A stretch of 64,000 nucleotides of DNA from Kitasatospora mediocidica KCTC 9733 (lineage in GTDB: Bacteria; Actinomycetota; Actinomycetes; Streptomycetales; Streptomycetaceae): positions 1,426,001 to 1,490,000 of the forward strand of contig NZ_JQLN01000005.1 in the NCBI RefSeq assembly GCF_000744225.1, given 5' to 3'. Within the stretch, counting starts at the first letter, position 1. Each line of letters begins with the position of its first letter. Positions 1-64,000 of this stretch are shown here, piece by piece. The notes beneath the pieces were generated by a model. That model searched no databases. It was not told where the DNA came from and saw only the letters and a list, made by a program, of their open reading frames with translations. A program made the translations under genes and the position numbers.

Positions 1-692
1 TGGCCGACGTGGTCCAGCCGGTGGTGGACGTCGAGGGCCTCTTCTGTGTCCCGGCCACCATCGACCTGGCCGGCGCGGAGATCGAGCTGGTCTCGCTGGT
101 GGCCCGGGAGAGCCGGCTGCAGCGGGCCATCGCCGCCTACGAGCAGCCGCTCGACTACATCCTGATCGACTGCCCGCCCTCGCTTGGCCTGTTGACGGTC
201 AATGCGCTGGTGGCGGGCCAGGAGGTGCTGATCCCGATCCAGTGCGAGTACTACGCGCTGGAGGGGCTGGGGCAGCTGCTGCGCAACGTCGAGCTGGTGC
301 GTGCGCACCTGAACCCGACGCTGCACGTCTCGACCATTCTGCTCACCATGTACGACGCCCGGACCAGGCTGGCCGCCCAGGTCGCGGAGGAGGTGCGCAA
401 CCACTTCGCCGCCGAGGTGCTGCGGACCGCCATTCCGCGGTCGGTCCGGATCTCCGAGGCACCGAGCTACGGTCAGACCGTACTCACCTACGACCCGGGA
501 TCCACCGGGGCGCTCTCCTACCTGGAGGCCGCCCGTGAGCTGGCGCTGCGGGCGGTGGGCCTGGAGACTCCGCCCAGCGTGGTGGAGCAGGCTGCCGCGG
601 ACGCTCTCGGCGCGGTGGGCAAGCACCGGCACACGATCGGCGCGCAGGCGGCGCCGATGGCACAGCACAGCACGATGGAGGGCAACCGGTGA
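1..692 (+). CDS. parA: Chromosome-partitioning ATPase ParA (5' end outside window)
   Basis: C-terminal part of a ParA/Soj Walker ATPase, the nucleoid-bound motor that moves ParB-parS complexes during sporulation septation. The frame is open to the window edge, so the Walker A motif and true start lie upstream; the GTG at 9 is only an internal codon. The ATPase fold shows in the stretch DYILIDCPPSLGLLTVNAL (Walker B region) and in the later segment around RTAIPRSVRISEAPSYGQTV, which is typical of the family. The stop TGA (690-692) overlaps the parB GTG (689-691), which suggests translational coupling. The next gene, ParB, and the nearby parS sites make the assignment firm. Confidence 0.96.
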   Translation, partial: ADVVQPVVDVEGLFCVPATIDLAGAEIELVSLVARESRLQRAIAAYEQPLDYILIDCPPSLGLLTVNALVAGQEVLIPIQCEYYALEGLGQLLRNVELVRAHLNPTLHVSTILLTMYDARTRLAAQVAEEVRNHFAAEVLRTAIPRSVRISEAPSYGQTVLTYDPGSTGALSYLEAARELALRAVGLETPPSVVEQAAADALGAVGKHRHTIGAQAAPMAQHSTMEGNR

Positions 693-1786
693 GTGGTCGC
701 AGGGGTCTGGGACGAGGGCTTGGGGCGCTGATCCCGCCGGGCAGCGCGCCGGGGGCGGCGAGCGGGACGACGACGGTGGCTCCGGCACGCTCCGGTCAGC
801 CGGAGGGGCTGCCGACGGGCGCGCTGCTGCCGACCGGCACGGTGTCGCCCAGCGCGATGCCGGTCCTGCCCTCGGGTCGCGGCACGGTGGCGGCCAAGGC
901 GGCGGAGAACGCCCGGGAGGCTCTCGCCGAGCTGGCCCCGGTCGAGGGAGCGCGGTTCGCCGAGCTGCCGCTGGACAGCATCACGGCCAACCCGCGCCAG
1001 CCGCGCGAGGTGTTCGACGAGGACAAGCTGGCCGAGCTGGTCGCCTCCATCAAGGAGGTGGGCCTGCTCCAGCCGGTGGTGGTGCGTCAGGTCGGTCCTG
1101 AGCGGTTCGAGCTGATCATGGGCGAGCGCCGCTGGCGCGCCTCTCGTGAAGCGGGCCTGGAGCAGATCCCCGCGATCGTCCGGGCCACCGAGGACGACAA
1201 GCTGTTGCTGGACGCGTTGCTGGAGAACCTGCACCGGGCGGAGCTGAACCCGCTGGAAGAGGCCAACGCCTACGAGCAGCTGCTGACCGACTTCTCCTGC
1301 ACCCACGACGAGCTGGCCGACCGGATCGGCCGCTCGCGTTCGCACGTCTCCAACACGCTGCGCCTGCTGCGGCTCTCCGCCACGGTGCAGCGCCGGGTTG
1401 CCGCTGGTGTGCTGACAGCCGGTCACGCGCGTGCCCTGCTGGGCGTCGTGGACGGCGAGCGGCAGGACCAGCTGGCCCGCCGGATCATCGCCGAGGGGCT
1501 CTCGGTGCGCACCACCGAGGAGATCGTCGCGCTGCTGGACCAGGACGAGAAGCCCCAGCGCCCGGCCGGCCCGAAGGCCGGCAAGCTGCTCTCCCCGGCC
1601 TTCAACGATCTGGCCGGCCGGCTCTCCGACCGCTTCGACACCCGGGTCAAGGTCGAGGTCTCCCAGCGCAACGGGAAGCTCGGCAAGGGCAAGGTGGTCC
1701 TGGAGTTCGCTTCGGTGGAGGACCTCAACCGGATCCTGGACAGCCTGGCGCCGGGGGACGACGGGCTGCGGCTCTCCCCGAGCTGA
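689..1786 (+). CDS. parB: Centromere-binding CTPase ParB
   Basis: ParB loads at parS and spreads to form the segregation complex around the origin. The protein has 365 residues. It begins with the family-typical RRGLGRGLGALIP, followed by an Ala/Pro/Gly-rich linker to about residue 88. The ParB/Srx domain starts near residue 90, with the CTP-binding GERRWR box at 145-150. A helix-turn-helix follows (around DELADRIGRSRSHVSNTLRLL), then a C-terminal dimerisation domain. Start: the GTG overlaps the parA stop by 4 nt. Its target TGTTTCACGTGAAACA occurs 31 bp after its own stop and three more times in the first 17 kb. Confidence 0.97.
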   Translation: MSGRRGLGRGLGALIPPGSAPGAASGTTTVAPARSGQPEGLPTGALLPTGTVSPSAMPVLPSGRGTVAAKAAENAREALAELAPVEGARFAELPLDSITANPRQPREVFDEDKLAELVASIKEVGLLQPVVVRQVGPERFELIMGERRWRASREAGLEQIPAIVRATEDDKLLLDALLENLHRAELNPLEEANAYEQLLTDFSCTHDELADRIGRSRSHVSNTLRLLRLSATVQRRVAAGVLTAGHARALLGVVDGERQDQLARRIIAEGLSVRTTEEIVALLDQDEKPQRPAGPKAGKLLSPAFNDLAGRLSDRFDTRVKVEVSQRNGKLGKGKVVLEFASVEDLNRILDSLAPGDDGLRLSPS

Positions 1787-1805
1787 GTGCTCGGAGGTTC
1801 GAACA

Positions 1806-1843
1806 CTGTGGGTGCATGTTTCACGTGAAACATGCACCCACAG
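1806..1843. other. parS site 1, within a 38-bp perfect palindrome
   Basis: The core TGTTTCACGTGAAACA is at 1817-1832, identical to the parS consensus known for Streptomyces ParB. The symmetry extends perfectly to 1806-1843. It lies between parB and the acetyltransferase gene. It resembles a terminator hairpin but has no T-tract, and the core identifies it as a ParB site. Confidence 0.95.
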
Positions 1844-1922
1844 CCGTCTGCGCCGGGCTTTCACGGATGGGTCCTTGGGCGTGGGGGTCCCTGGGTAGGA
1901 ACCGATCGAGGAGGTGTGGTGG

Positions 1923-2540
1923 ATGGGACGCAGAATCGCCCCACTGACCCTGGACAACCTGGCCGACCTGCCGGAGCCGTGCCGCTCCTGCGTGTTCTGG
2001 GAGCTCGACCCGGTGCGGGGCCGGGAGGCGGTGGAGGCGGGGAAGCCCGAGCTGGAGAAGGAGGGCTGGATCTCCGCCGTGCTGCTGGAGTGGGGCTCCT
2101 GCGGGCGGATCGTCTATGTGGACGAGGAGCCGGTCGGCTTCGTGCTCTACGCGCCGCCCGCCTATGTGCCGCGCTCGCAGTCCTTTCCGACGAGCCCGGT
2201 CTCCCCGGATGCCGTTCAGCTGATGATCAGTCGGGTGGTGCCCGGCTATCAGCACCAGGGGCTGGGCCGGGTGCTGGTGCAGACGGTGGCGAAGGACCTT
2301 CTGGGGCGCGGCTTCCGGGCGATCGAGGCCTTCGGAGTGGCCGGCGCCGAGCGGCCGGGATGCCTGCTGCCCGCCGATCACCTGCTGGCGGTCGGCTTCA
2401 AGACGGTCCGCCCGCACCACCGCTACCCCCGGTTGCGGCTGGAGGCCCGCTCCACGCTCTCCTGGAAGGGCGACGTGGAGGGCGCGTTGGAGCGGCTGCT
2501 CGGGGGAGCCCGCAAGGAGCCCGCCCTACGGCCGTTCTGA
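1923..2540 (+). CDS. GNAT-family N-acetyltransferase
   Basis: Acetyl-CoA-dependent N-acetyltransferase fold of about 205 residues. The acetyl-CoA-binding motif A region is visible at VVPGYQHQGLGRVLVQTVAKDLL, with a Q-x-x-G-x-G-like turn (QHQGLG). The substrate is unknown. Early Cys residues (PEPCRSCVFWE) give the CRSC motif typical of this actinobacterial subfamily. I chose ATG 1923 because GAGGAGG (1908-1914) is 8 nt upstream; the in-frame GTG at 1914 overlaps that ribosome-binding site. The gene sits between parB and trxA, a position I recall as conserved in Streptomyces. It converges on trxA across a strong hairpin. Confidence 0.85.
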   Translation: MGRRIAPLTLDNLADLPEPCRSCVFWELDPVRGREAVEAGKPELEKEGWISAVLLEWGSCGRIVYVDEEPVGFVLYAPPAYVPRSQSFPTSPVSPDAVQLMISRVVPGYQHQGLGRVLVQTVAKDLLGRGFRAIEAFGVAGAERPGCLLPADHLLAVGFKTVRPHHRYPRLRLEARSTLSWKGDVEGALERLLGGARKEPALRPF

Positions 2541-2557
2541 GGCCTGCTGAGACCGAA

Positions 2558-2601
2558 AATGCCGGGAGGCGGGTCCGCTCGCGGACCCGCCTCCCGGCAT
2601 T
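2558..2601. terminator. Bidirectional hairpin terminator
   Basis: A 21-bp perfect inverted repeat (arms 2558-2578 and 2581-2601) lies between the convergent acetyltransferase and trxA genes. The arms begin AATGCCGGGAGG and end CCTCCCGGCATT, so A/T pairs flank the GC stem on both sides. It probably stops transcription from either direction. Confidence 0.85.
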
Positions 2602-2626
2602 CACCCCATCCGGGGCGCTACCTACG

Positions 2627-2959
2627 TCAGAGCGTGATGATGCCGTCGAGGTCGCGCAGGATCATGCCCTTCGGACGCGCGCCGACGATGGTCTTCACGA
2701 TCTCGCCGCCCTGGTACACGTTGAGGGTCGGGATCGAGATCACCGCGTACTTGGCGGGGATCTCCGGGTTCTCATCTATGTTGATCTTGGCGATGGTGAT
2801 CTGGTCGCCGTACTGGTCGGCGATCGCCTCCAGGACCGGGGCGACCTGCTTGCACGGGCCGCACCAGGGCGCCCAGAAGTCGACCAGGACGGGCTTCTCG
2901 CTCTGGAGAACGGACGCGTCGAAGGTCTCGTCGGTCACGGTGATGATGGCGTCGGCCAC
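2627..2959 (-). CDS. trxA: Thioredoxin
   Basis: Cytoplasmic thiol-disulfide reductant of about 110 residues, the usual thioredoxin size. The active site is FWAPWCGPCK, and the cis-Pro loop follows at ISIPTLNVYQGG. Start: I prefer GTG 2959 (protein begins VADAIITVTDETF) because GGGAG lies 5 nt upstream; a TTG at 2971 is also in frame and would add four residues. It lies downstream of trxB on the same strand, with parS2 in the 127-bp gap. Thioredoxin and its reductase sit next to sigM/rsmA, the arrangement known from mycobacteria and Streptomyces. Confidence 0.96.
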   Translation of the reverse strand: MADAIITVTDETFDASVLQSEKPVLVDFWAPWCGPCKQVAPVLEAIADQYGDQITIAKINIDENPEIPAKYAVISIPTLNVYQGGEIVKTIVGARPKGMILRDLDGIITL

Positions 2960-3024
2960 GGGAACTCCCAAAGTCGCATTCAGCGATGTGTTGCGGGTGG
3001 AAACTGCGGTCCAGCGGGTGCCGC

Positions 3025-3066
3025 CCCCGGGTGGCGCTGTTTCACGTGAAACAGCGCCACCCGGGG
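3025..3066. other. parS site 2, within a 42-bp perfect palindrome
   Basis: The core TGTTTCACGTGAAACA is at 3038-3053, and perfect dyad symmetry extends to 3025-3066. It lies in the gap between trxB and trxA. The outer arms are GC-rich (CCCCGGGTGGCGC), so the RNA could also form a strong hairpin, but the ParB core is exact. Confidence 0.95.
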
Positions 3067-3085
3067 ACCGGCGGAGTCCGCTGGG

Positions 3086-4054
3086 TCAGGCCGCGACCTC
3101 GGCCGTGGCCTTGGTCGCCTGGTCGGCCAGGTGGGCCAGGTAGCGCTCGGCGTCCAGCGCGGCGGAGCAGCCGGTGCCGGCGGCGGTGATCGCCTGGCGG
3201 TAGGTGTGGTCGACCACGTCGCCGGCGCCGAAGACGCCGGTGAGGTTGGTGCGGGTGGAGGGGGCCTCGACCTTGAGGTAGCCCTCGGCGTCCAGTTCCA
3301 GCTGGCCGGTGAAGAGCTCGGTGCGCGGGTCGTGGCCGATGGCGATGAAGAGGCCGGTGACCGGCAGCTCGCGCAGCTCGCCGGTCGTGGTGTCGCGCAG
3401 GGTGACGCCGGTCAGCTTCGGGTCGCCGTGGATGGCCTCGACCGCGCTGTCCCAGGCGAAGGAGATCTTCGGGTCGGCGAAGGCGCGCTCCTGCATGGCC
3501 TTGGAGGCCCGCAGGCTGTCGCGGCGGTGGATGACCGTGACGCTCTTGGCGAAGCGGGACAGGAAGGTGGCCTCCTCCAGGGCGGTGTCGCCGCCGCCGA
3601 CCACGGCGATGTCCTGGTCGCGGAAGAAGAAACCGTCACAGGTGGCGCACCAGGAGACGCCGCGCCCGGAGAGCGCGTCCTCACGCGGCAGCCCGAGCTT
3701 GCGGTGCTGCGAGCCGGTGGTGACGATCACCGCGTGGGCGCGGTGCACGACACCCTCGGAGTCGGTGACGGTCTTGATCTCGCCGGTGAGGTCGACCTCG
3801 ACGATGTCGTCGGGGACCAGCTCGGCGCCGAACCGCTCGGCCTGTGCCCGCATGCTGTCCATCAGCTCGGGGCCCATGATGCCGTCCCGGAAGCCGGGGA
3901 AGTTCTCGACCTCGGTGGTGTTCATGAGCGCACCGCCGGCCGTCACCGCACCCTCGAAGACGAGGGGCTTGAGGGAAGCCCGCGCGGTGTAGAGCGCGGC
4001 CGTGTACCCTGCCGGGCCGGAGCCGATGATGATCACGTTACGGACGTCGCTCAC
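3086..4054 (-). CDS. trxB: Thioredoxin-disulfide reductase
   Basis: FAD/NADPH enzyme that reduces thioredoxin; 322 residues, typical of the low-molecular-weight bacterial class. It shows the FAD-binding [13 protein letters not shown] near residues 8-20, the redox-active CATC at 136-139, the NADPH-binding [12 protein letters not shown], and the C-terminal FAD motif [15 protein letters not shown]. The ATG at 4054 has GGAG in front (reverse of ctcctgg). It lies downstream of rsmA on the same strand and upstream of trxA. Disulfide-stress control by a sigma factor is known elsewhere in Streptomyces, but here the sigma input is only inferred from neighbours. Confidence 0.97.
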
Positions 4055-4189
4055 TGCATCTCCTGGTTCGCATCGCGACCCGCGCTAGCGGGGAGGGGCG
4101 GCGGTCCTGCTCCGCCGACCCGGACAACGACTCACCAGTCTCCCGCATTCCCCGGCTGCCCAGCACCAGCCGCCCACCTCACGAATGGC

Positions 4190-5140
4190 TTACGGCGCTG
4201 CCACGGTCTGGTGCAGTTCGACGGTGGCGGGTGCGGCGGGGGTGTGCAGAGCGCAGCCCGCGTCGAGCAGGTAGACGTCCAGCCGGCCCGGATCGGCGGG
4301 GAGCGGGAAGACGTAGACGTCGACCGGGGTGCTGCCGTAGCGGCCATGGCCGACCGCGAGCGGGACCTTGCCGGCGTCGCCGCCGACGGCCGCCCGAACG
4401 CATCCGGGGAGCTGGTCGGTGGGGGCGGTGGCGTCGGCGTTCTGGTTGGTGGCGTGCGGCACGATCTTGGCTGTGGAGCCCGAGGGCTGGGAGGCCAGCA
4501 GCTGCTGTACCTGGGACGGCAGGCCGTCCGCGCTGAAGACCGGTCCGCCGGCCAGGGCGGGGGAGTCCGCGGGCCGCAGGGTGGCGCTGTTCGCACTGCT
4601 CGCGATGTTGTCGTTGGAGGAGCCGGAGTGGACCAGGACGGCCCCCAGTCCGAGCACGGCGAGGCATCCGGCGGCGGCCAGCAGCATCCGGGCCCGGCGG
4701 CGGAAGGCCGTCCGTCCGGGCCGCGAGCTGCGGTCGCTGCGGCCGGGCGGCGCGGCGATCGGAGAGCGGGGGAGACCCGGACCCGAAGCCGAACCCGAAG
4801 CCGAACCCGAAACCGGAGCCGAAGCCGGCTCGCCGATGGGGTGTGCGGCGGCCTCGGCGGCCAACGCGGCGTCGATCCGCAGCGCGACGTCCGCGGGCAT
4901 CGCCGGCGGGTCGTCGGAGCCGAGCAGTTCGGCCAGCTCGGCCAGCGCGACGAGAGTGTCGGCGCACTGCGCGCAGCCGTCCAGATGCGTGCGGACGGCG
5001 GCGGCCTCCTCGGCGCCGAGCAGTTCCTCCTGCAGATCCGCCAGCTGGTCGGTGGACGGGTGGTCGTCGGACGGCTGGTCCGTGGAAGGGGCGGAGGCCG
5101 TCGGATCGTCCTCGACGGGGTCGGGTGCCTGGTTGGTCAT
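4190..5140 (-). CDS. rsmA: Anti-sigma factor, RsmA-like
   Basis: Membrane-anchored anti-sigma factor, presumably for the adjacent SigM; 316 residues. The N-terminal cytoplasmic part contains an HxxxCxxC zinc-anti-sigma motif (HLDGCAQC). A Ser/Gly/Ala-rich linker follows, then one membrane segment (ARMLLAAAGCLAVLGLGAVL), and an extracytoplasmic domain with two further Cys residues. S. coelicolor RsmA is reported to bind a [2Fe-2S] cluster; whether this protein does cannot be seen from sequence. Its ATG overlaps the sigM stop by 4 nt. The linker is encoded by a degenerate 12-bp tandem repeat (about 4780-4830). Confidence 0.87.
   Translation of the reverse strand: MTNQAPDPVEDDPTASAPSTDQPSDDHPSTDQLADLQEELLGAEEAAAVRTHLDGCAQCADTLVALAELAELLGSDDPPAMPADVALRIDAALAAEAAAHPIGEPASAPVSGSASGSASGPGLPRSPIAAPPGRSDRSSRPGRTAFRRRARMLLAAAGCLAVLGLGAVLVHSGSSNDNIASSANSATLRPADSPALAGGPVFSADGLPSQVQQLLASQPSGSTAKIVPHATNQNADATAPTDQLPGCVRAAVGGDAGKVPLAVGHGRYGSTPVDVYVFPLPADPGRLDVYLLDAGCALHTPAAPATVELHQTVAAP
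4780..4830 (-). repeat. 12-bp tandem repeat encoding a Ser-Gly-Ala linker
   Basis: Degenerate copies of GAACCCGAAGCC run through the rsmA gene and encode the linker SGSASGSASG just before the membrane segment. Copy number may vary between strains without breaking the frame. Confidence 0.7.
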
Positions 5141-5862
5141 CGGGGCGTCGCGTCTCCTTCCAGGCTCAGCTTGCGCACGGGGATGGCGGGATCCCTCGAT
5201 GGGACGGAGCCGGAGCCCGCTGGGTTCCCCGGTGGCGGGGGACGGGTCGATGTTTCACGTGAAACATCGCTCCCGCGCAGATGGCGGACGAGCGGCAGCA
5301 GCCGGGCCCGGCCGCGCGCGCAGCGGCTTTTCACGGTGCCGACGGGCACGCCGAGCACCTCGGCCGCCTCGGCGACCGGATAGCCCTGCATGTCCACCAG
5401 GACTATCGCGGCCCGCTGGTCGACGGGGAGCGTGTCGAGCGCGGTCGCCAGCTCGCGGCGCAGCTCCTGGCGGACCACCAGGGCGTCGGTGGGCTCGGTG
5501 CTGCCGACCAGGGTGTCGAGCTGCTGCGGGTCCTCGTCCAGCGAGCCGGTGCGACGGCTGGCGGTCCGCCGGGCGCGGTCGAGGCAGGCGTTGACCACGA
5601 TCCGGTGCAGCCAGGTGGTGACGGCGGAGCGGCCCTGGAAGGTGTGTGCGGCGCGGAAGGCGGAGACCAGTGCGTCCTGGAGCGCGTCGGCGGCCTCCTC
5701 ACGGTCGCTGAGGGTGCGCACGGCCACGGCCCAGAGGCGGTCCCGATGGCGCTGGACCAGCACGCCGAAGGCAGCCTTGTCACCGTCGACATGACGTGCC
5801 AGGAGCTCCGCGTCGGTCGGCTCGGCGGCCTCGGACAGCTGCTGTCGCGTCGGCTCCGCCAT
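5137..5862 (-). CDS. sigM: ECF sigma factor SigM
   Basis: Extracytoplasmic-function sigma factor of about 241 residues. Region 2 is visible around RHRDRLWAVAVRTLSDREE and region 4 around VAEAAEVLGVPVGTVKSR. Start: I chose ATG 5862 because AGAGGGG lies 7 nt upstream; an upstream in-frame start at 5907 has no ribosome-binding site. The stop overlaps the rsmA start (ATGA), so sigma and anti-sigma factors are coupled. The C-terminal tail of about 45 residues after region 4 is Pro/Ser-rich. A perfect parS inside that tail is translated as DVSRETS. Gene order matches sigM/rsmA in Mycobacterium and Streptomyces. Confidence 0.93.
   Translation of the reverse strand: MAEPTRQQLSEAAEPTDAELLARHVDGDKAAFGVLVQRHRDRLWAVAVRTLSDREEAADALQDALVSAFRAAHTFQGRSAVTTWLHRIVVNACLDRARRTASRRTGSLDEDPQQLDTLVGSTEPTDALVVRQELRRELATALDTLPVDQRAAIVLVDMQGYPVAEAAEVLGVPVGTVKSRCARGRARLLPLVRHLRGSDVSRETSTRPPPPGNPAGSGSVPSRDPAIPVRKLSLEGDATPR
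5248..5269. other. parS site 3, inside the sigM coding sequence
   Basis: The core TGTTTCACGTGAAACA is at 5251-5266, with perfect symmetry to 5248-5269. It lies in the 3' part of sigM, where it is read as D-V-S-R-E-T-S in the tail beyond sigma region 4. Confidence 0.95.
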
Positions 5863-5910
5863 CTGCTGTCCCCTCTCTGCCGCTCGGGTGCGCACGGCGA
5901 GCCGCACAGC

Positions 5911-7755
5911 TCAGCCGGCGACCTTGATCTCCGCGACCTTGCCCCGGTAGGTTCCGGCCCCATCATTGGGGAGGCTGGTCAGCCAGATCAAGAGGTAACG
6001 GGTGTGGACCGGCGTGGTGGGCCGGAAGTCGGCGGTGGAGCCGGTGCTCGTGGCGACCGGGTCGCCGAAGTCGGTGAACTGGCTGGGTGCGGTCGCGCCC
6101 GAGCCGCTGGGCACCCGCAGTTCGGCAGTGGTGTCGCCGCCCGCGAACTGCACCGAGACCTCGCCGACCGAGGTGGTCGAGCCGAGGTCGACCAGCAGGC
6201 CTGTGCCGTGTCCGATCGTGGTGAGGTTCTGGAGATAGCCCTCGGTCTGCCAGGAGGTGCTGGGGTTGTTGTCGTACGTCAGGGGCAGCTGGTCGGTGTG
6301 CATCGGGCCGTCGCCCAGCGGGTTGAACGAGGTGACGCCGGCGATCGTCACCGGCTTCAGCGGCGCCATCGAGGTGGCCGGGCTGGGCGAGCCGGCGACC
6401 CCGGTGACGCCCAGGGCCTGCTTCTCGCTGCTGCCGGAGCCGCCGTTGCCCAGCTGGCTGGCGAGGTGCCAGGAGCCGTAACCGATCGCGGCGAGCAGGG
6501 TGACCGACAGGGTCCACTTGAGCAGCCGCTTGGCGCGCCGGCGCGGTGCGGGGCGGGCGGGGATCCGCTCCTGGTGCATCGTCGCCGGAGCCGGTGCGGG
6601 CCGCTCCACCGCCGGGTGGGGCTCGCGGGGCTCGCGGCTGGTCCGGCCGGCCACCGGCTCGGGCACCGAGTAGCGCGGCTGGGCGAGGCCGGGCTGGGCA
6701 GGGTCGGGCTGCGGCTGGCGGATCCTGGGCAGCAGCGCGATGGCCTTAGTCAGCTCGGCCGGGGTGGTGATCGGCTCCAGGTGGTGCGGCGGCGGGTCGC
6801 ACAGGGTCCGTGCGGCGAGGTCGGACAGGCCGCGGTGGATGCCGGCCCGGACCTGGTCGGGGGGCACGCAGCCGAGGCTCTTGGGCAGCCCCTGGAGGTC
6901 GTACCGGTCCTCGGGGTAGGGCCACCGGTGGGTGAGCGAGGCGTAGAGCAGCACGCCGATCGCCCGGGTGTCCACCAGCTCGGCGTCCTCCTCGGGCAGC
7001 CCGCGCAGCGCGGCGTCCACGGCCACGCCGTTGATCCGGTACTGGCCGGTGTCGGTGCGCAGCACGCACCGCGGGGTGAGCCGCAGGTGCGAGCGGCCGC
7101 TGCGGTGCGCGGCGGCGACCGCCTCGGCCACCTGGCGGACCATCTGGTAGGCGTCGTAGGGCTCCATCGGGCCGTCGGCGAGCAGCGTGGCCAGGTCGGT
7201 CGCGCCGGGCAGCCACTCCCGGATCACATAGACCAGGTCGCCCTCCTGGACCGCGTCCAGGACCTGGACGAAGCGCGGGTCGCCGAGCAGGGCGGCGGAC
7301 CGCGCGGCGGCCAGCACGTCCTTGGCCCGGTGATGCCCGGCGGCCATCAGGTGGACGCCGACGGCACGTCGGAGCTTCTCGTCGACCGCGCGCCAGCTGC
7401 TGAAGACCGCGGTCTGCGAGGTGCACTCCTCCAGCCGGTAGCGGTCGGCGATCTTGTCGCCGCTGTGCCGCTGTGGCACCGGGAGGTCCTCGGGGACGTC
7501 GTCCGCCGCGGCGTCGTCGTCGTCGTCGGGCTTCTCGTCGCTGTCGCTGTCGCCGTCGTCGCCGTCCTCGTCCGCGGGGGCGTCGTCCGTCCCGGCCGCT
7601 TCGGCCGGGACGGACGACGAGTCCTCGTCGGCGGCGGCCGAGGCCGCCCGATCGGTCAGCTCGGCGGCGATCTCGGAGGCGGAGAGCGGTGCTGTCGTCT
7701 CGGCCTCCTCCTCGGCCGCTGATGCGTCGACGACTGCCTTGGTGCCATCAGCCAC
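5911..7755 (-). CDS. Membrane pseudokinase with C-terminal extracytoplasmic domain (MurJ-associated)
   Basis: About 614 residues. An acidic disordered N-terminus (runs of D and E, to about residue 120) leads into a protein-kinase fold starting near GDKIADRYRLEECTS. The catalytic HRD loop is replaced by SHLRLTPRCVL and the DFG by INGVAVD, so it should be inactive. An Arg/Pro-rich linker, one membrane helix (LLKWTLSVTLLAAIGYGSWHL) and a discoidin-like beta domain (DNNPSTSWQTEGY, LLVDLGSTTSVGEVSVQF) follow. In mycobacteria the same domains are fused to MurJ (MviN), and the phosphorylated pseudokinase recruits FhaA. Here it is a separate gene 208 bp downstream of murJ. Start GTG 7755 has GGGGAGG upstream; an upstream start (7851) is less likely. 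Confidence 0.88.
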   Translation of the reverse strand: MADGTKAVVDASAAEEEAETTAPLSASEIAAELTDRAASAAADEDSSSVPAEAAGTDDAPADEDGDDGDSDSDEKPDDDDDAAADDVPEDLPVPQRHSGDKIADRYRLEECTSQTAVFSSWRAVDEKLRRAVGVHLMAAGHHRAKDVLAAARSAALLGDPRFVQVLDAVQEGDLVYVIREWLPGATDLATLLADGPMEPYDAYQMVRQVAEAVAAAHRSGRSHLRLTPRCVLRTDTGQYRINGVAVDAALRGLPEEDAELVDTRAIGVLLYASLTHRWPYPEDRYDLQGLPKSLGCVPPDQVRAGIHRGLSDLAARTLCDPPPHHLEPITTPAELTKAIALLPRIRQPQPDPAQPGLAQPRYSVPEPVAGRTSREPREPHPAVERPAPAPATMHQERIPARPAPRRRAKRLLKWTLSVTLLAAIGYGSWHLASQLGNGGSGSSEKQALGVTGVAGSPSPATSMAPLKPVTIAGVTSFNPLGDGPMHTDQLPLTYDNNPSTSWQTEGYLQNLTTIGHGTGLLVDLGSTTSVGEVSVQFAGGDTTAELRVPSGSGATAPSQFTDFGDPVATSTGSTADFRPTTPVHTRYLLIWLTSLPNDGAGTYRGKVAEIKVAG

Positions 7756-7963
7756 CGTCGTCCTGCCTCCCCTTGTATCGCCCGGTCCGGCGCCCCTGTC
7801 GGCCCGGCCCTCGGGAGGGCAGCCGTACGAGGACCCGGGTCTGCAGACCAAGTCGTTCTAAGACAATTGTGCCCACTCTTCCCACCTTGCTACGACCGGC
7901 GAGGGGCCCAACTGGTTGCGCTCGGTGCCGGACGGATCCGTGGGTGGACGAACTGAGGAGAAG

Positions 7964-10447
<2,484 letters not shown>

Positions 10448-10639
10448 GCCACCTCTTCGCTGTCCGGGTCCGGCCGCGCGGGGTCTCCGGGCGGCCTCGG
10501 ACCGGTCGGTCGGCCGACGCCGGACGATGCCACTGCCCGCCTGCCGTGGACCGGCCGGTCCCAGAGATCTACTGTCTCATCACGGCCCGCCCGATCCCGG
10601 CTTTCGACGCGGCTCGCCCCTGCGCCTTCTGCCGTCCGG

Positions 10640-12913
10640 CTACGGCTGCTCGGCCGGCGGCGCGTCGTCCTCGCCTTCGCCGACCGCGAGCGGGGCGTCC
10701 GGGTCCCCGGCGGCCACGAGGCCCTTCTTCCGCTTGAGGTAGATCCGCAGCCCGGCCAGCAGCACCAGCAGCACGCCAGCACCGACCACCCACCAGACGC
10801 CGCTGGGGACGTGGGTGACGTCGACCTTGAACTGCACCTCGGGGCCGTAGGGCTGGGCGTCGGGGCCCACCGTCCACAGCTGGGCGGTCATCGGGACGAC
10901 CCCGTTGCCCTTGGCGCGGGCGGTGAAGCGCAGCGAGGCGCTCTGCCCGGCGCCCAGCACGATCGAGCCGGGCTGGCTGACGTTCAGCCGGTTCGGCTGC
11001 GAGGAGGTGAGCCGCAGTTCGAGGTTGAGCACGGTCTGGGTGAGGTCGTTCTTGACGCTGACCTGGAGCAGGCCGGAATCACCGGCAAGAGTGACCACGC
11101 TGCTCTTGGGCGCGATGGCCACGGCGGTGGTCAGCTGCGCCAGGTAGGCCGTGACGTTGGTGCGGAAGTCCTGGCCGGCCTTCTGCTGGGTGCGCCACTC
11201 GGTGGACAGCGAGCGGAGCATCGCGGCGCTGAACGGGCTGCTGACGCGCTGCGGGAGGGTGAGGATCCGCACCAGCCGGTCGACGTCCTGCTGCATCTGG
11301 GCGACCGTCGCCAGGTCCTTGGTCGACAGTTCGGTGGCGCGCAGGTCGCCGGGGTAGGTGTCGGCGGCCGGGACGCTGGTGGTCGCCCTGCTGTCGGCGG
11401 CGGCCGCGGTGACGGCGTCGAGCGTGGCCGGGGTGGTCCACTTGCCGGCCTGGGCGGCGGCCAGCGAGTCGGCCAGGGCCTGCGCGCTGCCCACGGTCAG
11501 GTCGCGTGGCGGCATCACCAGCATGGTGCGCGGGACGCTCGGCTGCTGGAGGGTGACCGCCAGGGTCTCGGCCAGGAAGCGCCGCTGCGCCTCGGCCTGG
11601 CTCAGCGGGCTGTTGAGATCGCCCTGGAACAGCGCGGCGACGGTGCTGTCGGCGACCACGCCGGTCTGGCCGTTGCCGATCGGGCGGGCGGCATTGGGGG
11701 TGTAGGCGAGGCTCTCCGGCATGCTCGAGCTGTTCACCAGCACCGTCGTGCCGCCGAGCTGCTTGGCGGTGGCGGCGGTCGGCTGGTCCAGGACGCCCTG
11801 GTAGGGCCAGGCCACGTTGTCCGTCACGTCGGTGGACAGCCGGCCCTCGACGGTCACCTTGCCGGCCGTGCGGGCCTTGCCGGTCACGGTGTCCAGACCC
11901 ACCAAACCGGAGCCGTTGTGCGCGATCGAGGCCAGGTCGGGGTCGCCGTAGGGCAGCGCGACCACCTGTGAGCCGTTGGCAGCCACCGCGGCGCGCAGCG
12001 CGGCGAGCCAGGCGGTCGCCACGGCCGTTCCGGTGCCGGCCTTGGTGTTGTCGGCCTTGGCGGGCTCGCCGCCGTGCCCGGCCAGCTGGACCCGGTAGGG
12101 CTTGGTCATCGCGAAGACGGTGTCCAGCAGCTCCGGGTCGATCACCCAGGTCAGCGAGTTGATCTTGGCCCCGGTCGTGACCAGCTGGCCGAGCCGGCCG
12201 CTCGGTCCGAGGTCGGTGGCGAGGGTGTCGTCGCGCAGCACCGGGGTCTGGTCGGTGTCCGTGGTCTGGGCCACCAGCTCGGGGGCGTGCGTGAGCGGCC
12301 ACAGCGTGGCGACCTGGGTGGGCTGGGCGTCCTTGGGGTCCGCGAAGTACGGCAGGACGGTGCGGCCGATGCCCACCACACGGTCGTTGTCGTCCTGGAC
12401 GTCCACTGCCAGCTCGTAGACACCGCTCTTGTCGAGCTTCAGGTCGGCCATCTGGACCTGGAAACTGAACGGCGCCGTGGCGCCGGGGCCCAGGTCGGAC
12501 AGCTGGTTGGGCGCCGGGTCGGTGAGCTCCTTGCCGTCGGCACTGGTGGGTGTGGTCCTGGCGAACAGCGCGGCGATGTCGCTGCGGGTGCTCAGCGGCT
12601 TGTCGTGGCTGCCCAGCTCCAGCCCGGCGTGCGGGTGGCTGATGGTGCCCGAGCCGGTGTTGGTGACCTGGCCGGTGATCGTCAGCTGGCCGGTGGGGCC
12701 GGGGGCGACCGGCTGGACGTTGCTGATGACGACGTTCACGGGTGTGTCGGAGGAGCCCGAGGCGGGCGCGGCCAGCGCGGGCGGGGCGGCGATGACGCCG
12801 AGCAGCCCAAGGGCGCAGCCGACGGACAGTGCTCCGGCCCGCAGGCGGGCCGATGGTCGGGAACCGGAGCCCGACCTGCGAGGACTTCCCGTGTGCCGTG
12901 CTGGCTCGCCCAC
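10640..12913 (-). CDS. Secreted, membrane-anchored DUF6049-type protein
   Basis: 757 residues. An N-terminal signal sequence (LSVGCALGLLGVIAAPPALA) is followed by a large extracytoplasmic region with beta-rich segments (VNVVISNVQPVAPGPTGQ and a later NDLTQTVLNLELRL stretch). One C-terminal membrane helix (WWVVGAGVLLVLLAGLRIYL) and a short basic/acidic cytoplasmic tail end the protein. The position between murJ and pcnA corresponds to Rv3909 in M. tuberculosis and, as I recall, SCO3895; such proteins are labelled DUF6049. Function is unknown; constant linkage to murJ suggests an envelope role. Start GTG 12913. It is divergent from pcnA. Confidence 0.85.
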   Translation of the reverse strand: MGEPARHTGSPRRSGSGSRPSARLRAGALSVGCALGLLGVIAAPPALAAPASGSSDTPVNVVISNVQPVAPGPTGQLTITGQVTNTGSGTISHPHAGLELGSHDKPLSTRSDIAALFARTTPTSADGKELTDPAPNQLSDLGPGATAPFSFQVQMADLKLDKSGVYELAVDVQDDNDRVVGIGRTVLPYFADPKDAQPTQVATLWPLTHAPELVAQTTDTDQTPVLRDDTLATDLGPSGRLGQLVTTGAKINSLTWVIDPELLDTVFAMTKPYRVQLAGHGGEPAKADNTKAGTGTAVATAWLAALRAAVAANGSQVVALPYGDPDLASIAHNGSGLVGLDTVTGKARTAGKVTVEGRLSTDVTDNVAWPYQGVLDQPTAATAKQLGGTTVLVNSSSMPESLAYTPNAARPIGNGQTGVVADSTVAALFQGDLNSPLSQAEAQRRFLAETLAVTLQQPSVPRTMLVMPPRDLTVGSAQALADSLAAAQAGKWTTPATLDAVTAAAADSRATTSVPAADTYPGDLRATELSTKDLATVAQMQQDVDRLVRILTLPQRVSSPFSAAMLRSLSTEWRTQQKAGQDFRTNVTAYLAQLTTAVAIAPKSSVVTLAGDSGLLQVSVKNDLTQTVLNLELRLTSSQPNRLNVSQPGSIVLGAGQSASLRFTARAKGNGVVPMTAQLWTVGPDAQPYGPEVQFKVDVTHVPSGVWWVVGAGVLLVLLAGLRIYLKRKKGLVAAGDPDAPLAVGEGEDDAPPAEQP

Positions 12914-13193
12914 GCGCTTCGCCCTCGCCGTTCCGGTTCGCTGTCGTCTTCGTCAACGTCACGCGGAGGTGTTCCGCGCTGTCCCGCACTGTCCTGGTGC
13001 CGTCCGCTCGGGCGCTGCATGCTGCCGCGGGCCGTCCTGTCGAACGGCTCGTGGTGGCGCACCCGAGTTTTCCCCACCCGCATGGTAACGACGTTGCCCG
13101 GCCCGCAGTGTTGCGGGCCTTGGGATGAGCGACCGTGACGGCCGGCGAAACCCGCGGGCGTCAGGGCCGCTGGGACACGTACGCTTGTGTGCC

Positions 13194-14690
13194 GTGTCCC
13201 ACGTCGATGATTCCAGCCCCGAGACCCCCCTTCCCGCTGCCGCCGCGACGGTGCTGCCAGGCCTGAGCGAGGCCCAGACGCGCGGGCTTCAGGAGCTGCT
13301 CAGGGTCTCCCCGGTCGCGGACGAGATCGCTCGACGGTTCCAGGCGGCCGGGTTCCGGCTGGCCCTGGTGGGCGGATCGGTGCGGGACGCGTTGCTCGGT
13401 CGGCTGGGCAACGACCTGGACTTCACCACCGACGCCCGGCCCAAGCAGGTGCTCAAGCTGGTGAACGGCTGGGCGGACGCGGTCTGGGACGTCGGCATCG
13501 CGTTCGGCACGGTGGGCGCCCGCAAGGACACCGCCGACGGCAGCTTCCTGATCGAGATCACCACTTACCGCTCCGAGGCGTACGACCGCACCTCGCGCAA
13601 GCCCGAGGTGACCTACGGCGAGACCATCGAGCAGGACCTGGTGCGCCGCGACTTCACCGTGAACGCGATGGCCGTCGACCTGCCGGGTCGCGGATTCGTC
13701 GACCCGCACCACGGCCTGGACGACCTGGAGGCCCGGCTGCTGCGCACGCCGGCCACCCCGGAGGAGTCCTTCTCCGACGACCCGCTGCGGATGATGCGGG
13801 CCGCCCGTTTCGCCGCCCAGCTGGACTTCACGCCCGCTCCCGAGGTGGTCGTGGCGATGACCGCGATGGCCGAGCGAATCACCATCGTCTCGGCCGAGCG
13901 GGTCCAGGCCGAGCTCAACAAGCTGCTGCTCGCCGACCACCCGGTGAAGGGCCTGCGGCTGCTGGTCGACACCGGGCTCGCCGGCTTCGTCCTGCCCGAG
14001 CTTCCGGCCCTCCAGCTGGAGGCCGACGAGCACCACCGGCACAAGGACGTCTACGAGCACTCGCTGACCGTCCTGGAGCAGGCCATCGCGCTGGAGCAGG
14101 ACGGTCCGGACCTGACGCTGCGACTGGCCGCGCTGCTGCACGACATCGGCAAGCCGCGCACCCGGCGCTTCGAGTCGGACGGCCGGGTCTCCTTCCACCA
14201 CCACGAGGTGGTCGGCGCGAAGATGACCCGCAAGCGGATGCGGGAGCTGAAGTACTCCAAGGAACTGATCGACGACGTCTCGCAGCTGGTCGAACTGCAC
14301 CTGCGCTTCCACGGCTACGGCGGCGGCGAGTGGACGGACTCCGCCGTCCGCCGCTACGTCACCGACGCCGGTCCGCTGCTGGAGCGTCTGCACAAGCTGA
14401 CCCGCTCCGACTGCACCACCCGCAACCGGAAGAAGGCCGCCACCCTCTCGCGCACCTACGACGGTCTGGAGGAGCGGATCGTCCAGCTCAAGGAGCGCGA
14501 GGAGCTGGACTCGATCCGCCCGGCGCTGGACGGCAACCAGATCATGGAGCTACTGGAGCTGAAGCCCGGCCCGCAGGTGGGCAAGGCCTACAAGCACATG
14601 CTGGAGCTGCGCCTTGAGCACGGCCCGATGGAGCACGAGGCCGCGGTGGCCGCGCTGAAGACCTGGTGGGCGGCCGAGCAGGAGCAGTAA
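13194..14690 (+). CDS. pcnA: CCA tRNA nucleotidyltransferase
   Basis: Adds or repairs the 3'-CCA end of tRNAs. The nucleotidyltransferase core shows LVGGSVRDALLGRLGNDLDF with the catalytic D-x-D, then RRDFTVNAMAV and the RNA-binding head domain. An HD domain follows (LAALLHDIGKPRTRRF). About 498 residues from GTG 13194, chosen because TACGCT (13180-13185) lies 8 nt upstream, as for a leaderless transcript; an in-frame start at 13125 would add 23 unconserved-looking residues. It converges on the LppU-family gene with only 6 bp between stops. The mycobacterial order Rv3907c-Rv3910 is similar, but no Nudix gene is present here. Confidence 0.93.
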   Translation: MSHVDDSSPETPLPAAAATVLPGLSEAQTRGLQELLRVSPVADEIARRFQAAGFRLALVGGSVRDALLGRLGNDLDFTTDARPKQVLKLVNGWADAVWDVGIAFGTVGARKDTADGSFLIEITTYRSEAYDRTSRKPEVTYGETIEQDLVRRDFTVNAMAVDLPGRGFVDPHHGLDDLEARLLRTPATPEESFSDDPLRMMRAARFAAQLDFTPAPEVVVAMTAMAERITIVSAERVQAELNKLLLADHPVKGLRLLVDTGLAGFVLPELPALQLEADEHHRHKDVYEHSLTVLEQAIALEQDGPDLTLRLAALLHDIGKPRTRRFESDGRVSFHHHEVVGAKMTRKRMRELKYSKELIDDVSQLVELHLRFHGYGGGEWTDSAVRRYVTDAGPLLERLHKLTRSDCTTRNRKKAATLSRTYDGLEERIVQLKEREELDSIRPALDGNQIMELLELKPGPQVGKAYKHMLELRLEHGPMEHEAAVAALKTWWAAEQEQ

Positions 14691-14696
14691 GCGGCA

Positions 14697-15635
14697 CTAG
14701 TTGGGGAGCAGGCAGAGCACGAAGCCGTCGCCGCCGCTCTCGCGGGTGTACCAGGTGCTGGCCGACGGGAACTGCTGGCGACAGGCGGTGGCGCCGTCGG
14801 TGGCGCCGTCGATCCGGCCGGCCACCTTGTACTCGGCGTTGGTGGCGCCGCAGGGCACGATCACGAGCTTCGGGGTGGGGTCCTCGGTGCTGGTGGTCGG
14901 GTGTTCGTTGTGCACGCAGTCGCCGGCCTTGGCGGTGGCCACGTCGGAGCCGTTGCCCGTCGCCGAGCCGCCGGACGTCTTCGTGGCGGCGGTTCCGGCG
15001 AAGAGCGCGGCCTGCACGATCAGCAGCCCGAGCGCCAGCAGGAGCGAGACGATCGGCAGGGCCAGCATGAAGATCGCCCCGCGCCTGGTCAGCGGGACTC
15101 CCGGGTCGAGCTGCGGGCCGTGCGTGCCGGGCGCGGGCGGTGGCAGCTGCCGGATCTTCCGGTAGGCCGCGCGGTTGCGCAGCAGCGCGATGAGGGTGAA
15201 GACCGAGGAGAGATAGGCCCACCAGCCGCGCAGCAGGGTCTGCTGCGACATGTCGCGGACCGTGGCCGTGCCGCATATTCGGCAGAACGGTCCGCGCCTG
15301 CGCAGGAACCGCATGATCACGATCATGCCGCGGTGTCCGTGCACGGTGACGTCGACCGCGGGGAACCCGCCGCAGATCCGGCAGGCCGGGCCGCCGGGGT
15401 GGTAGCCCTGGGGGTAGCCGCCGCCGGGCATCTGCGCCGGCGGCGCGTACGGGTAGGGCTGCGGATATCCGGCCGGCGGCCGGCCGTACGCCCCGGGTGG
15501 CGGGGGCGCGGTCGGGTAGCCGTACCCGGGCGCCGGCGGGTAGCCCACCGGCACCGGCCCGCGGCCGTACGGGCTGGGCAGCGGCGGCCGGCCCTGCGGG
15601 GCGTACGGGTTCGGCGGCGGGTACGGATTGCTCAC
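14697..15635 (-). CDS. LppU/SCO3897-family zinc-ribbon membrane protein
   Basis: 312 residues. A Pro/Gly/Tyr-rich N-terminus (to about residue 85) is followed by two CxxC pairs (CRICGG and, 38 residues on, CRICGT) that probably bind zinc. A membrane-associated segment (WWAYLSSVFTLIALL) and a clear helix (FMLALPIVSLLLALGLLIVQAA) come next. The C-terminal extracytoplasmic domain carries the Cys pattern GDCVHNE, PCGATNAEY, CRQQFP and CLLPN-end typical of LppU-like proteins. Function is unknown. Gene position next to pcnA fits SCO3897. GTG start with GGGAA upstream. Confidence 0.85.
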   Translation of the reverse strand: MSNPYPPPNPYAPQGRPPLPSPYGRGPVPVGYPPAPGYGYPTAPPPPGAYGRPPAGYPQPYPYAPPAQMPGGGYPQGYHPGGPACRICGGFPAVDVTVHGHRGMIVIMRFLRRRGPFCRICGTATVRDMSQQTLLRGWWAYLSSVFTLIALLRNRAAYRKIRQLPPPAPGTHGPQLDPGVPLTRRGAIFMLALPIVSLLLALGLLIVQAALFAGTAATKTSGGSATGNGSDVATAKAGDCVHNEHPTTSTEDPTPKLVIVPCGATNAEYKVAGRIDGATDGATACRQQFPSASTWYTRESGGDGFVLCLLPN

Positions 15636-15677
15636 GAGGACTTCCCAGGACGTGGCAGGACGGGTGAGTGACGAACC

Positions 15678-17039
15678 CTAGCGAGTCGTGCCGAACACGA
15701 GCCCACGCCTGGCCGACGGATCGGCGCGTCGGCAGGCCCGTCCGTAGAGCACCGCGCTCAGCGCGTAGAGCAGGGCGACGCCGACCACCAGGCCGACCGA
15801 GCGCCCGTTCAGTGGCAGGACCAGCGCGCTCACCCCGGCCGCCGCCACGAAGGCGACGTTGAAGAGCACGTCGTACAGGGCGAAGACGCGGCCTCGGTAG
15901 TCGTCCTCGACGGCGTTCTGCACGATGGTGTCGGCGCAGATCTTGGTGCCCTGGGTGACCACCCCGAGCAGCAGGGCGGCCACCATCGCCGGGCCCTCGG
16001 AGAAGAGCAGCCCCAGCGCCGGGACGAAGACCGCGGCCGAGGCGAGGCAGGCGACCATCCAGCCGGTCAGCCCCAGCCGCCGGGTGAACCACGGGCTGAC
16101 CACGGCCGCCAGGAAGAAGCCGACCGCCGAGAAGCCCAACGCGGTGCCCAGGGTGGCCAGTCCGCCCTTGCTGTCGCCGGGCTGGTTGAAGGTGTAGCGG
16201 GAGAGCATCAGCACCACGACGATCAGCACGCCGTAGCAGAACCGCGCCGCGGTGACCGCCGCCAGCGCGTGCACCGCCGGGCGGCCGTCCCTGACGAGGT
16301 GGCGCACGCCGTCCGCCAGCGAGTGCCCGGCCTGGCCGAGGGCCGCGCGCAGGTCGGGACGGTCGGGGTGGTGTTCGGGGCCGAGCAGCTCGGGGTCCAT
16401 CCGGTGCGCCGCGAGGGCCGCGCTGAGGTAGAGCACGGCCGCGATGCAGACCAGGCCGGCGTCGGCCTTCTGCCCGGGGGGCAGCACCTGGTGGAAGAGG
16501 AATCCGATGCCACCACCGGCGGCGGCCGCCACGGTGCCCAGCGTGGGGGAGACGGCGTTGGCGGTGACCAGCTGGGCCGGTTCGACGACCCGGGGGAGCG
16601 CGGCCGACAGTCCGGCCAGGATGAACCGGTTGAGCGCGGTGACCAGCAGGGCGGCGCCGAAGAAGAGCCATTCGGGAGCCCGGCCGAGCAGAAGTGCGGC
16701 GGTGACAAGGCCGAGGCCGAAGCGGGCGAGGTTGCCCAGGTAGAGCACCTGGCGCCGGCGCCAACGGTCCAGCAGCACCCCGGCGAACGGGCCGATCACG
16801 GAGAACGGCAGCAGCAGCACCGCGAGCATCGAGGCGATGTCGGCCGGGCTGGACTGGCGTTCCGGGGAGAAGATCACATACGAGGCCAGCGAGACCTGGA
16901 AGACCCCGTCGGAGAGCTGGGAGAGCAGCCGGGCGGTGAGCAGCCGACGGAAGTCGCGCGTGCGGATCAGCCCGCGGAGCGTGGCGTGGCCGGTGAGCTG
17001 GGAGCTGGGGGCCGGTGCCGGCCGTCTGGTGATCGCCAC
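15678..17039 (-). CDS. MFS transporter
   Basis: Major-facilitator exporter-like membrane protein of 453 residues with about 12 hydrophobic segments. The loop between helices 2 and 3 carries a D-R-W-R-R-R sequence (GVLLDRWRRRQVLYLG) typical of the family. Substrate unknown. GTG start at 17039 with only a weak ribosome-binding site; parS4 begins 16 bp upstream of the start. It lies upstream of the LppU-family gene on the same strand, with a 43-bp gap, so the two may be co-transcribed. Confidence 0.87.
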   Translation of the reverse strand: MAITRRPAPAPSSQLTGHATLRGLIRTRDFRRLLTARLLSQLSDGVFQVSLASYVIFSPERQSSPADIASMLAVLLLPFSVIGPFAGVLLDRWRRRQVLYLGNLARFGLGLVTAALLLGRAPEWLFFGAALLVTALNRFILAGLSAALPRVVEPAQLVTANAVSPTLGTVAAAAGGGIGFLFHQVLPPGQKADAGLVCIAAVLYLSAALAAHRMDPELLGPEHHPDRPDLRAALGQAGHSLADGVRHLVRDGRPAVHALAAVTAARFCYGVLIVVVLMLSRYTFNQPGDSKGGLATLGTALGFSAVGFFLAAVVSPWFTRRLGLTGWMVACLASAAVFVPALGLLFSEGPAMVAALLLGVVTQGTKICADTIVQNAVEDDYRGRVFALYDVLFNVAFVAAAGVSALVLPLNGRSVGLVVGVALLYALSAVLYGRACRRADPSARRGLVFGTTR

Positions 17040-17054
17040 ACGCTCAGGGTGTCA

Positions 17055-17096
17055 TGACTGTGGCCGATGTTTCACGTGAAACATCGGCCACAGTCA
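17055..17096. other. parS site 4, within a 42-bp perfect palindrome
   Basis: The core TGTTTCACGTGAAACA is at 17068-17083, with perfect symmetry to 17055-17096. It lies between ino1 and the MFS transporter gene, overlapping where the transporter promoter would be. Confidence 0.95.
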
Positions 17097-17133
17097 GACG
17101 GAGATCGGAGTCGGGAGCTCAGGGCTCGCGGAC

Positions 17134-18210
17134 TCAGGCCTCGCCGCGGATGAACTTCTCGACGTTGTCGCGAGCCTCGTCGTCGAAGTACTGCACCGGC
17201 GGGGACTTCATGAAGTACGAGGACGCCGAGAGGATCGGGCCGCCGATGCCGCGGTCCATGGCGATCTTCGTGGCGCGCACGGCGTCGATGATGACACCGG
17301 CCGAGTTCGGGGAGTCCCAGACCTCGAGCTTGTACTCCAGGCTCAGCGGGACGTCACCGAAGGCGCGACCCTCGAGGCGGACGAAGGCCCACTTGCGGTC
17401 GTCGAGCCACTGGACGTAGTCCGACGGGCCGATGTGGACGTTCTTGGCGCCCAGCTCGCGGTCGACGATCTGCGAGGTGACGGCCTGCGTCTTCGAGATC
17501 TTCTTGGACTCCAGGCGCTCACGCTCGAGCATGTTCTTGAAGTCCATGTTGCCGCCGACGTTCAGCTGCATGGTGCGCTCGAGGAGGACACCGCGGTCCT
17601 CGAAGAGCTTCGCCATCACGCGGTGCGTGATGGTGGCGCCGACCTGCGACTTGATGTCGTCACCGACGATCGGCACGCCGGCCTCGGTGAACTTGTCCGC
17701 CCACTCCTTGGTGCCCGCGATGAACACCGGCAGAGCGTTGACGAAGCCGACCTTGGCGTCGATCGCGCACTGCGCGTAGAACTTGGCGGCGTTCTCCGAA
17801 CCCACCGGCAGGTAGCAGACCAGGACGTCGACCTGCTGGTCCTTGAGGACCTGCACGATGTCGACCGGAGCCTCGTCGGACTCCTCGATGGTCTCCCGGT
17901 AGTACTTGCCCAGGCCGTCGAGGGTGTGACCACGCTGCACGGTGACGCCGGTCGGCGGCACGTCGCAGATCTTGATGGTGTTGTTCTCGCTGGCGCCGAT
18001 GGCGTGCGCCAGGTCCTGGCCCACCTTCTTGGCGTCGACGTCGAACGCGGCGACGAACTCCACGTCGGAGACGTGGTAGTCGCCGAACTGCACGTGCATC
18101 AACCCGGGGACCTTGCCGGCCGGGTCGGCGTCCTTGTAGTACTCGACACCCTGCACCAGCGACGCGGCGCAGTTGCCGACGCCCACGATGGCTACGCGAA
18201 CCGAACCCAT
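17134..18210 (-). CDS. ino1: Inositol-3-phosphate synthase
   Basis: Converts glucose-6-phosphate to 1L-myo-inositol-3-phosphate with NAD, feeding phosphatidylinositol and mycothiol synthesis. About 358 residues, the usual length of the actinobacterial enzyme. The N-terminal NAD fold shows [16 protein letters not shown], and the central catalytic stretch includes [16 protein letters not shown]. Start: ATG 18210 with GGGAG 8 nt upstream; the frame is open further to 18321, but that part is unlike the family. It lies 135 bp downstream of the padR gene on the same strand. A mycothiol-dependent enzyme fragment is present at the far end of the window. Confidence 0.95.
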
Positions 18211-18345
18211 TCCGGTTGCTCCCTGTGATCTCGTGAGGTCCGTCGGAGACCGACGATCCTCGTCTTGCTTCTCATCTGACTGTCTGACGGGCGCGCTGCG
18301 CCCACTTCCGCCGCGTGGCACAGGGCAGACGCGGTGGCGGCACTC

Positions 18346-19029
18346 CTAGGCGGAGTGCCCCGGGCGGTCGTACGGTGGCCGGGGCGGATCCGAAGATCCG
18401 TCCTCGTCGCCACGGCCGTCCGAAGACTGTGGTGTTTCCTGGCCTCTCGGGGACACGATGCCGCGCCCGCTCCGATTGGCCCGTTCGGTCTCGATCAGCT
18501 CGTTCAGCCAGCGGACCTCGCGCTCCACCGACTCCAGGCCGTGCCGCTGCAGCTCGAGCGTGTAGTCGTCGAAGCGCTCGCGGGTGCGGGCGATCGAACT
18601 CCGCATCCGCTCCAGCCGCTCCTCCAGCCGGCTGCGGCGGCCCTCCAGGACGCGCATCCGCACGGCTCGGTCGGTCTGACCGAAGAAGGCGAAGTGCACG
18701 CCGAAGTGCTCGTCCTCCCAGGCGTCCGGGCCCGAGTCGGCGAGCAGCTCCTCGAAGCGTTCCTTGCCCTCGGAGGAGAGCCGGTAGACGATCTTCGACC
18801 GCTTGCCGTTCAGTGCCGTGGCCGGGACGTACGCGGTGTCCGGGTTGTCCTCGACCAGCGAGCCCTGGGCGACCAGGTTCTTCAGGCAGGGGTAGAGCGT
18901 GCCGTACGAGAACGCACGGAACGACCCCAACAGTACGTTGAGCCGCTTGCGCAGCTCGTAGCCGTGCATCGGAGCATCGTGCAGCAGGCCGAGAACGGCG
19001 AACTCCAGCACTCCTGAACGCCTGCTCAC
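18346..19029 (-). CDS. PadR-family transcriptional regulator
   Basis: 227 residues. An N-terminal PadR winged helix begins LEFAVLGLLHDAPMHGYELRKRL. A long C-terminal coiled region follows (MRVLEGRRSRLEERLERMRSSIART), then a charged, Pro-rich tail. The GTG at 19029 has GAGGAGG upstream. It is first in line with ino1, so ino1 may be a target. A 14-bp palindrome CTCGATATATCGAG 84 bp upstream looks like a PadR operator and suggests autoregulation. The ligand is unknown. Confidence 0.9.
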   Translation of the reverse strand: MSRRSGVLEFAVLGLLHDAPMHGYELRKRLNVLLGSFRAFSYGTLYPCLKNLVAQGSLVEDNPDTAYVPATALNGKRSKIVYRLSSEGKERFEELLADSGPDAWEDEHFGVHFAFFGQTDRAVRMRVLEGRRSRLEERLERMRSSIARTRERFDDYTLELQRHGLESVEREVRWLNELIETERANRSGRGIVSPRGQETPQSSDGRGDEDGSSDPPRPPYDRPGHSA

Positions 19030-19443
19030 GCTGTCCGGCCTCCTCTCCGACGACTCGCCCCTGCCGGGGCCCTCGGTACCTCGCGGTCGGCTATGCCGCT
19101 GCGATGTATCGACTCGATATATCGAGAACGATAGGCCGAGGTCACGATTGGGGCAAGAGGGGCACGGGTGAATGTGATCACAAGAGTTCGTTCGATCTGT
19201 TCGCGCCCCAGGTCGCGGCCATCTCGGGGGGTCTTGGCAACGGGGATGTAATGATCTGCGGTGGTTTTCTGGTGATTAGTTCCTGATGCCCGATTAGTCA
19301 GGGTTTCAGGGTGCGTACGCTGTCGCGTGTGCACGAGGACCACCATCGGGGCAGCGGCCGTACACAAGGCCTAGGGCGGTTGCGGGCATTGGAAGGGGAA
19401 CCTGTCTTCAGGCGTCCGTGCCTGGCCTAGGAGTTACTGGACA
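19030..19443. promoter_or_regulatory. Divergent control region, padR / PBP
   Basis: A 414-bp non-coding gap, visibly lower in GC than its surroundings between 19100 and 19320. It holds the PadR-type palindrome and presumably the promoters for padR (leftward) and the penicillin-binding protein (rightward). Near the PBP gene there is a TACGCT hexamer (about 19315) and short repeated GATTAG elements (about 19274-19300). No tRNA or further gene is seen. Confidence 0.6.
19113..19126. promoter_or_regulatory. Candidate PadR operator palindrome
   Basis: CTCGATATATCGAG is a perfect 14-bp palindrome of the ATCGATAT type bound by PadR-like regulators in actinobacteria. It is flanked by further ATCGA / CGAT elements (TGTATCGA to the left, AACGATAG to the right). 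It lies between padR and the PBP gene. Confidence 0.65.
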
Positions 19444-22101
19444 ATGAGCGAACACCGGCGTAGGTCGCACAACTCGGGCGGCGACGAACCACCCGAGGGC
19501 AGCAACGGCGGGCAACCGTACGCCTACGGCAGTCCGCCGGAGGGTGCGCCGTCCTATGACACGCCAGGACGGCCCAGGCCCAACCGGGGCGGCGCCCCCG
19601 GTGCCCCCCGGGGTACCCGGTCGACCGCCCAGCAGCCGCGGCTGACTCGGGCCGAGATGCGCAAGGCCTCCCAGAAGGGCGGCCGCAAGGGCGCGACCAC
19701 CGCGTCCGCCTCCGGCGCCGGCGCCGGCGGCCGTGACGGCGGCAAGCCGCCGGGCAAGAAGCGGTTCATCGACTACCCGCGCTGGGGCAAGAGCGGCGTC
19801 CGCCGCTGGCTCCCGTCGTGGAAGCAGTGCTTGACGATCTTCCTGCTGATCTTCGGCAGTGGAGTGGGCGCGGTCGGTGTCACCTACGCGAACACCGCGA
19901 TCCCCAACATCAAGGACCTGGTCAAGGACCAGAACAGCATCTACTACTGGGCCGACGGCTCGGAGATGACGCGCAAGGGCGAGACCAACCGGCAGATCGT
20001 CCCGCTCAGCGACATCAGCCCGAACCTGCAGAACGCGGTGATCGCCGCCGAGAACGAGTCCTTCAAGACCGACAGCGGCATCGACCCCCAGGGCATCGCC
20101 CGCGCCGTCTACAACATGGCCACCGGCGGTCCGACCCAGGGTGGTTCCACGATCACCCAGCAGTACGTGAAGAACGCCTACCTGAGCCAGGACCAGACCC
20201 TGAGCCGCAAGCTGAGCGAGTTCTTCATCACGCTGAAGATCAACCAGAAGCTCACCAAGGACCAGATCCTTGACGGCTACCTGAACACCAGCTGGTTCGG
20301 CCGCAACGCCAACGGCATCCAGGCGGCTGCCCAGGCCTACTACGGCGTCAACGCCAAGGACCTGAACGTCTGTCAGAGCGCCATGCTGGCCGGTCTGCTC
20401 AAGGGTGCCAACGACTACGACCCCAGCCTCAGCAAGGCCAACCTCCAGCGTGAGACGGACCGCTGGAACTACGTCCTGGGCCGGATGGTGGCCACCCACT
20501 CGCTGTCCGCCGCGGACCGTGCCCAGTGCAGCCAGTTCCCGATGCCGATCCCGAACAAGACCGCGTCCAACATGACCGGCGAGATCGGCTACCTGGTCGA
20601 CACGGCCAACAAGTACCTCGAGGCGCAGGATCCGACGATCACCGACGCCACGCTGGCGCAGGGCGGTTACCAGATCTACACGACCTTCCAGAAGGACAAG
20701 GTCGACGCGCTGAAGAAGGCCGTCGACGACATCAGCTCGCAGAACCTCAACCCCGCCAAGCGGCCCGACACGGACACCAACGTCCAGGTCGGCGCGGCCT
20801 CGGTGGTCCCCGGCGACGGGGCGATCGTGGCGATCTACGGCGGTCCCGGCTACGACCAGAACCACTTCGTCAACAACGCCGACGCCTCCGGTGTCCCGGT
20901 CGGCTCGACCTTCAAGCCCTTCGTGCTGGCCACCGCCATGCAGACCGGCGTGCTGACCCAGACCGGCGCCGACGGCAAGCCCACCCGGATCAACGAGGAC
21001 AGCCGCTACAGCGGCGCCGACATGAGCACCATCCGCAAACCGGACGGCTCGCTCGTGCTCGACGCCAGCAACAAGCCGTTCCGGCAGAAGAACGACGACC
21101 CCGGCGACCCGGGCTTCGTGACCCTGCGCACCGCCATGGAGCAGTCCATGAACGTGCCGTACGTGCAGCTCGGCGAGGACGTCGGCGGTACCAACGTGGA
21201 GGCGCTGGCCGAGAAGATGGGCCTGAAGAAGGAGAGTTTCGCCGACCCGAACACGGCCTCCTTCGCGATCGGTACCTCCACCCCGAGCGCGATCCGGATG
21301 GCCTCGGCCTACTCGGTCTTCGCCGCCCGCGGGATGCAGACCGACCCGTACTCGGTGACCAAGGTCTCGTTCAACGGCGTGCTGAAGCCCGCCTTCACCA
21401 AGCCGACGCCGAAGCCGGTCCTCGACCAGGCGGTCGCCGACAACATCACCGACGTGCTGCAGGGCGTGGTCCAGCGGGGCACCGGTACCAAGGCCAAGGC
21501 GCTCGGCCGCCCGGTGGCCGGCAAGACCGGTACCACCGACAAGGGCGTCTCGGCCTGGTTCGACGGCTACACCCCGCAGCTGGCCACCGCGGTCAGCATG
21601 TTCCGTGAGGACCCGGCCAACCCCAAGCTGCTGTCGCTGACCGGCACCGGCGGCGCGGTCGGCGGTTTCTACGGCGGTAACCTCCCCACCGAGATCTTCA
21701 CCGAGTACATGAAGGCCGCGCTGGCGAACGTCCCGTCGACCGACTTCCCGACGCCGGAATCGGTCAACACCGAGGTCGACGCCTCGGGCGCGCCGAGCAC
21801 CGCCTCGCCGTCGCCCTCGGCCTCCGCCACGGCGACCGACACCGCCACGGCGCCGGCTCCCAGCACCGCGCCCCCGGCCGCCCCGGTCAGCTCGGCCCCG
21901 GCCCAGCCGCCGACCGGTGCGCCCACGACGCCGTCGCTGCCGAGCTCGGGCCCGACCGGTTGTGACGTGGTCTTCGGATGTGGCCCGACCGACAGCCCGT
22001 CCCCGACCAGAAGCCACGGCGGCAGGCCCACCGGCCCGCCGACCAGCCCGCCGACCAGCTCGGCGCCGCCGACAGCGGCTGGTGGACTGCTCGGCCAGTA
22101 G
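19444..22101 (+). CDS. Class A penicillin-binding protein (transglycosylase/transpeptidase)
   Basis: Bifunctional peptidoglycan polymerase and cross-linker of 885 residues. A cytoplasmic N-terminus (about 120 residues, Gly/Arg/Pro-rich) and one membrane anchor (CLTIFLLIFGSGVGAVGVTY) precede the GT51 domain, with AAENESFKTDSGID and GGSTITQQYVKN. The transpeptidase domain has S-x-x-K in GSTFKPF (near residue 487), SMN in MEQSMNVPY, and KTG in AGKTGTTDKGVSAW. The C-terminal 130 residues are Ser/Thr/Pro/Ala-rich. ATG 19444 has GGAG 10 nt upstream. A 21-bp hairpin terminator follows. Confidence 0.95.
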   Translation: MSEHRRRSHNSGGDEPPEGSNGGQPYAYGSPPEGAPSYDTPGRPRPNRGGAPGAPRGTRSTAQQPRLTRAEMRKASQKGGRKGATTASASGAGAGGRDGGKPPGKKRFIDYPRWGKSGVRRWLPSWKQCLTIFLLIFGSGVGAVGVTYANTAIPNIKDLVKDQNSIYYWADGSEMTRKGETNRQIVPLSDISPNLQNAVIAAENESFKTDSGIDPQGIARAVYNMATGGPTQGGSTITQQYVKNAYLSQDQTLSRKLSEFFITLKINQKLTKDQILDGYLNTSWFGRNANGIQAAAQAYYGVNAKDLNVCQSAMLAGLLKGANDYDPSLSKANLQRETDRWNYVLGRMVATHSLSAADRAQCSQFPMPIPNKTASNMTGEIGYLVDTANKYLEAQDPTITDATLAQGGYQIYTTFQKDKVDALKKAVDDISSQNLNPAKRPDTDTNVQVGAASVVPGDGAIVAIYGGPGYDQNHFVNNADASGVPVGSTFKPFVLATAMQTGVLTQTGADGKPTRINEDSRYSGADMSTIRKPDGSLVLDASNKPFRQKNDDPGDPGFVTLRTAMEQSMNVPYVQLGEDVGGTNVEALAEKMGLKKESFADPNTASFAIGTSTPSAIRMASAYSVFAARGMQTDPYSVTKVSFNGVLKPAFTKPTPKPVLDQAVADNITDVLQGVVQRGTGTKAKALGRPVAGKTGTTDKGVSAWFDGYTPQLATAVSMFREDPANPKLLSLTGTGGAVGGFYGGNLPTEIFTEYMKAALANVPSTDFPTPESVNTEVDASGAPSTASPSPSASATATDTATAPAPSTAPPAAPVSSAPAQPPTGAPTTPSLPSSGPTGCDVVFGCGPTDSPSPTRSHGGRPTGPPTSPPTSSAPPTAAGGLLGQ

Positions 22102-22113
22102 CCGACAGCGCAG

Positions 22114-22161
22114 GAACGGCCGTGGCGGCCCCGCAACCGAGCGGGGCCGCCACGGCCGTTC
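22114..22161 (+). terminator. Hairpin terminator after the PBP gene
   Basis: A perfect 21-bp stem (22114-22134 with 22141-22161), beginning GAACGGCCGTGGCGG, and a 6-nt loop. There is no T-run, which is common in high-GC actinobacteria. Confidence 0.85.
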
Positions 22162-22224
22162 TCGCGCGTGCGGCTCGCGGGGTCCTTCTCGTCCCCGTCA
22201 CGGTCGTGCGGCAGTATGTGCGCC

Positions 22225-23820
22225 ATGACGTCGATCGCGCGTGACGAATCCACCGGGCCCGAGGCAGCGGCCCCGGTCGCGGAAGGACCGTTGCCCAACA
22301 CCGTGGTCGTCCCCGCGGACGAGGACCCGGTCGCGGCGGCCGGCAGCGAGTTCCTCGGCGGCCCGCCCGGCCGGCGGGCCCTGCTGGGGGTCTCCTGGTG
22401 GATCCCGGCGCGGGTGCTGGCGCTCTTCACCGTGGTCACCTACGCGCTCGGCCTGGTGCAGAAGGTGCCCTGCTACACCAGCGGCTGGTTCTTCGGCGCG
22501 ACCGCGCAGTACACCCACGCCTGCTACAGCGACATCCCGCACCTGTACTCGGCCCGCGGGTTCGCCGACGGTCTGCACCCCTATCTCGACATGATCCCGT
22601 CGCCCGCTCCGGACATGAAGTTCCTGGAGTACCCGGTGCTGACCGGCTTCTTCATGCAGATCGCGGGCTGGCTCACCCCGCAGGGCGGCGTCATCCAGGA
22701 CCGCGAGCGCTGGTTCTGGATGGTCAACGCCGCGATGCTGCTGATCTGCGCGGTCGTCACCGTGATCGCGCTCTCGCGCACCCACCGCCGCCGCCCCTGG
22801 GACGCGCTGCTGTTCGCGCTGGCGCCCTGCCTCGCGCTGGACTCCACCATCAACTGGGACCTGCTCGCGGTCGCGCTGACCGCCGTGGCGATGGCGTACT
22901 GGGCGAACAGCCGGACGGTCTGGGCGGGCGTCTTCATCGGCCTGGCCACCGCGGCCAAGCTCTATCCGCTGCTGCTGCTCGGTCCGCTGCTGGTGCTCTG
23001 CTGGCGCGCCGGACGCTGGCGGGCCTTCTGGCAGGCGACCGGGGGTGCGGTCGGCGCCTGGCTGCTCGTCAACGTCCCGATCATGATCGCCAACTGGGAC
23101 GGCTGGGCCACCTTCTACACCTTCAGCCAGACCCGCAAGGAGGACTTCGGGTCCTTCTGGATGATCCTCATGCAGGACCGCAACGAGTCGCTGGCGGGCC
23201 TGAACAACTGGATCGCCGGCCTCCTGATCGCCTGCTGCCTGGGCATCGGCTGGCTCGCGCTGTCGGCCCCGCGCCGGCCGCGCTACGCCCAGCTGGTCTT
23301 CCTGATCGTCGCGGCCTTCGTCGTCACCAACAAGGTCTACTCCCCGCAGTACGTGCTCTGGCTGATCCCGCTGGCGGTGTTGGCCCGGCCGCGCTGGCGC
23401 GACTTCCTGATCTGGCAGGCCTGCGAGGTGCTGTACTTCCTCGGCATCTGGTCCTACCTGGCCTACACCGGTGACGCCAAGCAGCACGGGATCGGCCAGG
23501 ACTGGTACCACTTCGCGGTCATCCTGCACCTGCTGGGCACGCTCTACCTGTGTGCCGTGGTGATCCGGGACATCCTGCGCCCCGACCGGGACCCGGTCCG
23601 CTGGGACGGCAGTGACGACCCGTCGGGCGGCGTGCTCGACCTCGCTCCGGACCGGTTCGTGATCGGCGCGGCCCGCAGGCTGCGCGAGGCGGAGTCGTAC
23701 GCCGCCTTCGCGCCCGCCAACCGGGACGACTGGCTGGCGGACGCGCGCTCCGGGGAGCTCGACCAGGTGGACTGGACCGTCGACGAGGCGAGCCCGCAGT
23801 CGGCTCCCGAGCGCTCCTAG
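22225..23820 (+). CDS. GT87-family (DUF2029) membrane glycosyltransferase
   Basis: Polytopic membrane protein of about 531 residues, like polyprenol-phosphate-dependent mannosyltransferases of the GT87 family. Visible features are the first hydrophobic helix (ARVLALFTVVTYALGLV), the long periplasmic loop with YLDMIPSPAPDMKFLEYPVLTG, repeated helices through the middle, and a soluble C-terminal tail of about 90 residues. Acceptor unknown. I chose ATG 22225 because CAGTAT (22212-22217) is 7 nt upstream, as in a leaderless transcript. The stop TAG overlaps the stop of the convergent racemase-like gene within one CTAG. Confidence 0.82.
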   Translation: MTSIARDESTGPEAAAPVAEGPLPNTVVVPADEDPVAAAGSEFLGGPPGRRALLGVSWWIPARVLALFTVVTYALGLVQKVPCYTSGWFFGATAQYTHACYSDIPHLYSARGFADGLHPYLDMIPSPAPDMKFLEYPVLTGFFMQIAGWLTPQGGVIQDRERWFWMVNAAMLLICAVVTVIALSRTHRRRPWDALLFALAPCLALDSTINWDLLAVALTAVAMAYWANSRTVWAGVFIGLATAAKLYPLLLLGPLLVLCWRAGRWRAFWQATGGAVGAWLLVNVPIMIANWDGWATFYTFSQTRKEDFGSFWMILMQDRNESLAGLNNWIAGLLIACCLGIGWLALSAPRRPRYAQLVFLIVAAFVVTNKVYSPQYVLWLIPLAVLARPRWRDFLIWQACEVLYFLGIWSYLAYTGDAKQHGIGQDWYHFAVILHLLGTLYLCAVVIRDILRPDRDPVRWDGSDDPSGGVLDLAPDRFVIGAARRLREAESYAAFAPANRDDWLADARSGELDQVDWTVDEASPQSAPERS

Positions 23821-24869
23821 ACTCCCTGGGAGACGGCCTGGCGGTCTGTCACCCGGTCGAAGTGCGTCGTGGTGTGCCGCACGTTGACGGACAGTTCGTC
23901 GCCGAGGACCGGCGGCTTGCTGTCGGCGGGCAGGAACAGGATGCTGACCTGCATGTGCGGCGGCTCGGCGAACCAGAGCTGTCGGCCCTGCCAGGAGTAG
24001 GGCGACAGCGTGCGATTGACGGTCGCCAGCCCGGCCCGGGCGATGCCCTTGGCGCGCGGCATCAGTCCGTGCACGTATTTCGGCGCCTCCATGCCGACGC
24101 CGTGCGCGGTGCCGCCGGAAACCACCAGCAGGTGGCCGTCGGAGGGCGCCTTGTGCTGGCGGTAGCCGTAGCGGTCCCCCCTGGCGACGGGCGTCACGTC
24201 CAGCACCGTCGCGCGGGCCTCCAGCGCGCCGATGTCGCCCAGCCAGAGCCGGGTGCCGATCCGGGAGCGGAACTCGGTGTGCGGGTGGCGCACGTTCAGC
24301 CAGGCCACGCCGGGGGCGCCCAGGTGGCTCAGGTAGACGGTGTCGACGGGCAAGCCGGCCTGCCCGATCGCCTGCACCCACGTCGACACCTCGGTGGCGG
24401 GGTCGGAGCCGTCCGGCCGGTCCAGCGGCAGGTGCAGCGCGAAGCCCTCGAAGGCGACGTCGTGGACGGCCTCGGCCAGGTGCACCAGGTCACCGGGGGC
24501 GATCCCGTGCCGGCGCATGCTGGTCATGCACTCCACCACCACCCGGGCGCCGGGCAGCGCCCGGACCGCCTCCACGCTCGCCACCGTGCGCAGCACCCGG
24601 GACGGCAGCTGCGGGCTGTCCTCGCCGATCCGGTAGGGCGTCAGCACCAGCAACTCGCCGGGGAACCGGTCGACCGCCTCGGCGGCCTCGTCGGCGGTGC
24701 CCACCGCCAGCAGCGCGGTGCCCAGCAGCCCGGCCTCCTGGGCCAGGCGGGCGTTGCCCAGGCCGTAGCCGTTGCCCTTGGCCACCGGGACCAGGCCCGG
24801 GAACTCGGCGAGCAGAGCGTGCTGATGCGCCCGCCAGCGGTCGGTGTCCACGTACAGCGACAGAGTCAT
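23817..24869 (-). CDS. Alanine racemase-like PLP enzyme
   Basis: About 350 residues with an alanine-racemase-type TIM barrel. LVPVAKGNGYGLGNARLA matches the PLP-lysine motif of Alr (K in VAKGNGYG), and RYGYRQHKAPSD may hold the second catalytic Tyr. The region that is PIGYADG in true Alr reads VSGGTAHGVGME here, so the substrate may differ from alanine. It lies 32 bp downstream of femX on the same strand and probably in one operon, which suggests a role in cell-wall peptide chemistry. ATG 24869 has GGAGAG 5 nt upstream. The length is typical. Confidence 0.82.
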   Translation of the reverse strand: MTLSLYVDTDRWRAHQHALLAEFPGLVPVAKGNGYGLGNARLAQEAGLLGTALLAVGTADEAAEAVDRFPGELLVLTPYRIGEDSPQLPSRVLRTVASVEAVRALPGARVVVECMTSMRRHGIAPGDLVHLAEAVHDVAFEGFALHLPLDRPDGSDPATEVSTWVQAIGQAGLPVDTVYLSHLGAPGVAWLNVRHPHTEFRSRIGTRLWLGDIGALEARATVLDVTPVARGDRYGYRQHKAPSDGHLLVVSGGTAHGVGMEAPKYVHGLMPRAKGIARAGLATVNRTLSPYSWQGRQLWFAEPPHMQVSILFLPADSKPPVLGDELSVNVRHTTTHFDRVTDRQAVSQGV

Positions 24870-24901
24870 CGAGCTCTCCGGAGGTGGTGCGTCACGGTGG
24901 T

Positions 24902-26020
24902 TCAGCGGCGGGACATGTAGAGGTCCAGGGCCTTGTGCAGGAGCTTGTTGAGCGGGAAGTCCCATTCGCCGAGGTACTCGGCGGCCTGGCCGCCGGTGCC
25001 GAGCTTGAACTGGATCAGGCCGTACAGCGGATCGTCCTCGTCGAGGGTGTCGCTGATGCCGCGCAGGTCGTAGATCCCGGCGCCGAGCGCGTAGGAATCG
25101 CGCATCATCCGCCACTGGATGGCGTTGGAGGGCTTGACCTCGCGCTTGTGGTTGGCGGAGGCGCCGTAGGAGTACCAGACGTGCTCGCCGACCGTCAGCA
25201 TCGTCGTGGCGGCCAGCGGTTCGCCCTCGTGGTACGCGATGTAGAGCCGCATCCGGTTGGGGTCCTCGGAGGTCAGGGCCTTCCACATCCGCTGGAAGTA
25301 CGACAGCGGGCGCGGGGTGAAGCGGTCGCGCTCGGCGGTCACCAGGTAGAGCTGGTGGAAGACCGCGAGGTCGTCGTAGCCGCCCTGGACCACCTCGACG
25401 CTGCTCTTCTCCGCCTTCTTGATGTTGCGCCGCCACAGCTGGTTGAAGCCGCGCTGCACGTCGTCCAGCGAACGGCTGGCCAGCGGCACCTGGAAGACGT
25501 AGCGCGGCTGGACGTCGCCGAAGCCGGCGCCGCCGTCCTCGCCCTGCAGCCAGCCCGACTTGCGCAGCCGGTCGGCCACCTCGAAGGCCCGCGGCTCGTA
25601 CCAGTCCGGCTCGACGTCCCGCAGCCGCTTGGCCTCCTTGCCCGCCACGGCCTCCTTGATGGTGGAGGCCTCCCAGCGGCGCACCACCACCGGCGGCCCG
25701 ATCTTCACCGAGAACGCGCCCTGCGACTTCAGGTGCGCCAGCAGCGGCTGGAGCCAGCGGTCCAGATCCGGGTCGAACCAGTCGATCACCGGGCCCTCCG
25801 GCAGGTACGCCAGGTACCGCTTCACCTTCGGCAACTGCCGGTACAGCACCAGCCCCGCACCCACCACCGCACCCGACGCGTCCACCCAGCCGACCGACTC
25901 GCTGCGCCACTCGCCCTTCACCTCGCCCCACGAGGGCACCTGCATGTGACTCGCGGACGGCAGGCTCCTGATGAAGGACAGATGCTCCTCGCGGGTGATC
26001 GTCCTCAGACGCAGGCTCAT
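24902..26020 (-). CDS. femX: FemX-type peptidoglycan bridge aminoacyltransferase
   Basis: Fem-family enzyme that transfers an amino acid from aminoacyl-tRNA to a peptidoglycan precursor. In S. coelicolor the homologue (as I recall SCO3904, FemX) adds the first Gly of the bridge to LL-diaminopimelate and is essential unless replaced by VanK. 372 residues. Family features are the N-terminal FIRSLPSASHMQVPSWGEVK, the double GNAT-like fold, and the C-terminal YAHG-equivalent region VWYSYGASANHKR followed by NAIQWRMM. ATG 26020 follows AAGGAG at 10 nt. It is upstream of the racemase-like gene. Confidence 0.92.
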   Translation of the reverse strand: MSLRLRTITREEHLSFIRSLPSASHMQVPSWGEVKGEWRSESVGWVDASGAVVGAGLVLYRQLPKVKRYLAYLPEGPVIDWFDPDLDRWLQPLLAHLKSQGAFSVKIGPPVVVRRWEASTIKEAVAGKEAKRLRDVEPDWYEPRAFEVADRLRKSGWLQGEDGGAGFGDVQPRYVFQVPLASRSLDDVQRGFNQLWRRNIKKAEKSSVEVVQGGYDDLAVFHQLYLVTAERDRFTPRPLSYFQRMWKALTSEDPNRMRLYIAYHEGEPLAATTMLTVGEHVWYSYGASANHKREVKPSNAIQWRMMRDSYALGAGIYDLRGISDTLDEDDPLYGLIQFKLGTGGQAAEYLGEWDFPLNKLLHKALDLYMSRR

Positions 26021-26168
26021 GCTCGGGGTGCTCCTTGGCTGGTGTCGGAAAAGCACGGGGCGAAGGGCGGGCTTGTGTGACCCTATCGCCCGAATGGTCC
26101 GTTTCGGGCGGCTTGGTTGCGGCGCGTTGACGGAACCCTAGGGCCCGCGGGGGTGTCGCAGCAGGCCC

Positions 26169-26224
26169 GGTGCACGACGAACGGCGCTCCCCGGCCGAGC
26201 GGGGAAACGCCGTTCGTGTGCACC
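26169..26224 (-). terminator. Hairpin terminator of the small membrane-protein gene
   Basis: Long imperfect inverted repeat: the left arm GGTGCACGACGAACGGCG (26169-26186) pairs with CGCCGTTCGTGTGCACC (26208-26224), around an inner CTCCCC/GGGG hairpin. It lies just past the stop at 26238. Confidence 0.8.
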
Positions 26225-26237
26225 GCTGCGGGCTGGG

Positions 26238-26537
26238 TCAGCCCCAGAGTCCGCCGTGCGCCAGGCCCATTCCGAAGCCGATCACGGACATCGCCAGGGC
26301 GATCACGATCACGAAGCGCTCGGCCGTGGTCACCGAGATGAACTGCCCCCACAGGCCGGTGACGATCCCGCCGAGTCCGGCCCAGGAACTCAGCAGATGC
26401 AGGTTGTAGAAGCCGGCGGAGATGAAGGCCACCAGGCCGAAGATCACGGTGAGACCGACCAGGGTGTTCTCCCTGGGATGGGTGTGACCGTCGGTGTTCA
26501 GCGTGAGTGCGGGAAATCGGCGGACGGACTGTGCCAT
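26238..26537 (-). CDS. Small four-helix membrane protein
   Basis: 99 residues with hydrophobic segments around [35 protein letters not shown] and [19 protein letters not shown]. No catalytic motif is recognised and the function is unknown. ATG 26537 has a strong AGGAGGT 9 nt upstream. It is divergent from rpsF and, as I recall, in the same position as SCO3905. Its own hairpin terminator follows. Confidence 0.85.
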
Positions 26538-26629
26538 GGAACCCACCTCCTGCGGAGGGCGAGGATGCGCGTGTAGCCGTTGTGCCCAGATTGCGCCGGT
26601 TGACCCCTGGATCTCAACCGGTACGCGTT

Positions 26630-26857
26630 TTGTTCGGCCGTACGGGTGCGGGTAGGCTGTGCGGTCTGCACTGGTGTAGTTGTGCCCGTCCTGTCTCCGC
26701 TCGTGGGTTCCCACCCGTCGGCGGGTCGATGGAGCGGCACTGTCAGACCCGGCCACTACGGTGGACCGCGGTCGGTCACTCCTCCAGTGCCGACGCTGCA
26801 CAACCCTCCTGCCACGGAGAGACCGTGGCCGTTGAGTCCAAAGGAGGTGGGTTACTC
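26630..26857 (+). promoter_or_regulatory. rpsF promoter and structured 5' leader
   Basis: A sigma-70-like promoter is visible: TTGTTC (26630-26635), 17 bp, TAGGCT (26653-26658). The leader from about 26665 to 26857 is nearly 200 nt. It contains an 8-bp stem CGGCACTG (26735-26742) / CAGTGCCG (26785-26792) enclosing the palindrome GACCGCGGTC. Long leaders before rpsF bind the S6:S18 complex in several bacteria; that role here is inference. The strong AAGGAGGTGG ribosome-binding site is at 26841-26850. The wider gap 26538-26857 has no other gene. Confidence 0.6.
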
Positions 26858-27148
26858 ATGCGTCACTACGAGGTGATGGTCATCCTCGACCCCTCGGTCG
26901 AGGAGCGCGCTGTCTCCCCCCTGATCGAGAACTTCCTCAACGTTGTCCGCGAAGGCGGCGGCAACGTGGAGAAGGTCGACACCTGGGGTCGTCGTCGCCT
27001 GTCGTACGAGATCAACAAGCAGTCCGAGGGCATCTACACGGTCATCGACCTGAAGGCCACGCCCGCGGTTGTCAAGGAGCTCGACCGCCAGTTCTCGCTG
27101 AGCGAGTCGGTTCTGCGGACCAAGGTCCTGCGCCCGGACACCCACTGA
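26858..27148 (+). CDS. rpsF: 30S ribosomal protein S6
   Basis: 96 residues, the normal length. It starts [16 protein letters not shown] and contains the family-typical [19 protein letters not shown]. It binds 16S rRNA with S18. First gene of rpsF-ssb-rpsR-rplI. ATG 26858 has AAGGAGGTGG 7 nt upstream. The 132-bp gap to ssb contains the interrupted parS. Confidence 0.98.
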
Positions 27149-27189
27149 GCCACCGCTGAGACCCTTCGGGGTCCGCGGTAGTCCAGGTC

Positions 27190-27243
27190 CGATGTTTCAC
27201 GTGGCGGAAGCCATTACTAGCACCGCTGAAGCGTGAAACATCG
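27190..27243. other. Interrupted parS between rpsF and ssb
   Basis: The arms CGATGTTTCACG (27190-27201) and CGTGAAACATCG (27232-27243) are the two halves of a parS, held apart by 30 bp. The left half runs on past the centre as CACGTG, so CGTG is present on both sides (27200-27203 and 27232-27235), with 28 bp between. The intervening sequence contains TGGC-GGAA-GCCA and GCGG/CCGC pairs, so the RNA would fold as a nested hairpin before ssb. It is either a parS broken by a small insertion or a regulatory stem-loop that resembles one. Confidence 0.75.
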
Positions 27244-27280
27244 CTGAACGGAACTCCTCCTCCCGAGAGGCCATCACACC

Positions 27281-27895
27281 ATGGCAGGCGAGACCGTCAT
27301 CACACTCGTCGGCAATCTCGTCGACGACCCCGAGCTGCGTTTCACCCCGTCGGGTGCGGCGGTCGCGAAGTTCCGCATCGCGTCCACTCCCCGCACCTTC
27401 GACCGTCAGACGAACGAGTGGAAGGACGGCGAAAGCCTCTTCCTCACGTGCAACGTCTGGCGTCAGCCGGCGGAGAACGTGGCCGAGTCGCTGCAGCGCG
27501 GCATGCGCGTGATCGTGCAGGGCCGACTGCGCCAGCGGTCTTACGAGACCAAGGAAGGCGAGAAGCGGACGGTCTTCGAGGTCGAGGTCGATGAGGTCGG
27601 CCCGAGCCTTCGCTCGGCGACCGCCAAGGTGACCCGGGCCAACCGGTCCGGTGGCCAGGGCGGACCTGGTGGTGGCGGCGGCTTCGGCGGCGGCCAGCAG
27701 CAGGGCGGCGGGTTCGGCGGCGGTGGCCAGCAGGGCGGCGGCGGCTGGGGTGGCAACACCTCCGGCGGCGGCCAGTCCGGTCCCAGCGACGACCCGTGGG
27801 CGTCCAGCGCTCCGGCACCCGGTGGAAACCAGGGTGGCGGCGGTGGCTGGGGTGCCCCGTCCGGTGGCGGCTTCTCGGAAGAGCCTCCGTTCTAA
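27281..27895 (+). CDS. ssb: Single-stranded DNA-binding protein
   Basis: 204 residues. The OB fold occupies about residues 1-110 ([20 protein letters not shown] to [11 protein letters not shown]). A very Gly/Gln-rich linker follows, and the acidic partner-binding tip is SEEPPF. It coats ssDNA in replication and repair. ATG 27281 has GAGAGG about 10 nt upstream. It sits between rpsF and rpsR as in other actinobacteria. The split parS/hairpin 38 bp upstream may affect its expression relative to rpsF. Confidence 0.98.
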
Positions 27896-27973
27896 GAGCT
27901 GACAGATTTCGTGCGACCCGGAGCCGTGTGCTGACGCGCCGGCCCGGATCGTGAATCCACTTTGGAGCACACA

Positions 27974-28210
27974 ATGGCGAAGCCGCCTGCTCGCAAGCCG
28001 AAGAAGAAGGTTTGCGTCTTCTGCAAGGACAAGGTCAACTACGTTGACTACAAGGACACGAACTTGCTCCGCAAGTTCATCTCCGACCGCGGGAAGATCC
28101 GCGCCCGCCGGGTCACCGGCAACTGCACCCAGCACCAGCGTGACGTCGCCACGGCCGTGAAGAACAGCCGTGAGATGGCCCTGCTGCCCTACACCAGCAC
28201 CGCGCGCTAA
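27974..28210 (+). CDS. rpsR: 30S ribosomal protein S18, zinc-type (C+)
   Basis: 78 residues from ATG 27974 (GGAG 6 nt upstream; the in-frame TTG at 27962 overlaps that site). KVCVFCKDK plus the later [13 protein letters not shown] give the Cys/Cys/Cys/His set of the zinc-binding C+ form. Many Streptomyces also carry a zinc-free paralogue expressed under zinc starvation; none is in this window. It is followed by rplI with a 17-bp gap. Confidence 0.97.
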
Positions 28211-28227
28211 GAGAGGGTGACCAAAGA

Positions 28228-28674
28228 ATGAAGATCATCCTCACTCACGAGGTCTCCGGCCTCGGTGGCGCCGGCGAGGTTGTCGAGGTCAAGGACGGTT
28301 ACGCACGTAACTTCCTCGTCCCCCGTGGCTTTGCCATTCGCTGGACCAAGGGCGGACAGAAGGACGTCGACGCGATCCGTCGCGCTCGCAAGGTCCACCA
28401 GATCCAGACCCTTGAGGCTGCCAACGAGTTCAAGGGCAAGCTGGAGGGCCTGCAGGTCAAGCTGGCCGTTCGCTCCGGCGACGCCGGCCGCCTGTTCGGC
28501 TCGGTGACCCAGGCCGACGTCGTGGAGGCCGTCAAGGCCGCCGGCGGCCCGGTTGTGGACAAGCGCGCCGTCACGATCGCCTCGCCGATCAAGACCGTGG
28601 GCACCCACAAGGTGTCGGTCAAGCTGCACGCGGACGTCCAGGCCAACCTCGACGTCGCCGTCGTGTCTGCCTGA
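28228..28674 (+). CDS. rplI: 50S ribosomal protein L9
   Basis: 148 residues, normal length. The N-terminal domain is [34 protein letters not shown]-like (signature from residue 1 to about 34), followed by a long connecting helix and a C-terminal rRNA-binding domain. Last gene of the operon, followed by a strong terminator. GAGAGGGTGA provides the ribosome-binding site. Confidence 0.98.
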
Positions 28675-28694
28675 ACTGCCTAGCAGTCGAACGG

Positions 28695-28736
28695 CCCGAG
28701 GGCCGGCACTCCGTTCGCGGAGCGCCGGCCCTCGGG
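28695..28736 (+). terminator. Hairpin terminator of the rpsF operon
   Basis: CCCGAGGGCCGGC (28695-28707) pairs with GCCGGCCCTCGGG (28724-28736). An inner CTCCG-TTCG-CGGAG stem has a stable TTCG tetraloop, and TCTTTC follows. A clear intrinsic terminator that may also serve the convergent MATE gene. Confidence 0.92.
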
Positions 28737-28755
28737 TCTTTCCCGGCTCCTCGAG

Positions 28756-30084
28756 TCAGGCCCGCACGGCGCCGGTCACCAGCCAGTGCCCGCCGCGGAC
28801 CCGGCTCAGCAGGAACGCGCCGCGCACCAGCATGAAGAGGTTCATCGCCCACCACAGGCCCAGCAGCCCCCAGCCGAGGGCCGGTACGGCGAGCGCCACC
28901 GGCGTGAAGACGGCCAGCGTGACCAGCATCGCCCAGGCCAGGTAGGGGCCGTCCCCGGCGCCCATCAGGACGCCGTCCAGGACGAAGACCAGACCGGCTG
29001 CCGGCTGGGTGAGCGCGACCAGCAGCAGGACGGCCGAGAGGGCGTCCTGCACCTGCGGGTCCGGGCTGAACAGCGGCACGTACAGCGGGCGGGCGAGCAC
29101 CACCAGCAGGCCCAGCAGCACCCCCGAGCCGACGCCCCACTGGACCATCCGGCGGGTCGCCGCGCGGGCTGCGGGGGCGTCCCCGGCGCCCAGGCTGCGG
29201 CCGATGATCGCCTGTCCGGCGATCGCGATCGCGTCCAGGCCGAAGGCGAGGAAGGTCCACAGGGTCATCGCGATCTGGTGGGCCGCGATCTCCCGGTCGC
29301 CCAGCCGGGCGGCCACCGCGGTGGCGACCATCAGCACGCCGCGCAGGCTGAGGGTGCGGACCATCAGGGGCCAGCCCGCCTTGGCGCAGGCCCGGATGCC
29401 CGCCGCGTCCGGGCGCAGGCCGGCCCGCTCCCGGCGGGCGCCGCGGAGCACCACGACGACGTAGGCGGCGGCCATCGCGGTCTGCGCCAGCACCGTCCCC
29501 CAGGCGGAGCCGGCCACGCCGAGTCCGGCTCCGTAGACCAGAGCGAGGTTGAGGCCGATGTTGGCGGTGAAGCCGGCCACGGCCACCAGCAGCGGGGTGC
29601 GGGTGTCCTGCAGGCCGCGCAGCACGCCGGTGGCGGCCAGCACCATCAGCATCGCGGGCACGCCCAGCGAGCTGATCCGCAGGTACGTCACCGCGGACGG
29701 CGCGGCGGTGTCGGAGGCGCCCAGCGCGTCCGCGATCCAGGGCGCGCCGACGAGGGTGAGCAGCACCAGCGGGACGGCGAGCAGCAGGGCGAGCCAGATG
29801 CCGTCGATGCCCTGCTGGACGGCGCCGCGGCGGTCGCCGGCGCCGATCCGGCGGGCCACGGCGGCGGTGGTGGCGTAGGCGAGGAAGACGAACACCCCGG
29901 TGATCGTGGACAGCGCCGCGCCCGCGACGCCCAGCCCGGCCAGCTGGGAGGTGCCGAGGTGGCCGACGATCGCCGAGTCGGCCAGCAGGAAGAGCGGCTC
30001 GGCGACCAGGGCGCCGAAGGCCGGAACGGCCAGGGCCAGGATCTCCCGGTCCTGGCGTCGACGGTCGGTGCGCGGGGCTGTCAT
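28756..30084 (-). CDS. MATE-family efflux transporter
   Basis: Multidrug/toxin extrusion antiporter-like protein of about 442 residues with some 12 hydrophobic segments. Family signs are ILALAVPAFGALVAEPLFLLAD near the N-terminus and the repeated half later (MVRTLSLRGVLMVATAVAARLG). Substrate unknown. ATG 30084 was chosen because the frame upstream (to 30180) runs into low-complexity sequence; its ribosome-binding site is weak. It lies between rplI and dnaB, on the opposite strand to both. Confidence 0.9.
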   Translation of the reverse strand: MTAPRTDRRRQDREILALAVPAFGALVAEPLFLLADSAIVGHLGTSQLAGLGVAGAALSTITGVFVFLAYATTAAVARRIGAGDRRGAVQQGIDGIWLALLLAVPLVLLTLVGAPWIADALGASDTAAPSAVTYLRISSLGVPAMLMVLAATGVLRGLQDTRTPLLVAVAGFTANIGLNLALVYGAGLGVAGSAWGTVLAQTAMAAAYVVVVLRGARRERAGLRPDAAGIRACAKAGWPLMVRTLSLRGVLMVATAVAARLGDREIAAHQIAMTLWTFLAFGLDAIAIAGQAIIGRSLGAGDAPAARAATRRMVQWGVGSGVLLGLLVVLARPLYVPLFSPDPQVQDALSAVLLLVALTQPAAGLVFVLDGVLMGAGDGPYLAWAMLVTLAVFTPVALAVPALGWGLLGLWWAMNLFMLVRGAFLLSRVRGGHWLVTGAVRA

Positions 30085-30610
30085 GAGGTCACCGGTTCTG
30101 CTGGTCTGGTGGATGGCCGTGCGGCTGGGCTGCTGCTGTGCACAGCCGTCACCGTAACCATCCACAGGTAAGCGGCGCAATGTCGTCTCAGCTATTACTC
30201 GTACCTGTGAGCGACGGGCCTGTTGCCCGGCGGGGGAGGGTCGATTCGTGCCTGTGTGAAGAATTTCTCATGCACAGCCATCAGAACGAGTCATCGCAGG
30301 TCAGCAAGTTGACACTGGACGGATGGTGTGGTTATCCACAGGGCCGTCCACATGCTCGTGCACAGGTTTCGGGCAGTTGTCCACAGGACAGGTCCCGTCA
30401 TCCACACGCCCTGTGGATAACCGTCTTGGTCGAAGGCCCTCCGGCCCCTTAGCGTGGGCGCTCGTCCGACGCGCCAGATGCCCACCCGGCGTCCGTTTTG
30501 TCGGCACCGTGGCGTAAGAAGGAGGTGGACCGGTTCGTGACCCCGGCCGCCCTCCTTGACCACTCCGCCCTCGCACCGCACTCGCACCGCTCGCTGATCG
30601 GGGAACACGC
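30085..30610. promoter_or_regulatory. Intergenic region upstream of dnaB
   Basis: A 526-bp non-coding gap between the divergent MATE and dnaB genes. The central part (30330-30425) is the DnaA-box cluster listed separately. A consensus-like -35 TTGACA (30309-30314) sits 17 bp before the first box. A further weak box CCATCCACA is at 30158-30166. The remaining sequence shows no gene or RNA that I recognise. Confidence 0.65.
30332..30420. promoter_or_regulatory. Phased DnaA-box cluster
   Basis: Six DnaA-box-like 9-mers in 89 bp: TTATCCACA (30332), CCGTCCACA (30344), TCGTGCACA (30356), TTGTCCACA (30377) and TCATCCACA (30398) on the + strand, and TTATCCACA on the - strand (30412-30420). Two match the general consensus exactly, and TTGTCCACA matches the preferred Streptomyces box. 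Start-to-start spacing is 12, 12, 21, 21 and 14 bp, roughly one or two helical turns. It is not oriC (dnaA and dnaN are absent). It may titrate DnaA or let DnaA control dnaB. Confidence 0.85.
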
Positions 30611-32212
30611 GTGACCGGCCCCCAGTACGACGACCACGACGTGCCTCCGCCCCCGGAGGACGACTGGCAGCCGTCCGATGACGCATTCTCCGGGCCCTTC
30701 CAGCCCGACGGCCCGAGCGACCGGCTCCCGGTCTCCCGCAACCGCGCTGAGGGCGGCCCGGGCGGCGGCAAGGGCGGCTCCGGCGGCGGGGGCGGCAAGG
30801 GCGGGGACTTCCGCAAGCGCGACCGGGACGGCGGCGGCAGCGGCGGCGGGAAGGACGGTGACCGCGAGCGCTCCGGTGGCATGGAGGGCTTCGAGCGGGT
30901 CCCGCCGCAGGACCTCGCCGCCGAGCAGTCCGTCCTCGGCGGCATGCTGCTCTCCAAGGACGCCATCGCCGACGTGGTCGAGGTGCTCAAGCCGCTCGAC
31001 TACTACCGCCCGGCCCACGAGCTCATCCACAGCGCGATCCTCGACCTCTACGCCCGCGGCGAGCCGGCCGACCCGATCACCGTCGCCAGCGAACTCACCA
31101 AGCGCGGCGAGCTGGCCCGGGTCGGCGGCCCCGGCTATCTGCACACCCTGGTCAACTCCGTCCCCACCGCCGCCAACGCCGAGTACTACGCCGAGATCGT
31201 CCACGAGCGCGCCGTGCTGCGCCGCCTGGTCGAGGCCGGCACCCGGATCGCCGGCATGGGCTACGCCGCCGAGGGCGACGTCGACGAGATCGTCAACGCG
31301 GCGCAGGCCGAGATCTACGCCGTCACCGAGCAGCGCACCAGCGAGGACTACGCCCCGCTGGCCGACATCATGGAGGGCGCCCTCGACGAGATCGAGGCGA
31401 TCGGCTCCCGCAACGGCCAGATGTCCGGCGTCCCCACCGGCTTCGCCGACCTCGACGCGCTGACCAACGGGTTGCACCCGGGCCAGATGATCGTCATCGC
31501 GGCCCGGCCCGCGATGGGCAAGTCCACGCTCGCGCTGGACTTCTCCCGGGCCTGCTCGATCACCAACGGCCTGCCGAGCGTGATCTTCTCGCTCGAAATG
31601 GGGCGCAACGAGATCGCCATGCGTCTGCTCTCGGCGGAGGCCCGGGTCGCGCTGCACCACATGCGCTCGGGCAACATGACGGACGACGACTGGACCAGGG
31701 TCGCCCGCCGGATGCCGGACGTCACCGCCGCGCCGCTCTTCATCGACGACTCGCCCAACCTGTCGATGATGGAGATCCGCGCCAAATGCCGCCGCCTGAA
31801 GCAGCGTCAGGACCTCAAGCTGGTGGTCATCGACTACCTCCAGCTGATGCAGTCCGGCGGCTCCCGGCGGGCCGAGAGCCGTCAGCAGGAGGTCTCCGAC
31901 ATGTCGCGAAACCTCAAGCTGCTGGCCAAGGAGCTCGAAGTCCCGGTGATCGCGCTCTCCCAGCTGAACCGTGGTCCCGAACAGCGCACCGACAAGAAGC
32001 CGATGGTCTCCGACCTGCGTGAGTCCGGCTCGATCGAGCAGGACGCCGACATGGTCATCCTGCTGCACCGTGAGGATGCGTACGAGAAGGAGTCGCCCCG
32101 CGCGGGCGAGGCCGACCTGATCGTCGCCAAGCACCGCAACGGCCCCACCGCCACCATCACGGTCGCCTTCCAGGGCCACTATTCACGCTTTGTCGACATG
32201 ACGCGCGACTGA
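30611..32212 (+). CDS. dnaB: Replicative DNA helicase DnaB
   Basis: 533 residues. A disordered Gly/Lys/Arg/Asp-rich N-terminal extension of about 95 residues is followed by the DnaB N-domain (VPPQDLAAEQSVLGGML) and the RecA-like ATPase with Walker A ARPAMGKSTLALDF near residue 300 and Walker B LVVIDYLQLM. The conserved C-terminal FQGHYSRFVDM is present. There is no intein. The helicase unwinds at the replication fork. GTG 30611 has GGGGAA upstream. The DnaA-box cluster lies 190 bp upstream. Confidence 0.97.
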   Translation: MTGPQYDDHDVPPPPEDDWQPSDDAFSGPFQPDGPSDRLPVSRNRAEGGPGGGKGGSGGGGGKGGDFRKRDRDGGGSGGGKDGDRERSGGMEGFERVPPQDLAAEQSVLGGMLLSKDAIADVVEVLKPLDYYRPAHELIHSAILDLYARGEPADPITVASELTKRGELARVGGPGYLHTLVNSVPTAANAEYYAEIVHERAVLRRLVEAGTRIAGMGYAAEGDVDEIVNAAQAEIYAVTEQRTSEDYAPLADIMEGALDEIEAIGSRNGQMSGVPTGFADLDALTNGLHPGQMIVIAARPAMGKSTLALDFSRACSITNGLPSVIFSLEMGRNEIAMRLLSAEARVALHHMRSGNMTDDDWTRVARRMPDVTAAPLFIDDSPNLSMMEIRAKCRRLKQRQDLKLVVIDYLQLMQSGGSRRAESRQQEVSDMSRNLKLLAKELEVPVIALSQLNRGPEQRTDKKPMVSDLRESGSIEQDADMVILLHREDAYEKESPRAGEADLIVAKHRNGPTATITVAFQGHYSRFVDMTRD

Positions 32213-32536
32213 TTTCCCCGCACGGGTCGCAGAAAGCGCGCCTTCGGCTCCCGACCGGCTTGGTGCGTGGGTCAATTGCATAAACAAACCGGCGGCGCGA
32301 CGGGGGTGCGTCGGCGAACCCGGTGACGGATCGGACGATTTCACACGAATTGCTCTGAGGCATCGTTGAAAGTTCATGTCACGGCGTTACCGATGCCTCG
32401 GGTCGAGCGGCTCTGGCTTAATGGTAAAGGTATGGTCAGAGTCGGTGTGGTCAACCTGAATTGACTGTTCCTGATACCCGGTCATCTGTATTCTGAGTGA
32501 GCCTTGCGTCCTGATCATCACGTAACTGGGGGCCCA
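32213..32536. other. Lower-GC intergenic region after dnaB
   Basis: A 324-bp gap with lower GC than its surroundings. It holds an inverted repeat GAGGCATCG (32357-32365) / CGATGCCTC (32391-32399) with 25 bp between, either a dnaB terminator hairpin or an operator. TTGACT (32461) and TATTCT (32489-32494) resemble promoter elements, but their 22-bp spacing is too long to pair. They probably relate to the secreted-protein gene at 32537. No RNA gene is seen. Confidence 0.5.
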
Positions 32537-34216
32537 GTGTCTCACCGTCGTTCCGCAATGCTGGTTTCTGCGATAGTCGCAGCCGGCGTTGCTCTCGTCC
32601 CGGCATCGGCCAGCGCGGCCGGCGCACCGGGCACGGCCACCAAGTCGGACGCTCCGAGTGCCTCCGCGCTGACCGCGGCCTCGACGTTCAAGACCTTCAC
32701 CAGTGCGGCCTCCAACACGGCCCGGGTGGAGAAGGGGGCGGTTGCCGCCCCGAACAGCAGCAGCGCGGCTCCGGCACCCGCGGCGAGCGGTGACCCGGAC
32801 CCGGGCTTCACCATCGGCCTCAGCGCGACGGGCACCAGCGCGTACAGCATCGACCTGACCACGACCGTCAGCACCGCGGTCTTCCCGCTCAACGGCACCG
32901 TCAACTGGGGCGACGGCACCTCCGGCCCGCTCTACTTCAGCGGCGCCGTGCCGGCGGTCCTGGCGCACAGCTACGCCAAGCTGGGGCAGTACAACGTCAG
33001 CGTCGTCCTCACGGACAACAACGCCGTCGTGGAGTCCAACTCCGTGATGGTGTCGACGCCCGGTTCGCAGTACACGCCGTACGGGCCGACCCGTCTGCTG
33101 GACACCCGCGACGGCACCGGCGCGCCCGCGGCGAAGGTGCCGTCCTACGGCATCACCCGGGTGCAGGTCGCCGGCAACGGCGCGATCCCGTCGAAGGTGA
33201 CCGCGGTCGTCCTCAACGTCACCGTCACCAACCCGACGAACAGCGGCTTCATCACCGCCTACGCCGACGGTACGGCTCGCCCGACCACCTCGAACGTCAA
33301 CTTCACGGCCGGCCAGACCGTGCCGAACATGGCGATCGTCCCGGTCGGCGCCGACGGCTACGTCGACCTGTACAACAGCGGCCTGGCCTCGGTCGACCTG
33401 ATCGCCGACGTCACCGGCTACTTCACCCAGAGCTCGGCGAGCGGCTACACCTCGCTGACGCCCACCCGCATCGTCGACACCCGTGACGGCACCGGCACCG
33501 GCTCCGCCGCCCAGGTCCCCGGCCTCGGCGCGATCTCCGCGCAGGTCGCGGGCAACGCCGGCGTGCCCGCCTCGGGCGCCACCGCGGTGGCACTGAACGT
33601 CACCGTCACCAACCCGCGCAGCGACGGCTTCCTGACCGCCTTCCCCGACGGCCAGGCCACGCCCAACGCGTCCAACGTCAACTACCTCGCCGGCCAGACC
33701 ATCGCCAACTCGGTGGTCGTCCCGATCGGCGCCGACGGCAAGATCGACATCCACAACGGCGGCGGCCTCGGCGCCGACGTCGTCATCGACGTGGTCGGCT
33801 ACTACAGCCCCGCCAGCAAGAGCAGCTACCTGCCGATCAAGCCCACCCGGCTGCTCGACACCCGCGACCCCTCGTGGCCCAGCGGCCCGCTCGACGCCGG
33901 CCAGTACATCTACATGCCGCTGAGCGACACCGAGCCCGACATCACCGGCTTCGTCCTCAACACCACCGTCACGAACACCAGGGGCGGCGGCTTCCTGACC
34001 GTCTCGCCCGACCCGAACACGCTGGCCCAGTACGGCAACAACACGGCCTCGGCCAGCCGCCCGAACAGCTCGGTGCTCAACTGGCTGCCGGGCCAGACCG
34101 TTCCGAACCTGGTCCAGGCCGGCACCGGTGGCACCGGCATCATCGACTTCTGGAACACCGGCTCCGGCACCACCGACCTGGTGGTCGACGCCTTCGGTTT
34201 CTACCAGAACGACTGA
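32537..34216 (+). CDS. Secreted PKD-domain protein with three long repeats
   Basis: About 559 residues. A signal peptide (MLVSAIVAAGVALVPASASA) and a Ser/Ala linker lead to a PKD-like domain containing VNWGDGTSGPLYF and YNVSVVLTDNNA. Three repeats of about 120 residues follow, each opening with PTRLLDTRDGTG or close (PTRIVDTRDGTG, PTRLLDTRDPSW) and closing with a DVTGYF / DVVGYY / DAFGFY motif. There is no membrane anchor, so it is probably secreted or wall-bound. Function unknown. GTG 32537 has GGGGG upstream. A fragment of the same repeat family lies near 43.4 kb. Confidence 0.85.
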   Translation: MSHRRSAMLVSAIVAAGVALVPASASAAGAPGTATKSDAPSASALTAASTFKTFTSAASNTARVEKGAVAAPNSSSAAPAPAASGDPDPGFTIGLSATGTSAYSIDLTTTVSTAVFPLNGTVNWGDGTSGPLYFSGAVPAVLAHSYAKLGQYNVSVVLTDNNAVVESNSVMVSTPGSQYTPYGPTRLLDTRDGTGAPAAKVPSYGITRVQVAGNGAIPSKVTAVVLNVTVTNPTNSGFITAYADGTARPTTSNVNFTAGQTVPNMAIVPVGADGYVDLYNSGLASVDLIADVTGYFTQSSASGYTSLTPTRIVDTRDGTGTGSAAQVPGLGAISAQVAGNAGVPASGATAVALNVTVTNPRSDGFLTAFPDGQATPNASNVNYLAGQTIANSVVVPIGADGKIDIHNGGGLGADVVIDVVGYYSPASKSSYLPIKPTRLLDTRDPSWPSGPLDAGQYIYMPLSDTEPDITGFVLNTTVTNTRGGGFLTVSPDPNTLAQYGNNTASASRPNSSVLNWLPGQTVPNLVQAGTGGTGIIDFWNTGSGTTDLVVDAFGFYQND

Positions 34217-34279
34217 TCGCCGCCCCGGCCGCGTGACCGGCCGGAGCACCTGATCCACCTGTTCCACCCGTTCGACCAG

Positions 34280-34318
34280 CAGGCCCCGGGCAGCGCAGCA
34301 CGCGCCGCCCGGGGCCTG
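34280..34318 (+). terminator. Hairpin terminator after the repeat protein
   Basis: AGGCCCCGGGC (34281-34291) and GCCCGGGGCCT (34307-34317), plus one outer C-G pair, form a 12-bp perfect stem with a 15-nt loop, 64 bp past the stop. Confidence 0.8.
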
Positions 34319-34359
34319 TCGCGCGTCCGCCCGGCGGCCGGAAAAAACCTCACCCGGGC

Positions 34360-34386
34360 TGTCGATCCGGCCGCCCCCCGTTCGAC
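34360..34386 (+). promoter_or_regulatory. Predicted ECF42-type promoter
   Basis: TGTCGA (34360-34365), 17 bp, CGAC (34383-34386). As I recall, ECF42 promoters upstream of DGPF genes in Streptomyces carry TGTCGA in the -35 region and CGA(T/C)-like bases in the -10 region. It lies 79 bp before the DGPF gene and would make the operon autoregulated. Confidence 0.65.
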
Positions 34387-34465
34387 GCATGGGTGGAGGC
34401 TGGTTCCCACCGGGCGGAAACGTCCGGGGCCAGGCGCCCGATCCGAACCGAGGAAGAGGACGACG

Positions 34466-34897
34466 ATGCGATTCATGATGCTGGTCAGGGCCGACAAGGA
34501 CACCGAGGCGGGCGTGCTGCCGGCCGCCGAGCTGTTCGAGGCGATGGGGAAGTACAACGAAGAGCTGGTCAAGGCGGGCGTGCTGCTCGCGGCGGACGGG
34601 CTGCAGCCCAGCAGCAAGGGCGCCCGGGTCTCGTTCGACGGCGGTCGCCCGACGGTGACCGACGGACCGTTCGCCGAGGCGAAGGAGCTGATCGCCGGCT
34701 ACTGGATGCTCCAGGTGAAGTCGCGCGAGGAGGCTGTCGAGTGGGCCTGCCGGGTGCCGTTCGGCGAGGGCGGGGTGGTGGAACTGCGCCAGGTGTTCGA
34801 GCCGGGTGACTTCCCGGCGGAGATCATCACGCCCGAGACCGCCGCCAGCGAGGCGCGGATGCGCGAGGAGCTGTTGCGCAGGTCCGGGCAGCAGTAG
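34466..34897 (+). CDS. YCII/DGPF-domain protein
   Basis: 143 residues. MRFMMLVRADKDTEAG opens the dimeric alpha/beta YCII fold, and TVTDGPFAEAKELIAGYWM contains the DGPF signature. Such proteins are the usual partners and targets of ECF42 sigma factors; their biochemical activity is not established. It is 59 bp upstream of the sigma gene on the same strand and downstream of a matching promoter motif. ATG 34466 follows a GAGGAAGAGGACGACG stretch that provides the ribosome-binding site. Confidence 0.92.
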   Translation: MRFMMLVRADKDTEAGVLPAAELFEAMGKYNEELVKAGVLLAADGLQPSSKGARVSFDGGRPTVTDGPFAEAKELIAGYWMLQVKSREEAVEWACRVPFGEGGVVELRQVFEPGDFPAEIITPETAASEARMREELLRRSGQQ

Positions 34898-34956
34898 CCG
34901 GCGGGCGGGGGGCCGCTGTTGCGGCGGCCCCCGGGGCGCTGCTCTGATGGGTTGCC

Positions 34957-36261
34957 GTGACAGCCTCCGAGCCGCCCACCCCGGCCTCCGCCGACCGTCG
35001 TGCGGTCGTGCACGGCACGATCGACGCGGTCTGGCGGATCGAGGCGGCCCGGCTGATCGCCGGGCTGACCCGGATCGTGCGGGACGTCGGGATCGCCGAG
35101 GAGCTGGCGCAGGACGCGCTGGTCGCCGCGCTGGAGCAGTGGCCGGCCACGGGGGTGCCGGAGAATCCGGGGGCCTGGTTGATGACGGTCGCCAAGCACC
35201 GGGCGATCGATCTGGTGCGCCGCCGCGAGCGGCTGGCCCGCAAGCTGGACGAGCTCGGGCACGAGCTGGCGAGCGGTCCGCCGGGCGGCTCGGAGCCGGT
35301 GCCGGAGGACGTCGTCGAGCTGGACGGCACCATCGAGGACGATCTGCTGCGGCTGGTCTTCACGGCCTGCCACCCGGTGCTGTCGACCGAGGCGCGGGTC
35401 GCGCTCACCCTGCGGTTGCTCGGCGGCCTGACCACCGACGAGATCGCGCGGGCCTTCCTGGTCGCGGAGTCGACCGTCGCGCAGCGCATCGTCCGGGCCA
35501 AGCGGACGCTGGCCCGGGCCCGGGTGCCGTTCGAGGTCCCGCAGGGCGCCGAACTGGCCGACCGGCTCTCGTCGGTCCTTGAGGTGGTGTACCTGATCTT
35601 CAACGAGGGGTACGCGGCGACCGCGGGCGACGACTGGATGCGTCCGGCGCTCTGCGAGGAGGCCCAGCGGCTGGGCCGGATCCTGGCCGAACTGGTGCCC
35701 GCAGAGCCCGAGGTGCACGGGCTCGTCGCGCTGATGGAGATCCAGGCGTCGCGCTCGGCCGCCCGCACCGGGCCGGGCGGTGAGCCGGTGCTGCTGCTCG
35801 ACCAGGACCGCGGCAGCTGGGACCAGTTGCTGATCCGGCGCGGCCTCCTGGCGCTGGAGCGGGCCCGAGAGCTCGGCGGTGCGGGCGGCGGCTACGCCCT
35901 GCAGGCGGCGATCGCGGCCTGCCACGCGCGGGCGCGCACGCCGCAGGAGACGGACTGGGTGCGGATCGCGGCGCTGTACGAGGCACTGGCCCGACGTACG
36001 CCGTCGCCCGTGGTGGAGCTGAACCGCGCGGTGGCGCTGTCGATGGCGTTCGGCCCGGCCACCGGCCTGGAACTGGTGGACCAGCTGACCGGGGAGCCCG
36101 CGCTGAAGGACTACCACCTGTTGCCCGGCGTGCGCGGCGACCTGCTGGCCAGGCTCGGCCGCCGGGAGGAGGCACGTGCGGAGTTCGAACGCGCGGCGGC
36201 GCTCACCCGCAACGAGCGCGAGCGCGCGCTGTTGCTGGCCCGGGCGGCCGAGTGCGGCTGA
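34957..36261 (+). CDS. ECF42-family RNA polymerase sigma factor
   Basis: 434 residues, about twice the size of a simple ECF sigma factor. Region 2 is around VGIAEELAQDALVAALEQWP and region 4 around TTDEIARAFLVAESTVAQRIVRAKRTL. Roughly residues 180-434 form the long helical, TPR-like extension that marks ECF42 (including VYLIFNEGYAATAG and ELNRAVALSMAFGP). This class has no anti-sigma factor; the extension is thought to be needed for activity. It is paired with the DGPF gene. GTG 34957 was chosen because it gives a complete region 2; its ribosome-binding site is weak. Confidence 0.93.
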   Translation: MTASEPPTPASADRRAVVHGTIDAVWRIEAARLIAGLTRIVRDVGIAEELAQDALVAALEQWPATGVPENPGAWLMTVAKHRAIDLVRRRERLARKLDELGHELASGPPGGSEPVPEDVVELDGTIEDDLLRLVFTACHPVLSTEARVALTLRLLGGLTTDEIARAFLVAESTVAQRIVRAKRTLARARVPFEVPQGAELADRLSSVLEVVYLIFNEGYAATAGDDWMRPALCEEAQRLGRILAELVPAEPEVHGLVALMEIQASRSAARTGPGGEPVLLLDQDRGSWDQLLIRRGLLALERARELGGAGGGYALQAAIAACHARARTPQETDWVRIAALYEALARRTPSPVVELNRAVALSMAFGPATGLELVDQLTGEPALKDYHLLPGVRGDLLARLGRREEARAEFERAAALTRNERERALLLARAAECG

Positions 36262-36280
36262 CAGGAACTAGTCTGACGGT

Positions 36281-36901
36281 GTGACAGAAACCTTGGGGGC
36301 GGCTCTCCCGGCCGGTGCCGCCGGCTACGGCGCGGACGCGGACGCGTTGGTGGCGCAGTACGAGAGCGTCGGGTTCGAGCAGGTGCAGGGCGGGTTGCTG
36401 CACCTCTTCCCGCCCGCGCCGGCGCGGGTGCTGGATGTCGGAGCCGGCTCCGGACGGGACGCGGCGGCGCTGGCCGGGCTCGGGCACACCGTGACGGCGG
36501 TCGAGCCGACGGCCGAGCTGCGCGAGCGCGGACGGCTGCTGCACGCGGACGCGGCCATCCGCTGGGTGGACGACGCGCTGCCCGGCCTGCCGGTACTCGG
36601 GGCGCCGGTGGACCGGTTCGACCTGATCCTGCTCACCGCGGTCTGGATGCACCTGGACGCGGCGGAGCGGGCCGAGGCGCTGGGCCGGTTGGCCGGGCTG
36701 CTGGCGCCCGGCGGCCTGCTGGTGATGTCCGTGCGGAGCGGGCCGGTACCCGCCGGGCGGCGGATGTTCGAGGTGCCGCCGCAGGAGCTGCCGGCGTTGG
36801 CGGAGCGGGCGGGCCTGCGGCTGGTGCATCGCGGTGAGCGGACCGACCTGCACGGGCGGGCGGACGTGCGCTGGCTGGAGTGGGGGTTCCTGCGGCCGTG
36901 A
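36281..36901 (+). CDS. Class I SAM-dependent methyltransferase
   Basis: 206 residues. Motif I is [20 protein letters not shown], followed by acidic and post-motif segments (DLILLTAVWMHLDAAER). The substrate is not predictable. GTG 36281 has TAGTCT (36269-36274) exactly 6 nt upstream, the layout of a leaderless transcript, so it is likely transcribed independently of the sigma gene that ends 20 bp earlier. It converges on the HxlR gene with a 10-bp gap. Confidence 0.9.
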   Translation: MTETLGAALPAGAAGYGADADALVAQYESVGFEQVQGGLLHLFPPAPARVLDVGAGSGRDAAALAGLGHTVTAVEPTAELRERGRLLHADAAIRWVDDALPGLPVLGAPVDRFDLILLTAVWMHLDAAERAEALGRLAGLLAPGGLLVMSVRSGPVPAGRRMFEVPPQELPALAERAGLRLVHRGERTDLHGRADVRWLEWGFLRP

Positions 36902-36911
36902 GGGGCAGCGG

Positions 36912-37280
36912 TCAGCACCCGGGCCGGGAGGGGCCGTCCGACAGGTGCAGGGCGGCCCAGTGGCCGAGTGCCTCCAGGGCGGGGCCGAGGGCCTGGCCGG
37001 CCTCGGTGAGCCGGTAGCAGACCCGCAGTGGCGGGCCCTCGTCGACGCAGCGCACCACCAGGCCGGCCTCGGCCAGCTCGGTCAGCCGGTCGGAGAGCAT
37101 CCGCTCGCTGATGCCGGGGATGGCGCGGCGCAGCTCGGAGAAGTAGCCGGAGTGCTGGGTGAGGACGGCCAGGATCAGGCCGGACCAGCGCTTGCCGAGG
37201 AGTGCGAACACCCGGTGCATGGCGCTGTCCACTCCGGTACATCCGGAGGGTGCGGTCGTCGGTGTCTCAAGCTCGCCCAT
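36912..37280 (-). CDS. HxlR-family transcriptional regulator
   Basis: 122 residues, a normal size for this winged-helix family. The signature HRVFALLGKRWSGLILAVLTQ is followed by FSELRRAIPGISERMLSDRL. HxlR proteins often sense quinones, aldehydes or disulfide stress. It is divergent from the azoreductase gene with a 110-bp AT-richer control region, so it probably represses that gene. Regulation by a Cys thiol is possible: one Cys lies near the N-terminus (SGCTGVD) and others in the second half. ATG 37280. Confidence 0.93.
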   Translation of the reverse strand: MGELETPTTAPSGCTGVDSAMHRVFALLGKRWSGLILAVLTQHSGYFSELRRAIPGISERMLSDRLTELAEAGLVVRCVDEGPPLRVCYRLTEAGQALGPALEALGHWAALHLSDGPSRPGC

Positions 37281-37390
37281 GGGTCCAGCGTACTGGCTTG
37301 CCGCTAGTGGCTGAATAAAAGTAAGCTGCTACGGTAAAACCAGCTGCCAAGAAAAAGGCAGTACTACTGACCGATCCCGGAGGATCTCTC
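37281..37390. promoter_or_regulatory. Divergent hxlR / azoR control region
   Basis: A 110-bp gap, AT-rich in its centre. GTACT occurs at 37290-37294 and 37361-37365, and related GTAA/GGTAA elements lie between. These GTAC half-sites are candidate HxlR binding sites. GGAGGATC just before the azoR ATG is its ribosome-binding site. Confidence 0.55.
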
Positions 37391-38032
37391 ATGGCTACGC
37401 TGCTGCACATCGACTCGTCGGCCCGCCGCGAGGGCTCCGTCTCCCGCGAGGTCTCGGCCACCTTCCGCGCCGAGTGGGAGGCCGCCAACCCCGGTGGCAC
37501 GGTCATCTACCGCGACCTCGCCGCCACCGAGGTGCCGCACCTGAGCGAAGCCGGGATGTTCGCGGCCTTCATCCCGGCCGAGAACCAGACCGCCGAGCAG
37601 CAGGCCGCGTTCGCCACGCGCATCGAGCTGATCACCGAGCTGGAGCAGGCCGACGCCATCGTCATCGGCGCTCCGATGTACAACTTCACCATCCCCTCCT
37701 CGCTCAAGGCCTGGATCGACCAGGTGGTCCTGATGGGCCGCACGGCCGGTGTGACGCCGTCCGCCGCCGGGACCCCGGTGACCGTCGTCGCCTCGCGCGG
37801 CGGCTCGTACGCCGAGGGCAGCCCGCGCGAGTCCTTCGAGTTCGCCACCACCTACGTGGAGAAGACGCTGACCGAGCTGCTGGGTCTGAAGGTCAACCTG
37901 GTGGTCGCCGAGTTCACGATGGCCGCGATCAACCCGGCGCTCGCGGACTTCGTCGAGGCGGGCGCGGCCTCGAAGGCGAAGGCCCACCAGGACGCCGCCG
38001 CGTTCGCGAAGGCCTCGGCCGTCGGCGCCTGA
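37391..38032 (+). CDS. azoR: FMN-dependent NADH:quinone/azo oxidoreductase
   Basis: 213 residues of flavodoxin-like fold. The N-terminus MATLLHIDSSARREGSVSRE binds the FMN phosphate, and VIGAPMYNFTIPSSLKAWID is the family signature. It reduces quinones and azo compounds with two electrons and so protects against electrophiles. It is divergent from an HxlR regulator, the usual arrangement for inducible quinone reductases. ATG 37391 follows GGAGGATC. Confidence 0.93.
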   Translation: MATLLHIDSSARREGSVSREVSATFRAEWEAANPGGTVIYRDLAATEVPHLSEAGMFAAFIPAENQTAEQQAAFATRIELITELEQADAIVIGAPMYNFTIPSSLKAWIDQVVLMGRTAGVTPSAAGTPVTVVASRGGSYAEGSPRESFEFATTYVEKTLTELLGLKVNLVVAEFTMAAINPALADFVEAGAASKAKAHQDAAAFAKASAVGA

Positions 38033-38187
38033 CGTTCCGAGCCCTGCGACGGCCCGTCCCGCCCGGCTACCGCTCACCCACCCGGGTGCGCCCGCCGGGC
38101 GTGACGGGCCGTCGGCTTCCATGCTGGTCCCCACAGGACCCCCGCGCGGCGGGGGAGTCGTGCACCGCCGTGGACCAGGGAGAGCCC

Positions 38188-39237
38188 GTGACGTCGTCAC
38201 CACCGCCCGAGGAGAGTGCCGACGAGCCGGGCGGCGCGACCGGCGGTGGCCGTCGTGGGGGCGGCGACGGCGGTGTGATCGCCCGCCGGGGCGGCTCGGC
38301 GCCCGTCCCGGCGCGGCCGCAGGGCGGTTCCACGGCAGCTCCGGCCGCCGGACCGACGTTGGAGGTCGAGGTCTTCGTCGGCCCGGAGTCCGCGTTCTTC
38401 GCCACCTCCACGCTGATCATCGGACAGCGCGACGCGATCCTGGTCGACGCGCAGCTGACCCGCAGCGCGGGCCGCGAGCTCGCGGAGTGGATCGCCGGCA
38501 AGAACCGCAACCTGCTGGCCGTCGTGATCACCCACCCGCACCCCGACCACTACTTCGGCGTGGAGGAGGTGCTGCGGCTCTTCCCGCAGGCGCACGTCCT
38601 GGCGGCGCCGCAGGTGGTCGAGGAGATCGTCCGGACGGCGGCGGCCAAGGTCGTCCAGTGGCGGCCGGTCTACGGCGACGACCTCCCCGACGCGCCGGTG
38701 GTCCCCCGGGCCCTGCTGCCGCAGCCGCTGATGATCGACCGTCAGCTGATCCGGGTGCTCTACCTCGGCCAGGGCGACTGCGCGCACTGCACCGTCGTGC
38801 ACATCCCCAGCGCCCGCACGGTGATCGCGGGCGACCTCGCGTACAACGGGACCCACGTCTGGACCGCCGAGACCACCCCGGCCGAGCGCCGGGTCTGGGC
38901 GCGCAATCTGGAGCGGATCGCCGACCTCGGCGTGGAGCGGGTGATCGCCGGCCACCGGGCGCCCGATCACGACGACGACGCCGCCCGGGTGCTCACCTTC
39001 ACCGACGACTACCTGAGGGACTTCGACCGGTCGCTCGCCGACCACCCCGGCGACCCGGAGGGCCTGGTCACCGCGATGAGCGAGCTGTACGGCGAGCTGA
39101 CGCTGCCGGCCACCCTGGAGCTGGGCGCCGCCGCGAACACCGCGCGGCCGGCGGTCGACGGATCCCAGGGTGAGTCCGCGGACGAGTCGCAGGGGGAGGC
39201 GCAGGACGAGTCCGGCGCGGGGGACGAGCAGGGCTGA
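38188..39237 (+). CDS. Metallo-beta-lactamase-fold hydrolase
   Basis: About 349 residues. An N-terminal low-complexity stretch (Gly/Pro/Arg-rich, to about residue 52) precedes the MBL core. The zinc-binding THPHPDHYFG (HxHxDH) is followed by TVIAGDLAYNGTH and VIAGHRAPDHDDD, completing the usual metal ligands. The C-terminus is a Ser/Glu/Asp tail with no fold. Substrate unknown; the layout is that of broad MBL hydrolases rather than an antibiotic beta-lactamase. GTG 38188 follows GGGAGAG; an in-frame GTG at 38170 is possible. Confidence 0.88.
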   Translation: MTSSPPPEESADEPGGATGGGRRGGGDGGVIARRGGSAPVPARPQGGSTAAPAAGPTLEVEVFVGPESAFFATSTLIIGQRDAILVDAQLTRSAGRELAEWIAGKNRNLLAVVITHPHPDHYFGVEEVLRLFPQAHVLAAPQVVEEIVRTAAAKVVQWRPVYGDDLPDAPVVPRALLPQPLMIDRQLIRVLYLGQGDCAHCTVVHIPSARTVIAGDLAYNGTHVWTAETTPAERRVWARNLERIADLGVERVIAGHRAPDHDDDAARVLTFTDDYLRDFDRSLADHPGDPEGLVTAMSELYGELTLPATLELGAAANTARPAVDGSQGESADESQGEAQDESGAGDEQG

Positions 39238-39256
39238 GACGCCCGATACTGGCCGC

Positions 39257-39877
39257 ATGAGGACGCCCTACGACGCCATCGTGCTGGCCGGCGGCGCCGC
39301 CCGTCGGTTGGACGGCGCGGACAAGCCGCAGCTCACCGTCGGCGGCCGCACGCTGCTCGACCGGGTCCTGGCGGCCTGTGCCGGTGCCGGCCACACGGTG
39401 GTGGTCGGCCCCCGGCCGGCCGGTCCGCCGCCCCGGCCGGATCTGCACTGGACCCGCGAGAGTCCGCCGGGCGGCGGGCCGGTGGCCGCCGTCGCGGCCG
39501 GGCTCGCGCTGCCCCAGGTCCGCGCCGAACGGGTGCTGCTGCTCGCCGCCGACCTGCCGTTCCTGGACGCCCGCACCCTCCAGCGGCTGGCGTCCGCCGT
39601 GACCGGCGAGGCGCAGGCCGCCGTCCTGGTGGACGCCGACGGCCGCGACCAGCCGCTGACGGCGGCCTACCGCACCGCGGACCTGCGCGCCGCGCTGGCC
39701 GCCCTCGGCGACCCCGTCGGAGCCCCGCTGCGCCGCCTCACCGCGGGCCTGCGCACCGTACGGCTGGCCGACCGTGACGGTGCGTCGTACGACTGCGACA
39801 CCTGGGCGGAACTGGCCGAGGCCCGGCGCCGGGAGCCGGAGCGGGCCGCGCGCACGGGCCCGGACGCCGCGCTGTGA
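39257..39877 (+). CDS. mobA: MobA-like molybdenum cofactor guanylyltransferase
   Basis: 206 residues. The nucleotide-binding loop is IVLAGGAARRLDGADKP (G-G-x-x-R-R-hydrophobic-G-x-D-K), followed by LLLAADLPFLD with the Mg-binding Asp and the family-typical QPLTAAYRT. It converts Mo-molybdopterin to the guanine dinucleotide form. ATG 39257 has GATACT (39245-39250) 6 nt upstream, suggesting a leaderless start. Its stop overlaps an in-frame GTG of the next ORF. The next two genes are also linked to molybdenum cofactor. Confidence 0.88.
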   Translation: MRTPYDAIVLAGGAARRLDGADKPQLTVGGRTLLDRVLAACAGAGHTVVVGPRPAGPPPRPDLHWTRESPPGGGPVAAVAAGLALPQVRAERVLLLAADLPFLDARTLQRLASAVTGEAQAAVLVDADGRDQPLTAAYRTADLRAALAALGDPVGAPLRRLTAGLRTVRLADRDGASYDCDTWAELAEARRREPERAARTGPDAAL

Positions 39878-39936
39878 GCGAAAAGAAGCACGTGGGTCAT
39901 CCCCGCGGCACAGCAGCGGGCCGGTCATCAGGCAGC

Positions 39937-40209
39937 ATGTCCACTATGGAGCGCACGCTGGACGACTGGATCACCGAGGCCAAGACCGAGCTGGGCATCG
40001 ACCTGGCCGTCGACATCCCCGAACTGCTCGACCTGGCCCGGGTGGTCGCGCACGGGGTGGCCCGGCCGGCCGCGCCGCTGACCGCCTTCCTGGTCGGCTA
40101 CGCGGCCGCGACCCGCGGCGGCGGCCCGGCCGAGGTGGCCGCCGCCAACCGGCGGATCGCCGCTCTGGCCGCGCGCTGGGCGGACCAGCAGGCGTCGGGG
40201 CAGGAGTGA
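39937..40209 (+). CDS. DUF6457 small protein in molybdenum cofactor operon
   Basis: 90 residues from ATG 39937, or 111 from GTG 39874, which overlaps the mobA stop by 4 nt and would be translationally coupled. The conserved part is MERTLDDWITEAKTELGIDL and the helical region after it. Such proteins (DUF6457) are found with mobA and moeA and may assist cofactor handling; there is no direct evidence for a reaction. The stop overlaps the moeA GTG. Confidence 0.78.
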   Translation: MSTMERTLDDWITEAKTELGIDLAVDIPELLDLARVVAHGVARPAAPLTAFLVGYAAATRGGGPAEVAAANRRIAALAARWADQQASGQE

Positions 40210-41450
40210 ACGCGGCGGCGCCCGGCGTCGGCACCGGCCGGGACGGCCGGTCGCGGTCGGCCGCCGCCGGGCACGACTGCCCGTGGCCCCAGGCCCGCGA
40301 GGCGGCCCGGCAGGCCGTCCGGGCGCCGCTGCCCGCCGAGCCGGTCGACCTCGCGGCCGCGCTCGGCCGCACGCTGGCCGGCCCGCTCACCGCGCTCACC
40401 GACCTGCCCGCCTTCGACACCTCCGCCATGGACGGCTGGGCGGTGTCCGGGCCCGGACCATGGCGGCTGGCCGGTCGGGTGCTGGCGGGCCGTACGCCGC
40501 CGCCGCTGGCCGACGGCTGGGCCACCGAGATCGCCACCGGCGCCCAGCTGCCGCCGGGCGCGACCGCCGTGCTGCGCCGCGAGCACGGCCGTGCCGCCGA
40601 GGGCGACACCCTGCGCGAGCTGGACCCCGGCGGGCTGCCGCCGGGCCAGGACGTCCGTCCGCGCGGCCAGGAGTGCCACCGGGACGAGGCGCTGCTGCCG
40701 GCCGGGACTGCCGTGACCGCGGCGGTGATCGGTCTCGCCGCGGCCTGCGGGTACGACCGGCTGACGGTCCGGCGCCGGCCCAGGGTGGAGCTGTTGGTAC
40801 TCGGCGACGAGCTGCTCGACGCGGGCCTGCCCGGCCCCGGACTGGTCCGGGACGCACTGGGGCCGCTGCTGGAGCCCTGGCTGCGGGCGGCCGGCGCCGA
40901 GCCGATCGGCCGCCGCGGGATCCGCGACGACTTCGGGCTGCTGCGGGACGCCCTGCGGCACTCGTCGGCCGATGTCGTGGTGACCACCGGTGGCACGGCG
41001 GCGGGCCCGGTCGACTTCCTGCACGCGGCGCTCGCGGCGGCCGGCGGCCGGCTGCTGGTGGACGGCGTGGCCGTCCGTCCCGGCCACCCGATGCTGCTCG
41101 CCGAACTGCCCCCGGCGGGGTCGGCGACCGGCCCCCGGTACCTGGTCGGGCTGCCCGGCAACCCGCTGGCCGCGGTCGCCGGGGCGGTCACCTTCGCGCT
41201 GCCGCTGCTGCACCGCCTCTGCGGCCGCCCACCGGGGCCGGGGCGGTTCGTCCGGGCCGGTGCGCGGCTGCCCGGCCACCCGACCGACACCCGGCTGCTG
41301 CCGGTACGGCACGGTGAGCACGGCCCGGTGCCGCTGGCCTTCGACGGCCCGTCGATGCTGCGCGGCCTGGCGCTGGCCGACGCGCTGGCGGTCGTCCCAC
41401 CGGGCGGGGTGCCGGGCGGGGAACGGGTCGAGCTGCTCGCCACGCCGTAG
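40206..41450 (+). CDS. moeA: MoeA-like molybdopterin molybdotransferase
   Basis: About 414 residues. FDTSAMDGWAVSGPG is the MoeA N-terminal signature, VVVTTGGTAAGPVDF is the MoCo-binding fold, and RPGHPMLLAEL plus YLVGLPGNPLAAVAG follow as expected. It inserts molybdate into adenylylated molybdopterin. GTG 40206 overlaps the DUF6457 stop by 4 nt, so three molybdenum-cofactor genes form one coupled unit. No molybdoenzyme gene is nearby. Confidence 0.9.
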   Translation: MNAAAPGVGTGRDGRSRSAAAGHDCPWPQAREAARQAVRAPLPAEPVDLAAALGRTLAGPLTALTDLPAFDTSAMDGWAVSGPGPWRLAGRVLAGRTPPPLADGWATEIATGAQLPPGATAVLRREHGRAAEGDTLRELDPGGLPPGQDVRPRGQECHRDEALLPAGTAVTAAVIGLAAACGYDRLTVRRRPRVELLVLGDELLDAGLPGPGLVRDALGPLLEPWLRAAGAEPIGRRGIRDDFGLLRDALRHSSADVVVTTGGTAAGPVDFLHAALAAAGGRLLVDGVAVRPGHPMLLAELPPAGSATGPRYLVGLPGNPLAAVAGAVTFALPLLHRLCGRPPGPGRFVRAGARLPGHPTDTRLLPVRHGEHGPVPLAFDGPSMLRGLALADALAVVPPGGVPGGERVELLATP

Positions 41451-41497
41451 GTCGCCGGCGCGGCCGTGTGCGGCCGTGGCGACCGCATCCTTGTGCT

Positions 41498-42601
41498 GTG
41501 ACCACCGATGAGCAGCCCATCCGGCGGGGAGGTCCGGCTCGGCGGGCGCCGCTGGCCCGGCTGCTCGGCGGCCGGGGCCACGACGCGGATCCGGCCGGCC
41601 GGATCCTCCTGCCGGCCCGGGCGGCGGCCCCACCACTGCGCCAGGTCGGGCTGCGGCTGGCGGTGGCGCTCGCGGTGCTGGTGGTCACCACGCTGATCGT
41701 CTGGCTGGACCGCAGGGGGTACAACGACAACGCGCGCGGCAGCCTGGACCTGCTGGGGTCCGCCTACTACGCCACCGTCACGCTCTCCACCACCGGCTAC
41801 GGCGACATCACCCCGGTCAGCGACACCGCCCGGCTGACCAACATCCTGGTGATCACCCCGCTGCGTGTGGTCTTCCTGATCATCCTGGTCGGCACCACCC
41901 TGGAGGTGTTGGCCGAACGGACCCGCCAGCAGTGGCGGATCGGACGTTGGAGGTCCTCCTTGCGCGACCACGCGGTGATCGTCGGCTACGGCACCAAGGG
42001 CCGCAGCGCCGTGGAGACGCTGCTCGGGCAGGGGGTCGCGAAGGAGTCGATCGTGGTGGTCGACCCGCAGCGCAAGGTGATCGAACAGGCCACCCAGGAC
42101 GGGCTGGTGGGGGTGGTCGGCGACGCCACCCGGACCGAGACCCTGCTGCGGGCCGAACTCCCCAGGGCCGCCCAGGTGGTGGTGGCCCCCGAGCGGGACG
42201 ACACGGCGGTCCTGGTCACTCTGACGGCCCGTCAGCTGAACAAGAGTGCCATCGTGGTGGCGGCGGTCCGCGAGGACGAGAACGCCCCGCTGCTGCGGCA
42301 GAGCGGCGCCGACGTGGTGGTCACCAGCTCCAGTTCGGCCGGCCGACTGCTCGGGATGTCGATGCTCAGCCCCAACGCCGGCGCCGTGATGGAGGACCTG
42401 CTCACCTACGGCCACGGGCTGGACCTGGTGGAACGCCCGGTCACCAGGGCCGAGGCCGGGCACAGTCCGCGTGACTGCGCCGACCTGGTCGTCGCGGTGC
42501 TGCGCGGCCGGCGGCTGCTCACCTTCGCCGAACCGGAGGCCGCCGTCCTGCAGTTGACCGACCGGGTGATCACCATCCAGACCGTGTCGCCGCTGGTCTG
42601 A
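41498..42601 (+). CDS. Potassium channel with RCK (TrkA-N) domain
   Basis: About 367 residues. A two-helix pore domain (LRLAVALAVLVVTTLIVWL and LVITPLRVVFLIILVGTTL) encloses the selectivity filter TVTLSTTGYGDITP (TTGYGD near residues 98-103). A cytoplasmic Rossmann domain follows (HAVIVGYGTKGRSAVETLL), then a TrkA-like ligand region with a C-terminal extension. It probably conducts K+ under ligand control. GTG 41498 was chosen because it keeps the cytoplasmic N-terminus short. It is transcribed in the same direction as moeA after 47 bp. Confidence 0.92.
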   Translation: MTTDEQPIRRGGPARRAPLARLLGGRGHDADPAGRILLPARAAAPPLRQVGLRLAVALAVLVVTTLIVWLDRRGYNDNARGSLDLLGSAYYATVTLSTTGYGDITPVSDTARLTNILVITPLRVVFLIILVGTTLEVLAERTRQQWRIGRWRSSLRDHAVIVGYGTKGRSAVETLLGQGVAKESIVVVDPQRKVIEQATQDGLVGVVGDATRTETLLRAELPRAAQVVVAPERDDTAVLVTLTARQLNKSAIVVAAVREDENAPLLRQSGADVVVTSSSSAGRLLGMSMLSPNAGAVMEDLLTYGHGLDLVERPVTRAEAGHSPRDCADLVVAVLRGRRLLTFAEPEAAVLQLTDRVITIQTVSPLV

Positions 42602-42631
42602 GCCCTCAGGCCGGTGTGCCGGCTTTGCCGC

Positions 42632-43252
42632 TCACTTGGCGATCTCCTCGCGGACGGCGGCGGTGATCCGCTCGGTCCGGGTGGCGATCTCGTCCACCCG
42701 CGCGGTCTCGGCGAGCAGCCCGCTGCGTACCCGGTCGTCGCGGATCCCGATGAGGTTGACCTCGACGTTGACCCGCGCCGTGGTGGCCGCCGCGCGCGCG
42801 GCCTCGGCGGCCGCCGCGATGTCGGTCACCACGTTGGGGTTGCCGATCGGCAGCAGCACCTCCGCCAGCTCGACGACGTCCAGCGCGGCGGCGATCACGT
42901 CGGCCGGCGGGCGGGCCGCACCGGCCAGCGCCCGCGCGATCGCGGTGGACCGCGCCGCCTTCTCCTGCTCGCTCTCCCGGGGCAGCCGGTAGGCGTCCGT
43001 GACGGCGGTGAAGGCCGCCGCGTCCTGCTCGGCCAGGGTCAGCGCCCGGGCCCGCAGGGTGTCGCTCTCACGGCGGATCCGCTCGACCACCTCCTGGTGG
43101 ACGGCGTACTTCTCGCCCGTCGTGTAGCGGGCCACCATGCCCAGCAGAGCGGCCGCCTGGGCGGCGTGCAGGGCGGCCGAAGCGCCGCCGCCGGGGGCGG
43201 GTACCCGGTCGGCCAGGCGGTCCAGGAAATCGCTGATCGTCTCGTCGCGCAC
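42632..43252 (-). CDS. Cyclodeaminase/cyclohydrolase family protein
   Basis: 206 residues of all-helical FTCD-C fold. The signature region TISDFLDRLADRVPAPGGGASAALHAAQAAALLGMV is the family N-terminus, and VLLPIGNPNVVTDIAAAAEAARAA is the folate-binding part. It probably acts as formiminotetrahydrofolate cyclodeaminase or methenyl-THF cyclohydrolase; sequence alone cannot separate them. GTG 43252 has GGAGGA 10 nt upstream. It converges on the K+ channel gene with 30 bp between. Confidence 0.88.
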   Translation of the reverse strand: MRDETISDFLDRLADRVPAPGGGASAALHAAQAAALLGMVARYTTGEKYAVHQEVVERIRRESDTLRARALTLAEQDAAAFTAVTDAYRLPRESEQEKAARSTAIARALAGAARPPADVIAAALDVVELAEVLLPIGNPNVVTDIAAAAEAARAAATTARVNVEVNLIGIRDDRVRSGLLAETARVDEIATRTERITAAVREEIAK

Positions 43253-43368
43253 GGGAGCTCTTCCTCCGGAGGATCGGTGATCACATCCTCGCATGCCTGA
43301 CGGCTCGTCAGATCCCCTGTCCCTGACGCCTCGACGAGGTGTCGGGGCGGCAGGAGCAGGGCCGGACG

Positions 43369-43614
43369 TCAGCGGCCGAAGTAGCCGAAGACGTCCGCGA
43401 CCACGTCGCCGGTGCCGTTGACCTTGATGGACGCGGCGGGCAGGGGCTGCTGCTGCACCCGGGCGAGGCCGTTGGGCGTGCCGGTGTCGGCCCGGGAGGA
43501 GAGCACCAGGTGGTGGCCGACGGTGAACCGGAGGTCGGCCCAGGCGGTCGACGGATTGGCGTTGTAGTAGAGCGACTGACCGTCGGGTGCCCACTCCCAA
43601 GCGGCCGTCGACAT
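43369..43614 (-). pseudogene. C-terminal fragment of the secreted repeat-protein family
   Basis: 81 codons in one open frame. The end SIKVNGTGDVVADVFGYFGR closely resembles the repeat ending IDIHNGG...DVVIDVVGYY of the secreted protein at 32.5-34.2 kb, and APDGQSLYYNANPSTAW matches the FPDGQATPNASNVNY segment. The repeat opening motif (LLDTRDG), signal peptide and PKD domain are missing. It looks like the remnant of a larger gene truncated at its 5' end; a small functional gene is possible but less likely. Confidence 0.6.
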
Positions 43615-43683
43615 GCCAGCGCTGCCGGGAGCGACCGGCCGTCGGTACGCCCGGCGTGCGGGTCCGGGCGGTAGCGTCGGGCC

Positions 43684-44661
43684 ATGCACGCAATCACGAT
43701 TCCTCAAGCTGGTGGCCCTGAAGCGCTGGTGTGGGCCAAGGTGCCCGATCCGGTGCCCGGTGAGGGCGAAGTCCTGGTCGAGGTGGCCGCGACCGCGGTC
43801 AACCGCGCCGACCTGTTGCAGCGTCAGGGGTTCTACAACCCGCCGCCCGGGGCCTCGCCCTACCCCGGCCTGGAGTGCTCGGGACGGATCGTCGCGCTCG
43901 GTCCGGGCGTCTCGGGCTGGGCGGTCGGGGACGAGGTCTGCGCCCTGCTCTCCGGCGGCGGCTACGCGGAGCTGGTGGCGGTGCCGGTCGGCCAGCTGCT
44001 GCCGATCCCCAAGGGCCTCGGCCTGGTGGCCGCCGCCGCGCTGCCCGAAGTGGCGTGCACGGTCTGGTCGAACGTCTTCCTGGTGGCCCACCTGCGGCCT
44101 GCCGAGACGCTGTTGGTGCACGGCGGCGGCAGCGGGATCGGGACGATGGCGATCCAGTTGGGCAAGGCGATCGGCGCGACGGTGGTGGTGACGGCGGGCA
44201 GTGCCGCGAAGCTGGCGCGCTGTGCGGAGCTGGGCGCGGACGTCGGGATCAACTACCGCGAGCAGGACTTCGTCGAGGTGCTGCGCGAGGCCAGCGGCGG
44301 CGCCGGGGCGGACGTGATCCTGGACATCATGGGCGCCAAGTACCTCCAGCGGAACGTGGACGCGCTGGCGGTGAACGGCCGCCTGGTGATCATCGGGCTC
44401 CAGGGCGGCACGACGGGCGAGTTGAACCTCTCCACGCTGCTGGCCAAGCGCGCGGCGGTGGCGGCGACCTCGCTGCGGCCGCGCCCGCTGGCGGAGAAGG
44501 CGGCGATCGTGGCGGCGGTGCGCGAGCACGTCTGGCCGCTGATCGAGTCGGGAGTGGTGAAGCCGGTGGTGGACCGGGTGCTGCCACTGACCGACGCGGC
44601 CGGCGCGCACCGGGTGGTGGAGGCGAGCGAGCAGGTGGGGAAGGTCATCCTGCAGGCCTGA
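43684..44661 (+). CDS. NAD(P)H-quinone oxidoreductase, PIG3-type
   Basis: 325 residues of medium-chain dehydrogenase fold without the zinc ligands of alcohol dehydrogenases. DLLQRQGFYNPPPGASPYPGLECSG is typical of the PIG3 subfamily, and LLVHGGGSGIGTMAIQLGKAIG is the NADPH-binding motif. It reduces quinones. ATG 43684 has TAGCGT (43672-43677) 6 nt upstream, so it is probably leaderless. It converges on the ferritin-like gene after 123 bp. Confidence 0.92.
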   Translation: MHAITIPQAGGPEALVWAKVPDPVPGEGEVLVEVAATAVNRADLLQRQGFYNPPPGASPYPGLECSGRIVALGPGVSGWAVGDEVCALLSGGGYAELVAVPVGQLLPIPKGLGLVAAAALPEVACTVWSNVFLVAHLRPAETLLVHGGGSGIGTMAIQLGKAIGATVVVTAGSAAKLARCAELGADVGINYREQDFVEVLREASGGAGADVILDIMGAKYLQRNVDALAVNGRLVIIGLQGGTTGELNLSTLLAKRAAVAATSLRPRPLAEKAAIVAAVREHVWPLIESGVVKPVVDRVLPLTDAAGAHRVVEASEQVGKVILQA

Positions 44662-44784
44662 GGAGTGGGCAGTCGGGCCCGGTGGACCTGCCGCGATGGC
44701 AAGGACCGCCGGGCCCGTGTCGTGCTGCTACGGATCTCCGGGAAGCGGGCGGGGCGGCGGCCTGGTGGGCTGCGGGGGCGGGGA

Positions 44785-45666
44785 TCAGGCCCGGGCGGGC
44801 TCGCCCAGCGCGTTGGGGATGGCGGGGGTGCTGAGGGTGGTCATCCGGCGCCAGCCGAGCAGGCGGTCGTAGAGGTAGGTCAGGTGGATGCCGAGGGCCA
44901 GCACTGCCGCCTTGGGCTTGGACCAGCGCAGGATGTCGCCCATCCGGGCCATCACGGCGAGGCTGACGTCGCGGTAGGTGCGGATCTCGGCGTGGGCGGT
45001 GCGGTGCAGGACGTCGAGGATCTCGCGGCCGTGGCCCGCTGCGGCCAGCCGGAGCAACTCCTCGTGGCAGTAGGCGAGATGGTTGTCCTCGTCGGCGGAG
45101 ATCATCCGTACTGCGCGGCTGATGTCCGGGTGCGTGCCGAAGACGCCGACCAGGAGGCGCATCTGCTCGGCCGCGCGCTGCTCGGTGACCCGGCTGTGGG
45201 CCAGGTAGACAAGGACGTCGTGGTCGGTCAGCGGCTCCTCCCGGCGCAGCCGGGCGTGGGCCAGGCCGATGCCCTGCCGTTCCAGCAGCATCGTGTAGTC
45301 GGTCGAGTCGGGCACGTCGACGGGGTGCAGTCCGCGCTTGTGCAGCAGGGCGTTGAAGATCCGGCCGTGCTTCTCCTCGTCGGCGCCGTGCCGGGCGATC
45401 TTCGGTGCGAGCTCCTGGTCGGTGACCAGTGCGGCGATCCGGCCGTTCTCCCAGCCGCCCTGGTCCTCGCCCTTGGCGGCGATGCTGCAGAACAGGCGGA
45501 AGGCGTCGTCGTTGTCGTGGATCTCCTGGAACAGGCTGCGGGCCGAGAGCACCTGGTACCGCCTTTCCCGGCTGCGGGGGCGCCGATCAAGTCCATTGCG
45601 GGCATGGTCGATCCAGTCAAGGGCGATTTCACGGCGACCCGCAACCGGAGAGCCTCCGGCCACCAC
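44785..45666 (-). CDS. Ferritin-like di-iron domain protein
   Basis: 293 residues, mostly helical. The ferritin-like Glu/His pairs are visible as GADEEKHGRI (near residue 97-101) and SADEDNHLAY (near 192-196), with other Glu residues earlier (GEDQGGWENG). The C-terminal part is hydrophobic (KPKAAVLALGIHLTYLYDRLLG). Such proteins occur widely in Streptomyces; the reaction (di-iron oxidation or storage) is unknown. The GTG start at 45666 is the first in frame and has no clear ribosome-binding site, so the true start may be slightly different. Confidence 0.78.
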   Translation of the reverse strand: MVAGGSPVAGRREIALDWIDHARNGLDRRPRSRERRYQVLSARSLFQEIHDNDDAFRLFCSIAAKGEDQGGWENGRIAALVTDQELAPKIARHGADEEKHGRIFNALLHKRGLHPVDVPDSTDYTMLLERQGIGLAHARLRREEPLTDHDVLVYLAHSRVTEQRAAEQMRLLVGVFGTHPDISRAVRMISADEDNHLAYCHEELLRLAAAGHGREILDVLHRTAHAEIRTYRDVSLAVMARMGDILRWSKPKAAVLALGIHLTYLYDRLLGWRRMTTLSTPAIPNALGEPARA

Positions 45667-45797
45667 TGCACGGGGGAACGGGGGCGTCGGCGGGGCCTTG
45701 AGGTGCTGGGGGCGGCCGACTGTGTGACGCTGGTCGGGAGCTGTCCCGCTGCCGGTGCGGCCCTCGGGTCCCCGGCCGTCGGAAGGACTGTCCGTCC

Positions 45798-47018
45798 GTG
45801 GCCATGACCTCGCACTCGATGTCCCCGCTCGCTCCGGCCGTCCGGTGTTCCGCAGGCGTCGCGCCTGGCGGACCGGCGCAGCCGTTCTCCCGTACCCGGG
45901 CCGCCTTCGGCAGGTGCCGGGCGTTGCGGTCCGCTCGGGCGGCCCGTCCGGCCCGTGCGCGGGCCGTGTCGCTGCGTGCGGCGTTGGCCCGTCGGCTGGT
46001 GGCCGGTGCGGGGCTCACGGCGCCCGTGTTGTTGTCGCTCGTGGTGCCCGCGACGGCGCAGGCGGTGCCGGTCGGCGGGCCCGCGGCGCTCGGTGTGCTG
46101 AGCAGTGCGGCGGTGCCGGTCGGGGTGGGTCGTCCGGCGTCGCAGGGTCCTGTCGACGGGCCGGCCGGAAGCCCGCCGACGTCGGTACGGGCTCAGCTCC
46201 GCCCGATACCCATGGCGCCGACGTTCCAGACGTCGGCGCCCGTCACCCCCAGCGAACCGACAGATCCGGTCGATCCGGCGGAACCGACGCCGACCGACGG
46301 TGACGCGCCGTCAGCCAGTCCCTCCCGTGCCACCCCCGCACCCGCGACGGCCGAGCCGTCCGCCGGTCCGACCCGCACCGGCAGCCCCGCCCCGGAGCCC
46401 TCGGCCGTACCGATTCCCACCGCGCCGCCGACGCTGACAGCACCGGTCTCGGCCCCGGGCCCGGTCGCCGCGCCGCCGTCCGCAGCCTCCTCCGCCCCCT
46501 CGGGCGCTCCTTCGGCTTCGGCCTCGGCCGCCGCTGCGTCCTCCGCCGGCGCGATGCCGAGCGGTCGTCCGGGTCCGTCCGCGCCGTCCGGTCAGCTGCC
46601 GCCCGTCGGGTCGGGTGCGCCCTCGGTCGAGCCGGTCGCCGTCCTGCCCGCCGGGCCGGCGCCGGCCCCGCCGACTCCCGGCGCCGCGGCGGCTGTCGCG
46701 GCGGGGGACGGCGCGTACCAGGTCGCCGATGGTTCGGGGGCCGTGGACGACACGGCGGGCGTGGCGGCGGCTCCGGCGGGCCAGGGCGGCCTCGCCGGTG
46801 GCTTGCCGGTCGTCGACGGACCGGCCGACGCCGTGGCCTCGGTGCTCCCGACGGCGCCCGCGGCGGGCGTGCAGACAGCGGCGGGCGAGCAGGCGGCGGG
46901 TGTGCGAGCGGCCGCCCGTTGGGCCGATCCGTCCAACCTTCAACTGCCGCTGGGCGCCGGGCTGGCGCTGATCGGACTGGGCCTGGCGCTGGTCGGCTAC
47001 CGCCTGCGACGCAGCTGA
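45798..47018 (+). CDS. Ala/Pro/Ser-rich secreted protein with C-terminal anchor
   Basis: 406 residues. An Arg-rich N-terminus and a signal-type helix (LVAGAGLTAPVLLSLVVPATAQA) are followed by more than 280 residues of Pro/Ala/Ser/Thr low-complexity sequence without recognisable domains. A membrane helix (PLGAGLALIGLGLALVGYRL) and RRS end the protein. It is probably surface-displayed. Function unknown; no sortase motif is seen. GTG 45798 has AAGGA about 11 nt upstream; ATG 45804 is an alternative. It is divergent from the ferritin-like gene. Confidence 0.68.
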   Translation: MAMTSHSMSPLAPAVRCSAGVAPGGPAQPFSRTRAAFGRCRALRSARAARPARARAVSLRAALARRLVAGAGLTAPVLLSLVVPATAQAVPVGGPAALGVLSSAAVPVGVGRPASQGPVDGPAGSPPTSVRAQLRPIPMAPTFQTSAPVTPSEPTDPVDPAEPTPTDGDAPSASPSRATPAPATAEPSAGPTRTGSPAPEPSAVPIPTAPPTLTAPVSAPGPVAAPPSAASSAPSGAPSASASAAAASSAGAMPSGRPGPSAPSGQLPPVGSGAPSVEPVAVLPAGPAPAPPTPGAAAAVAAGDGAYQVADGSGAVDDTAGVAAAPAGQGGLAGGLPVVDGPADAVASVLPTAPAAGVQTAAGEQAAGVRAAARWADPSNLQLPLGAGLALIGLGLALVGYRLRRS

Positions 47019-47102
47019 CAGCGCTGTCGGCGAGGCCCGTCGCCGGATCGCCGGTCTCCAGGTCGGTTGACCCTCCCGACGCCTGAAGCATATGAAGGAG
47101 CT

Positions 47103-47735
47103 ATGACGAAGCCGCTGGACGAACGGCCGGAGTACGAGCCGTATCAAGGATCGACGGGATCGACCGGACCGTCGCAGGAAGGGCCGCAGCAGGTGCTGAT
47201 CGTCGGCCCGGACGGTATGCCGGTCGGCGGTGTCCCGGGAGCCGGTGGCCGGGCCTTCGGACGCTCGGGTGACGAGACCGGGCCCAGGGAGCTCCCGGTG
47301 ACCGAGATGGTCGAGCAGCCGGCCAAGGTGATGCGTATCGGCAGCATGATCAAGCAGCTGCTCGAAGAGGTACGGGCGGCTCCGCTCGACGAGGCCAGCC
47401 GGGTCCGCCTGAAGGCCATCCACGCCAGCTCCATCAAGGAGTTGGAACTCGGCCTGGCGCCGGAGCTGGTGGAGGAGCTGGAGCGGCTGTCGCTGCCGTT
47501 CATGGACGACACCATCCCGACCGAGGCCGAGCTGCGGATCGCGCAGGCCCAGCTGGTCGGCTGGCTGGAGGGCCTCTTCCACGGCATCCAGACCGCGCTC
47601 TTCGCCCAGCAGATGGCCGCCAGGGCGCAGCTGGAGCAGATGCGTCGCGCGCTGCCGCCCGGCAGTCAGCCGGCCGACCACGACTTCGACGACCCGGACG
47701 AGGGCCACAGCATGCGGTCCGGCCCCTACCTGTAG
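47103..47735 (+). CDS. bpa: Bacterial proteasome activator Bpa
   Basis: 210 residues. A disordered N-terminus (to about residue 65) leads into VTEMVEQPAKVMRIGSMIKQLLEEVRAAP, the four-helix bundle of Rv3780-type activators, then LAPELVEELERLSLPFMDD and QAQLVGWLEGLFHGIQTALFAQQMAARAQLEQM. The C-terminus GPYL matches the GQYL-type end that docks into the 20S proteasome. It is a ring-forming, ATP-independent activator of the actinobacterial proteasome. ATG 47103 follows GAAGGAG. Two Ser/Thr kinase genes follow on the same strand. Confidence 0.9.
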   Translation: MTKPLDERPEYEPYQGSTGSTGPSQEGPQQVLIVGPDGMPVGGVPGAGGRAFGRSGDETGPRELPVTEMVEQPAKVMRIGSMIKQLLEEVRAAPLDEASRVRLKAIHASSIKELELGLAPELVEELERLSLPFMDDTIPTEAELRIAQAQLVGWLEGLFHGIQTALFAQQMAARAQLEQMRRALPPGSQPADHDFDDPDEGHSMRSGPYL

Positions 47736-48108
47736 CCGGAAACCCGATCCACGGCCGGAACCGACGGCCGCGCGGAACCGTCCGTACCTGGAGGACCCCG
47801 CGTGACACCGCCGTACGCGGGCCCGGCCTGCCCCGGCACCTCCCACCGGGCCGAGGTGCCGATACCCTGGCCCCTGTCGACGGCTGATACCGGCCGCCGG
47901 CCGGGGTCGGCCCGGTCGGCGGGGCGGGTGCGGTCGGCTCTGACGAGCCGTCCGACAGGTTGTGCGGTGGTCCGGTCCACGGGGGGCCGGTCCGGCGGAG
48001 CGTCGACGGGCCACCCGACAGGCCACCTGACAGTCCGGCTGACAGGGCATCCGATCAACCACGTCGCGGCAGCGGTGTTCGGCCGTGCCGAGGGGGAAGC
48101 AGAGGACC
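47736..48108 (+). other. Intergenic region with 12-bp tandem repeats before the first kinase
   Basis: A 373-bp gap without a convincing gene. It is rich in GACAG elements, including the tandem 12-mers GGCCACCCGACA, GGCCACCTGACA and GTCCGGCTGACA (48009-48044). A frame opening at GTG 47802 behind GGAGGA runs into the kinase in a different frame and is not accepted. Near 48089 AGGGGGA may serve the kinase start. Confidence 0.55.
48009..48044 (+). repeat. Three 12-bp tandem repeats (GGCCACCtGACA)
   Basis: Three consecutive 12-mers ending in GACA, the first two differing by one base. A fourth, degenerate copy follows (GGGCATCCGATC), and a related CGTCCGACAGG lies about 55 bp upstream. They sit 65 bp before the kinase start, where a regulator could bind. 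Confidence 0.6.
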
Positions 48109-49581
48109 ATGAGCGAGGACGGCAGCACGGGTCACGGTCAGCCGCAGGCCCAGCACTCGTTGGGCAACGGCAGGTACGTCCTCCAGAATCTGCTGGGCCA
48201 GGGCGGGATGGCGTCCGTCCACCTGGCGTACGACACGGTGCTGGACCGTCAGGTCGCGGTGAAGACGCTGCACACCGAGCTGGGCCGCGAGCAGTCCTTC
48301 CGCGAGCGCTTCCGCCGCGAGGCGCAGGCCGTCGCCCGGCTGCAGCACACCAACATCGTCTCGGTCTTCGACAGCGGTGAGGAGGTCGCGCCGGACGGTG
48401 CGACCACCCCCTACATCGTCATGGAGTACGTCGAGGGCCCCTCGCTGCGCGACGTGCTGAACCAGGCGATCGCCGAGCACGGCGCGATGCCCACCGAGCA
48501 GGCGCTGAAGATCACCGCCGCGGTGCTGGCCGCCCTGGACACCTCGCACGACCAGGGCCTGGTGCACCGCGACATCAAGCCCGGCAACGTCATGGTCAAC
48601 ACCAAGGGCATCGTCAAGGTGATGGACTTCGGCATCGCCCGGGCCATGCAGTCCGGCGTGACGTCGATGACCCAGACCGGCATGGTGGTCGGCACCCCGC
48701 AGTACCTGTCGCCCGAGCAGGCGCTGGGCAAGAGCGTGGACGCCCGCTCCGACCTCTACTCGGTGGGCTGCATGCTCTTCGAGCTGCTCACCGGCCAGCT
48801 GCCGTTCGACGGCGACTCGCCGTTCTCGATCGCGTACAAGCACGTGCAGGAGGAGCCGCCGGCGCCGTCCACCCTCAACCGGGCGGTCACGCCCGCGGTG
48901 GACGCGCTGGTCGCCCGCGCGCTGCGCAAGGACCCGGGGCACCGGTTCCCGACCGCCGAGTCGATGCGCGAGGAGGTCGAGCGGGTCGCGGGCGGTGCGG
49001 CGACCGGAGGCGGCACGCCGCTGATGGCCAGTACGCCGCTGGTGATCGGCGAGGGCCCGCGGGCCGCGCACGCCGCGCACTCGCTGACCAACTTCCCGCA
49101 GGTCGGGGGCGACATCCGGACGCCGTCGCCGCAGGTCCAGCAGCCGTACCAGCCGGCCCACACGGCGCCGTCGTACGGTCCGCAGACCCCGCCGCCGGTG
49201 TTCGGCCAGCAGACGCCGCCGCAGTTCCAGCAGGCTTACCAGACCCCGCCGCCGCAGTACCAGACGCCGCCGTCCGCCTTCCCGCAGCAGCAGCAGCAGG
49301 CGCACACCCCGGCGCCGATGCAGCGGCCGATGCAGCAGCCCGGCCCGTACGGGCAGCGCCCGGTGCCGGCGTCCGGCAGCAACGGCTGCTCGACCGCGCT
49401 GGTGATCATCGGTGTGATCATCGGCCTGATCGTGTTGGTCGCGATCATCATCGCGATCGTGGCCAACAAGACCGCGAACACCAACACCTCGGACACCAAT
49501 ACGTACGGCAGCGCGCCGAGGCCCTCGGCGGTCGTCGCGCCGCTCTCCCCGGGACCCGGAGGTCTCCCGCCGGTCCTGTAA
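48109..49581 (+). CDS. Membrane Ser/Thr protein kinase (no PASTA domains)
   Basis: 490 residues. The kinase domain opens GRYVLQNLLGQGGMASVHLAYD, with the ATP lysine in QVAVKTL, the catalytic loop LVHRDIKPGNVMV and DFGIARAM. A Pro/Gln-rich linker (repeats such as QTPPP) follows, then one membrane helix (ALVIIGVIIGLIVLVAIIIAIV) and a short extracytoplasmic tail. PknB-type kinases sense the envelope through PASTA repeats, but this one has none. It lies directly upstream of a second kinase. ATG 48109, with GAGGA just upstream. Confidence 0.93.
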   Translation: MSEDGSTGHGQPQAQHSLGNGRYVLQNLLGQGGMASVHLAYDTVLDRQVAVKTLHTELGREQSFRERFRREAQAVARLQHTNIVSVFDSGEEVAPDGATTPYIVMEYVEGPSLRDVLNQAIAEHGAMPTEQALKITAAVLAALDTSHDQGLVHRDIKPGNVMVNTKGIVKVMDFGIARAMQSGVTSMTQTGMVVGTPQYLSPEQALGKSVDARSDLYSVGCMLFELLTGQLPFDGDSPFSIAYKHVQEEPPAPSTLNRAVTPAVDALVARALRKDPGHRFPTAESMREEVERVAGGAATGGGTPLMASTPLVIGEGPRAAHAAHSLTNFPQVGGDIRTPSPQVQQPYQPAHTAPSYGPQTPPPVFGQQTPPQFQQAYQTPPPQYQTPPSAFPQQQQQAHTPAPMQRPMQQPGPYGQRPVPASGSNGCSTALVIIGVIIGLIVLVAIIIAIVANKTANTNTSDTNTYGSAPRPSAVVAPLSPGPGGLPPVL

Positions 49582-49676
49582 CGCGTTCCGCGCCCGGGTG
49601 TCCGAGGCGGTAGCGTTCTGGTGAAGTGAATCGAATGGGCGACCGCGACGAGAGCGTCGGCCCGGGGCGAGGAGTA

Positions 49677-51482
49677 ATGGCACAGACGCAGCAGCCGGGC
49701 GACGGCGAGGGAGACCACCTCGTCCCCGGCACCGGCCAGGAGCCGGAGCAGAACGACGCCACCCGCGAGACGCCCCGCTTCGCTGACCGGGAGGACCGCG
49801 GTGTCTCCTCTCCCGACGAGACCACGGCCGCCCGCGCGGCGGGCCGGCCCTCCTCCTTCGAGGGTCCGCCCACCCCGAGCCGCGGCACCGCCGCCGCGCT
49901 CGGCACCCTCGGTGACGGCCGTTACCGGCTGACCCACCGGCTCGGACGGGGCGGCATGGCCGAGGTGCTGGCCGCCCAGGACGTCCGGCTCGGCCGGACC
50001 GTCGCGGTCAAGCTGCTCCGCCCCGAGCTGGCGCAGGACGAGGTCGCCCGACTGCGGTTCACTCGGGAGGCTCACTCCGTCGCGGGGCTCAACCACCACT
50101 CGATCGTCGCTGTCTACGACACCGGCGAGGACTACCTCGGTGGCGAGTCCACCCCGTACATCGTGATGGAGCTGGTCGAGGGCCGCACCGTCCGCGAGCT
50201 GCTGGTGGACGAGGAGGCGCCGCCGGTCGACCAGGCGCTGATCATCATCGCCGGGGTGCTGGAGGCGCTGGACTACAGCCACCGGCACGGCATCGTGCAC
50301 CGCGACATCAAGCCCGCCAATGTGATCATCACGACCTCGGGCGCGGTCAAGGTGATGGACTTCGGCATCGCCCGAGCGCTCACCGGCGCGGCCAGCACCA
50401 TGACGCAGACCGGCATGGTGATGGGCACCCCGCAGTACCTCTCGCCCGAGCAGGCGCTCGGCAAGCCGGTGGACCACCGCTCCGACCTCTACGCGGCCGG
50501 CTGCATGCTCTACGAGCTGCTGACGCTGCGCCCGCCGTTCACCGGCGACACCCCGCTCGCGGTGGTCTACCAGCACGTCCAGGACGCGCCGGTGCCGCCG
50601 TCCCGGGTGAACCAGCGCGTGCCGCAGCAGTTCGACGCGCTGGTGCTGCGGGCGCTGGCCAAGAGCCCGGACGACCGGTTCCAGAGCGCGGACGAGTTCC
50701 GCGCGCACCTGCAGCACGCGCTGCGCGAGATGCACGGCGCCGCCGGCAGCGGCGGCTACCCGGGCTACCAGGGCACGCCGAGCGACGGGACGGCGGTCAC
50801 CGAGGCGTTCGGGATGGCCGGGAACCCGTCCGACGCGACCACGGTGCTGCCCTACGGCGCGCCGACCGCGGCGTACCGCACGCCGGCCTCGCCCTACCAG
50901 GGCGCGGGCGACTCCGGTGGCTACGGCCAGGGGGGCTACGGCGGTGGTGGCGGTCAGGGCGGTCAGGGTGGTGGACACGACGACGGCTACGACGAGCCGC
51001 CGCGCCGCCGCACCGCGCTGGCCTGGGTCCTCGGCCTGCTGCTGCTCGCGGGCGGCGGGGTCGGCATCGCGCTCGCGGTGGACAACAACTCCGGCTCGCA
51101 GAAGCCGCAGATCCCGGTCACCTCGCCGGTCGCCCCGGTGACGGACGAGGCCTCCGAGACGCCGTCGGCGACGCCACCGCCCACTCAGACCCGCAGCCAC
51201 ACCCCGACCCAGTCCACCGGCGATTACCCGCCGCAGACCCCGTCGGGCGGCTACACCCGCTACCCGTCGCACTCGGCGTCCGCCTCCGCCTCCGCTTCGG
51301 CGTCGGCCTCCGCGTCGTCGTCCGCCTCGGAGAGTGCGTCGTCCACCGCCTCCTCGACGGCGTCGGCCTCGGCCCCCGCGTCGAGTTCGGCGTCCACCCC
51401 GTCCAACGACGGCGGGAACCCCAGCACCGTGCCGACCGGCCACGGCGGCGGGTCGTCGCCGAGCTCGGGGGCCGGGCACTGA
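49677..51482 (+). CDS. Membrane Ser/Thr protein kinase with Ser/Ala-rich tail
   Basis: About 601 residues. An acidic/Gln-rich N-terminus (~75 residues) precedes the kinase domain DGRYRLTHRLGRGGMAEVLAAQD, TVAVKLLR, GIVHRDIKPANVII and DFGIARALTG. A Gly-rich linker, a membrane helix (ALAWVLGLLLLAGGGVGIALAV) and a Thr/Ser/Pro-rich extracytoplasmic tail follow, including alternating Ser-Ala stretches. I prefer ATG 49677 behind GAGGAG; the frame opens at GTG 49626 after TAGCGT (49611-49616), which looks like its promoter. It shares high sequence similarity with the preceding kinase, so a tandem duplication is likely. Confidence 0.9.
   Translation: MAQTQQPGDGEGDHLVPGTGQEPEQNDATRETPRFADREDRGVSSPDETTAARAAGRPSSFEGPPTPSRGTAAALGTLGDGRYRLTHRLGRGGMAEVLAAQDVRLGRTVAVKLLRPELAQDEVARLRFTREAHSVAGLNHHSIVAVYDTGEDYLGGESTPYIVMELVEGRTVRELLVDEEAPPVDQALIIIAGVLEALDYSHRHGIVHRDIKPANVIITTSGAVKVMDFGIARALTGAASTMTQTGMVMGTPQYLSPEQALGKPVDHRSDLYAAGCMLYELLTLRPPFTGDTPLAVVYQHVQDAPVPPSRVNQRVPQQFDALVLRALAKSPDDRFQSADEFRAHLQHALREMHGAAGSGGYPGYQGTPSDGTAVTEAFGMAGNPSDATTVLPYGAPTAAYRTPASPYQGAGDSGGYGQGGYGGGGGQGGQGGGHDDGYDEPPRRRTALAWVLGLLLLAGGGVGIALAVDNNSGSQKPQIPVTSPVAPVTDEASETPSATPPPTQTRSHTPTQSTGDYPPQTPSGGYTRYPSHSASASASASASASASSSASESASSTASSTASASAPASSSASTPSNDGGNPSTVPTGHGGGSSPSSGAGH
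51271..51385 (+). repeat. Ser/Ala low-complexity repeat in the second kinase
   Basis: Alternating TCC/TCG/TCT and GCC/GCG codons encode long runs of Ser-Ala in the extracytoplasmic tail of the second kinase. The hexameric TCCGCC/TCGGCG units can slip in frame. Confidence 0.7.
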
Positions 51483-51488
51483 CCCGGC

Positions 51489-52580
51489 TCAGTTGACGAA
51501 CGCGTCCAGCACCTGTTCGTACTCCTGGCACCACCACACCGTCTGCGCGGCGGCCGCCGGGAAGAGCTGGTCGGCGCGCTGGTCGGCGCGCTGGTAGCGC
51601 CACCGGAGCATCCAGAAGTCGTTGAGCCGCTCCCACCAGACCCGGTGCGCCGCCGCCGCCAGCTCCTGGGCCGGCGCATCGGCGGCCTCGCGGTAGCCGC
51701 GGGCGTAGCGGCGGACCCGGGCGAGGTCGAGCTCGCCGGTCACCGGGTCGTTGAAGATCAGGGTGGCGGCCCGGACCGCCTCCTCGCCGCGCGGCCGCAC
51801 GCCCAGCCGGTCCCAGTCCAGGACGGCGACCACCCGCTCGCCGCGGTAGAGCAGGTTGAGGCCGTGGAAGTCGCCGTGCACCCAGCCGGCCGGCCCGGCC
51901 GCCTCCGGCCCGGGCCGTCGGTGGGCGTAGGCCTCCAGCAGCGCCGCGCGCTCGGTCAGCCGGCGTTCGGCGAGCTGGTCGAACGGGCCGTGCGGGCGGT
52001 GCCGCCGGGCCCGCTCCAGCAACTCGTCGAGCAGGGCCGCGGTGGCCCGCGGGTCGGCCGTCGGCTGTCGGCCGGGTTGCACCACGGGGGCGCAGACCCT
52101 GGCGAGTGCGCCGTGCACGTTCCCGAGCAGCGCGCCGAGCTCCTCGCACTGCACCAGGCTCAGCTCGGAGCCGGTGCGGTGCGAGCCCGGCACCCAGGGG
52201 AAGAGCGCGAACCGCCGGCCGTCACAGTCGGTGACGGTCTGCCCGTCCCGGCCGACCAGTGGGGGCGCGATCGGCAGTCCCTGGGCGTACAGCGCGGTGG
52301 TGGCCCGGTGCTGGGCGGTGATCGCCGGCAGGGTCGCGGTGGCGCGGTCGACGTAGCACTTGAGGAAGTAGACGCCGGCGCTGCTGGTCACCCGGTAGCC
52401 CCGGTTGAGCAGACCCTCGGCGACCGGGTGCGCCTCGATCAGCCGCCCGGCGCGGTAGCCGCGCAACACTCGGGCGAGTACGAACCGCGAGACCGGTGGG
52501 CTCAGCGTCCCGACCGGTGGGGCGCCGGCATCCGGACCTTCCAGCACGACTGCGGTGGAGGTGAACTGACTCTCTGTCAC
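51489..52580 (-). CDS. Aminoglycoside-phosphotransferase-fold kinase (APH family)
   Basis: 363 residues of the APH/choline-kinase-like fold. NRGYRVTSSAGVYFLKCYV gives the nucleotide-binding lobe, GWVHGDFHGLNLLYRGERVVAVLDWDRLGVRP is the Brenner-type catalytic HGDFH...N loop and the following DW/DRLG metal site. It is a small-molecule or sugar kinase homologue rather than a proven resistance enzyme. GTG 52580 has TACGAT (52589-52594 in reverse) 8 nt upstream, a leaderless layout. It converges on the second kinase with a 6-bp gap. Confidence 0.88.
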   Translation of the reverse strand: MTESQFTSTAVVLEGPDAGAPPVGTLSPPVSRFVLARVLRGYRAGRLIEAHPVAEGLLNRGYRVTSSAGVYFLKCYVDRATATLPAITAQHRATTALYAQGLPIAPPLVGRDGQTVTDCDGRRFALFPWVPGSHRTGSELSLVQCEELGALLGNVHGALARVCAPVVQPGRQPTADPRATAALLDELLERARRHRPHGPFDQLAERRLTERAALLEAYAHRRPGPEAAGPAGWVHGDFHGLNLLYRGERVVAVLDWDRLGVRPRGEEAVRAATLIFNDPVTGELDLARVRRYARGYREAADAPAQELAAAAHRVWWERLNDFWMLRWRYQRADQRADQLFPAAAAQTVWWCQEYEQVLDAFVN

Positions 52581-52733
52581 GCTCGGTCATCGTAGTGACG
52601 GGCGCCGAACGCGGTACGGATGCCCGAAAATGCCCGACTGTGATCATCGGGCCGATCTTCGCCGTCGATGACGGAGCGTGAACTGTCCGGCGCTGCGCGG
52701 ACAGTGCCGCAAGTGATCGGTGAGGCGGATGGG

Positions 52734-53393
52734 TCACCGGTTCTGTTCGGCGCCCAGCCGGGCGACGTAGGCGGCGGCCTGGGTGCGGCGCTCCATGCCG
52801 AGCTTCGCCAGCAGGCTGGAGACGTAGTTCTTCACGGTCTTCTCCGCCAGGTGCAGTTCGGTGCCGATCTGCCGGTTGGTCATCCCCTCGCCGATCAGCT
52901 CCAGGATCCGGCGCTCCTGCCGGGTGAGCTGGGCGAGACGTTCGTCCTCCTTCTCGCCGCCCTGTCGCAGCCGCTCCAGTACCCGGCCGGTCGCCACCGG
53001 GTCGAGCAGCGACTTCCCGGCCGCCACGTCCCGGACGGCGGAGATCAGGTCGCTGCCGCGGATCGCCTTGAGCACGTAGCCCGAGGCCCCGGCCATGATC
53101 GCGTCGAAGAGCGCCTCGTCGTCCGAGAAGGAGGTGAGCATCAGGCAGCGGATGTCGGGGTGCTGCGAGCGGATCTCGCGGCAGACCTCCACCCCGTTGC
53201 CGTCGGGCAGCCGGACGTCCAGAACGGCCACGTCGGGGTGGACGGCGGGGATCCGGGTGATCGCCTCGGCCGCGGTGCCGGCCTCGCCGACCACCTCGAT
53301 GTCGTCCTCCACGGTGAGCAACTCATGAACTCCTCGTCGGACCACCTCATGATCATCGAGAAGGAAAACCCTGATTTGTCCGTTTTCTGTCAC
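52734..53393 (-). CDS. NarL/DosR-type response regulator (orphan)
   Basis: About 219 residues. The receiver domain has [14 protein letters not shown] with the acidic pocket and the phosphoacceptor Asp in [16 protein letters not shown]. The LuxR-type DNA-binding domain is [22 protein letters not shown]...[14 protein letters not shown]. Start: GTG 53393 has GGAG 10 nt upstream; an in-frame ATG at 53417 has no ribosome-binding site. No histidine kinase is nearby, so its partner is elsewhere. It is divergent from bkdA, so it may regulate branched-chain metabolism, but that is only inference from position. Confidence 0.9.
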
Positions 53394-53754
53394 CCGTAAA
53401 GGCTCCCATATCGTCATAGGGAAGGCCTATCGCCCGCACGGGTCGCCCACACAATCTGTCTGATCCACCCCCTTACGCGAAACGCGCTGCCCGGATAGCG
53501 TGCGCAGGTGTCCTGTACGGCACCGCCGGAGCTAGCTTCGAGCCCGGCCCGACCCCCATCCAGGTCGGAACAACTAGGACGTCCTCACGCAGGCGCGCCA
53601 AGTGCGCCCGCTGGGTAACGTTCTCGTGAGGACGCCGTCGGAAAAGGATCACCACCTGCCACGTAATCGGTGCGCCCACCCCGCGCACTGTGCGAGGCGG
53701 TGACCGGACCGGTCACCGGCGACCCCGGGCGGCCGGACAGACCGAGGAGTAAAC
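53394..53754. promoter_or_regulatory. Divergent region, response regulator / bkdA
   Basis: A 361-bp gap. CGTCCTCACG (53580-53589) and CGTGAGGACG (53625-53634) form a 10-bp inverted repeat that encloses GGCGC/GCGCC (53592 and 53602 regions), making a nested stem-loop. It could be an operator or a transcript hairpin in the bkd leader. The bkdA ribosome-binding site GAGGAG (53744-53749) is clear. No RNA gene is recognised. Confidence 0.55.
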
Positions 53755-54900
53755 GTGACCGTCAAAAGCACGGCGAGGGCGCGCAAGAAGGCCGCCCCCG
53801 GCGTCCCTGACAACCTCCAGGCGGGGAAGGACGCCCCGGCCGAGCTGATCCAGCTGCTCACCCCCGAAGGTGAACGGGTCGAACACCCGGACTACCCGCT
53901 GGCCATCGAGGCGGACGAGCTGCGCTCGCTCTACCGGGACCTGGTGCTGGTCCGGCGGTTCGACGCCGAGGCGACCGCGCTCCAGCGGCAGGGCGAGCTG
54001 GGCCTGTGGGCCTCGCTGCTCGGCCAGGAGGCGGCCCAGGTCGGCAGCGGCCGCGCGATGCGGGAGAAGGACTACGCCTTCCCCACCTACCGCGAACACG
54101 GCGTCGCCTGGTGCCGCGGTGTGGACCCGCTCAACCTGCTCGGGATGTTCCGTGGGGTCAACCACGGTGGCTGGGACCCGAACGAGAAGAACTTCCACCT
54201 CTACACCATCGTGATCGGCTCGCAGACGCTGCACGCGACCGGCTACGCGATGGGCATCACCAAGGACAGCGCCGAGGACGCCGTGATCGCCTACTTCGGC
54301 GACGGCGCCTCCAGCCAGGGTGACGTCAACGAGGCCTTCACGTTCGCCTCGGTCTACAACGCTCCGGTGGTCTTCTTCTGCCAGAACAACCAGTGGGCGA
54401 TCTCCGAGCCCACCACCAACCAGACGAAGATCCCGCTCTACCGCCGCGCCTCCGGCTTCGGGTTCCCCGGTGTCCGGGTGGACGGCAACGACGTCCTCGC
54501 CTGCCTCGCGGTCACCCGCTGGGCGCTGGACCGCGCCCGCAACGGCGGCGGCCCGGTGCTGATCGAGGCCTTCACCTACCGGATGGGCGCGCACACCACC
54601 TCCGACGACCCGACCCGCTACCGCGCGGCCGAGGAGACCGAGTCCTGGCGTGCCAAGGACCCGATCTCGCGGCTCAAGACGTACCTGGAGCGCGAGGGGC
54701 TGGCCGACGAGGACTTCTTCGCGGCGATCGACGCCGAGAGCGAGACGCTCGGCCTGCGGGTGCGTGAGGGCGTCCGGTCGATGCCCGACCCGGACCCGAC
54801 CCTGATCTTCGACCATGTGTACGCCGAGCCGCATGCCTTGGTGACCGAGGAGCGGGCCGAGTACGTCGCGTATGCGGAGTCGTTCGAGGGCGGGGAGTAG
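53755..54900 (+). CDS. bkdA: Branched-chain 2-oxoacid dehydrogenase E1 alpha
   Basis: 381 residues. The thiamine-pyrophosphate motif is YFGDGASSQGDVNEAFTFAS ending in QNNQWAIS, which is the GDG...NN pattern. It decarboxylates the 2-oxo acids of Val, Ile and Leu and thus supplies branched starters for fatty acids and polyketides. GTG 53755 with GAGGAG 5 nt upstream. Gene order bkdA-bkdB-bkdC with short gaps (7 and 12 bp) is an operon; the E3 component is not encoded here. Confidence 0.95.
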   Translation: MTVKSTARARKKAAPGVPDNLQAGKDAPAELIQLLTPEGERVEHPDYPLAIEADELRSLYRDLVLVRRFDAEATALQRQGELGLWASLLGQEAAQVGSGRAMREKDYAFPTYREHGVAWCRGVDPLNLLGMFRGVNHGGWDPNEKNFHLYTIVIGSQTLHATGYAMGITKDSAEDAVIAYFGDGASSQGDVNEAFTFASVYNAPVVFFCQNNQWAISEPTTNQTKIPLYRRASGFGFPGVRVDGNDVLACLAVTRWALDRARNGGGPVLIEAFTYRMGAHTTSDDPTRYRAAEETESWRAKDPISRLKTYLEREGLADEDFFAAIDAESETLGLRVREGVRSMPDPDPTLIFDHVYAEPHALVTEERAEYVAYAESFEGGE

Positions 54901-54907
54901 TCCGATC

Positions 54908-55879
54908 ATGTCCAAGCTCACCATGTCGAAAGCCATCAACGAAGGCTTGCGCAACTGTCTGGAGACCGACCCCAAGACCCTGATCATGGGTGAGGACGTC
55001 GGAAAGCTGGGTGGCGTCTTCCGCGTCACCGACGGCCTGCAGAAGGACTTCGGCGAGGACCGGGTGATCGACACCCCGCTCGCCGAGTCCGGCATCGTCG
55101 GCACCGCGATCGGCCTCGCGCTGCGCGGCTACCGGCCGATCGTGGAGATCCAGTTCGACGGGTTCGTCTACCCGGCCTTCGACCAGATCGTCACCCAGCT
55201 GGCCAAGATGCACGCCCGTGCGCTGGGCCACGTCAAGATGCCGATCACGATCCGTATCCCCTACGCGGGTGGAATCGGCGCCGTCGAGCATCACAGCGAG
55301 TCGCACGAGGCGTACTTCGCGCACACCGCCGGTCTGCGGGTGGTCACGCCGTCCAACCCGGACGACGCGTACTGGATGCTCCGGCAGTCGGTCGAGTCCG
55401 ATGACCCGGTGATCTTCCTGGAGCCGAAGGCCCGTTACTGGGACAAGGCCGAGATCAGCGCTGCCCCGGCGCTGGACCTGCACACCGCGAAGGTGGTCCG
55501 GTCGGGCACCGACCTGACGCTGCTGGCGTACGGGCCGATGGTGAAGGTCTGCCTGGAGGTGGCCGCGGCCGCCGAGGAGGACGGCCGTCACCTGGAGGTC
55601 GTCGACCTCCGCTCGCTTTCGCCGGTCGACTTCGACACCCTCGAGGCGTCGGTCAAGCGCACCGGGCGGGCGATCGTGGTGCACGAGGCACCGGTCTTCA
55701 TGGGCATGGGCGCGGAACTCGCCGCCCGGCTCACCGAGCGGTGCTTCTACCACCTGGAGGCGCCGGTTCTGCGGGTCGGCGGCTACCACGCGCCGTACCC
55801 GCCGTCCCGGGTCGAGGAGCAGTACCTGCCGGACCTGGACCGGGTGCTGGACGCCGTCGACCGCGCGCTGGCGTACTGA
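54908..55879 (+). CDS. bkdB: Branched-chain 2-oxoacid dehydrogenase E1 beta
   Basis: 323 residues, typical for the subunit. SKAINEGLRNCLETDPKTL opens the transketolase-like fold. MGEDVGKLGGVFRVTDGLQK and DTPLAESGIVGTAIGLALRG are conserved in E1 beta. It pairs with the preceding E1 alpha. ATG 54908 lies 7 nt after the bkdA stop, with GGGGAG inside the end of bkdA as the ribosome-binding site. Confidence 0.95.
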   Translation: MSKLTMSKAINEGLRNCLETDPKTLIMGEDVGKLGGVFRVTDGLQKDFGEDRVIDTPLAESGIVGTAIGLALRGYRPIVEIQFDGFVYPAFDQIVTQLAKMHARALGHVKMPITIRIPYAGGIGAVEHHSESHEAYFAHTAGLRVVTPSNPDDAYWMLRQSVESDDPVIFLEPKARYWDKAEISAAPALDLHTAKVVRSGTDLTLLAYGPMVKVCLEVAAAAEEDGRHLEVVDLRSLSPVDFDTLEASVKRTGRAIVVHEAPVFMGMGAELAARLTERCFYHLEAPVLRVGGYHAPYPPSRVEEQYLPDLDRVLDAVDRALAY

Positions 55880-55891
55880 GAGGGAGTGGCG

Positions 55892-57301
55892 ATGACCACC
55901 GAAGTTCGTTCGCTCCGTGAATTCAGGATGCCCGACGTCGGCGAGGGGCTGACCGAGGCCGAGATCCTCAAGTGGTACGTCCAGCCGGGCGACACCGTCA
56001 CCGACGGCCAGGTCGTCTGCGAGGTCGAGACGGCGAAGGCGGCCGTCGAGCTGCCGATCCCGTTCAACGGGACGGTCGAGTCGCTCTTCTTCCCCGAGGG
56101 GTCGACGGTCGACGTCGGCACCGCGATCATCACGGTCGCGGTGCTCGGAGCCGCTCCGGCGCCGGCTGCGGCTGCCGCGCCCGCCGCGGTCCCCGCGCCT
56201 GCTCCGGCCGCCGCCGAGGAGGCCGGTGAGCCGGCCCGCCGCGAGGTGCTGGTCGGGTACGGCCCGCGCACCGGCGCCGTGCAGCGCCGGGCCCGCCGGA
56301 CGGCTGCTCCGGCCGCCGCCCCCGTGGCGGCTCCGGTCGCACCCGCTCCGGTCGTGGCGCCCGTCGCCCCGGTCGCCGTCGCGGTGGACGCGGTGACCGA
56401 CCGGCCGCTCGCCAAGCCGCCGGTCCGCAAGCTCGCCAAGGACCTCGGCATCGACCTGCGGGCCGTCCGCGCCACCGGCCCGGACGGGATCATCACCCGC
56501 GAGGACGTCCACGCCGCCGCCGCGCCCGCCGCGCCGGCCGTGGTCGAGGCGCCGGTCCAGGTCGCCGCCGCGGTGGAGGCCCCCGTGCTCTCCACCGGCG
56601 CCGACCAGCGGATCCCGGTCAAGGGCGTCCGCAAGGCCACCGCCCAGGCGATGGTGGCCTCCGCCTTCACCGCGCCGCACGTCACCGAGTTCGTCCAGGT
56701 CGACGTCACCCGCACGATGAAGCTGGTCCGCACGCTGAAGGAGAGCGGCGAGCTGGGCGCGGGGGTGCGGGTCAGCCCGCTGCTGCTGGTCGCCAAGGCG
56801 CTGCTCACGGCGTTCAAGCGGCACCCGGAGATCAACGCCAGCTGGGACGAGCCCAACCAGGAGATCGTCCTGCGGGGCCAGGTCAACCTCGGGATCGCCG
56901 CGGCGACCCCGCGCGGCCTGATCGTGCCGAACATCAAGAACGCGGGCGCGCTGACCCTGTCCGGCCTCGCGGTCGAGCTCGGCGCGCTGGTCGACACCGC
57001 CCGCCAGGGCAAGACCTCGCCCGCCGACATGCAGGGCGGCACCGTCACCATCACCAACGTCGGCGTCTTCGGCGTCGACACCGGGACCCCGATCCTGAAC
57101 CCCGGCGAGGCCGCCATCCTGGCCTTCGGCGCGGTCCGGGAGCTGCCCTGGGTGCACAAGGGCAAGGTGGTGCCCCGCCAGGTCACCACGCTGGCGCTCT
57201 CCTTCGACCACCGCATGGTCGACGGCGAGCTGGGCTCGAAGGTGCTGGCCGATGTCGCGGCCATCCTGGAGCGTCCCAAGCGCCTGATCACCTGGGGCTG
57301 A
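55892..57301 (+). CDS. bkdC: Branched-chain 2-oxoacid dehydrogenase E2 (lipoyl acyltransferase)
   Basis: 469 residues. A single lipoyl domain (lipoyl-Lys at position 49 in CEVETAKAAVELP), an Ala/Pro linker, the E1/E3-binding domain (PPVRKLAKDLGIDLRAVRATG) and the catalytic domain with SFDHRMVDGELG near the C-terminus. Start: ATG 55892 with AGGGAG 5 nt upstream; the GTG at 55886 overlaps that ribosome-binding site. Last gene of the bkd operon, followed by a strong terminator. Confidence 0.95.
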   Translation: MTTEVRSLREFRMPDVGEGLTEAEILKWYVQPGDTVTDGQVVCEVETAKAAVELPIPFNGTVESLFFPEGSTVDVGTAIITVAVLGAAPAPAAAAAPAAVPAPAPAAAEEAGEPARREVLVGYGPRTGAVQRRARRTAAPAAAPVAAPVAPAPVVAPVAPVAVAVDAVTDRPLAKPPVRKLAKDLGIDLRAVRATGPDGIITREDVHAAAAPAAPAVVEAPVQVAAAVEAPVLSTGADQRIPVKGVRKATAQAMVASAFTAPHVTEFVQVDVTRTMKLVRTLKESGELGAGVRVSPLLLVAKALLTAFKRHPEINASWDEPNQEIVLRGQVNLGIAAATPRGLIVPNIKNAGALTLSGLAVELGALVDTARQGKTSPADMQGGTVTITNVGVFGVDTGTPILNPGEAAILAFGAVRELPWVHKGKVVPRQVTTLALSFDHRMVDGELGSKVLADVAAILERPKRLITWG

Positions 57302-57320
57302 CGCCCCACTGAACGGCCGA

Positions 57321-57352
57321 AGGGCCCCATCCCCCGCCGGGGATGGGGCCCT
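57321..57352. terminator. Bidirectional terminator after bkdC
   Basis: AGGGCCCCATCCCC (57321-57334), a CGCC loop and GGGGATGGGGCCCT (57339-57352) make a 14-bp perfect stem, followed by GTCCTTTG. It serves bkdC and the convergent secreted-protein gene. Confidence 0.92.
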
Positions 57353-57370
57353 GTCCTTTGTGCCCGTGAC

Positions 57371-58339
57371 CTACTGGCGGGCGGAGCGGCGTCGCCGGCT
57401 GATCACGAAGGCACCGGCGCCGAGGGCGATCAGGGCGCCGCCGGCACCGAGCAGCGGGACGGCTGAGCTGTCGGCAGCGGTGCTGGACAGCTGCGGCGCG
57501 GCGGTGGCGGGCGTCGTCGGCTGCACGGCGGCGGGCTGCGAGGTGGGCGCGGTGGGTATGGCGGGTGCGCTGGGCACGGGCGTCGGCGCGGCGGGCTGTG
57601 CGGCAGCCTGGGCGACCGGCGCCACGGCGACCGGGGCAGCGGACACGGCAGCCGCGGCCGGGACGACCGGAACGGCGGTGCGCGGGGCGGGCGGAGCCGG
57701 CTTGGCGCTCGGCGCGGCGACGCGCAGCACCTTGAGTGTGTTCAGCGTGCCCGTGCCGTCGGCGCCCGGGCTGGGGAACATCTGGATCGTGGTCTGGTTG
57801 CGCGGCGCGTCGGCCGAGAGCGTGATCTGGAACAGGACGCGCATGGCGTGACCCGGTGCGACCTGCTGGGCGACCGAGGAGGTGTCGGCGCGGATGACCG
57901 GGTCGCAGGTGTGCACGACCGGCAGCGTCTTCCAGTGGCCGCCGACCATGGCCTGGACGGTGAAGTCCGCCGGCCGCAGGTAGCTCCCGCCCGGCGGGTC
58001 CCCGGCCGGGTTCCAGAACGCGAGTTCGGGCGCGATCCAGCTGCCGTCGGGGATACCGGGCTTCGGACCGACCTCCTCACCCACCTGGATCGGGGCGCCA
58101 CCGGCGGTGATGCTGCTGGGGAAGCCGGGGTCGGGGATGAATCCGCCCACGCCCGGGAGCACCACGTGGCCACCGGCCGTCTGAGCGGGCGCGCCCCCAC
58201 AGGCGTAGGCGGTGGCCGCGCCCGGCAGGAGCGGAACGGCGGCGCTGATGACCAGGGTGGCGGCGGCGGTGGCGAGGGCACGACGGGTGACGGTGGAGGA
58301 GATGTTCTTCGCGAAAGCGGAGATAACGGACGCGCGCAT
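57371..58339 (-). CDS. Secreted membrane-anchored protein of unknown function
   Basis: 322 residues. A signal sequence (RRALATAAATLVISAAVPLLPGAATA) is followed by a folded region containing GGAPIQVGEEVGPKPGIPD, a HTCDPV segment and IQMFPSP. A Pro/Ala/Val linker and a C-terminal helix (LLGAGGALIALGAGAFVI) with RRRRSARQ complete it. There is no LPxTG motif, so it is probably held by the helix. Function unknown. ATG 58339 has AAGGA 8 nt upstream; the longer frame to 58459 is not supported. It converges on bkdC. Confidence 0.82.
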   Translation of the reverse strand: MRASVISAFAKNISSTVTRRALATAAATLVISAAVPLLPGAATAYACGGAPAQTAGGHVVLPGVGGFIPDPGFPSSITAGGAPIQVGEEVGPKPGIPDGSWIAPELAFWNPAGDPPGGSYLRPADFTVQAMVGGHWKTLPVVHTCDPVIRADTSSVAQQVAPGHAMRVLFQITLSADAPRNQTTIQMFPSPGADGTGTLNTLKVLRVAAPSAKPAPPAPRTAVPVVPAAAAVSAAPVAVAPVAQAAAQPAAPTPVPSAPAIPTAPTSQPAAVQPTTPATAAPQLSSTAADSSAVPLLGAGGALIALGAGAFVISRRRRSARQ

Positions 58340-58531
58340 GACGTGTTCCTTCGAGGACTGGTGCTGCGGGGTGTGTGGTCTGAAGGTGGCCGGTTCTCGA
58401 ACTTCCCCCCGGCCCCTGCCGGTCTCGCTCTCCGTGCCTTCATCTGTATGGACGCGCATCCCCTCCAGGGGTTGCAGGTGAGTTCAGATTATTTTCGGGC
58501 CGTCGTCCAAGCCTTCCTGAATACTGCTCAG

Positions 58532-59797
58532 GTGGCAGAACACGGCACCGTCCAGAGCACCTCCCACTCCGACGCGGACGAGGACGAGGCGCAGGCCCCG
58601 CACGCGTACGCGCTGCGCCGCGACGTCTCGCTGCCGGCCGTGCTGGCCGGGATGATCGCCATCGTCGTCTGCTTCTCCGGACCGCTGGTGGTGGTGCTCG
58701 CGGCCGCTGCCGCCGGCCGGCTCGACCAGGCGCACACGGTGTCCTGGATATGGGCCGTCTCGATAGGCAGCGGGCTGACCTCGCTCCTGCTCAGCTGGTA
58801 CACCCGAACACCGGTGATCACCGCCTGGTCGACGCCCGGTGCGGCGCTCCTCGTCACCAGCCTTGGTTCGTACTCCTACCCCTCGGCGGTCGGCGCATTC
58901 CTGGTCAGCGGTGTAGTCGTGACACTGCTCGGCGTCACCGGCCTGTTCGGGCGGCTGATCCGGGCGGTGCCGACCGGCGTGGTGAACGCGATGCTGGCCG
59001 GCATCCTGTTCAGCTTCGGCGCCGACATCTTCACCGCGCTGCACACCGCGCCGGCCGTGGTGCTGTCCGCGCTGGCGGCCTTCCTGCTCGCCAAGCGGCT
59101 GCTTCCGCGCTATGCCGTCCCGGCCGCCCTGCTGACCGGTGGCGTGGCCGCCTGGCTCACCGTCGGGCTCCCGCTGCGGCTGGGGCACGGCGGCCTCGCC
59201 CACCCGGTGCTGACCGCGCCCGGCCTGGACCCGGCGGCGCTGGTGGGCCTCGCGCTGCCGCTCACCATCGTGGCGCTGGCCTCGCAGAACGCTCCCGGGC
59301 TCGGCGTGCTGCGGTCCTCCGGCTACCAGCCGGACGACCGGCTGCTGATCGGCGCGACCGGTGCGGCGTCGGTCCTGCTGGCCCCCTTCGGCTCGCCGGG
59401 AATCAACATCGCAGCGATCACGGCCGCGATCTGCACCAGCCCGCAGAGCCACCCCGATCCGCGTCGGCGCTATGTCGCCGGCATGGCCACCGGCCTGGGC
59501 TATCTGCTGGTCGGCAGCTTCGGCGGGGTGCTGGTCAGCCTTTTCACCGGCCTGCCGGGAGCGCTCGTCGCGGTGGTCGCGGGAGTGGCCCTGCTCGGCT
59601 CGTTCCAGGGCAGCCTGGCCGCGGCGGTCGCCGACGAGCAGGGTCGGGACGCCGCCGTGGTCACCTTCCTCGCCACCGCCTCGGGCATGTCGCTCTTCGG
59701 CATCGGCGCGGCCTTCTGGGGCCTGCTGCTCGGCGTGGGCACCCACCTGGTGCTGCGCGCCGCCCCCACCGCTCGCTGGTGGCCGCGACGCGGGTGA
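58532..59797 (+). CDS. BenE-family benzoate/H+ symporter-like transporter
   Basis: About 421 residues of the BenE/NCS2-like fold. Hydrophobic segments begin LPAVLAGMIAIVVCFSGPLVVVLAAAA; family marks are RTPVITAWSTPGAALL and GLALPLTIVALASQNAPGLGVL, then FGSPGINIAAITAAICTS. Substrate may be benzoate or another aromatic acid, not tested by sequence. GTG 58532 has AATACT (58520-58525) 6 nt upstream, a leaderless layout; in-frame starts at 58450 and 58480 are alternatives. It is divergent from the secreted-protein gene. Confidence 0.87.
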   Translation: MAEHGTVQSTSHSDADEDEAQAPHAYALRRDVSLPAVLAGMIAIVVCFSGPLVVVLAAAAAGRLDQAHTVSWIWAVSIGSGLTSLLLSWYTRTPVITAWSTPGAALLVTSLGSYSYPSAVGAFLVSGVVVTLLGVTGLFGRLIRAVPTGVVNAMLAGILFSFGADIFTALHTAPAVVLSALAAFLLAKRLLPRYAVPAALLTGGVAAWLTVGLPLRLGHGGLAHPVLTAPGLDPAALVGLALPLTIVALASQNAPGLGVLRSSGYQPDDRLLIGATGAASVLLAPFGSPGINIAAITAAICTSPQSHPDPRRRYVAGMATGLGYLLVGSFGGVLVSLFTGLPGALVAVVAGVALLGSFQGSLAAAVADEQGRDAAVVTFLATASGMSLFGIGAAFWGLLLGVGTHLVLRAAPTARWWPRRG

Positions 59798-59934
59798 GGC
59801 CGCCCGGGTGACTCGTTGCGCCAGTCCGGTGAGATGTTCGACAGGAAGTCGGCTAGTCGGCTCGGCCGGGGTATGTCTCCGCGACCCCCACCCGAGCGCC
59901 CGCCGGGTGACCGGAGCACCGAGGACCCGCCCGT

Positions 59935-61182
59935 ATGACGCCTGGCAACCCTGGCCGTCTCATCCGGAGTCTGGCCGCACTCGTTCTGCTCGCCGCAGCG
60001 GTCCTGCCGGCTGCCCTGGAAGTCGCCGGTCCGGCGCCGTTCGCCGTCATCGGCCCGGCAGCCGGTGCGGCCACCGACCGCGCGGTGCCTCCGCACGCGC
60101 GGGCCGGTGCCGTCTCGGCACACCTGCGCACCGTGGGGGCCGCCCCGACGGTCGACATACGCCGCAGCGGCGACCCGTCCAACCGGATCACCCTGGTGCT
60201 GCTCGGGGACGGCTACACCGAGAGCCAGCAGGACCTCTTCCGGCAGCAGGCCGACCAGTCCTGGCGGGCGCTGATGGAGATCGAGCCCTTCCGGACCTAC
60301 CAGGGCTACTTCAACATAAGGCGGGTCGAGGTGGTCTCCCCGGTCTCCGGGATCGCGGAGGGGGACACCAAGAACCGCAAGCCCGGTACCCCGCTCGGCA
60401 TGCACTTCTGGTGCGAGGGCACCGCGCGGCTGCTCTGCGCGGACGAGGCGGCGACCGCCCGGTACGCGGGGGAGGGGGAGGGACCGCAGTACCTGATCGC
60501 GCTGGCCAACTCCACCGAGTACGGCGGCGCCGGGGGCACGGGGGTGACGACCCTCTCGGGCGGCAGCTCGGACGCCGGGCGGATCATCCAGCACGAGATA
60601 GGGCACACCGTGGGTGATCTCGGGGACGAGTACGACAGCGCCCCGAACGACGCCGACTACCCGAACCTCTCGAACCAGGGCGCCGACGTGATGCAGCGCG
60701 ACCACCTCAAGTGGTGGCGCTGGCTCGGGGCGCAGTCGCCGGACGGCGGCGGCACGGTCGGCGCGTACCGCAGCAGCAACGGCATCTACCGCCCGACCGC
60801 GGACTCGGTGATGCGCACCCTGGGAGGCAGCTACAACCTGCCCTCGCGCGAGGCGATCATCGAGCAGATCTACCGCCGGCTCTCGCCGACCGACGGCGCC
60901 TCGCCCGCCCCCGGCGACGTGACGGGCCGCCCCCGGCTCTCCGTCCAGCCGCTCCCGCTGACCGGCCCGCGCCAGCTCCAGGTGGACTGGAAGGTCGACG
61001 GCCGGTCGGTGGACCCGCAGTCCGAGGACCGCACCTGGTTCGACCCGGGTTCGCTCACGCTGGCGCCCGGCCAGCGGGTCGCGGTGACCGCGACCGTGCG
61101 GGACACCACGGACTGGGTGCGGGACGAGGCCTTCCGGGACCAGCACATGACGCGCACGGTGCGCTGGGTGCTGAAAGGCTGA
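59935..61182 (+). CDS. Secreted M64-family metallopeptidase
   Basis: 415 residues. Signal peptide (LIRSLAALVLLAAAVLPAALEVAG), then the M64 (IgA peptidase) domain with LVLLGDGYTESQQDLFRQQA and the zinc-binding HEIGHTVGDLGDEY (His, Glu, His and later Asp) near residue 222. The C-terminal ~90 residues form a beta-rich domain. It is probably an extracellular protease. ATG 59935 has GAGGA 10 nt upstream. Independent of the transporter upstream (137-bp gap). Confidence 0.9.
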   Translation: MTPGNPGRLIRSLAALVLLAAAVLPAALEVAGPAPFAVIGPAAGAATDRAVPPHARAGAVSAHLRTVGAAPTVDIRRSGDPSNRITLVLLGDGYTESQQDLFRQQADQSWRALMEIEPFRTYQGYFNIRRVEVVSPVSGIAEGDTKNRKPGTPLGMHFWCEGTARLLCADEAATARYAGEGEGPQYLIALANSTEYGGAGGTGVTTLSGGSSDAGRIIQHEIGHTVGDLGDEYDSAPNDADYPNLSNQGADVMQRDHLKWWRWLGAQSPDGGGTVGAYRSSNGIYRPTADSVMRTLGGSYNLPSREAIIEQIYRRLSPTDGASPAPGDVTGRPRLSVQPLPLTGPRQLQVDWKVDGRSVDPQSEDRTWFDPGSLTLAPGQRVAVTATVRDTTDWVRDEAFRDQHMTRTVRWVLKG

Positions 61183-61255
61183 GCGGGTGGTTCGTGTGCA
61201 CTCGCTCCACCCGGTGTATGCGATCAAAAGGTGGGATGACTAGTCTGGGTCCACT

Positions 61256-62617
61256 ATGCCCGTGGACCCAGCCGCCGCCGCCACCCGCTCCCCGTCCTTC
61301 CCCGGCCCCCGTCCTTCCCCGGCCGAGCCCCCGGTGGTGGCCGAGCCCTCGGTAGCCGGGCCGCCCGGCGGGCGGGCCGCGTGGTTCGCCTGGGGGATCG
61401 GCGTCAGCGTCTACGTCCTCGCGGTGATCCACCGCACCAGCCTCGGGGTGGCCGGACTGGACGCCGCCCAGCGGTTCGGGGTGGGCGCCTCGGCGCTCTC
61501 CACCTTCTCGATCCTGCAGGTGATGGTCTACGTCGCCATGCAGATACCGGTCGGACTGCTGGTCGACCGGTTCGGGCCGCGCCGGATCCTGCTGATGGGT
61601 GTCACGCTGCTCAGCGTCGGGCAGCTGGCGTTCGCGTTCAGCTCGTCGTTCGGGCCCGCGCTGGCCTCGCGAGCGGTGCTGGGCTGCGGCGACGCGATGA
61701 CCTTCATCAGCGTCCTGCGGGTCGCCGCCCGCTGGTTCCCGGCCGCCAGGACCTCGCTGGTCATGCAGCTCACCGGGCTGGCCGGGATGGCCGGCAACCT
61801 GGTGACCACGGTGGTGCTGGCGCAGGCGCTGCACACCGAGGGCTGGACGGCCACCTTCGGTGCCGTCGCCCTGCTCGGCGTGGGCGCCTTCGCGCTCGTC
61901 GCGCTGCTCCTCCAGGAGGCTCCGCCGTCGGCCTCGGTCCTGCCGGAAACGGTGTCGGAAACGGCACCGGTCCGGATGCCCGTACTGACCCAGATCAGGA
62001 GCTCCTGGCGCGAGCCCGGCACCCGGCTCGGCCTCTGGGTGCACTTCACCACCGCCTTCCCGGCCGGCGCGTTCGCGCTGCTCTGGGGCCTGCCCTACCT
62101 GGTGGAGGGCCAGGGCATGAGCCGGGCCGACGCGGGCGGGATGCTGACCCTGCTGGTCTTCAGCAACATGTTCTTCGCCCTGCTCATCGGCCGGCTGCTG
62201 GCCCGCTCGGCCCGGGCCCGGATGCCGATCGTCCTCACGGTGATCACGGCCACCGCCGGCTGCTGGGCGCTGGCCCTGGCCTGGCCGGGCGGCCACCCGC
62301 CGTTCTGGCTGCTGGTGCTGGTCCTGCTGGTGATGGGAAGCAACGGCCCGGCCTCCCTGGTGGGCCTCGACTACGCCCGCTCGCACAACCCCGCCGAACG
62401 CCTCGGCACGGCGTCGGGCATCGCGAACATGGGCGGCTTCATCGCCACGGTGATCACTCTCCTGGGCATCGGCGTCCTGCTCGACGCACTCTCACCGGCC
62501 AGCGCCGCGACGTACTCGGCGGGGGCGTACCGGCTGGCGTTCTGCTGGATGTACGTGCCGCTACTGGTGGGGGCCGCGATGATCCTGCGGCTCCGGGGGA
62601 AGCTGAAGAGTCACTGA
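61256..62617 (+). CDS. MFS transporter
   Basis: 453 residues with about 12 hydrophobic segments. A Pro/Ala-rich N-terminus (~42 residues) precedes the first helix (AWFAWGIGVSVYVLAVIHRTSLG). The family loop motif is IPVGLLVDRFGPRRILLMG. Its overall form (HRTSLGVAG, AMTFISVLRVAARWFP) fits the nitrate/hexuronate-like MFS types, but the substrate cannot be named. ATG 61256 has TAGTCT (61241-61246) 9 nt upstream. It is followed by a 19-bp hairpin terminator. Confidence 0.88.
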   Translation: MPVDPAAAATRSPSFPGPRPSPAEPPVVAEPSVAGPPGGRAAWFAWGIGVSVYVLAVIHRTSLGVAGLDAAQRFGVGASALSTFSILQVMVYVAMQIPVGLLVDRFGPRRILLMGVTLLSVGQLAFAFSSSFGPALASRAVLGCGDAMTFISVLRVAARWFPAARTSLVMQLTGLAGMAGNLVTTVVLAQALHTEGWTATFGAVALLGVGAFALVALLLQEAPPSASVLPETVSETAPVRMPVLTQIRSSWREPGTRLGLWVHFTTAFPAGAFALLWGLPYLVEGQGMSRADAGGMLTLLVFSNMFFALLIGRLLARSARARMPIVLTVITATAGCWALALAWPGGHPPFWLLVLVLLVMGSNGPASLVGLDYARSHNPAERLGTASGIANMGGFIATVITLLGIGVLLDALSPASAATYSAGAYRLAFCWMYVPLLVGAAMILRLRGKLKSH

Positions 62618-62624
62618 GCCGGGA

Positions 62625-62665
62625 GAGTCCCGTACGCCTCGCGCGGCGCGAGGCGTACGGGACTC
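62625..62665. terminator. Hairpin terminator after the MFS gene
   Basis: GAGTCCCGTACGCCTCGCG (62625-62643) and its perfect complement (62647-62665) enclose a CGG loop. A 19-bp perfect stem between the convergent transporter and BRO-N genes. Confidence 0.9.
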
Positions 62666-62667
62666 AC

Positions 62668-63528
62668 TCACGCGGCCATGTACCGCATCAGCTCGGCGAC
62701 CTGCTGCGGGCTTCCGTGGATCTCCGCCTCGCCGAGCCTGACCAGCATGAGGCCGGTCGAGGCCGAGGGCTCCGGCTGCGGGACCGGTTGCGGGACCGGC
62801 TGTGCCTCCGGCGCGGGCCGGTCGGGGGCCGGTTCGGCGGACATCCGCCGGATCAGCTCGACCAGCTTCAGCTTCCCGCAGCGCGGTATGCCCTTGCCGC
62901 CCCGGATGCCGACCCGCTCCACGCTCGGGCACTGGAAGTACGCCCCGAACGGCGGACCGCTGTCCTCCGCGCGCCCCGGCGCGTGGAACTCCATCTCGCC
63001 GTGCCGGCAGTGCACCGTCCCGTCGGAGTGCACGTGGATCCCGGGGGAGCCCTCGCGGTCGATCTCGGCGACGATCTGGATCTGCTGCCCGATCGCCTCC
63101 GCGAGGGTCTGCGCCATCCGCTGCCGCTGCGTCGGGATGTCGGTGTCGCCGCGCCGGATGGAGGGGAGGAGGTCGCGGGTGACCCACTCCTGGAAGGGGG
63201 CGGCGGAGGGCTTCTTGGACCTCATGATCAAGGTGTAGAGGCCCGCCTCGCTGACCACGTTCAGGAGCGGATTGTTGTTGGTGTAGGGCGGATCACCTGC
63301 GGAAACGCCCCAACCCTTACTTGAAGTTAGGGTTGCCCGCCGCAAGTCGACGGTAGTGGTCTCACCCTCCGCGACCAACTTGCTGGCCCTGCTCGGATTG
63401 CCCCGGCCGAGGATCCGGCAGACGTCCGTCGTGGCGAACCACGGGTCTCCCGTGATCATCACCACCCGGATCGGCTGCCCCGTCACCGGGAAACTCGTTC
63501 TCATCAGCACCATGCCGACGTCGTCCAT
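62668..63528 (-). CDS. BRO-N domain protein (phage antirepressor-like)
   Basis: About 286 residues. The N-terminal BRO-N domain reads PIRVVMITGDPWFATTDVCRILG, LLNVVSEAGLYTLIMRSKKPSA and FQEWVTRDLLPSIRRG. The middle contains HSDGTVHCRHGEMEFH (His/Cys-rich). The C-terminal ~100 residues are Pro/Glu-rich (PQPVPQPVPQPEP) and end in a helical segment. BRO-N proteins are best known as phage antirepressors, but Streptomyces chromosomes carry many such genes without a prophage. ATG 63528 follows GGGGGTG; an in-frame GTG at 63543 is possible. Low-complexity content unlike its neighbours suggests acquisition. Confidence 0.82.
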   Translation of the reverse strand: MDDVGMVLMRTSFPVTGQPIRVVMITGDPWFATTDVCRILGRGNPSRASKLVAEGETTTVDLRRATLTSSKGWGVSAGDPPYTNNNPLLNVVSEAGLYTLIMRSKKPSAAPFQEWVTRDLLPSIRRGDTDIPTQRQRMAQTLAEAIGQQIQIVAEIDREGSPGIHVHSDGTVHCRHGEMEFHAPGRAEDSGPPFGAYFQCPSVERVGIRGGKGIPRCGKLKLVELIRRMSAEPAPDRPAPEAQPVPQPVPQPEPSASTGLMLVRLGEAEIHGSPQQVAELMRYMAA

Positions 63529-63702
63529 CTCGGACACCCCCACTTTCTTCAGGAACGGGATGTGTCCGGATCAACGAGGTCGAACGCCTGCGGTACTGGC
63601 ACCGTACGACCGCGCGGATGTGCGAGGAGTGCTCGCCCGGCGCGCGGTCGTACGTGTGCGCCGTATGGGTGGTCACGCTCTGTCGGTGTGTTGCGCCGGG
63701 CG

Positions 63703-64000
63703 TCAGAACGTCAGGGTGAAGTTGGCCAGGATGCGCTCCGCCAGCTCGGTGTCGCCGTCGGCGCGGACCGCGTCGGCCACTGCCTCCGGCCGTACGCGGC
63801 CGGTGGCCAGCCGTAGGTAGGTCTCCCAGTCGAGGGTGAGCTTGACGTCCGGGCCCAGGGTGATCTGGGCGTCCACCGAGCCGCGTCCGGTGTCGTCCAC
63901 CCGGACGGTGCGCAGGAACTCCAGCGGGCCGGTGACGTCGAAGGCGACGGTGCTGCCGGCCGGGGCGCCGGCCAGCTTGGCGACCACCTTGGGCAGGCCG
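63703..64000 (-). CDS. C-terminal part of a mycothiol-dependent (MDMPI-type) enzyme (truncated by window)
   Basis: The last ~99 residues of a protein whose start lies beyond position 64000. LTLDWETYLRLATGRVRPEAV and GDTELAERILANFTLTF are the usual C-terminal, SCP2-like segment of actinobacterial maleylpyruvate-isomerase-family mycothiol-dependent enzymes. The listed ATG-like start inside (63987) is not the gene start. It fits with the inositol-phosphate synthase in this window because inositol is a mycothiol precursor. Confidence 0.78.
   Translation of the reverse strand, partial: GLPKVVAKLAGAPAGSTVAFDVTGPLEFLRTVRVDDTGRGSVDAQITLGPDVKLTLDWETYLRLATGRVRPEAVADAVRADGDTELAERILANFTLTF

Follow-up and report, generated by a model that had tools for sequence, protein, structure and literature searches.

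The gap between rpsF and ssb in Kitasatospora mediocidica KCTC 9733 holds the two halves of a parS site, CGATGTTTCACG at positions 27190-27201 and CGTGAAACATCG at 27232-27243 of the window, which here means the whole 64,000-nucleotide stretch that was analyzed (NZ_JQLN01000005.1, 1,426,001 to 1,490,000) [Table 1]. The two arms are 12 nt long, 100% complementary and 30 nt apart; the window has at this place no contiguous palindrome of 14-16 bp corresponding to GTTTCACGTGAAAC or a close variant of it. A CACGTG motif occupies 27198-27203, and the intervening sequence shows internal pairing of the form TGGC-GGAA-GCCA at 27202-27213. The letters and coordinates that the original prediction gave for 27190-27243 proved exact on re-checking. 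The surroundings are those canonical for chromosomal parS sites close to oriC and parAB: the window includes a ParB-family gene (689-1786) as well as four exact parS of 16 bp, and a pattern search, which was the method used for all genome-wide scans, recovered nine exact copies of GTTTCACGTGAAAC from the whole genome.

Table 1. Features of the rpsF-ssb region, in window coordinates
Feature	Coordinates	Strand	Basis
rpsF (30S ribosomal protein S6), upstream neighbor	26858..27148	+	TIGR00166 equivalog above cut-off; ATG and TGA checked
41-nt stretch past the rpsF stop, predicted first hairpin, species-variable	27149..27189	+	Folds in all three split genomes
Left part of ancestral parS, CGATGTTTCACGTG: half-site and rest of the center	27190..27203	.	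Same letters as the left part of the sister group's intact site
CGTG duplication, copy 1	27200..27203	.	Sequence; single copy in intact relatives
28-bp insert proper, GCGGAAGCCATTACTAGCACCGCTGAAG	27204..27231	.	Missing in 67/70 genus genomes; single copy; versions in G055 and G052
CGTG duplication, copy 2	27232..27235	.	Sequence
Right parS half, CGTGAAACATCG	27232..27243	.	Complementary to 27190-27201; same in the three split genomes
Predicted RNA hairpin, 13 + 5 pairs with a 3-nt bulge	27190..27243	+	-27.7 kcal/mol
ssb, downstream neighbor	27281..27895	+	NF005851 above cut-off; PRK07772

A parS-type sequence is present in the rpsF-ssb gap of every one of the 70 Kitasatospora genomes searched. 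In 67 of them it is an uninterrupted perfect palindrome of 14-16 bp, and in the remaining three, namely the window, G055 (L082) and G052 (L083), it is split. The nearest intact relatives read GTCCGATGTTTCACGTGAAACATCGCTGAACGG, which is the window sequence minus the 28-bp insert and minus one CGTG. The insert is 28 bp in length (30 bp in G052) and is placed between CACGTG and the duplicated CGTG. In a tree of 46 loci the three split genomes form one clade with a support of 100/100, which is nested among intact genomes, so that a single insertion event suffices to explain their distribution. As all 67 genomes outside this clade are intact and the same split form is found in two further independently assembled species, the split sequence is not a chance resemblance to a broken parS, and the separate assembly of the three genomes excludes an assembly artefact for practical purposes. 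An alignment of the gap across relatives, which the original prediction had called for, thus bears out its central claim that a small insertion entered an intact parS and duplicated the 4 bp CGTG: the site is intact at the same place elsewhere in the genus and split in one clade. In its half-sites, its oriC-parAB neighborhood and the intact parS that relatives have at the corresponding position, the locus resembles the chromosomal parS of the Streptomycetaceae ParABS systems, from which it differs in that its palindrome is broken by 28 bp and a 4-bp duplication. In named records, a parS is also present in the rpsF-ssb gap of Peterkaempfera, and none is found there in Streptomyces and Streptacidiphilus species proper. 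A family-wide search for parS halves 2-32 bp apart gave no sign of recurrent splitting among the matches listed, which were nearly all tandem intact parS besides the three split sites.

The insert is present as a single copy in its own genome (allowing up to 3 mismatches), as established by the genome search that had been proposed along with the original prediction. Among the 70 genus genomes it is found solely in the split clade, and no relatives of it were recovered elsewhere among 395 family genomes. The original prediction had entertained a miniature insertion, and the insert does have one hallmark of a MITE, a duplication of target-site type, with CGTG flanking it on both sides and only one copy of this motif in intact relatives; its internal pairing would also be in keeping with a miniature mobile element or a footprint left by it. 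However, terminal inverted repeats are absent from all three versions of the insert (the ends read GCGGAAGCC... and ...CCGCTGAAG), and the multiple copies or relatives typical of such elements are missing from its own genome and from the genus and family sets alike. A mobile element is accordingly not supported, and we regard this origin as very improbable. Most of the insert can be aligned with the 3' end of rpsF (CGGACACCCACTGAGCCACCGCTGA), which lies some 68 bp upstream. This match reaches P 0.006 against shuffles and 0.03 against random 28-mers for the G055 form, and P of about 0.04 against shuffles and about 0.2 against random stretches of the window for the G000 and G052 forms; a templated origin from rpsF is suggestive for the G055 form only and weak for the other two, and hence is not claimed here. 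Rather than a transposon, the repair of a break or a stalled fork at the palindrome, with filler DNA or a template switch, would be the most likely source of the insertion.

Judged by its sequence, the intact rpsF-ssb site of the relatives behaves like a genuine ParB site. The K. phosalacinea group and G026 have the variant GTTCCACGTGGAAC at several sites of their genomes, and their rpsF-ssb site has undergone this double change as well; the two lineages that show the switch are separate on the tree (L005/L009 vs L020/L110). The ancestral form of the site thus matches the parS variant that its genome carries, with the exception of G032, which has GTTCCACGTGGAAC elsewhere but keeps GTTTCACGTGAAAC at the rpsF-ssb site. 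These observations bear on the reading that the original prediction would have preferred had relatives never carried an intact parS, namely that the spaced arms are only a conserved RNA hairpin and never were a parS. Such a reading would lead one to expect the stable fold that the three split genomes share, but it is refuted by the 67 genomes with an intact 14-16 bp parS, which tracks the GTTCC switch in two lineages, and we give it practically no credence. As a separate observation on the genus, many of the parS are of the GTTCCACGTGGAAC type (4-9 copies, vs 1-4 of GTTTCACGTGAAAC) in G008, G009, G011, G012, G014, G022, G023, G024, G027, G036, G041 and G042, and separately in G026 and G032, an apparent genome-wide switch to GTTCCACGTGGAAC with at least two origins.

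The intact site is, in addition, probably a covarying RNA-type stem, as indicated by the bases flanking its 14-bp core. In an alignment of 26 rows, each a distinct site aligning without a shift, 92.3% of the flanking cells are paired vs 84.7% in shuffles (0/500 reach this value), and the covariation score is 0.214 vs 0.058 in shuffles (0/500), with every slid control scoring lower; the alignment omits five sites whose flank is shifted or has changed on one side only, and this favors the stem somewhat. One flanking position displays six types of pairs, including G-U. Palindromic symmetry also continues outward more often at the rpsF-ssb site than at the pooled remaining parS of these genomes, both at position 8 from the center (97% vs 47%) and at position 9 (77% vs 32%). 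In nearly all of the 54 distinct gaps that were folded, a hairpin past the rpsF stop is followed in tandem by a second at the parS. Compensatory changes across species of this kind are those expected of an RNA stem, but symmetric recognition by ParB beyond the core could also give symmetric changes in the flanks, which makes the stem probable and not proven.

Perfect palindromes centered on parS are also present elsewhere in the window, at 1806-1843 (38 bp), after the stop region of the parB-family gene, at 3025-3066 (42 bp), between trxA and trxB, and at 17055-17096 (42 bp), between ino1 and an MFS gene. The orthologous parS palindromes of relatives show the paired changes TGTGG/CCACA, TACGG/CCGTA and GAGGG/CCCTC, as if at these three places the parS formed the tip of terminator-like hairpins; these long palindromes may deserve more interest than the split site. 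A further exact parS lies in the 22-bp perfect palindrome CGATGTTTCACGTGAAACATCG at 5247-5268, within what is predicted to be the coding sequence of sigM (minus strand, 5137-5907); the 22 bases of this palindrome are those of the ancestral rpsF-ssb site. The half-parS TGTTTCACGTG is found within a few bases of an intact parS at G002:C1:3921831, G039:C1:4407367, G057:C8:43174 and G068:C1:2943626, where it is possibly the remnant of a decayed tandem parS.

Returning to the split site, the same long hairpin with an 18-bp stem is predicted in all three genomes, and its folding energy of about -28 kcal/mol, with z from -4.05 to -4.71, compares with -11 kcal/mol at the intact site of the sister; for the window z is -4.05 and 0/200 shuffles are as stable. 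The stem is longer after the split because the ends of the insert pair with each other. The stem-loop that had been guessed at in the original prediction is partly borne out, as a stable predicted hairpin, whereas the opposition that it drew between a hairpin and an insertion is not, since the intact parS appears to be the tip of a covarying stem and the insertion lengthened that stem. The site resembles intercistronic or terminator-like hairpins in its stable predicted stem, which is in tandem with a first hairpin, and in the covariation seen in relatives. It differs from them in that the stem of the relatives doubles as a DNA centromere site, in that the rpsF-ssb gap contains no U-tract of an intrinsic terminator (the sequence following the stem is CTGAACGG), and in that an Rfam search of the region returned no family match and nothing relevant. 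Cruciform extrusion as a means of restoring the parS was also considered and rejected, as on reading the sequence extrusion would pair arm with arm and not rejoin the site.

Within the split clade, as represented by its three genomes, the arms show no variation at all. None of the 24 arm columns varies among these genomes, compared with 9 of 41 columns in the upstream stretch and 5 of 30 in the insert (14 of 71 together), and the downstream leader is likewise invariant. With three such close genomes, the invariance of the arms has a P of 0.012 against the upstream gap and the insert, and of 0.045 against the insert alone. All five changed columns of the insert are unpaired in the predicted fold (P 0.031 for the insert by itself and 0.0014 when the arms are included). 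Equal rates are assumed in these tests, and the columns are classed by a fold derived from the same three sequences; the tests are weak because the split genomes are only three and closely related. It is conceivable that the arms are a young relic, with no selection acting on the split site, which has been too recent to decay; the clade is indeed shallow, with end branches of about 0.01, and the P value obtained with the insert alone as the yardstick is only 0.045. We nevertheless consider this somewhat unlikely, given that the very same genomes have accumulated changes upstream of the arms and between them, and that these changes avoid the predicted pairs.

The main alternative cause for the conservation of the arms would lie in ParB itself, if the split site still served it as two half-parS by means of GTTTCAC contacts. 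The ParB of P. aeruginosa binds GTTCCAC and GTTTCAC half-parS in vivo (PMC10419367), and the window site has kept the heptamer GTTTCAC in both of its arms, in inverted orientation, with the arms unchanged across the three species. However, half-site binding is absent in the B. subtilis data and weak in Caulobacter (PMC10419367), and the ChIP-seq paper on S. venezuelae reports 17 full parS with half-parS unmentioned (PMC12511625). Moreover, the spacing of the halves varies by 2 bp among the species, which speaks against a fixed geometry, and the paired ends of the insert are also conserved, though half-sites would not need them. Unlike the half-parS of P. aeruginosa, the halves in the window stem from one broken full site and are candidates as half-sites by their letters. 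Continued service to ParB thus appears unlikely as the reason for which the arms were conserved. By analogy with P. aeruginosa, where ParB represses the genes next to the intergenic parS3 and parS4 (PMC5521831), the insertion may alternatively have been selected for relieving ParB repression of an ssb promoter that would lie in the gap, a proposal that accords with the distance of 37 nt between the split site and the downstream start codon of ssb. Yet no promoter is known or predicted in the gap (promoters of the Streptomyces type being poorly covered), a search of the available literature for an ssb promoter there found no paper, and the split form is seen in three species only, which together make such a release from repression improbable.

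The account that we favor, and consider fairly probable, is that an ancestral parS was split once by a non-mobile 28-bp insertion and that its arms were kept as an RNA hairpin between rpsF and ssb. A functional parS in the Kitasatospora rpsF-ssb gap would have been split in the common ancestor of the three species, by an insertion accompanied by the 4-bp CGTG duplication at the center of the palindrome. The half-sites would thereby have been displaced by 32 bp (34 in G052), so that a ParB dimer is probably unable to load on them canonically, and the split site is likely to be a disabled ParB site. Its loss would have been tolerated because the split genomes retain 8-9 other exact parS. The arms probably persist as the stem of a hairpin in the rpsF-ssb transcript, with a function at the RNA level and perhaps some effect on ssb; the best reading of the comparative data is that they are kept as an intercistronic hairpin, possibly also as two half-parS. 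This raises the possibility, which we hold tentatively and at a little less than an even chance, that some Kitasatospora parS are bifunctional, being centromere sites within a selected RNA hairpin, and that the split uncouples these two roles, with the stem kept and strengthened and the centromere function lost.

The object described here is a disrupted parS, and as such a variant of a known thing, with the twist that its arms appear to have been kept for a second role; it is a tidy natural experiment and no new kind of system. A genus-wide parS has been broken by one insertion in three species, with intact sisters at hand for comparison, and with it one can ask directly whether any single parS is of consequence, whether ParB is still recruited by halves set about three helical turns apart, and whether parS sequences double as RNA hairpins at the ends of genes. 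The comparison across the genus suggests that a parS can be under two selections at once, for ParB binding on its core and for base pairing on its flanks.
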